Of a stretch of DNA of 25,045 nt, positions 1-25,045 are shown piece by piece. Under the pieces are notes generated by a model, which did no database searches, had not been told where the DNA came from, and saw only the letters and a list, made by a program, of their open reading frames with translations. Numbering within the stretch: position 1 is the first letter of the stretch; each line of letters starts with the position of its first letter. Source of the DNA: a virus. The position numbers and the translations under genes were made by a program. The stretch is taken from IMG/VR virus record IMGVR_UViG_3300010354_000595, positions 1 to 25,045 of that record, one strand, 5' to 3'.

Positions 1-24
1 ATCAGGTTTAGTTCGGTCGTTCAT
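1..24 (-). CDS. Start of a further small gene (partial, runs off the window)
   Basis: An ATG at 24-22 overlaps the TGA stop of the preceding gene as ATGA, the coupling used throughout this region. The reading frame (MNDRTKPD) is open to the window edge. Only eight codons are visible, so nothing can be said about function. Confidence 0.4.
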
Positions 25-224
25 TCGTCAATCTCCATAATTTGAATAATAGATTTGATCTTTTCTAAGTTTTCTCGATGTTGTTCCACTATATCATACT
101 GCTCAGACAACCAATCCAAACTGTTGTCTTCGAAGTTAGTTTCTTCACGAATTTCAAGTGAAAGACCTTCTAGATCTGCTTCAACTTCTCGAATGTAGTG
201 ATTTAGAGTGTCAATTAGGGTCAT
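21..224 (-). CDS. Small acidic helical protein, unknown function (67 aa)
   Basis: I do not recognise this protein. It is acidic (Glu/Asp-rich), has no cysteine, and its heptad-like spacing of Leu/Ile suggests two helices or a short helical hairpin. The ATG at 224 lies just inside the end of the upstream gene (14-nt overlap), which fits translational coupling. The stop forms an ATGA overlap with a further gene at the window edge. It is the most distal gene seen in a small-gene operon running from about 2467 to the window edge. Confidence 0.7.
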   Translation of the reverse strand: MTLIDTLNHYIREVEADLEGLSLEIREETNFEDNSLDWLSEQYDIVEQHRENLEKIKSIIQIMEIDE

Positions 225-513
225 TTTTAGTTAGTGTGTAATAAACGGTTCTTCCTTCTCTGTAACTGTTTAGATTGCGTGGTGCAGATGTGAGAAAATC
301 ACATCGTATTTCAAACCACTTCCAGCGAAATGAGAATCCTGTGACTGAGCGACTACCGAAGCTAATCAGCAGCATTGGGAATATTTCTGTTGCTGGATAT
401 TCATCCCACTGAATACAAACATCCATCAATGCGAAGTTTGGATATGCTAAAAGTAGTTGGAAATACCATTCGTGTCCAAAGTCTTCGTAGTGTGCATAAT
501 CAAGGAGTTTCAT
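211..513 (-). CDS. Small conserved phage protein, paralogue of the 98-aa protein at 1696-1992
   Basis: A 100-aa protein of unknown function, rich in Trp, Phe and Tyr. The N-terminal part has the pattern D-F-G-H-E-W-Y-F-Q (about residues 11-19), then a hydrophobic strand, W-D-E-Y, F-P-M-L-L-I-S-F-G, and a Gly-Phe-Ser-Phe strand. The same order (D-W-G-N-D-W-Y-I-Q ... W-N-D-D ... W-P-Y-L-Q-I-N-S-G-G ... F-G) is seen in the protein encoded at 1696-1992, so I infer they are divergent paralogues. The pattern suggests a small beta-sheet domain. The ATG overlaps the stop of the 58-aa gene upstream as ATGA. Confidence 0.75.
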   Translation of the reverse strand: MKLLDYAHYEDFGHEWYFQLLLAYPNFALMDVCIQWDEYPATEIFPMLLISFGSRSVTGFSFRWKWFEIRCDFLTSAPRNLNSYREGRTVYYTLTKNDPN

Positions 514-686
514 CCATTTTCCTCAAAGTCGAACCATTCGTAAATACAATCCATGACATTACTACAGATGCTATCAATTATAGCACCCTCGGTAGGATTT
601 TCAACGTGTTTGTGAGCACGTCTGTATCCATACTGGACACCTTCTGTGATTGCCATCTCCAATACTTCACGAAACTTAGGTTTCAT
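510..686 (-). CDS. Small protein, unknown function (58 aa)
   Basis: A short gene that fills the gap between its neighbours. The frame runs from ATG at 686 to TGA at 510-512 and begins MKPKFREVLEMAITEG. It ends in an acidic, Trp-containing tail (YEWFDFEENG). Both ends form ATGA overlaps, with the stop of the upstream gene (683-685) and with the start of the downstream gene (513), which strongly supports its being real. It is probably helical. No family is recognised. Confidence 0.8.
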   Translation of the reverse strand: MKPKFREVLEMAITEGVQYGYRRAHKHVENPTEGAIIDSICSNVMDCIYEWFDFEENG

Positions 687-874
687 ACGTCAAGACCACT
701 CCTCTCTAAACTATCGTGCATTATATCACGGCAGAGTTGAAACTGCTGCCATTCTTGCTCAGTGAAATTATCACTAGCATATGGGATACCAACATTGCGA
801 GCACACATACGATTGACTGCTTCTTCCATCATAGGAGAGACACTAACAACACTAGCAATAAAGAAACTAAGCAT
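683..874 (-). CDS. Small protein with hydrophobic N-terminus, possibly exported (63 aa)
   Basis: Unknown function. I place the start at ATG 874 because GGAGG stands about 8-9 nt upstream of it and because a longer start (GTG at 910) would run deep into the upstream gene. From this start the protein begins MLSFFIASVVSVSP, a short hydrophobic segment without a strong positive N-terminus, followed by a polar domain of about 45 residues with two cysteines (C24, C48). This could be a weak signal peptide with a disulphide-capable mature part, or a small membrane-anchored protein. The stop overlaps the next start as ATGA. Confidence 0.7.
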   Translation of the reverse strand: MLSFFIASVVSVSPMMEEAVNRMCARNVGIPYASDNFTEQEWQQFQLCRDIMHDSLERSGLDV

Positions 875-1088
875 GATCGACCACCTCCCAGTGTGCATCA
901 GATTTGTCACCGAAACGATTTGTGCCAGTCCTAGTGCTTACCCAGAAAAAGTATTTGCGATTCTCAGCAGCAAGGAACAACTCACCACCAGTATCCTGTT
1001 CTACAATACAAACAGGATTTCCATCCATAGAATTAGCAAGACGATTCTTTGCTTTACTACTCTTTGGTTTGACTGTTACTTTTCTCAT
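867..1088 (-). CDS. Small conserved phage protein, unknown function (73 aa)
   Basis: A 73-aa protein with a basic N-terminal tail (RKVTVKPKSSKAKNR, residues 2-16) followed by a probable small beta-domain (VCIVEQDTGGELFLAAENRKYFFWVSTR) and a Trp near the C-terminus. The basic tail could bind nucleic acid, but that is inference. The ATG at 1088 overlaps the upstream TGA as ATGA. The stop at 867-869 lies just beyond the downstream start at 874. The gene's 3' end also carries the GGAGG ribosome binding site of that next gene. Confidence 0.75.
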   Translation of the reverse strand: MRKVTVKPKSSKAKNRLANSMDGNPVCIVEQDTGGELFLAAENRKYFFWVSTRTGTNRFGDKSDAHWEVVDHA

Positions 1089-1354
1089 CGTCTATCACAA
1101 GGAACAAACTCAGTCTCATACCAACGTCGCACATATCCGTCTCTGTAGTTCCATCTATTGATATAGTATCCAGGAACATATTCCTCACGAACTACTCTTA
1201 CTCTACAGTAATCTACTGGGCGACGATATACCCTAGGTGGTTCTGGATAAACATACACTGGTTCGGTGAATGGTTCCCAAAACTCTTTCCAAGTAATTGC
1301 ATGTGCAGGTAGTGGTAGAAATAGGGCACCTAGGAGCAGTAGGGAGCGTTTCAT
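1085..1354 (-). CDS. Exported Tyr/Arg/Pro-rich small protein (89 aa)
   Basis: The N-terminus MKRSLLLLGALFLPLPAHA is a textbook Sec signal peptide: two basic residues, a Leu-rich core and an A-H-A cleavage site near residue 19. The predicted mature protein of about 70 residues is rich in Tyr, Arg, Pro and Val (for example VYVYPEPPRVYRRPVDY) and has two cysteines (C50 and C86). Phages rarely encode exported small proteins without a purpose in the periplasm or cell envelope; candidate roles are envelope modification, superinfection exclusion or lysis support, but none is shown by the sequence. It is coupled by ATGA to the next gene. Confidence 0.8.
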   Translation of the reverse strand: MKRSLLLLGALFLPLPAHAITWKEFWEPFTEPVYVYPEPPRVYRRPVDYCRVRVVREEYVPGYYINRWNYRDGYVRRWYETEFVPCDRR

Positions 1355-1376
1355 GGCGTTTGTTTTTACCTATGTA

Positions 1377-1721
1377 TTATAGCACATCAGAATCGGTCTC
1401 ATCGTCTCCTAGGACACTTTCAAGATCGTCCAGCATATCTAGAGTGACTGGGATCAGTTTCTCTTCGCCACGATCAATCTTATCACACAATTCCATCAAG
1501 TATTCTAGAAACTCTTTTGGATAAGTCTCATCAAGATTGATGGAAGTCCAGAACCATTGATAACATTCTTCATAAGGATCATCATCTTTCAATAGAGCAT
1601 AGTTCTCATAGTTTCCACTGATGAGATCTCTCCACATCTTGAAGTTGTTCCAGATCTCTCTCCATCCAGTCTGGAAACAATGCCCAAAGTAATACTCAAA
1701 CCAGTTCAGTTTGTTCTTCAT
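1377..1721 (-). CDS. Acidic aromatic-rich phage protein, unknown function (114 aa)
   Basis: A 114-aa protein not recognised by family. The N-terminal half is rich in Trp, Tyr and Phe (WFEYYFGHCFQTGWREIWNN); the C-terminal third is strongly acidic (DMLDDLESVLGDDETDSD). It is probably all-helical. The ATG at 1721 is preceded by GAGGA at a suitable distance, and the gene overlaps the end of the upstream gene by 26 nt. It lies next to one member of a paralogous pair (1696-1992). Confidence 0.75.
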   Translation of the reverse strand: MKNKLNWFEYYFGHCFQTGWREIWNNFKMWRDLISGNYENYALLKDDDPYEECYQWFWTSINLDETYPKEFLEYLMELCDKIDRGEEKLIPVTLDMLDDLESVLGDDETDSDVL

Positions 1722-1992
1722 CTACTTTCCTCAAGTGTTCCCAGGTCCAGGTCCTACTCCAAATATCAATATCAAATCCAAACTTATACACCCACAAGAT
1801 CAGACCAAACAATGTACCACCACCAGAATTGATCTGTAGATATGGCCAACAGGCATCATCATTCCACGACAATGATATCTGCAGTAATGATTTCTTTCTA
1901 AATGGTCTAGGGAAATGTCTTCCAGTATTGATGATCTGGATATACCAGTCATTACCCCAATCTTGTCTATGTCTAAATTGAAATAATGTCAT
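1696..1992 (-). CDS. Small conserved phage protein, paralogue of the 100-aa protein at 211-513
   Basis: A 98-aa protein of unknown function. It shows D-W-G-N-D-W-Y-I-Q near residues 11-19, then a strand with Ser-Trp-Asn-Asp-Asp, W-P-Y-L-Q-I-N-S-G-G and F-G-L-I-L-W. These match in order the motifs of the protein at 211-513, although overall identity is low. The C-terminus has a Trp-rich stretch (SRTWTWEHLRKV). The start ATG forms an ATGA overlap with the stop of the Cys-rich gene upstream, so it belongs to the same coupled operon. Confidence 0.75.
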   Translation of the reverse strand: MTLFQFRHRQDWGNDWYIQIINTGRHFPRPFRKKSLLQISLSWNDDACWPYLQINSGGGTLFGLILWVYKFGFDIDIWSRTWTWEHLRKVDEEQTELV

Positions 1993-2210
1993 GGATTTTG
2001 TTGAGAGAGTTTACGAATGCCAGTGATAAAATAACCAAAGTCCCGTGCTTCTGTGATAGGTTTGATTTGCTCACACACATCACATTTTGACTCATAAACA
2101 GAAGAACAACCTACAGAATAAACACCATACTTTTTACCGCAATCAAAACATGTTTTGTAGGCATTCTTCAGTTTGTCAATCAGTTCTTGGTTTGGGTTTG
2201 TTGCACTCAT
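1989..2210 (-). CDS. Small Cys-rich, probably zinc-binding protein (73 aa)
   Basis: A 73-aa protein with C-F-D-C at residues 21-24, a lone Cys at 35, and C-D-V-C at 43-46: two CxxC knuckles about 20 residues apart, the usual spacing of a small zinc ribbon. After the second knuckle comes QIKPITEARDFGYFITGI, which resembles the sequence after the first CxxC of the overlapping upstream gene (QSKPLDSDHYQVVRYFRTGF), so the two may share ancestry. Zinc ribbons of this size often mediate nucleic-acid or protein contacts; the actual role is unknown. The start overlaps the upstream gene by 35 nt. Confidence 0.75.
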   Translation of the reverse strand: MSATNPNQELIDKLKNAYKTCFDCGKKYGVYSVGCSSVYESKCDVCEQIKPITEARDFGYFITGIRKLSQQNP

Positions 2211-2346
2211 TGCAGTAATAGGAGAATCCAGTACGAAAGTATCTTACCACCTGGTAGTGATCGCTGTCAAGGGGTTTACTCTGTGAGCATTTGCTGCACT
2301 GTCTTGTTGTGCTTTTTCCGAACTCGTTTGAGGTCTTTGAGTTCAT
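2176..2346 (-). CDS. Small Cys-rich, probably zinc-binding protein in an overlapping frame (56 aa)
   Basis: The frame from ATG 2346 encodes 56 residues with C-S-K-C near residues 17-20 and C-N-E-C near 45-48, the spacing of a zinc ribbon, separated by an aromatic strand (YQVVRYFRTGFSYYC). It overlaps the end of the 63-aa gene upstream by 71 nt and the start of the 73-aa Cys-rich gene by 35 nt. No other ATG, GTG or TTG would keep the first CxxC, so a long out-of-frame overlap is required. The frame is open further upstream but that part is antibiased shadow sequence. The two intact Cys pairs argue for a real gene. Confidence 0.6.
   Translation of the reverse strand: MNSKTSNEFGKSTTRQCSKCSQSKPLDSDHYQVVRYFRTGFSYYCNECNKPKPRTD
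2241..2270 (-). promoter_or_regulatory. Candidate sigma70-type promoter
   Basis: On the minus strand a perfect TTGACA (2265-2270) is followed after 18 nt by TAAGAT (2241-2246, four of six to consensus). It would start transcription near 2233, just ahead of the Cys-rich gene starting at 2210. The sequence around the -35 box, CCCCTTGACA, is the same as at the promoter at 23370-23398. It lies within overlapping coding sequence. Confidence 0.4.
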
Positions 2347-2467
2347 CTTTGATTCTCTTATAAGCAGTTTCCGAATCAATCTTGTCACCAAGTTCGAGGG
2401 CGATGATAATATCAACTCGTGTGCCAAAGTGGGCAAGTGCTTTTTCAAAGTCGTCAAGGTCATACAT
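2276..2467 (-). CDS. Small charged helical protein (63 aa)
   Basis: A 63-aa protein starting MYDLDDFEKALAHFG. It is acidic at the N-terminus and strongly basic towards the C-terminus (KDLKRVRKKHNK), with heptad-like hydrophobic spacing, so probably a helical hairpin or short coiled coil. The ATG at 2467 follows 2 nt after the stop of the oxygenase-like gene. Its 3' end overlaps the Cys-rich 56-aa frame by 71 nt. Function unknown. Confidence 0.7.
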   Translation of the reverse strand: MYDLDDFEKALAHFGTRVDIIIALELGDKIDSETAYKRIKDELKDLKRVRKKHNKTVQQMLTE

Positions 2468-2469
2468 GA

Positions 2470-3123
2470 TTAGATCTCCACTAGTTTAGCAAGATGTTCT
2501 GGTTCTAGAGCGGTCTCTGTTAGCAAATCAATACCCAATGTTACCCTCGGTACTGGATTCATGTGCATTGTTGTCCAATGAATTAGATATTCTGGAAACA
2601 TAGTGATCCATCCAGGTTTGTTATCAAATGAAATACTATCTAAACCATATGGATTCTGATAAACCGTTTGAGTATCCCATGCTTGCAACGTCAGATTTGC
2701 TGATAGAAAACTATATTCATCACAAGCATGTTGATGAGGTTTCATTGCTTGACGTGATCTGAGAACATTTGCCCACATCTTTGCATATACTTTTTCATTG
2801 AGATCTGGACACATTTTATCAACGCCCTCACGAAGTTTCTGCTTGATTTTTTCACAAACTGGGTGATCCCACTGTAGTGCATTATATGCTTGAAACTTTG
2901 CAGTTAGGGAATATTCTCCAAGTCCAGTTCCACCATCATCTTTATACTGAGGATTCTGTGCAATAAAATCACCCTCCAATGAAAGAATGTGTGCTGTAAG
3001 ATCCTTACTTTCTTCTACAGTGAGGATCTCTTCATTCCATACTTTGATGGAATAACTAATTGCAAACGGAGTCAATGGGTCATTTTCCTGATGAAAGACC
3101 GTATAAATGTTGTCATTCTGCAT
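2470..3123 (-). CDS. 2OG-Fe(II) oxygenase-like protein
   Basis: A 217-aa protein of the type found in cyanophage 2-oxoglutarate/Fe(II)-dependent oxygenase clusters. A double-stranded beta-helix pattern is suggested by H-Q-H (H130, H132), a strand (FLSANLTLQAW), then G-W-I-T-M-F-P-E-Y-L-I-H (H182) and R-V-T-L-G (R193). These match the HxH...H...R metal and cosubstrate residues of TIGR02466-type proteins. The substrate is unknown; such enzymes hydroxylate proteins, nucleic acids or small molecules. I use ATG 3123; a GTG at 3132 is possible. It is the last and most divergent of four such genes, and a perfect sigma70 consensus lies about 110 nt upstream inside the preceding gene. Confidence 0.7.
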   Translation of the reverse strand: MQNDNIYTVFHQENDPLTPFAISYSIKVWNEEILTVEESKDLTAHILSLEGDFIAQNPQYKDDGGTGLGEYSLTAKFQAYNALQWDHPVCEKIKQKLREGVDKMCPDLNEKVYAKMWANVLRSRQAMKPHQHACDEYSFLSANLTLQAWDTQTVYQNPYGLDSISFDNKPGWITMFPEYLIHWTTMHMNPVPRVTLGIDLLTETALEPEHLAKLVEI

Positions 3124-3829
3124 TTGGAACACGCATCCCCATCCCGACTAATGAATATCTATGCTCGTCCAAGAATGATTCTTCTGGAATAAACGGTGAA
3201 TGGAAGTATCCACCATCATAGATTAGGCAACTATTATATTCAATTGGAGCAACTGTGTCAAGTTTCCAATCTTCATTACCACGAAAGTTCTCCCATGGTA
3301 CAACTATGTTTTCTCCTTCAGAGAAGAGTTCTTCATACTCTTCTAGTGACAACTCAGTAACATATTTTTTATCCCTCCACTTCCAAAATGCTGTTCCACC
3401 AATTCCATGGGACATCCATAGATTGAATACAAAATTGATTACATTCAATCCACCTTCAGGATCAGTAAATACGTCAGCATGAGGAAGATGAGATCCATTT
3501 AGCATAGGCATATCTCCAGTAAAAATATTATTGAATACTCTAACTGGCATAAAGTCTACATCTTCACGAATTCTTTCAACAATAGTTGCTGCTGCCCAGG
3601 GTGGAACTTCTTGACGCCATCCAGGAGCAAATCCACCAGTTTTTCTCCATTGTGTAGAGATGACAGGAAATTGTTCCATAATCTCTACAAACAAATCTGG
3701 TTCTTTCAAAAAGTCTCTGTACATTTTGAAAGAATTCATTCCATCAATATTCACATCAACCAGTTGGGTGTCTGGGTTGATCTGAACTGCTTTCAGGAAT
3801 TTCTCTTCATCAATCCAATTTAGTGTCAT
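3113..3829 (-). CDS. DUF6445-like putative Fe(II)/2OG-type oxygenase
   Basis: A 238-aa protein with residues typical of the 2OG-Fe(II) fold: H-A-D (H117, D119), a strand NFVFNLW, the substrate-side motif GGTAFWKWR (144-152), a distal H in Y-F-H-S-P-F (H210), and R224 in H-R-Y-S-L-V-G. The combination of a GGTAFW-type motif and Y-D-G-x-Y-F-H resembles the DUF6445 family, known to me as 2OG-oxygenase-like and present in marine phages and bacteria. Unlike its three neighbours it has HxD rather than HxH. It overlaps the upstream oxygenase gene by 20 nt and the downstream one by 11 nt, so the genes are surely co-translated. The substrate is unknown. Confidence 0.75.
   Translation of the reverse strand: MTLNWIDEEKFLKAVQINPDTQLVDVNIDGMNSFKMYRDFLKEPDLFVEIMEQFPVISTQWRKTGGFAPGWRQEVPPWAAATIVERIREDVDFMPVRVFNNIFTGDMPMLNGSHLPHADVFTDPEGGLNVINFVFNLWMSHGIGGTAFWKWRDKKYVTELSLEEYEELFSEGENIVVPWENFRGNEDWKLDTVAPIEYNSCLIYDGGYFHSPFIPEESFLDEHRYSLVGMGMRVPNAE
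3233..3261 (-). promoter_or_regulatory. Perfect sigma70 consensus inside an oxygenase gene
   Basis: The minus strand reads TTGACA (3256-3261), 17 nt, TATAAT (3233-3238): all 12 consensus bases at the optimal spacing. It lies inside the DUF6445-like gene, where it encodes part of LDTVAPIEYNS. Initiation near 3226 would place it about 100 nt ahead of the next oxygenase gene and the small-gene operon. Confidence 0.5.
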
Positions 3830-4490
3830 GTCTAGTTACCTTGAATGAGTATGATCCTCTGGTTTCAAATACTTCTGGAAGAACATTGAATGAGATGCTA
3901 ATCCTATTATCTGCATAGTTTTCTTCATACCCATGCACTAGATTAGATTCCCATAGCAATAGATCTCCTTCATCATGATCTATAATAGCACCACCAGAGT
4001 TATATTTTGTTTGTTTCAGTTCTGGAATTTCGATGTATGGTTTACACGATGCCCCAGGAATTGCATCTCTACTTTGAAATGCTAGATGTGGATGCTTTCC
4101 ACGAATAAAGTTTACAAAGTAAGTTCCAGAAATATACGAATTGCTATGAACATGCATAAACTGATATCCACCAGTATCACACTTGTTCAACCAACAATCT
4201 GTGATGATTACACTATCACATTTATAACCAAGAATGTCATTGATATAATCTAATGAACACTGTTTGATCCATTCTTCAAACTTATCAAACAATCCAGTAG
4301 AAAATAGATTTTGTCCACTTTTGTTGAAGTAATGTTCTAGTTCAATCGATGATTTATTAGTCTTTTTGTGAACATCATCATTGTATTGGTTTAGAACATC
4401 AAAACATTTTTGTTTGACATCATCAATACCATTTTGAGGCATTTTATATTTCCCAATGGCAGTGGGAAATACTTCCATAATATCTTTCAT
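3810..4490 (-). CDS. 2OG-Fe(II) oxygenase family protein (TIGR02466-like)
   Basis: A 226-aa putative 2-oxoglutarate/Fe(II)-dependent oxygenase. The metal motif H-V-H (H113, H115) is followed by SNSYISGTYFV, the characteristic S-G-x-Y-Y strand of this family. Near the C-terminus come GDLLLWESNLVHGYEEN (distal H186) and N-R-I-S-I-S-F-N (R196 for the 2OG carboxylate). The N-terminus MKDIMEVFPTAIG matches the family's usual 'lFptPig' opening. The substrate is unknown. Its ATG at 4490 overlaps the upstream stop (TAATG), and its end overlaps the next oxygenase gene by 20 nt. It shares its order of motifs with the gene at 4490-5161, so the two are likely paralogues. Confidence 0.85.
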   Translation of the reverse strand: MKDIMEVFPTAIGKYKMPQNGIDDVKQKCFDVLNQYNDDVHKKTNKSSIELEHYFNKSGQNLFSTGLFDKFEEWIKQCSLDYINDILGYKCDSVIITDCWLNKCDTGGYQFMHVHSNSYISGTYFVNFIRGKHPHLAFQSRDAIPGASCKPYIEIPELKQTKYNSGGAIIDHDEGDLLLWESNLVHGYEENYADNRISISFNVLPEVFETRGSYSFKVTRHDTKLD

Positions 4491-5161
4491 TAGAAATTCA
4501 AGCGATTGAGAGAATGGTCATTACCCAATTCACCTTTCATCCAGAAATTGAACGAAACACTAAATCTTGGGTCTGTAATATTCCTATTAGGTATTGTACC
4601 ATGTTCTAACCAGGATGGGAAGATCAATAGAGTACCTTTCTTTGGTCTAACGATAACTTCGCCCAGATTGAGTTCATTAGATGCAGATACTTTTGGCATC
4701 ACAAAGTGTCTTTTTACTGGATCCACAAACTTGAGGCAACCACCATTATCGGTGTGATCGATCTCTACATCATCAGGATACCACACTCCAGAGAAAAATG
4801 AATTGCTATGAGAATGTAGTTGAATTGATGCGTTTTTACCTAGAGAGTTTGCCCACATACAAACGATATATGGGTCAATATCTGTGTATCCATAGCACTT
4901 CCAGACACTGCGAACAGCAACTAGTAACTTCGCGCACAGTTTACTATACAGAGGATGTTTATCTAAAGTATCCTCTGTATAGAAATTCATGTGGGCAAGT
5001 TCAGGAATAATTTCTCTTGTATCCCATCTAGATCTCAGATCAGAAATGATATCATCCTGATTATCTACAAAGCATGGAAATTCAAATAGACAAGATGGAA
5101 AAATCTTGTGTACATGTGGTTCCATAGGTGCATTGGGACCATCATAATAAAAGTAACTCAT
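4490..5161 (-). CDS. 2OG-Fe(II) oxygenase family protein (TIGR02466-like)
   Basis: A 223-aa putative 2-oxoglutarate/Fe(II)-dependent oxygenase. Visible motifs are H-S-H (H116, H118) followed by SNSFFSGVWYPDD, then GGCLKFVDP, KKGTLLIFPSWLEHG (distal H187) and R-F-S-V-S-F-N (R199). This order is the hallmark of the TIGR02466-type family, common in marine T4-like cyanophages. The substrate is unknown. The ATG at 5161 forms an ATGA overlap with the coiled-coil gene upstream, so expression is probably tied to the late fibre region. The coding sequence contains a perfect 13-bp inverted repeat (4944-4982). Confidence 0.85.
   Translation of the reverse strand: MSYFYYDGPNAPMEPHVHKIFPSCLFEFPCFVDNQDDIISDLRSRWDTREIIPELAHMNFYTEDTLDKHPLYSKLCAKLLVAVRSVWKCYGYTDIDPYIVCMWANSLGKNASIQLHSHSNSFFSGVWYPDDVEIDHTDNGGCLKFVDPVKRHFVMPKVSASNELNLGEVIVRPKKGTLLIFPSWLEHGTIPNRNITDPRFSVSFNFWMKGELGNDHSLNRLNF
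4944..4982. repeat. Perfect 13-bp inverted repeat (hairpin) inside an oxygenase gene
   Basis: CTATACAGAGGAT (4944-4956) and its exact reverse complement ATCCTCTGTATAG (4970-4982) are separated by 13 nt. The transcript would form a stable hairpin within codons for FYTEDTLDKHPLYS. No run of T follows, so it is not a typical terminator. Confidence 0.85.
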
Positions 5162-5922
5162 TCTTCTTCAGAACTACCCTCTAGCATAGCAGTAATAGGA
5201 TTGTCTCCACCGCTAAACATCTCATGCAGTGGTACATTTAGTGTCTCTTCAATTCCATCCCACGTTGGCAGACGGAAATTATTAGGATCTCTCAGTAGTT
5301 TATTTGCAGCAGGAGCAAGTGCTCTCTCAATCTTTTGTAGTTGAGCACCAAGTAGATTGCTATATTGGAATCCAACAGACAATGCTTTGAGTTGGTCTTC
5401 TTCAGGCATCATTGAGATGGAATCTAGATTACCAACACTAATACGTCCAAAGGACATGATGTCAAGTGCTGCCTGTTTACCCATACGAGCAATCCAATAC
5501 TTACGCTCTTCTTCTTCATCATCATTCCAATATCGCAGGAGATCTTCTTCAGTCTCACATGCCTCTTGAACTTGTTGAATGAAATGGTCAGATTCTTTCA
5601 GCTGACGCTTATACTTACGCTCAGCAATTTCAATGTCAATAACTTTATCTTTATGATCGATTTCTAGAAGTTCACGCTCATACTCATCAGTACATTCTTC
5701 AAGTCTCTTTTCAATATATTTCTGATGAACTTTTTCACGTTCAATTTCAAACTCAATCTTCTTGAGAGAGTGAGTTCTATTCTCAAGTTCTAGCAATGCT
5801 TGACGAACTTGACGATATTTAGTTACATGACTGTGACCAACAAAGACCTCATTTTGATACTTTGTCTGACCACTTGCATATTTGACAGAGTAATCAAGAA
5901 TCTGTTCCTTCGATAGTGTCAT
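5158..5922 (-). CDS. Conserved cyanophage protein with central coiled coil (254 aa)
   Basis: Residues about 35-125 are almost wholly charged and helical (for example LKKIEFEIEREKVHQKYIEKRLEE in heptad spacing), a long coiled coil. The C-terminal part (about 130-254) is more mixed, with RYWNDDEEEERKYWIARMGKQ and a final acidic tail. No enzymatic motif is seen. Its position between fibre genes and the oxygenase cluster, and its coiled coil, suggest a virion-associated or fibre-assembly role, but this is inference. The start ATG at 5922 has a TATAAT about 10 nt upstream but no convincing -35 box. The stop overlaps the next start as ATGA. Confidence 0.75.
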   Translation of the reverse strand: MTLSKEQILDYSVKYASGQTKYQNEVFVGHSHVTKYRQVRQALLELENRTHSLKKIEFEIEREKVHQKYIEKRLEECTDEYERELLEIDHKDKVIDIEIAERKYKRQLKESDHFIQQVQEACETEEDLLRYWNDDEEEERKYWIARMGKQAALDIMSFGRISVGNLDSISMMPEEDQLKALSVGFQYSNLLGAQLQKIERALAPAANKLLRDPNNFRLPTWDGIEETLNVPLHEMFSGGDNPITAMLEGSSEEE

Positions 5923-5950
5923 AGTAAATCATTATACTGTATTATGTAGA

Positions 5951-6853
5951 TTAGAACTGAAGACCTGTCTTCACCTCAACTGTTCGGATTTCTGAACCGT
6001 CTTCTTTGAGCACAATTCTTCCTTCTTCAATTGCTTGAATGAACGGCATCTGAATACCAAGATAGTCCTCATAGAAACGATTCATATCAGCAGTTGTAGT
6101 TAGAACTTTATATGCTTGTTTCACTTTATTCATATCAGTGAGAAGTTTAGTAGCTCTAACTTTGTGCTGATCCCTTGCAGTGATGATTTTAGTCGCAATT
6201 TCATCCACTGTCAAGTCCCTTGCTTCCGCAAGTGCTGATAGGAATGGATATTCACCACTTGGATCTGCTTTATATGCTACAGCATCTTCATACTGATATG
6301 GGAATGTTGCTTCTTCGATGGTGCAACTTAGATCTAGTTTTCTAAAACGCTTATCAAATTCTTCTTCAATAACTGCTTTCGCCACTGCTTTCATTGCTAG
6401 AACAGCAGCATCATGTCGTTGTGTATCGAAAGCAATTGCAACTTTCTCTGGAGTATATGTTTCTGCTGGAGTTACTACTAATTCTTGATTCTCCGAGTCC
6501 CAAGATAGAGTTTCATTTGTAAATGAAGTTTTGAGTTCAAAGTCGTCATCTACCTCAGCATCTCCAGTAGCAGTATTTTGCAATACTTTACCATCACCAA
6601 GATCTGTGCTAAGAAGTTTGATAGTCTCTCTAACTTCACCGAACGATCTAAATCCTTTCGATGCAACTAATTCATTGAGAAGATAATATCTTGACGACAA
6701 GGTGCTGGTTGAATATACGTCTTCAAATAGAATAAAATTCTCTGCTGCCAAAGAACATGCCAACCATCCTAGAGAACCCCCATAGTTGATGAATTCTTGT
6801 GGCATGGAGTTCATCCAAGAACCTGCTTTTGCGAGAAAATATGTACGATCCAT
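5951..6853 (-). CDS. Conserved protein of the tail-fibre region, unknown function (300 aa)
   Basis: A 300-aa soluble protein starting MDRTYFLAKAGSWMNSMPQEF. There is no signal peptide or clear catalytic motif. Residues about 95-130 look like beta-strands (FELKTSFTNETLSWDSENQELVV); residues 150-275 look mostly helical and charged. It follows the last fibre gene directly (12 nt), the position in which T4-like phages often keep fibre assembly or chaperone factors, so a role in fibre maturation is possible but not shown. A TTGACA-17-TAAAAT sequence lies inside the gene at 6186-6214. Confidence 0.7.
   Translation of the reverse strand: MDRTYFLAKAGSWMNSMPQEFINYGGSLGWLACSLAAENFILFEDVYSTSTLSSRYYLLNELVASKGFRSFGEVRETIKLLSTDLGDGKVLQNTATGDAEVDDDFELKTSFTNETLSWDSENQELVVTPAETYTPEKVAIAFDTQRHDAAVLAMKAVAKAVIEEEFDKRFRKLDLSCTIEEATFPYQYEDAVAYKADPSGEYPFLSALAEARDLTVDEIATKIITARDQHKVRATKLLTDMNKVKQAYKVLTTTADMNRFYEDYLGIQMPFIQAIEEGRIVLKEDGSEIRTVEVKTGLQF
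6186..6214 (-). promoter_or_regulatory. Possible intragenic sigma70-type promoter
   Basis: TTGACA (6209-6214), 17 nt, TAAAAT (6186-6191) on the minus strand: 11 of 12 consensus bases at optimal spacing. It lies in coding sequence (DLTVDEIATKI) about 260 nt ahead of the coiled-coil gene. It could drive that gene and the oxygenases, or be chance. Confidence 0.3.
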
Positions 6854-6865
6854 TGTTATTTCCTA

Positions 6866-8365
6866 TTAGTAAGAACCAAAACCACCATAAGCACCAGTAC
6901 CATCCGAAAGAGCAGTACCTGCTGTATATGGATCTTGATAACCAGACCCAGTGTAGGTCATGAACGAACGTGGTTGAACACCAGCACCGATCATGTCTCC
7001 ACCTTCTCTACCAACTCCAGAAGACGATCCTGGAATACCTTTTCTATATGTGATAGTAGCATCAGCAAAAAGAATCGAGTCAACGTAGTAGTAATAAATC
7101 CAAGAGTTATTATTCTGTGCCCCGTTGTAGTTAGAGATACAATATCCTTTATTCATACCAGTATGAAGATTTTCTTCTCCGCCATTCTCAGGTTTATTGA
7201 GTCCAGATCTCAGAATTGCTGCATCACTATCTCTTCGTTTTGTTATACCTCTTGATGTATTACCACCTTCAGAACAATAGAACATCCCAATTCTAGTTCT
7301 TAGATGCTTGTTATATCCATCGCATCCTGGTGCTGGAGAATAGTTAGACCAGTTAGTATATGATTCTGTGGAAAATTCAAATCGGTATTGTCCACTTGAT
7401 ACCCATGCATAATATTCTCCTTCAGCATGTGCAACTGCTGAAATTGAACCACCTACTTGGGATAGCATTACCTCAGTATTGAGATCATGTCTATCGGTGT
7501 TTCCATTACCAGAAGTAATATATGCTCTGTTTCTACCACTATTTGTGTACCAGCTATTGCCTAGAAAATCAATCCATGCACCAGAATATGATCTAGAAGT
7601 TAGAGTATTCCAGTTTCCATTCTGGCCACGATTTGTCTCTGTAACCATGCTATATGAGCAGGTGTTTGTTACAGCAGGCAACCAACCGTTAGCACAGTTA
7701 TACACAAAGATATTGACGCCATTCATAGATCCGCCAATATATGCTGCAGATCTATCAATAACGTCTCCAAGAGAAAGTGTTACGTCATTTGGATGAGTAG
7801 TGCGGTTTCCATTTCTATATGGAGAAGCATCTTTATATCCACCAATAGTGTATCCTCTATTGATAATATATCTAAACGGCCACTGAGTTGGGTTCTCAAG
7901 TCTATAGTTAGAATCTAGATCATGAGTCCAGTATGCTTCATATGAATCATTGTTTCTAATATTATCATTATCATATGCAACTCCAGATTTACGACGACAA
8001 CGCAAGACAGAACCTGCTGTGTCATCATTCATTTCTGGAATACCGCCACCAACATCTGCCCATGCTGCTGTGGCGTCATATACTTCTACTTTACCAGTCG
8101 AAGTATTGTATCTAAGCATACCCTGAACTGGAGTACCAGGTCTCTGGGCATCTGTTCCTCTGGGTAGAATAACAGCATCAGTTGCATTAGATAGGTCCAA
8201 TGAACTGGATGGAGTTGTGGTTTTTACGCCAATTCTATCATTGGTAGAATCAACGTATAGTGTTCCACTATCGAAATTGAAACGACCACTGCTGTCAATA
8301 GCTAGTTCAGGAGCACCCGATCCAGCAGTTAGACCCGAGATTCTATCAACGTTTAGTCTTGACAT
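6866..8365 (-). CDS. Tail fibre-like protein with shared N-terminal module (499 aa)
   Basis: A probable receptor-binding or fibre protein. Residues about 30-60 (LYVDSTNDRIGVKTTTPSSSLDL) resemble the 'trinucleotide-like' beta-repeat seen in phage fibres. Residues 66-105 carry the module VILPRGTDAQRPG...G-M-L-R-Y-N-T...E-V-Y-D...W, shared with four neighbouring proteins. Residues 110-499 form a large domain rich in Tyr, Ser, Asn and Gly that I cannot assign; it ends in a Gly/Tyr-rich tail. Its own late promoter (8390-8397) lies 24 nt ahead of the start and overlaps the end of the upstream gene. An RBS-like GAGGT stands upstream of ATG 8365. Confidence 0.8.
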   Translation of the reverse strand: MSRLNVDRISGLTAGSGAPELAIDSSGRFNFDSGTLYVDSTNDRIGVKTTTPSSSLDLSNATDAVILPRGTDAQRPGTPVQGMLRYNTSTGKVEVYDATAAWADVGGGIPEMNDDTAGSVLRCRRKSGVAYDNDNIRNNDSYEAYWTHDLDSNYRLENPTQWPFRYIINRGYTIGGYKDASPYRNGNRTTHPNDVTLSLGDVIDRSAAYIGGSMNGVNIFVYNCANGWLPAVTNTCSYSMVTETNRGQNGNWNTLTSRSYSGAWIDFLGNSWYTNSGRNRAYITSGNGNTDRHDLNTEVMLSQVGGSISAVAHAEGEYYAWVSSGQYRFEFSTESYTNWSNYSPAPGCDGYNKHLRTRIGMFYCSEGGNTSRGITKRRDSDAAILRSGLNKPENGGEENLHTGMNKGYCISNYNGAQNNNSWIYYYYVDSILFADATITYRKGIPGSSSGVGREGGDMIGAGVQPRSFMTYTGSGYQDPYTAGTALSDGTGAYGGFGSY

Positions 8366-8389
8366 TTACTATAGTTACCTCTTCTTGTT

Positions 8390-8397
8390 TATTTATG
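8390..8397 (-). promoter_or_regulatory. T4-type late promoter, CATAAATA
   Basis: CATAAATA on the minus strand, 24 nt before the start of the 499-aa fibre gene. It matches the NATAAATA box recognised in T4-like phages by the gp55 late sigma factor. It sits at the very end of the preceding fibre gene, like the one at 15827-15834. Confidence 0.7.
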
Positions 8398-9463
8398 CAA
8401 ATGGAGCGTCTTCTTCCCTGAAGTAGAATTCGATATCCTGAACTTTATTGTCTGGACCACGACATCCTTCTAGATATAAAGGATCACCATGGAACCATTG
8501 ATCTCCTTGGTATCCACTTTCATTTGTTTCCCAATACAAAATAGAGCGACGATTCAAATATCTCTCAAAAGAACCATAGTTATCGCTGTTCTCATTGAAT
8601 GATGATGCCCATGCAATTCCAGGATATGATGGACCATTTTCATATCGTACACGATCTGCTTCACCAGCAATATAATCTCTTGATATTAGTCCAGCTCTTC
8701 CCTGCTTACTCATTCTACATTTACGAATTACCGTTCCAGTTCCATTGTTAGGAAATGTCCAGTTATTTTGATCTGTCGTATCAAATCTAGAGATCTCTGA
8801 GATTTCCCAAATGAAGATTTTATTTGGGTTATCAGTTCTTCTTGCCATCATCTGACTGGTATTGCTTGCACCATCGATTGCTTTTGCAAAATCCATTCTA
8901 GAAAATGCAGTTCTATTTGTTCTTGCAGTTGCAGAAATAGTACCATATGTATTGAATAGTGGTAGATAATTACCACCAACTGTATTTGTTTTATTGGTAT
9001 TGATAGTTCCTGCATATGCAACCAACATCCATCCACCACCATCAGTGGTCATATCACAATAAACTTGTGTAGCAGCAAATGATGAAGATCCCGTTCCAGT
9101 TGGTTTGATCCAGTAAATACCATCTGGAGCATTTGGATTTTCTCTCTTGATCGCAAGTGCAGATGGAGCAGCATTCTCAGCAGTTGCTCCTAAAGTTGTT
9201 GTACCTCCAGTAAATGTCAAACCAATCAAGTCCCAGGATGTACCTGTATATACCTCAGTTCCTTGCAAAGATGTGTTATACCTAATCATACCAACAATGG
9301 GTTGAGAAGGTCTTTGTGCTGTTGTGCCAGAAGGAATACTAATCGGAGCATTATTCTGAACATCTAATGTTCCAGCAAAAAGTGCATTGGTATTTGTAGG
9401 AACATTTATCGTATAACCTCTGTCCCCAGTTCCGTAAATTTTAGATACTTTTACTTTTGACAT
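8393..9463 (-). CDS. Tail fibre-like protein with fibrinogen-like C-terminal domain (356 aa)
   Basis: Residues about 42-80 hold the shared fibre module (IPSGTTAQRPSQP...G-M-I-R-Y-N-T...E-V-Y-T-G-T-S-W). Residues 114-121 (DGIYWIKP) and 134-148 (VYCDMTTDGGGWMLV) match the opening of fibrinogen C-terminal-like domains, known for binding sugars and N-acetylated groups in animal lectins such as ficolins. The remaining 200 residues keep the aromatic/Gly character but not an obvious calcium site. I infer a receptor-binding fibre for host surface glycans. It follows the Gly-rich fibre gene after 10 nt and was probably gained and shuffled as a C-terminal cassette. Confidence 0.8.
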   Translation of the reverse strand: MSKVKVSKIYGTGDRGYTINVPTNTNALFAGTLDVQNNAPISIPSGTTAQRPSQPIVGMIRYNTSLQGTEVYTGTSWDLIGLTFTGGTTTLGATAENAAPSALAIKRENPNAPDGIYWIKPTGTGSSSFAATQVYCDMTTDGGGWMLVAYAGTINTNKTNTVGGNYLPLFNTYGTISATARTNRTAFSRMDFAKAIDGASNTSQMMARRTDNPNKIFIWEISEISRFDTTDQNNWTFPNNGTGTVIRKCRMSKQGRAGLISRDYIAGEADRVRYENGPSYPGIAWASSFNENSDNYGSFERYLNRRSILYWETNESGYQGDQWFHGDPLYLEGCRGPDNKVQDIEFYFREEDAPFA

Positions 9464-9473
9464 GATACGTTCC

Positions 9474-10643
9474 TTATACTTTATATCGAATGATTACGAT
9501 TCCAGTTCCACCTGCACCTCCAGCACCACCATCTGCAGAGTTGGTTGATCCTCCACCACCTCCACCACCAGTGTTTGCATCACCAGATTCTCCACTATTT
9601 TTTCCTCCAGGTGCTCCCGCAAAACCCCCGCCACCAGGTCCACCAAATCCTTGATTCATGGCGGGATCGTGTGAACCTCCTCCTCCGCCACCACCATAAT
9701 ACTTATTCGCACCACTGATTCTATACATCAATCCAGTTCCACCAGAACCAGCAGTACCTGATTGTCCACCATTACTAGGAGCACCAGTATATGATCCAGT
9801 TCCAGGTTCTCCTGCCATCAATGATCCACCACCGCCACCATTGTTATATGTGGGGTTTCCTGTACTTCCACCACCCGCAGCACCAAATCCACCAGAAGCA
9901 GACGTTGCTTGTATAGATGCCCCTCCAGCAGCGCCATAAGCACCGCCACCGCCACATCCACCATCAGCACCAGTTTGGTTTGCATCGGCACCTCCACCGC
10001 CCCCACCGCCAAGAGCAGTGAGAGTAGTGAACCCTGCAGGTCCAACGATAGAACTGTTTCCACCATTTGTACCTCTAGCACCACCTCCATTTGTTCCAAC
10101 TCCACCATTACCAGTAAATCCAACTGTTACGGTATAGTTGCCAGTTTGAGTAAATGGATAAAAAATACCCAATCTTGGAGCTTCAGAACCGTAATATACG
10201 ATCCCTCCACCGCCACCACCACCGCCAGCGCGACCACCACCACCGCCGCCGCCACCGACTAATAGAACCTCACAATTTCCACCAGTAGTAACAGTAAAAG
10301 TTCCATTACCAGTGAACATATGAATTTTCCACCCCTCATATGTGTAGACAGTATTTCCTCCACTCGCAACCATTCCAGGAGCAAGAACTGCTGAGGTTGT
10401 TATCGCAGTCCATGATCCACCATCCCACACTTCTGCACGACCATTAGTAGTATTCCAGATCAAAAGACCAGGATAAACTACTAAAGCGTCTCTTTGAGTA
10501 CTAGTAATTTTTGGAAGTACCATTGCTTGATTGGAGCATCTAGCATCCAATTCTGCAGCAATTCTCAGTGTAGTTCCTGCTTGTGTCTGTAGGAGACCAA
10601 CACCATCTTCACCCTCGATTTCAGCAACGTATAATCTACTCAT
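9474..10643 (-). CDS. Glycine-rich tail fibre/adhesin (389 aa)
   Basis: Residues about 40-80 are a diverged copy of the shared module (MVLPKITSTQRDA...G-L-L-I-W-N-T...E-V-W-D-G-G-S-W). From residue 105 the protein follows the glycine-rich domain pattern of phage adhesins: WKIHMFTGNGTFTVTTGG, CEVLLVGGGGG, YTVTVGFTGNGG, many poly-Gly runs (130-137, 140-147, 212-218, 317-323, 359-365) and a closing GGAGGTGIVIIRY. In T-even phages such as S16, glycine-rich adhesins form polyglycine-II sandwiches at the fibre tip; here the domain is fused to the fibre module. The DNA is repetitive with runs of CCACCACC-type sequence on the plus strand. It is probably a host-range determinant. Confidence 0.85.
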   Translation of the reverse strand: MSRLYVAEIEGEDGVGLLQTQAGTTLRIAAELDARCSNQAMVLPKITSTQRDALVVYPGLLIWNTTNGRAEVWDGGSWTAITTSAVLAPGMVASGGNTVYTYEGWKIHMFTGNGTFTVTTGGNCEVLLVGGGGGGGGRAGGGGGGGGIVYYGSEAPRLGIFYPFTQTGNYTVTVGFTGNGGVGTNGGGARGTNGGNSSIVGPAGFTTLTALGGGGGGGADANQTGADGGCGGGGAYGAAGGASIQATSASGGFGAAGGGSTGNPTYNNGGGGGSLMAGEPGTGSYTGAPSNGGQSGTAGSGGTGLMYRISGANKYYGGGGGGGSHDPAMNQGFGGPGGGGFAGAPGGKNSGESGDANTGGGGGGGSTNSADGGAGGAGGTGIVIIRYKV

Positions 10644-10644
10644 A

Positions 10645-11568
10645 TTACTTTACCCACAACCATCCGTTTGCTTGTCCAAGTGTATCTTCTCTGAGTCCAC
10701 AGTTATTCCCCTCTTCAGGGTGGCGTCCATAAGCGAAATAAGTACCCCCAGATGTATGGTGATCCCCCATACCTCTAGTACCTGTGTTGGGATTTCTGTC
10801 GTTGAATTCTCCTTCATAATTCAGAGCAATAGTAGTTCTAGCATTTTGGTTACTGGCACTTCCCAACAAATCAAATGTCATAGCATATGGGAAAAACTGA
10901 TTCTTTGGACCGTAATTATTTGTCCAATGACCAGATTCCAACCAAATTGGTGTTTGTCCTCTATATGTAGAACTATTTCTTAGGTTCTGAATGAAAGTAT
11001 CACTCATTTTCATCGTAACTTGAGCATCATACACTGGTCCATAATTGATTCCCTGATCAGTGTATAATCCATATGAACCATTAGTCATATGAGATTGGCA
11101 ACTCTCTCGTCTAATAACTACAGCACATACCCATCCACCAGCATATCTACGATTATCAACATACATTCTATATGTTGTAGATTCTCCAGATGGTCTGATA
11201 TAATAATATCCACTATCAAATCCATAGTACATAATCTGCTGACCAGATGTTGCTGGATTCGAAGCAGTTCCCAAAGTCAATAATGTCGTTCCTCCCGCTC
11301 CAGTTTGAATCCAGTTCGTACCATCCCAAGTTTCAATGATCTGCTCATCTTCATTGAAGAATAACGAACCGACTCTTCTCCCTTTTATGGGTCTTTGATT
11401 CTGAGCACCATGTGGCAATTGGAGTTTATCAGTTCCAGATAAATCCAAACTTCCCTCAACAATCAAAGGATCTGCAACGCTTACTGTAAAAGCTGGTATA
11501 GTTTCACCATCTACTGTAGCAGCTGCATCAAGACCTGCGAGATATCTTGTTTGCAGTCTACTTGTCAT
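10645..11568 (-). CDS. Tail fibre-like protein with diverged fibrinogen-like domain (307 aa)
   Basis: Residues about 49-87 hold a diverged shared module (LQLPHGAQNQRPIKG...G-S-L-F-F-N...I-E-T-W-D-G-T-N-W). Residues 118-146 read D-S-G-Y-Y-Y-I-R-P-S-G...Y-R-M-Y-V-D...G-G-W, which aligns in order with the fibrinogen-like domain in the 356-aa protein, but the Cys of VYCDM is missing. The C-terminus ends NGWLWVK. I infer a diverged fibrinogen-like receptor-binding domain. The ATG at 11568 overlaps the stop of the 143-aa fibre gene by 1 nt, so translation is coupled. The late promoter at 12022-12029 is the nearest. Confidence 0.75.
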   Translation of the reverse strand: MTSRLQTRYLAGLDAAATVDGETIPAFTVSVADPLIVEGSLDLSGTDKLQLPHGAQNQRPIKGRRVGSLFFNEDEQIIETWDGTNWIQTGAGGTTLLTLGTASNPATSGQQIMYYGFDSGYYYIRPSGESTTYRMYVDNRRYAGGWVCAVVIRRESCQSHMTNGSYGLYTDQGINYGPVYDAQVTMKMSDTFIQNLRNSSTYRGQTPIWLESGHWTNNYGPKNQFFPYAMTFDLLGSASNQNARTTIALNYEGEFNDRNPNTGTRGMGDHHTSGGTYFAYGRHPEEGNNCGLREDTLGQANGWLWVK

Positions 11569-11999
11569 TATCTAATACTCCATGAAGCACCATTTTGAAT
11601 AGTGATTGTCTTTCCAGATGAAATTGTGATTGGTCCAGCACTCATTCCATTTGCATATTCTGGTCCAATTTGTGTTCCAGTTGGACCAACAGTCAGATCC
11701 TCATCGATTGTATTTGCATTAGTTCTAATCACACTTTTTTCCCCGATTGATGGTCCTCCACCAGAGAGAGGAAACCAATCAGATGATTGTCCAGGAGCCG
11801 ATGGTCTTCTAATTTCTGCCGCATTGATGTCAATGTTGAATCTTACAGTTCCATCAATAGCTCCAGCAGGTCTCTGTGCTGTAGTACCTACAGGAAACTG
11901 AAGAACTGCATTTCCAGATGTGTTTAGAAAACGCAACGCAGTAATAGTTGCATCAGTTGATTGTGCAATATTACTACCTTTGATTTTTGTGATTGCCAT
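11568..11999 (-). CDS. Short tail fibre-like protein, module only (143 aa)
   Basis: The shortest member of the fibre series. Residues about 33-77 carry the shared module (LQFPVGTTAQRPAGA...G-T-V-R-F-N...E-I-R-R-P...W). After it there are only about 65 residues, a Ser/Thr/Ile-rich stretch (ITISSGKTITIQNGASWSI) that looks like a small beta-helical cap, as found at the end of many cyanophage fibre proteins. It could be a basal fibre subunit or a truncated fibre. A late promoter (AATAAATA) lies 22 nt ahead of the ATG, and AAGGA/GGAAA stands upstream as a ribosome binding site. Confidence 0.75.
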   Translation of the reverse strand: MAITKIKGSNIAQSTDATITALRFLNTSGNAVLQFPVGTTAQRPAGAIDGTVRFNIDINAAEIRRPSAPGQSSDWFPLSGGGPSIGEKSVIRTNANTIDEDLTVGPTGTQIGPEYANGMSAGPITISSGKTITIQNGASWSIR

Positions 12000-12021
12000 G
12001 TTTCCAAATCCTTGATATTAC

Positions 12022-12029
12022 TATTTATT
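12022..12029 (-). promoter_or_regulatory. T4-type late promoter, AATAAATA
   Basis: AATAAATA on the minus strand, 22 nt before the 143-aa fibre gene, in the short gap after the 1256-aa gene. The spacing to the start is close to those of the other late boxes in this window. Confidence 0.65.
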
Positions 12030-12031
12030 GT

Positions 12032-15000
12032 TTAGATAGGCATTTCAACGATATGAATAACATCACCTGTTGACGGAATTGCGCCCTGATCAAACTGAAC
12101 CGAAGTACCAGTTGAGTTCATGGTATAATCAACTCCTCCTACTTGAGCAACACCATTCAGATACACAAGTACAGAACTAAATGTATGTTGAACTCCAGTA
12201 TATGCAGAAACGTTGAACGTTTGCGTTACACCATCTCCGTTATAGGTGCGAGTAATGTACTTGTTTGGAGAAACTGCACCACGACCAGTTACAGTCAGAT
12301 CACCCTGAATGTACGTATTACCATAAACTTTTAGGCGTTGATCAGTGGCAGCTGCTCCACCAATACCCATCGTTTCGGTTCCGTTATAGGCTCCACTTGT
12401 AGGTGTGATAATGTCAATGAAACCAGTATTTGTTAGTCCAAATTCTTTCCAAGTCTGATTATAATAAATCCAACCGAGTGATTTACCAGGTGCCCAATTG
12501 ATATTGTAAACTAGATCACCATCAGCAGGAGTGTCATATCCAGTGATCGTTGAAAAATCTGGTTGACCCTGTGCGTTCTCAGGTGCTAGTAGCGTCTGCT
12601 TGATAACAGTACCATCTTGGTTTACATAAGTAAGTTTCTTTGCAAGAATATTATTTGTGGATGATAGTGTACTCTGGAAAGTAACAGGACCAGCGAAGAT
12701 AGATTCCAACTGGTTAGATGCACCACCAATTACGGTGAGTTTATCAGTCAGAACCAGTTCAGAGAATGTCTGAATTGTTGTGTTCTCTTCACCAATAACG
12801 TTCAACTGTGCAATATCTTCATTGGTGATCTGACCCGTAACTGGGTTGATGATCTGGTTACCGATGAATAGGTCACCATTAGAGTTCAGACCAGAGTAGA
12901 ATGCAACACCAGCATCTTCCTTCGTAGACTGCGAGAACTTGATCTGATCTTCAGATAGAGTTTCAACTTGAGTCTGAGGGAATGCAGTCGAGTAGTTACC
13001 AGGACCGAAACCAGTGTATTCAAACGTGTGGTTACCAGAACGTAGAATAGAGTGTCTTCTCAGTTCTACAGGAATTGGATTGACATTGCCATTTCCATCG
13101 ATTCTGATAGGAATCTTGCGAGTTTCTTCGTCACCGAGACGTGCAGTCAGAACAATATTTGACAGTCTCTTGTTGACAGAATCCCAGTTTGGTGTTGTGC
13201 CTGGTTGTGACCATCCAGTATCCGCAAGCAAGAATAGAATTGCTTCTTTTGTGATAGAAAGTTGAGCATCTTTATTATTTTCTGCTGGAGTAGATCCATT
13301 CGTGGCATAAACCAGACCAATAGTCTTGATATCAGCAACAGAAACTGCTGCATCTGGATCTGCTACAGGATTATCCCTATCAAATGATGGATAAACTTCA
13401 TTGATATTCTGAGAGAATCTTCTATCGTCGTAATTAGAAGTTTGTGGTGTAATGGATGCACAAAGTAGAGTTATATAATAGACACCATCGGTTTCACCAC
13501 GAACAAATTTTTGCTTGGTCTCGATATCATAGATATAGAATGTTCTATCTAGATAATAACGGGTCAAGTCTGTATTGAGTGGCTGTACAACGAAACCAGA
13601 AATAGGAGAACGTGGTAATGGCAGTTGTTGATCTTTATCAATCTGCAAACGTACACGATATGTTCTGTCAACCAGGTTTCTTGCGTCAGGAACACGCTTG
13701 ATGAATGTGGTTGGAGTAAAGTTTACGTTGTTATACTGACTGTTAGTAACAATAGTAGTATAGATATCGTTGGTATTTGAATCGGTAGATAGATACCAAC
13801 CAGCGGGTTGTCCTCCAAATGCATTATTATATGTTCCAGAGTCATACTGAATTGGAGAACCAGCATCTCCAGGAGAAGTCACAGATACACTAGGACCATA
13901 TGGTACGATTCTTGCTGTCTTGATAGTTGCAGCAGATGCTCCAGAAGAAACTAGAAGACAATTTAGTTTATCTGGAATTGCAGACTGTCCAACACCATCT
14001 TGACGAGCACCAACAACATATCCCTGAATCTTATTAGTTGGAGGAGATTCTAGGTTAGTATAACCATAGAGATAAAGTCTTGAACCCGCTGCTTGTCCAA
14101 TGTTGACTAGCTGGGAATTGACAGTTTTTGTTCTTTGAATGTCAACGTTTACCCAGTTGATAGAAACTTCATCAACATCCGCGAGAGACTTTGGTGGAAT
14201 AATATGTGTAATCTTTGCAGACTTATCTTTCGTAAATGCTTGCTGTTTGAATCCTTTCGATCTCAGAGCAACAGATCCAAAGTTTGAGTTAGAGTTGGTG
14301 ATGGACATGTCAGCACCAGCATATCCAGCAAAGTGATCACCATATCCAACCGCGAACACCGAAACGACCTGAATGAATGCGTCGTTAGATGCCATAACGT
14401 GAGTATGTGCCCACCCCTTTCTATAACGAGCAAAACCATCTAGGTGAGCACCATCACCAGCAGTTGCTGCGAGATAGTTACCAGTTGATTCATCGAATCT
14501 TACAAATGCACGGTCATCTTTCTGTAGTGACAGACCAGTAAACTGTGCAACAACCATCGATTTGAAACCAGTTGCTTTGCTACCATCAGCGTGCATACCA
14601 TTCATACCCCAGGTAGATCTCAGGGATAGGTTGAACATGTATGGCGATGCAGAGTCAACTGTATCGATCTCAACTTTTACGACAATGTTTGTACCAGTTG
14701 CAGTTCCAGTTGGTTCTCCACCCATCTGATAAGTGAAAGTATTTCCAGACGCAGATGTAACTTGGAATGATCCGTTGTAGAGAGATGCATCAAGTTCTGG
14801 TGCGGTTCCCTGAGATCCAGTTACACCACTGATGTTGACGTTTACACCAACAGAGAATCCATGATCTCTTGGTTGTCCGAATTCATCAACAGTAACAGCA
14901 GTTGCAGTCTGACCGTTACGAGTAATCTGGAGAACACGATATTCGTCAGAGATAGGACCAACGATTCTGTTTTCCTCAACTCTTGCCTGAATCTGGTCAG

Positions 15001-15802
15001 TTGCAGGATCGCCAGATGTATCAGGAATTGTAGCAAATGCTTTTGATACTTTTTGATAGTAAATATCTAGATCTGTTCTGTCTAGAATATTAGCAACTGC
15101 AGAATAGTCGCTGTTTGGAACTCTGTCAGCGGCAATAAGATCTGCAAGTGTATTTACACCATCAGCAAATCCAAATGCTGTTAGTTTATGGTGCGAATAT
15201 GATGGTTGAATTGTTTCTGTAGAGTCTGGTCTAAAATATACACCAGTAGTATCACCATCAAAGAAAGAAAACTGCCAGAAATAGCAACCACCAGTAACGC
15301 TAAAAATGTTACATGGTTTTGGCGATTGCTCTTCGGTATTGATATTTTTTGCTGCGTAGATAGTTGGATATGGTACGTACTTGGGAATAATCTTGGTTCT
15401 TCTCAAGTCAGAACCAACGATAGAACAACCTCTGGGTACGATAACTCCCCCTTCTACAGAATTGTACTTATAAAGTACGTTGTTTGGTGAAGTGATATCT
15501 AAGTTTGAGTTAGAATCAATTGGTGCTACGTTTGTATATAGAACTTCACCTGGTCTGTTGTCAATGACATATTCAGAAGGATATAGATAAATTGAAAATG
15601 CATCAAATTCGTCGTTAGAAAGACCAACTCGATACGAGAATCGTGCCACCTCAAGAAATGCCCTCTGAAGAGTCTTGAATGGTCTTAGAGATGAGTTTCC
15701 TCTGTTGTCAATCGAATCCGATGCATCAAAATCGTCTGGGTTGACGTAGATAATACGTCCAGTTCTGGACGTAATAATATTCTTGAGTCTTGTTAGTGAC
15801 AT
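12032..15802 (-). CDS. Large virion structural / tail fibre-like protein (1256 aa)
   Basis: The largest gene here. Near the N-terminus GRIIYVNPDDFDASDSIDNRG, then S-S-L-R-P-F-K-T-L-Q-R-A-F-L-E-V-A and a long Ser/Asn/Gly-rich beta region resemble the entry to a right-handed parallel beta-helix of the pectate-lyase-like type common in phage tail proteins. The C-terminal 80 residues (YNGDGVTQTFNVS...V-L-V-Y-L-N-G-V-A-Q...D-Y-T...G-D-V-I-H-I-V-E) match the small beta-sandwich domain that ends many T4-like cyanophage fibre proteins. The product is probably a virion fibre or baseplate-attached protein. No catalytic residues are evident. A late promoter overlaps the stop codon of the upstream gene, 24 nt before this ATG. 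Confidence 0.8.
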   Translation of the reverse strand: MSLTRLKNIITSRTGRIIYVNPDDFDASDSIDNRGNSSLRPFKTLQRAFLEVARFSYRVGLSNDEFDAFSIYLYPSEYVIDNRPGEVLYTNVAPIDSNSNLDITSPNNVLYKYNSVEGGVIVPRGCSIVGSDLRRTKIIPKYVPYPTIYAAKNINTEEQSPKPCNIFSVTGGCYFWQFSFFDGDTTGVYFRPDSTETIQPSYSHHKLTAFGFADGVNTLADLIAADRVPNSDYSAVANILDRTDLDIYYQKVSKAFATIPDTSGDPATDQIQARVEENRIVGPISDEYRVLQITRNGQTATAVTVDEFGQPRDHGFSVGVNVNISGVTGSQGTAPELDASLYNGSFQVTSASGNTFTYQMGGEPTGTATGTNIVVKVEIDTVDSASPYMFNLSLRSTWGMNGMHADGSKATGFKSMVVAQFTGLSLQKDDRAFVRFDESTGNYLAATAGDGAHLDGFARYRKGWAHTHVMASNDAFIQVVSVFAVGYGDHFAGYAGADMSITNSNSNFGSVALRSKGFKQQAFTKDKSAKITHIIPPKSLADVDEVSINWVNVDIQRTKTVNSQLVNIGQAAGSRLYLYGYTNLESPPTNKIQGYVVGARQDGVGQSAIPDKLNCLLVSSGASAATIKTARIVPYGPSVSVTSPGDAGSPIQYDSGTYNNAFGGQPAGWYLSTDSNTNDIYTTIVTNSQYNNVNFTPTTFIKRVPDARNLVDRTYRVRLQIDKDQQLPLPRSPISGFVVQPLNTDLTRYYLDRTFYIYDIETKQKFVRGETDGVYYITLLCASITPQTSNYDDRRFSQNINEVYPSFDRDNPVADPDAAVSVADIKTIGLVYATNGSTPAENNKDAQLSITKEAILFLLADTGWSQPGTTPNWDSVNKRLSNIVLTARLGDEETRKIPIRIDGNGNVNPIPVELRRHSILRSGNHTFEYTGFGPGNYSTAFPQTQVETLSEDQIKFSQSTKEDAGVAFYSGLNSNGDLFIGNQIINPVTGQITNEDIAQLNVIGEENTTIQTFSELVLTDKLTVIGGASNQLESIFAGPVTFQSTLSSTNNILAKKLTYVNQDGTVIKQTLLAPENAQGQPDFSTITGYDTPADGDLVYNINWAPGKSLGWIYYNQTWKEFGLTNTGFIDIITPTSGAYNGTETMGIGGAAATDQRLKVYGNTYIQGDLTVTGRGAVSPNKYITRTYNGDGVTQTFNVSAYTGVQHTFSSVLVYLNGVAQVGGVDYTMNSTGTSVQFDQGAIPSTGDVIHIVEMPI

Positions 15803-15826
15803 TGGTTATCTACTATCCTTCTGTGT

Positions 15827-15834
15827 TATTTATC
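15827..15834 (-). promoter_or_regulatory. T4-type late promoter, GATAAATA
   Basis: GATAAATA on the minus strand overlaps the TGA stop of the 488-aa gene and lies 24 nt before the 1256-aa gene. It matches the NATAAATA late consensus. Confidence 0.7.
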
Positions 15835-17299
15835 AGCCGCCACTAGCACCGCCTGCTTGAGGACCAGCAGATGCGTCGTAGCTTCTTAGTGTAATATCAG
15901 TGGATGCGTCTTGGAATCCACTAAAATCAAACATAATATTTTGCGTTGCTGCATAAACAATCAACGCTTGTCCAGGACCAATTACAAGAGAAGTAAGTCT
16001 TGTATCTGCAGTAATACTTTTTCCATATACAATCCAATCCTGTGCTTCAATATCTGTAGCAGATACAGCAACAGCACTCACAGTAACTAGTGATCTATCT
16101 CCGCCATATACAGGAACATCATAGAATGTATCCGTAGCAGCAAATGCAGCAGATCCAGCACCAGTGGTAACTTTTAGGTTAGTTCCAGAAGAAGACTGAA
16201 CATATGCCCATTTAGATCCACTCTGACTATCGAGAGTAAATGTGGTTTGACCGAGAGTGATTGAATCTGAAGAGTTTGTCCAGGTTCCTACTACATCATA
16301 AACATAAATTGAATCATACGAATAATCAACCGATAAGTTGACAACCTGACTACCCCCACCAAGATTTCCATCGTTTGCATCGAAGTAGTAATAGGTTGCG
16401 GTTCCACCACCATTCTGTGACATATCATAACGTACATATGCACCAGCATTTCCTGCAGTTCCATTTACGGTTTTGCCTGCAGTATATTCAATGCCGTCGT
16501 CTGAAGTTCCAGAAAGACCATCAATACCCCAAGTACCGTTGATTGTAGTGGAAAGTTGTAGGAGAGTTCCACTCATCGAAGCATCAGAAACATAAAATGT
16601 ATATGTTCTGTCAAGATACAAAGTAATGCTAGAAGATCTACGAAGACTGTATACACCGCCAGATCCAGTGCTAGAGAATACAAACTCGTTTCTTGCAACT
16701 CCAATACCACCAACCGCAATGTCAGTTGTTGCACCAGAAGTTCCACCAGTTAGAGTATCACCTTCTACAAAAGATCCTCCAGATCTAGGTCCAAGATAAA
16801 GTGTTGGACCACCAAATGATCCTGCGATAATATCATAGATGACTGCACTAACTCCACCGAAAGTTACAGTCTCCCCAATTTGAAATGTGCCAGATAGGTT
16901 TTCAGTACTAAAAGATGTTAGACTTACTTTTTTGACATAGAAATCTGTAGAAGGTGGAACATAATATGATTCCCATCTAAATGATTTTTCTCCGTCATCA
17001 GATGTATATTTTGTTCCAGGAGAAAAAGTATCTTGTTGATTAGTTGTAATTGGAATTGGTGCATCAAATGTTAGAACTTTATTTGTAATTACATCGCCAC
17101 GATGCAATTTATACGTCGATGCATCCAGTGTTAGAGAGAGATCATATTGCTTCACTCCAACACGAACAGCTGCTGCAGTGCCATCATTCACCATATTTAG
17201 AACACCGCTAGCGGCGGAGTCAATAGGTGCTCGATACAATACAGTATTTGTGGTTGCAGCAGGTTTTGCTGATGCTAGTTTTCCTGTAAGTGTTGCCAT
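15833..17299 (-). CDS. Virion structural protein, beta-rich (488 aa)
   Basis: A beta-rich, Gly/Ser/Thr-rich protein of the type annotated as structural in T4-like cyanophages. Near residues 136-195 there is a pair of related units (F-Q-I-G-E-T-V-T-F-G-G...and F-V-E-G-D-T-L-T-G-G-T-S-G-A), a 'GetvtGgtSGA' repeat common in phage virion proteins. The C-terminal domain (about 405-470: GGDRSLVTVSAVAVSATDIE, then DWIVYGKSI, L-V-I-G-P-G-Q-A-L-I-V-Y) looks like a closed beta-sandwich, followed by a flexible Gly/Ala tail. No enzymatic motif. It starts 5 nt after the 439-aa gene and is probably expressed from the late promoter ahead of that gene. Confidence 0.75.
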   Translation of the reverse strand: MATLTGKLASAKPAATTNTVLYRAPIDSAASGVLNMVNDGTAAAVRVGVKQYDLSLTLDASTYKLHRGDVITNKVLTFDAPIPITTNQQDTFSPGTKYTSDDGEKSFRWESYYVPPSTDFYVKKVSLTSFSTENLSGTFQIGETVTFGGVSAVIYDIIAGSFGGPTLYLGPRSGGSFVEGDTLTGGTSGATTDIAVGGIGVARNEFVFSSTGSGGVYSLRRSSSITLYLDRTYTFYVSDASMSGTLLQLSTTINGTWGIDGLSGTSDDGIEYTAGKTVNGTAGNAGAYVRYDMSQNGGGTATYYYFDANDGNLGGGSQVVNLSVDYSYDSIYVYDVVGTWTNSSDSITLGQTTFTLDSQSGSKWAYVQSSSGTNLKVTTGAGSAAFAATDTFYDVPVYGGDRSLVTVSAVAVSATDIEAQDWIVYGKSITADTRLTSLVIGPGQALIVYAATQNIMFDFSGFQDASTDITLRSYDASAGPQAGGASGG

Positions 17300-17304
17300 T
17301 GTTA

Positions 17305-18624
17305 TTAGAATCCAGCGTAGAAGAATTGTTGTTGTCTTGTTCTACCCGTCAGGGTAGCAGCACCGATACCAGCACCAAATGTAACATCGTCAAGAGTAAC
17401 GTTTTCGGTAGAAAGTAGCGTTGCGTCTGCGTTTGGAAACTTGATTGTTCTCAGTTCAGTAATGTTAGTTAGATCAAAAATAACCGAGGAAGATCCACCG
17501 AATGCAGATTTGATAACTGGGTTTAGAAGAGTCTTATTTCTAAGATCTTGTGCTGCTCTCTCGGTAACAAGAACATTATTACCGCCTGCATTATTTAGCA
17601 AACTATTATTTGGGAACTGATAAGTTTCGTTTGTGTTCTCAGTTAGATTGTCAAAAACAAAATTGATTTTCTTAGTAATAGTTGTGGCAGATGCAAACGC
17701 TGGGTTTGCATATACTTTGTTGGTTACTGTCTGAGTAGAATCAGTACCAAGAAGTGTCAAACTGATATCAGGAACTGTAATCGTTCTGTTGGACGTAATT
17801 CCAGATGTATTGAACTGTGCAAAGAACGTTGAGTCGAACGTTTGTTTTGTTTTTAGTTGAACAAAAGTTTTTCCAAGAACTGTTTGGGTTGTTTTTGTAT
17901 CGAGAAGTGTAGAATGAAGTGAGTTTGGTTCTCCAGTTGTGGTGATTGGACCTGCATCGGGTAGAAAATATGATCTACGTGCAGATTCAGTTTCGGTCCA
18001 ATCGATTTGGAAAATCGCCTCCTCAGTTCCATCAACAAGAACGAAATCATCCTCACCAACGAGAATAGTTTTATTTCTTAGAGTTTGAAGAGTATCATCA
18101 CCAATAAGAACTGTACCATTACCAGATGTAATTGGAGGTAGGTTGAAAACTCTCGTGGTGCTTCCACTACCAATACCAGAAATCTCGAATCTTGCTCTCG
18201 CTCCTAGAGAATCCTCAAGAATGAAAGCAGTATCATCAATACGAAACTGTCCAGTAACTCGTACAGAACCAGATCCTTTTGGTGCAAGAACTAAGTCAGA
18301 GTTATTTACTGCGTTATCAAGTGCTGTTAGATATTGAGATGTACTTCCATCTGAGTTGAGTAGACGTGTAAAATATACACCTCCATTACCCCAGGATAAA
18401 CCAAGTTGATTGTAGGCATTCTGGTACATTCCAGTATCCCTATCCAGGTCAAACGCTAGTCCAGGGGCAGTTTTTGTTCCAGCCGCAATACCCTTGAATA
18501 GTTGGTTTACTTTTGCTTTTCTATTTGGAGAAAGAGGATCCGAAATAATTACTGGAAGAAATGCTTCTCCAGATAAAGATCCTGTTGCGACATCATCCAA
18601 TTGCGAAATCTTTTTAGTTCCCAC
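17305..18624 (-). CDS. Virion fibre-like protein with degenerate repeats (439 aa)
   Basis: Starts with GTG at 18624 (MGTKKISQLDD), since the first in-frame ATG is far inside at residue 66. The N-terminal part has K-I-S-Q-L-D-D and GTKTAPGLAFDLDRDTGMY, typical of T4-like cyanophage fibre proteins. Four imperfect repeats of the form Q-T-L-R-N-K-T-I / Q-T-V-L-G-K-T-F / Q-T-V-T-N-K-V-Y / Q-D-L-R-N-K-T-L occur near residues 180, 247, 298 and 359, each after a strand with a P-D/P-N turn and an L-L-x-T-x motif. This indicates a repetitive beta shaft. The perfect late box TATAAATA stands 27 nt upstream. No convincing Shine-Dalgarno sequence is visible. Confidence 0.8.
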   Translation of the reverse strand: MGTKKISQLDDVATGSLSGEAFLPVIISDPLSPNRKAKVNQLFKGIAAGTKTAPGLAFDLDRDTGMYQNAYNQLGLSWGNGGVYFTRLLNSDGSTSQYLTALDNAVNNSDLVLAPKGSGSVRVTGQFRIDDTAFILEDSLGARARFEISGIGSGSTTRVFNLPPITSGNGTVLIGDDTLQTLRNKTILVGEDDFVLVDGTEEAIFQIDWTETESARRSYFLPDAGPITTTGEPNSLHSTLLDTKTTQTVLGKTFVQLKTKQTFDSTFFAQFNTSGITSNRTITVPDISLTLLGTDSTQTVTNKVYANPAFASATTITKKINFVFDNLTENTNETYQFPNNSLLNNAGGNNVLVTERAAQDLRNKTLLNPVIKSAFGGSSSVIFDLTNITELRTIKFPNADATLLSTENVTLDDVTFGAGIGAATLTGRTRQQQFFYAGF

Positions 18625-18651
18625 GAGATTATTGACAGTTCTTACAGAAGC

Positions 18652-18659
18652 TATTTATA
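18652..18659 (-). promoter_or_regulatory. T4-type late promoter, TATAAATA
   Basis: A perfect TATAAATA on the minus strand, in the 37-nt gap between the halogenase-like gene and the 439-aa fibre gene. It probably starts the late structural transcript covering 18624-15833 and beyond. Confidence 0.75.
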
Positions 18660-18661
18660 AT

Positions 18662-19738
18662 CTATGGAACATAGATATTTTGAAGACCCTCGTACATATT
18701 CATCACAGATTCGGAACTATGAAATCCATATGTAACCATGTTTGTCCTCAGATTCATATCGATGATATTTTCTAGGTGAGGATCATCTACGGTAAGTGTT
18801 TTTGCATAATCCCAGAAAGGAGTATCATACTTAGATCCAAACTGATAATGATACAGAATGAAATTCATATTCTCTTTGATTGATCTCTGCATATCAAACA
18901 CTGCAGTTTCCAGAGGAAGACCATCAAGAAGTACATCCATTGTCTTGAACGTCCACTTCAAATACCCAGCAACTGAAGTTGCTTCCATTGGTTCAATAAA
19001 GAAATACTTATTCCCGTTCAGGAAAATTCTACCATCAATCACTGGATTTTTAGCACAATAATTCCTGAACGGGAATTTTTTGACTACCTTCTCAATACCA
19101 AACAGTTCTTTGAAATTAGATTCTGCTTGCTCATCTGTAGTGATTGTATCATTATAGAGATATCCATATTGTATACGATTCTTGAGATGAATTACAAAAC
19201 ACCACCCATCAGGAGTTGCTACAGTTCTTGTCCAGGGAACAAACTGTGGATTTGGCATATTCGATAGAAGAACTTTATTCAGGGGATTTTTGAGTTCTTC
19301 GTAATCTGTATAATCTTTAGGGAAACCAGTACAATCATAGATGTAATCAGCATCAATATCATCATAAGATGAAATGTTCTTTTGAGTTACTGGAAACAAA
19401 CCCGCATCGCACATAGACTCTTGAAATGCTTGTGGATCGAAGTGCATTCCAACTTGATTGAAATTGAATGGGTGAAACCAATCTCCTTTCTTTCCCCAGT
19501 TCTCATACATGATACCCATCTTAGGTGTTGCATGAAATGTATTATTCTGCCACGTCAAACTCCATCCAAAAGTATCCGATAAAAAATCTGTCAGACCAGG
19601 AAAAGATCCTGATCCGACAGGTTCGGTTGGAATTTCTTTATCATAATAAAGTTCAATTTCAGTTTTAGGGGACAGCACTTTCCAATGCAATGCAGTAATG
19701 ACTCCTGCTAGTCCCTTTCCAATAATGCCAATTTTCAT
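18662..19738 (-). CDS. Flavin-dependent tryptophan-halogenase-like protein
   Basis: A 358-aa FAD-dependent protein. The N-terminus MKIGIIGKGLAG has the GxGxxG dinucleotide motif (7-12). Then come PVGSGSFPGLTDFL (40-53, corresponding to the conserved 'VGEaT.P' region), H-A-T-P-K-M-G-I-M-Y-E-N-W (69-81, with Lys73 at the place of the essential halogenase lysine), G-W-C-F-V-I (178-183, variant of G-W-x-W-x-I-P), E-P-M-E-A-T-S (249-255, variant of EPLEsT) and H-Y-Q-F...D-T-P-F-W (297-309). Typical tryptophan halogenases have about 500-540 residues, so this is markedly shortened. Halogenation is plausible but the variant GWxWxIP motif leaves room for a different FAD chemistry. Its start overlaps the talC stop by 4 nt. 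A perfect 15-bp inverted repeat lies inside it. Confidence 0.8.
   Translation of the reverse strand: MKIGIIGKGLAGVITALHWKVLSPKTEIELYYDKEIPTEPVGSGSFPGLTDFLSDTFGWSLTWQNNTFHATPKMGIMYENWGKKGDWFHPFNFNQVGMHFDPQAFQESMCDAGLFPVTQKNISSYDDIDADYIYDCTGFPKDYTDYEELKNPLNKVLLSNMPNPQFVPWTRTVATPDGWCFVIHLKNRIQYGYLYNDTITTDEQAESNFKELFGIEKVVKKFPFRNYCAKNPVIDGRIFLNGNKYFFIEPMEATSVAGYLKWTFKTMDVLLDGLPLETAVFDMQRSIKENMNFILYHYQFGSKYDTPFWDYAKTLTVDDPHLENIIDMNLRTNMVTYGFHSSESVMNMYEGLQNIYVP
19010..19076. repeat. Perfect 15-bp inverted repeat inside the halogenase-like gene
   Basis: ATTCCCGTTCAGGAA (19010-19024) and its exact reverse complement TTCCTGAACGGGAAT (19062-19076) are separated by 37 nt. On the plus strand the second arm runs into six T (19076-19081), so it would resemble a terminator for antisense transcription, though the loop is long. 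Confidence 0.85.
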
Positions 19739-20391
19739 ACTTCTAGTCGTTTCCAGTCTTTTTTGAATTGCTCAAGTCCAAGATCAGTGAGTGAGTGAAT
19801 GTACATTTTTTCGAACAATGCTGGTGGCATTGTAACAATATCAGCACCATTTAGAAATGCCTTTTCTACATGATCAACTGTTCTTGTTGATGCTGCTAGA
19901 ACCTCAGTATCTTGAACTCCATGAGCATCATAGCACGAACAGATGTTTCTAATCAACATAATTGAATCAAATCTTTGGTCTTCGACTCTACCAATAAAGG
20001 GAGATACAAATGCTGCACCTGCTTTATGAGCAAGGATTGCTTGAGATACAGAAAATACCAGAGTTACATTTACAGGAATCCCTTCATCAGACAGTTGATT
20101 ACATGCTTTTAGTCCTTCGTATGTACATGGAACTTTGATGGTTACGTTTGGTGATATTTCGTAGTATGGAACTGCTTCTTTTACCATCTCATCTGCAGTT
20201 TCAGACATCACTTCAGCACTGATACTTGCATATTGACCATCAAAAATATGAGCAATTTCTCGAATTACTTCAAGTGGATCATGCCCATAACTTGCCATTA
20301 GAGATGGATTTGTTGTTACACCGTCGATAAGACCTGTTGGGAAATGTTTGGCAATAATATCTACATCAGATGTGTCCAGAAAGATTTTCAT
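19735..20391 (-). CDS. talC: Transaldolase-like protein TalC
   Basis: A 218-aa member of the small transaldolase / fructose-6-phosphate aldolase family (TalC/FSA). Visible features: F-L-D-T (Asp6), T-T-N-P-S (26-30), I-K-V-P with the Schiff-base Lys86, N-V-T-L-V-F (108-113) and S-P-F-I-G-R (130-135). The length is normal for the family. In marine cyanophages TalC is a known auxiliary metabolic gene: it feeds the pentose phosphate pathway and, with CP12, shifts host carbon flux towards nucleotide and NADPH supply. A Shine-Dalgarno AAGGAG stands 8 nt upstream of ATG 20391, which overlaps the upstream stop as ATGA. The stop in turn overlaps the halogenase-like start, so both are translated from one message. 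Confidence 0.95.
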   Translation of the reverse strand: MKIFLDTSDVDIIAKHFPTGLIDGVTTNPSLMASYGHDPLEVIREIAHIFDGQYASISAEVMSETADEMVKEAVPYYEISPNVTIKVPCTYEGLKACNQLSDEGIPVNVTLVFSVSQAILAHKAGAAFVSPFIGRVEDQRFDSIMLIRNICSCYDAHGVQDTEVLAASTRTVDHVEKAFLNGADIVTMPPALFEKMYIHSLTDLGLEQFKKDWKRLEV

Positions 20392-20603
20392 TGGGGTTTC
20401 TCCTTTTCTTGTTTAGATAGGCGGAAATACATTTTATAGTATTTGGACCTCAACTTTGATACTATTTCAAAGTCCTCAGTATCTATACAATCAAGAAAAA
20501 AACAGCATCCTTCTAACTCACTAATAAGTCTGAGAATCAAGACACTGTTTAGTTCTGTTACACTATGTTTGGTTCTAATCAAACTTAGGTCCGATGATTC
20601 CAT
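20388..20603 (-). CDS. Small helical protein, unknown function (71 aa)
   Basis: A 71-aa protein, probably all-helical, with two adjacent Cys regions (GCCFFLDC, residues about 32-39) and a basic C-terminus (RLSKQEKEKPQ). Not recognised. It overlaps the upstream 70-aa gene by 29 nt, and its TGA overlaps the talC start as ATGA. Its last codons also form the talC ribosome binding site, so talC translation may depend on it. Confidence 0.7.
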   Translation of the reverse strand: MESSDLSLIRTKHSVTELNSVLILRLISELEGCCFFLDCIDTEDFEIVSKLRSKYYKMYFRLSKQEKEKPQ

Positions 20604-20787
20604 CTTTCATATCATCAAACTTATCAAGAATACCATCCAAAGATTTCATTTGATCAATCCGACAAAGAAGTTCGGAGATTGCATTACACACGATGGGTCG
20701 TTCACCTCTCGCGGCATAAGCAAGAGCATTACGAAGAGAAGCAGCAGCTTCATCAAGTGATTCTGTTACTGATTGGGAAAGTGCCAT
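20575..20787 (-). CDS. Small helical protein, unknown function (70 aa)
   Basis: A 70-aa protein beginning MALSQSVTESLDEAAASLRNALAYAARGER, amphipathic and Ala/Leu-rich at the N-terminus, then a second helix with two cysteines (C34, C42). It fits a small helical bundle; no family is recognised. A late-type AATAAATA box lies 12 nt before the ATG, unusually close, so any transcript from it would have a leader of only a few nucleotides. It probably begins a transcript that covers talC and the halogenase-like gene. Confidence 0.75.
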   Translation of the reverse strand: MALSQSVTESLDEAAASLRNALAYAARGERPIVCNAISELLCRIDQMKSLDGILDKFDDMKDGIIGPKFD

Positions 20788-20799
20788 TTTGAAAATGAT

Positions 20800-20807
20800 T
20801 ATTTATT
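20800..20807 (-). promoter_or_regulatory. Late-type promoter box, AATAAATA
   Basis: AATAAATA on the minus strand, within TATAATAAATAATC, 12 nt ahead of the 70-aa gene that leads to talC. Closer to the start codon than the other late boxes (22-31 nt), so it is less certain. It overlaps the end of the 57-aa gene. Confidence 0.5.
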
Positions 20808-20979
20808 ATAAAGGATATAATTCATTGTAGCGTAAAAACCGTCTCATATTTGGTTCAACATCAAGAGATGTGCAAATATCGAGATAGTCCTGCCATTCAC
20901 TCTCCAAGTGAGAAGGAATTGAGAGGTCCGAGATCTTGTTCGCAGTTGAGGAGTTTGACGAGGCGTTGGGTTTTGTCAT
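20806..20979 (-). CDS. Small protein, unknown function (57 aa)
   Basis: A short frame that explains the sequence after the 110-aa gene. From ATG 20979 it encodes a Ser/Asn/Thr-rich start (MTKPNASSNSSTANK) and then a protein-like second half with S-E-W-Q-D-Y-L-D-I-C and M-R-R-F-L-R-Y-N-E-L-Y-P-L. It overlaps the end of the upstream gene by 83 nt; a TTG at 20907 would reduce this to 11 nt and give 33 residues. The W-x-D-Y-L...R-F-L-x-Y-x-E-L-Y-P pattern looks conserved, but I cannot name a family. No good Shine-Dalgarno is seen for either start. Confidence 0.6.
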   Translation of the reverse strand: MTKPNASSNSSTANKISDLSIPSHLESEWQDYLDICTSLDVEPNMRRFLRYNELYPL

Positions 20980-21229
20980 AGAATTTTTTATGATAGTCAG
21001 ACCAAGATTTCACCTCAGCACAAAGATCCTTATAAAACTCTTCATAACTAGTATCTTCATCAGTTAGATAGTCGCCAATGATGTCAGTTAGACGATCTCG
21101 GCGTTGTGATTTATAAGTGTCCATAGCCCATTTGTCACGAAGTTCTTGTGGAGGAGGAGGAACTTGTAGTGTAAATTCCCGTTCAGTAAAAGTTTTACCC
21201 TTATCTGGGGATTCAAAGATTTTTGTCAT
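20897..21229 (-). CDS. Small charged phage protein, unknown function (110 aa)
   Basis: A 110-aa acidic protein: MTKIFESPDKGKTFTEREFTLQVPPPPQELRDKW..., with a proline stretch (PPPP) and then a charged helical part (SYEEFYKDLCAEVKSWSDYHKKFYDKTQRLVKLL). Part of the coupled small-gene run below the tRNAs. The ATG at 21229 overlaps the upstream stop as ATGA. Not recognised; no enzymatic motif is visible. Confidence 0.75.
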   Translation of the reverse strand: MTKIFESPDKGKTFTEREFTLQVPPPPQELRDKWAMDTYKSQRRDRLTDIIGDYLTDEDTSYEEFYKDLCAEVKSWSDYHKKFYDKTQRLVKLLNCEQDLGPLNSFSLGE

Positions 21230-21552
21230 TCGAATTCTCCTGTTTTGTTTTTTGCTGTTGCACTGCTATAAACGCCTTCAATTCGGGTGTCTCCACCCAT
21301 TCCCATACGGTTCCATCTTTCTGTTCGTAAGACTTCGGAGTAGTTCTTATTTTCATGAATTTGAATCTCGATAGTGGTTTGATCATTCCAGTGTCGAATC
21401 ACACCAGCAATAATAAAGCAGTTTGTAATTAGATATGTGCCGAAGATTACAGTACGTATCAATGCAACTTGATCTGCAATGTTATCACGTTTGTGAGCTT
21501 TTTCTCCAATTGCTTTTGCCCATAGTCTCCATACATTATTCATTTTGAGCAT
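21226..21552 (-). CDS. Small membrane protein, conserved in cyanophages (108 aa)
   Basis: A 108-aa protein with one clear membrane segment near residues 33-53 (TVIFGTYLITNCFIIAGVI), a basic amphipathic N-terminal part (WRLWAKAIGEKAHKRDN) and a hydrophilic C-terminal half. By the positive-inside rule the N-terminus is probably cytoplasmic. The N-terminal WRLWAKAIGEKA pattern is one I associate with conserved T4-like cyanophage small proteins, function unknown. A start at ATG 21543 (MNNVWRLW) is equally possible; it lies at the end of the upstream 57-aa gene. Confidence 0.75.
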   Translation of the reverse strand: MLKMNNVWRLWAKAIGEKAHKRDNIADQVALIRTVIFGTYLITNCFIIAGVIRHWNDQTTIEIQIHENKNYSEVLRTERWNRMGMGGDTRIEGVYSSATAKNKTGEFE

Positions 21553-21709
21553 TCGTCATCATGTATTCTACAGTTTTGGCAACATCTTCCATGGCATCAC
21601 GAAGAAACGGTTGCTGTCCAGACTCTTGACGAATGATAGGTCTGCTTCCATCAACCAATGTCCAACGCCATTGTTTCATCTCTTCGCAATACCACAGATT
21701 TATTCTCAT
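21536..21709 (-). CDS. Small conserved phage protein (57 aa)
   Basis: A 57-aa protein in the gap between its neighbours: MRINLWYCEEMKQWRWTL, then G-S-R-P-I-I-R-Q-E-S-G-Q-Q-P-F-L-R-D-A-M-E-D-V. The pattern (N-L-W-Y...Q-W-R-W-T-L...E-S-G-Q-Q...L-R-D-A-M) looks like a conserved cyanophage small protein, function unknown. Its ATG overlaps the stop of the 193-aa gene as ATGA, and its TAA overlaps the start of the membrane protein gene, so it is firmly set in the coupled run. Confidence 0.8.
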   Translation of the reverse strand: MRINLWYCEEMKQWRWTLVDGSRPIIRQESGQQPFLRDAMEDVAKTVEYMMTNAQNE

Positions 21710-22287
21710 ACTTTCTCCAATCGATAAACTACACCATCAATCATAATCATCTCAGCAACACCCAGTTTCTGTTGAGGAAAAATTTCCACAAAATTTTCAG
21801 GAAGTTCCTGATCTAGTGGTAAAGTGGCAGTTCCAGTTTTTTCTAAACGTTTTTGCTTCTTCTTTTCTTCTTTTGCTAAACGTCGTGATTCTGCCTGATT
21901 TTTGATAAATTTTAGATAAGGACCTGCAATTTTATCATAATGATCCCATCCACCATTAGCGACATCATCAACGAACATCTCGGAGAGATTATCAACTACA
22001 TTTTGACTAAACTGCTTCCCTCTCTCATTATACTTAGAGTCGCTACTAAAAACTTTAGCAAAGTAATCAACATATTCTTGACTAATAACTCTACCCATGC
22101 GCTTTCTTGCATCTTCTACACATGCAAATCCAGTCTCTAGAGTAAATTGAACATTACGAATTCTTTTGCTTTCAGATTTACCAACTCTTTTCAAGTGTGC
22201 TTCATATATTTGAACATATGATTGATTCATATACCGTTGGAGTTCTGGAAATAACTCATACATTTCACGGGTGTACTTAGCAGTCAT
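21706..22287 (-). CDS. Phage protein of unknown function (193 aa)
   Basis: A 193-aa protein. The first 130 residues look helical and mixed (MTAKYTREMYELFPELQRYM...), followed by a very basic helix near 135-150 (RRLAKEEKKKQKRLEK) that could touch nucleic acid, then a short C-terminal beta part (VAEMIMIDGVVYRLEKV). No family is recognised. It is the first gene after a near-consensus sigma70 promoter (22311-22339) placed immediately behind tRNA-Ala, so it is probably an early gene and leads the small-gene run to talC. Confidence 0.75.
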   Translation of the reverse strand: MTAKYTREMYELFPELQRYMNQSYVQIYEAHLKRVGKSESKRIRNVQFTLETGFACVEDARKRMGRVISQEYVDYFAKVFSSDSKYNERGKQFSQNVVDNLSEMFVDDVANGGWDHYDKIAGPYLKFIKNQAESRRLAKEEKKKQKRLEKTGTATLPLDQELPENFVEIFPQQKLGVAEMIMIDGVVYRLEKV

Positions 22288-22310
22288 GATGAATGATAGA
22301 TTCTGAATTT

Positions 22311-22339
22311 AGTATAGGATGATTATGGGTTGCTGTCAA
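22311..22339 (-). promoter_or_regulatory. Strong sigma70-type promoter with palindromic -35 region
   Basis: TTGACA (22334-22339), 17 nt, TATACT (22311-22316) on the minus strand: 11 of 12 consensus bases. The -35 box lies inside the 16-nt palindrome GGGTTGACAGCAACCC (22327-22342), which could be an operator or a hairpin ending the tRNA transcript. It points to the 193-aa gene 24 nt downstream of the -10 box. Confidence 0.7.
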
Positions 22340-22344
22340 CCCTA

Positions 22345-22417
22345 TGGAGAATAGGAGACTCGAACTCCTGACAGCCTGCTTGCAAAGCAGGTGCTCTACC
22401 AACTGAGCTAATTCCCC
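22345..22417 (-). tRNA. tRNA-Ala(TGC)
   Basis: A full cloverleaf is readable on the minus strand: acceptor GGGGAAT/ATTCTCC, D-arm GCTC...GAGC, anticodon stem CCTGC/GCAGG with loop TTTGCAA, T-arm AGGAG-TTCGAGT-CTCCT, discriminator A. The anticodon TGC (22382-22384 on the plus strand as GCA) reads GCN codons. The 3' CCA is not encoded. Confidence 0.95.
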
Positions 22418-22495
22418 GAGGTGGAGATGATCGTAACCATCCCCGACGCAATCACGGCATTTCGGTTTATCTTTCCGACGCAAATGATTGCGGAG

Positions 22496-22567
22496 AGCCC
22501 CCGATCTGATTTGAACAGACGACCAGCGGTTTACAAAACCGCTGCTCTACCACTGAGCTACAAGGGC
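22496..22567 (-). tRNA. tRNA-Thr(TGT)
   Basis: Acceptor GCCCTTG/CGGGGGC (with G-T pairs), D-arm GCTC...GAGC, anticodon stem GCGGT/ACCGC with loop TTTGTAA, T-arm GTCTG-TTCAAAT-CAGAT, discriminator T. Anticodon TGT reads ACA best. It stands only 3 nt after tRNA-Gly, and 78 nt before tRNA-Ala. Confidence 0.95.
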
Positions 22568-22570
22568 TGG

Positions 22571-22641
22571 AGCGGGAAACGGGGATCGAACCCGTGATTT
22601 CAACTTGGAAGGATGACGTGTTACCGCTACACCATTCCCGC
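22571..22641 (-). tRNA. tRNA-Gly(TCC)
   Basis: Acceptor GCGGGAA/TTCCCGC, D-arm GTGTA...ACAC, anticodon loop CTTCCAA with anticodon TCC, T-arm ACGGG-TTCGATC-CCCGT, discriminator T. It reads GGA best. Its first 15 nt are also the 3' end of the 55-aa gene. Confidence 0.95.
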
Positions 22642-22794
22642 ATTATGAATGTAAGTAGGAGGATGAAAATTGCAATACTCGTTGAATGTAATCTTCATCT
22701 CTTTGTGAGTAAGATTAGCATATTCTGCTGCTTTTGGCAAGTTCCATTTTGCTTCGAACAGCATTTCCATTGCTTTACGAGTATTTGGACGCAT
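22627..22794 (-). CDS. Small conserved protein ending inside tRNA-Gly (55 aa)
   Basis: From ATG 22794, with a strong ribosome binding site GAGGAG 5 nt upstream, the frame encodes MRPNTRKAMEMLFEAKWNLP, KAAEYANLTHKEMKITFNEY, then CNFHPPTY. It is helical, basic at the start, and the pattern K-A-A-E-Y-A-N-L-T...F-x-x-Y-C resembles small DNA-binding (helix-turn-helix-like) folds, which is inference. The last codons (NAGMV and TAG) use the first 15 nt of tRNA-Gly, so ribosomes and tRNA processing would compete for the same transcript. Confidence 0.75.
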   Translation of the reverse strand: MRPNTRKAMEMLFEAKWNLPKAAEYANLTHKEMKITFNEYCNFHPPTYIHNAGMV

Positions 22795-22912
22795 TCAATC
22801 TCCTCAATTGCATTTTAGTACGTTTTTTGATCTGGCGAAGACGAGCAGTTGCCGCCTTGGACTTATGATTTCGCCCCATGCGGCGGGGTGATTCGTGGTT
22901 TTTTAGGCGCAT
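22775..22912 (-). CDS. Very basic small peptide, probably nucleic-acid binding (45 aa)
   Basis: From ATG 22912 (GGAG 7 nt upstream) the frame encodes 45 residues, of which about 17 are Arg or Lys and only one is acidic: M-G-R-N-H-K-S-K-A-A-T-A-R-L-R-Q-I-K-K-R-T-K. An internal ATG at 22879 would give 34 residues but has no ribosome binding site. Such composition suggests binding to RNA, DNA or ribosomes; function unknown. It is the first gene after the promoter at 22935-22963 and overlaps the next gene by 20 nt. Confidence 0.7.
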   Translation of the reverse strand: MRLKNHESPRRMGRNHKSKAATARLRQIKKRTKMQLRRLNASKYS

Positions 22913-22934
22913 GACCCGTCTCCGTTACCCCAGT

Positions 22935-22963
22935 ATCATAGCATATTTATGCTTGGTTGGCAA
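22935..22963 (-). promoter_or_regulatory. Strong sigma70-type promoter ahead of the tRNA operon
   Basis: TTGCCA (22958-22963), 17 nt, TATGAT (22935-22940) on the minus strand. It would transcribe the 45-aa gene, the 55-aa gene and the three tRNAs. The spacer also contains a late-type box, so the site could serve both early and late. Confidence 0.65.
22944..22951 (-). promoter_or_regulatory. Late-type promoter box, CATAAATA
   Basis: CATAAATA on the minus strand, 31 nt before the 45-aa gene. It lies in the spacer of the sigma70-type promoter, giving a possible early/late double promoter for the tRNA operon. Confidence 0.45.
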
Positions 22964-23162
22964 GGAACTCTTTTTTGAATTCTTCCACCTGACTCATGAC
23001 ATCATCTGGAACTGGTGCTGCCCGTTCAAGAACTGGCACACACATAAAGTATTGACCGTCAGAACTACGGATTTTCCAGATCATACGTTCTCTGTGGCAG
23101 AGATCAATAATGAACTCTAGATTAGCTCCAAATTCTTCTTCAGAAATCTCAATTTGTGTCAT
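22947..23162 (-). CDS. Small protein resembling Phd/YefM-type antitoxins (71 aa)
   Basis: A 71-aa protein. The N-terminal part I-E-I-S-E-E-E-F-G-A-N-L-E-F-I-I-D-L, then M-I-W-K-I-R-S-S-D-G-Q-Y-F-M-C-V-P follows the order of the Phd/YefM antitoxin fold ('isvsEfranl...iitr.Gkp.avlvp'). The resemblance is by pattern only. No toxin gene is adjacent: the upstream gene is a small protein of different character. It could be an orphan antitoxin that neutralises a host toxin, or an unrelated fold. It is coupled by ATGA to the gene upstream. The tRNA-operon promoter begins in its last codons. Confidence 0.7.
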   Translation of the reverse strand: MTQIEISEEEFGANLEFIIDLCHRERMIWKIRSSDGQYFMCVPVLERAAPVPDDVMSQVEEFKKEFLANQA

Positions 23163-23371
23163 ACTCTTACTGTATACATTTCATCAGGAACAGTTTTGGC
23201 AATGGTCTGCCAAGTATCAGTAAACCCTTCATATCCTTCGGCATCCCACCTAAAAGATACCTCCCGATAATCCCCCTGATCGGAATAAATTTCAACTTTG
23301 CGCTCGGCAACGTTGATGACGACATGATCTAGGTAAACTTCTTCCATAAGCAGGGTGCGGTACAAAGTCAT
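23159..23371 (-). CDS. Small phage protein, unknown function (70 aa)
   Basis: From ATG 23371 (AGGG 7 nt upstream) it encodes 70 residues: a Leu-rich start, then a beta-rich part (YLDHVVINVAERKVEIYSD, GDYREVSFRWD) with an acidic middle and a C-terminal helix-strand (TWQTIAKTVPDEMYTVRV). Not recognised. The start is uncertain: the promoter -10 box covers this ATG, so a transcript from it would begin at about 23363 and translation would start at ATG 23347 (62 residues). Readthrough from the gene upstream could use 23371. The end overlaps the antitoxin-like gene as ATGA. Confidence 0.7.
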   Translation of the reverse strand: MTLYRTLLMEEVYLDHVVINVAERKVEIYSDQGDYREVSFRWDAEGYEGFTDTWQTIAKTVPDEMYTVRV

Positions 23372-23398
23372 TGTAGCACCCTGAGCAAGCGATGTCAA
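23370..23398 (-). promoter_or_regulatory. Strong sigma70-type promoter after the baseplate-like gene
   Basis: TTGACA (23393-23398), 17 nt, TACAAT (23370-23375) on the minus strand: 11 of 12 consensus bases. It stands 4 nt behind the stop of the large virion gene and overlaps the ATG at 23371. It shares CCCCTTGACA with the promoter at 2241-2270. Confidence 0.7.
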
Positions 23399-23402
23399 GG
23401 GG

Positions 23403-25045
23403 TCAGTTCAAACTGATAGTTTTACCAGTGATAACTACAGCGGCAGCTGCTTTTAGTGTCATCGCTGCCCCAGCACTAATATCAACAGCTCCAGCAGCTG
23501 CTTCCATCTTGATTGCTCCTACAGCAACTCCAACTTGGAACATTCCCTTTACAATTGTAAAACTACATCCAAGATCAGCAAAAGTAAAGATGCCAGGACC
23601 CTTTGTGTTAGTGACAGTATATTTTGGAATAACTCCATCTCCAGATAGAGCAGGAAGTAGAACGGTATCAATGGGACCAAAACAAGTTGTTGTAATACCA
23701 CTCTTGATGGTTGCTTTAGTTGGTGGTGAGTTTACCAAATGCAATTGACTAATCGCGGTGGTCGAAATGGTATTGCTTGCAGTAAGTACAATATCACCAC
23801 CACGAATATTGACAGATGGAGAGTCAATAGCAAGTGTTCCTGTAGGAGCACCCAAGTTTGTACTCATACTATTGAGGTTCAACTCTGTAGCATTGACTTT
23901 TAGTGTTGCACCAGATGTGCTAACATCACAATCAGAACCAAATACAATAGAGTGCTTTTGTGCCTTACCAGCGCCACCAGCTCCTTTTTCCCCTGGTTCA
24001 ACTTGCGGAGCACCAACTGCGTTGATAAACAATCCACCTCCAACTTCAAGATGGAAGTTGCCAGTGACTTTGAGACGATAATCTCCATGTACAGTATGGA
24101 TTTCATCTCCCTTTACTTGATAGCAAAGATCTTTAGTAACATCAACTGTATATGCTCCAGGATAACTTACATGGTCTCCAACTACAGGTGCAGTTGCACC
24201 TTTTGCTGCTTTATCTGCCGCTGCTTGTATTTTCTTAGGATCAGTAATTCCTTTTGCTGCAGCATCCTTTTTAGCTGCTGCTTTTGCTGCTTCGGCAGCA
24301 TTTTGATTTACTGAGGTAGTCACTGCACCAGATGCTGATCTGGTCTGTGTCATTTGATTTCCTGGTGTTCCGTAATGGACTTCCCATCCACCATCCATCC
24401 AGGTCTTAGCACTGGTCAGATATGGGCTCGCATTCGCATAGATGCTACTAACCAAGTCAATAGCAGCATTTCCAGTTCCAGAATCACTACAAGCAGGAGC
24501 ACCTAGTTTTTTAGCAATGCTTGCCCCATCATCATCGTCAACACAATAAGTTGACCCTAGAATAGGAACAAATGCTTTATTTTTTGAATTTTGCCTACTT
24601 CGTCCACATCCCAAATCAAATAAATTTAGGAGCATGATGATAATGTTTAGAAAATCATCGAGAGTGAGTTTTCTTAGATCTAATTTTTCATTCAGAACTT
24701 TTTTACCACTCTTCCACGTATTGATAATTGCAATAGCAGCACCTGCTAAAGCAAGAATCGCCTCTACTGCATTGATGATTGATTTCATTTTGCACATGAG
24801 GTTCCCAAAAGAGGACTTCAATTTATCTGCAAGTTCGTCTAGCATCTGAGTTGCCAGAGAAGCAGCTTCCATTGCTTTTCCAAGTGCAGCCTCAATCAAT
24901 GATTCCAGTGCTTTGATGGGATTCAGTGCAAACTGAACAATACTATTGTCTAGGATACAAAGTTGCTTGAGAATTAGTTCAATTGCTGTCTTGATAAGAA
25001 CCATAGTGGCAGCACTGATGCCAGTAAATGATGCAATCAGTCCAA
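23403..25045 (-). CDS. Baseplate/tail-spike-like virion protein, C-terminal part (gp5-like, partial)
   Basis: The 5' end lies outside the window: the frame stays open upstream of ATG 25004 (GLIASFTGISAAT) with no ribosome binding site there. From that ATG on, the first 130 residues are hydrophobic and helical (LAGAAIAIINT, FLNIIIMLLNLF). An Ala/Lys-rich linker follows (about 235-270). The C-terminal region from about 275 (YTVDVTKDLCYQVKGDEIHTVHGDYRLKV... in short beta-strand repeats, ending AAAGAVDISAGAAMTLKAAAAVVITGKTISLN) resembles the trimeric beta-helix needle of gp5/VgrG spikes. I infer a baseplate hub or spike. No lysozyme motif is seen in the visible part, so 'gp5' is only a likely label. 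Confidence 0.65.
   Translation of the reverse strand, partial: GLIASFTGISAATMVLIKTAIELILKQLCILDNSIVQFALNPIKALESLIEAALGKAMEAASLATQMLDELADKLKSSFGNLMCKMKSIINAVEAILALAGAAIAIINTWKSGKKVLNEKLDLRKLTLDDFLNIIIMLLNLFDLGCGRSRQNSKNKAFVPILGSTYCVDDDDGASIAKKLGAPACSDSGTGNAAIDLVSSIYANASPYLTSAKTWMDGGWEVHYGTPGNQMTQTRSASGAVTTSVNQNAAEAAKAAAKKDAAAKGITDPKKIQAAADKAAKGATAPVVGDHVSYPGAYTVDVTKDLCYQVKGDEIHTVHGDYRLKVTGNFHLEVGGGLFINAVGAPQVEPGEKGAGGAGKAQKHSIVFGSDCDVSTSGATLKVNATELNLNSMSTNLGAPTGTLAIDSPSVNIRGGDIVLTASNTISTTAISQLHLVNSPPTKATIKSGITTTCFGPIDTVLLPALSGDGVIPKYTVTNTKGPGIFTFADLGCSFTIVKGMFQVGVAVGAIKMEAAAGAVDISAGAAMTLKAAAAVVITGKTISLN

Follow-up and report, generated by a model that had tools for sequence, protein, structure and literature searches.

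A compact flavin-dependent halogenase family gene beside talC in a cyanophage-related virus record, and its short-class relatives

The halogenase gene and its surroundings

The window analysed here is the whole of a 25,045-nucleotide stretch, a 25-kb virus record, whose positions 12000-22300 are closest to cyanophages S-SSM2, S-RIM14, and S-ShM2 (75.7% over 68%), all T4-like phages of marine Synechococcus. Its minus strand carries a 358-residue coding sequence with an ATG start (18662-19738), which we place in the flavin-dependent halogenase family, short type, on profile, fold, and selection evidence. Immediately upstream lies talC, encoding a 218-residue transaldolase (19735-20391, minus strand; PHROG 440 transaldolase, 1e-93), and its stop shares four bases, ATGA, with the halogenase start (19735-19738, minus strand), confirming the overlap that the earlier note had read from the sequence. 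Two small overlapping ORFs (71 residues, DUF7212, and 70 residues; 20388-20787, minus strand) stand at the head of the same overlapping gene run. The Shine-Dalgarno sequence is strong before talC (AAAAGGAG) and weak before the halogenase, which together with the ATGA overlap makes reinitiation at the halogenase start plausible.

Just past the halogenase stop lies ATAAATA (18652-18658, minus strand), the late-promoter core (T4/cyanophage type) of the structural gene that follows; NATAAATA has been described as the cyanophage late promoter (PMC2984593). ATAAATA occurs six times in the window (8390, 12022, 15827, 18652, 20800, and 22944), always on the minus strand, which is the coding strand, and this number is about equal to the 6.2 expected by chance. 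Four of the six copies stand 23-28 nt before structural ORFs, and the motif lies at or overlaps the halogenase stop in six of six clade relatives, or seven genomes with this one. Its position behind the stop implies that the halogenase closes the talC gene run and that the tail-fibre operon starts afresh, weakening the idea that in this clade the halogenase is part of the late tail-fibre operon. Further along the minus strand are three tRNA genes (Ala, Thr, Gly; 22345-22641), and a 68-residue ORF at 22277-22483 that overlaps tRNA-Ala is probably not a gene.

The S-ShM2 protein SShM2_028, annotated as ‘tryptophan halogenase’ (YP_004322694.1), is 68% identical to the 358-residue protein over its full length, and sequence divergence is the sole difference between the two. 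In S-ShM2, talC likewise overlaps the ‘tryptophan halogenase’ gene by 4 bases, and the genes downstream, for a virion structural protein and then tail fibres, are the same as in the window; the talC-‘tryptophan halogenase’ pair recurs in S-RIM14 and S-SSM2. No characterisation of SShM2_028 was found in the searchable literature. The gene in the window is a new homologue of already annotated virus halogenase genes. The earlier note had called a halogenase striking in a virus; earlier reports temper this, as they describe prnA-type genes in many cyanophages (PMC3037559, PMC2984593) and an active viral halogenase, VirX1 (PMC8407142).

Family, predicted fold, and active-site residues

The 358-residue protein is clearly a member of the flavin-dependent tryptophan-halogenase family, variant A, as the earlier note had supposed together with an FAD-type fold. 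Enzymes of this family put chlorine, bromine, or iodine on aromatic molecules. The protein matches PF04820 (Trp_halogenase) with an E-value of 3.7e-31 (108.9 bits, cut-off 21). The match is broken into two parts, at about profile positions 1-103 and 200-418, indicating that some 100 profile positions are reduced to about 30 residues and that the protein end is short. Because the PF04820 cut-off is lenient enough to be exceeded in control genomes as well, E. coli among them, passing it counts for little by itself, and direct similarity to solved halogenases is the stronger evidence. A single-sequence search of the PDB matched RebH (E 1e-15), while a 64-member family profile placed tryptophan halogenases first (E 9e-41 to 1e-33), with best values of 9e-41 for 9luq, 2e-37 for PyrH, 1e-35 for VirX1, and 2e-34 for MibH. 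PHROG 2928 ‘tryptophan halogenase’ matches the protein with E 1e-95, and PF04820 was found in every one of 64 diverse homologues scanned. An AlphaFold model from the 64-member alignment reached pLDDT 94.7 and pTM 0.92, and the best 50 PDB fold matches listed for it are all flavin-dependent halogenases (PyrH, MibH, SttH, PrnA, Thal, and others), with query TM of 0.73-0.85. PyrH, RebH, PrnA, and MibH resemble it within this TM range in fold and share the Lys and Glu and the HxF motif, but are only about 16-20% identical to it in structural alignments. Fold similarity leaves the substrate undecided, since the best matches include free-tryptophan enzymes and MibH, the halogenase of a peptide (PMC12615548), alike. 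The solved tryptophan halogenases among the PDB matches have about 490-550 residues, in keeping with the earlier estimate of a protein about 150 residues shorter than usual, and 358 residues is less than any solved halogenase among the database matches.

Conservation was counted over 112 non-identical short homologues. The patterns used in the homologue search included NGN..FF[ED]P, SKYDTPFW, and GI.YE.WG, and conservation in those columns therefore carries no independent weight; the patterns did not contain K73, HxF, GWxF, or E252. The GxGxxG FAD-binding loop occupies residues 7-12 (G7-K-G9-L-A-G12; 19703-19720, minus strand), with G7 and G9 in 111/112 and G12 in 110/112. Lys73 (19520-19522, minus strand) aligns with RebH K79 and PyrH K75; losses among homologues were looked for, and the residue proved invariant (112/112), the sole Lys among positions conserved in at least 95%. 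H89-P-F91 (19466-19474, minus strand) aligns with the HPF of PyrH and represents the HxF or ‘Trp2’ motif, which stacks on indole in tryptophan halogenases (PMC8269204), with His in 107 and Phe in 109 of the 112. HY...GSKYDTPFW spans residues 297-309 (18812-18850, minus strand), where W309 is present in 112/112 and lies in a search-pattern column.

The segment GWCFVIH (residues 178-184; 19187-19207, minus strand) departs from the canonical GWxWxIP. Position 181 is Phe in 111/112, giving a class consensus of GWxFxIP against GWxW in long phage halogenases, and position 184 is Pro in 104 members and His in the other eight, the present protein among them. Some halogenases of proven activity lack the GWxWxIP motif or have a variant of it (PMC8407142), so GWCFVIH does not exclude family membership. 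FIEPME (residues 247-252 of FIEPMEAT, 247-254; 18983-19000, minus strand) matches the overlapping tunnel motif FX[DE]PX[EFL], as defined in PMC8407142, and its Glu252 aligns with RebH E357 and PyrH E354. The tunnel motif Fx.Px.Sx.G is partly kept, with Ala for Ser and Ser for Gly in this protein, and its Gly is replaced by Ser or Ala in 111/112 short homologues. All the motifs named in the earlier note are thus present: GxGxxG, Lys73, GWCFVI(H), the EPLEsT variant FIEPMEAT, and HY...DTPFW.

The two glutamates singled out in that note, Glu249 and Glu252, are Glu in 111/112 and 109/112. The three E252 exceptions, from S-SSM7, P-TIM40, and Campylobacter phage CP21, all carry Gln, a replacement of the catalytic Glu reported to inactivate a flavin halogenase (PMC8407142), so these relatives may be different enzymes. 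Two long-type genes, those of Syn1 and Sf-CH11, likewise have Gln at the position of the catalytic Glu, which with the three short-class genes makes five such loci (L009:5001-6104, L010:5001-6200, L011:5013-6152, L138:910-2346, and L141:1911-3308). Both S-SSM7 and P-TIM40 carry the short and the long type.

A short class, its distribution, and its neighbours

Relatives of the protein are encoded at about 500 IMG/VR loci (536 and 484 in two scans of overlapping sets). A full-length, 54%-identical short halogenase gene also occurs on a gammaproteobacterial contig of the BD1-7 clade (L123:4682-5791), between HAD hydrolase and malate dehydrogenase, ordinary chromosomal genes, so the short class is not strictly viral. 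Together these occurrences discount an invention private to this virus.

The 112 short homologues have 347-454 residues (median 378), and we compared them with 12 long phage halogenases of 464-540 residues. The two sets differ in three places, one being the GWxF against GWxW already given. Between HxF and the next conserved His there are exactly 7 residues in 103/112 short homologues (residues 92-98 here; 19445-19465, minus strand), as against 50-69 in the long set. Past the Trp of DTPFW, the short proteins continue for a median of 60 residues (range 40-94) and the long ones for 77-126; the 358-residue protein has only 49 after Trp309. In a maximum-likelihood tree, 44 short and 12 long rows are split by one branch (SH-aLRT 98; a quick method with a midpoint root and several long branches), which argues that shortness is an inherited class trait rather than damage. 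The gene is also under purifying selection, with dN/dS of 0.03-0.14 against five relatives (approximate ratios, synonymous sites being near saturation), indicating that it is selected and not decaying. Full-length relatives, this constraint, and the confident fold dispose of a pseudogene or truncated fragment.

Judged by alignment and length rather than superposed coordinates, the short class has no counterpart of the Trp3 region or the C-terminal Trp4 region, which hold the amino-acid end of tryptophan (PMC8269204), and has a loose counterpart of the Trp1 stretch. The protein differs from PyrH, RebH, PrnA, and MibH in the absence of these two regions and in having Phe for the second Trp of GWxWxIP. 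VirX1 of cyanophage Syn10 (PDB 6QGM), reported as the first characterised viral halogenase (PMC8407142), has in common with it a phage origin, the FAD box, and the catalytic Lys and Glu. However, VirX1 is of the long type (531 residues in the PDB), and long phage enzymes of its kind have GWxW, the longer stretch after HxF, and an extended C-terminus; in the Syn10 enzymes, YPF stands in place of HxF. Sullivan et al. 2010 listed cyanophage PrnA genes of 1104-1593 bp, and thus saw short ones, which the accessible part of that paper does not discuss as a class (PMC3037559). No report of an assay of any short-class member was found in the searchable literature. The short class differs from every characterised flavin halogenase that we found in two deletions and one motif. 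Elsewhere in the set, two short halogenase-like genes (362 and 364 residues) stand in tandem with a 4-base overlap (L092:4001-6180).

Linkage to talC, which the earlier note had wished to see checked in other cyanophages, holds in S-ShM2, S-RIM14, and S-SSM2 and fails in several close relatives. The ATGA overlap with talC is kept in S-ShM2, S-RIM14, L015, L020-L022, and L094. In contrast, a 94%-identical relative (L014) has other small genes upstream and no talC, L018 and L019 have no talC upstream, 142 nt lie between talC and the halogenase in L016, and talC is split into two ORFs in L017. Among loci of the wider short class, none was found with talC beside it. ATGA overlaps with the upstream gene occur at 12 of about 60 loci with various upstream genes, talC being the partner in two of the 12; the overlap with talC is therefore unremarkable. 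Only the closest clade shows the linkage, and not all of its members do, which eliminates talC as a general partner: it shares an operon with the halogenase in one clade without being a partner in its mechanism.

Across the short class, the commonest annotated immediate neighbours are 2OG-Fe(II) oxygenases. PF13759 and PF13640 each gave 6 matches among 56 upstream neighbour proteins, and 5 and 7 matches, respectively, among 54 downstream, counts that may cover the same proteins. A home-made iterative profile placed a 2OG oxygenase next to 27/57 loci, at a rate of 28% one gene away versus 14% three or more genes away (p 0.0016); this profile may have drifted, and the Pfam tallies independently support the trend. 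The window itself has four overlapping genes beyond the tail-fibre cluster (2470-5161, minus strand), three of which match 2OG-Fe(II) oxygenases (PF13759 / PHROG 81), the one at 2470-3132 below the Pfam cut-off. The fourth gene of the run (3113-3829) matches PHROG 1644 ‘minor coat protein’ and falls narrowly short of the cut-off for DUF6445.

Proposed mechanism, substrate, and alternatives

We consider it reasonably probable, by analogy with characterised enzymes, that the protein is a compact two-component halogenase of variant A (PrnA/RebH/PyrH-like) that depends on FADH2 and has kept its catalytic apparatus intact, and that it represents a short subfamily often met in T4-like phages of the sea. 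No PF01613 flavin reductase was found in four phage genomes carrying PF04820 genes, and PF01613 is present in Synechococcus elongatus, suggesting that FADH2 would be supplied by a host flavin reductase. As in PrnA and RebH, FADH2 held in the FAD box of the enzyme would react with O2 to form a C4a-hydroperoxide, which would be attacked by halide, abundant in seawater, to yield HOX. On the same model, HOX would travel through an internal tunnel to Lys73, and Lys73 with Glu252 would present it to an aromatic ring stacked by His89 and Phe91. The substrate is probably not free tryptophan, because the segments that bind its amino-acid end are missing while HxF is kept; from the sequence, we would expect an aromatic of the indole or phenol type, which could be a small molecule or a group carried on a larger one. 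Bacterial halogenases lacking Trp4 act on indole and not on tryptophan (PMC8269204). Three observations count against halogenase activity, namely the Phe within WxWxIP in 111/112, the partial Fx.Px.Sx.G motif, and the three E252Q relatives.

The first two of these also bear on a different fate, that of a former halogenase now acting as a flavin monooxygenase or oxidase, in which the shortened substrate part and GWxF let the substrate reach the flavin and oxygen is transferred. The loss of substrate-part segments agrees with this reading, and the 2OG-Fe(II) oxygenase neighbours would fit an oxidative pathway. Against it stand the invariant K73 and the almost invariant E252 of the 112 diverse members, and we know of no role for this Lys other than handling HOX. 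In WxWxIP, the second Trp (Phe here) has been proposed to suppress monooxygenation, but the exact roles of the motif's residues are unsettled (PMC10696468), and the absence or variation of the motif in some proven halogenases also weighs against the conversion. We regard such a conversion as possible although unlikely.

The 2OG-Fe(II) oxygenase neighbours are also the main reason for keeping in view an opened-site halogenase that would act on an aromatic side chain belonging to a large or tethered substrate (a phage or host protein, a peptide, or a glycan-linked group), often together with these oxygenases. Such an activity, which we think rather unlikely, would make the short class a phage-encoded halogenating modification system.

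Database names (tryptophan halogenase, prnA) suggest a true tryptophan halogenase that converts the free amino acid to halogenated tryptophan, and the retained HxF and loose Trp1 counterpart are compatible with it. The missing Trp3 and Trp4 regions, the 7-residue replacement of 50-69 residues, the short tail past Trp309, and the inactivity of Trp4-less halogenases on tryptophan all stand against this, and we judge it improbable. Least credible, and in our view very improbable, is a functional talC-halogenase pair in which coupled translation sets the ratio and transaldolase or pentose-phosphate flux feeds the halogenase: the conserved overlap and the contrasting ribosome sites favour it and NADPH from the pentose-phosphate pathway could, in principle, serve a flavin reductase, but the clade-local linkage tells against it and against the fixed ratio that the earlier note had proposed, and coupling need not mean a fixed ratio.

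No role in infection for cyanophage prnA-like enzymes was found in the searchable literature. Genes of this kind have been known in cyanophages for years, with one long enzyme, VirX1, proven. A size of 358 residues would be of interest to biocatalysis, and length filters in marine metagenome mining (e.g., the BrvH study, PMC5945002) could reject short-class genes. The short class keeps the Lys, Glu, and HxF and loses the parts that grip tryptophan, a combination that predicts activity on aromatic compounds without specificity for tryptophan.
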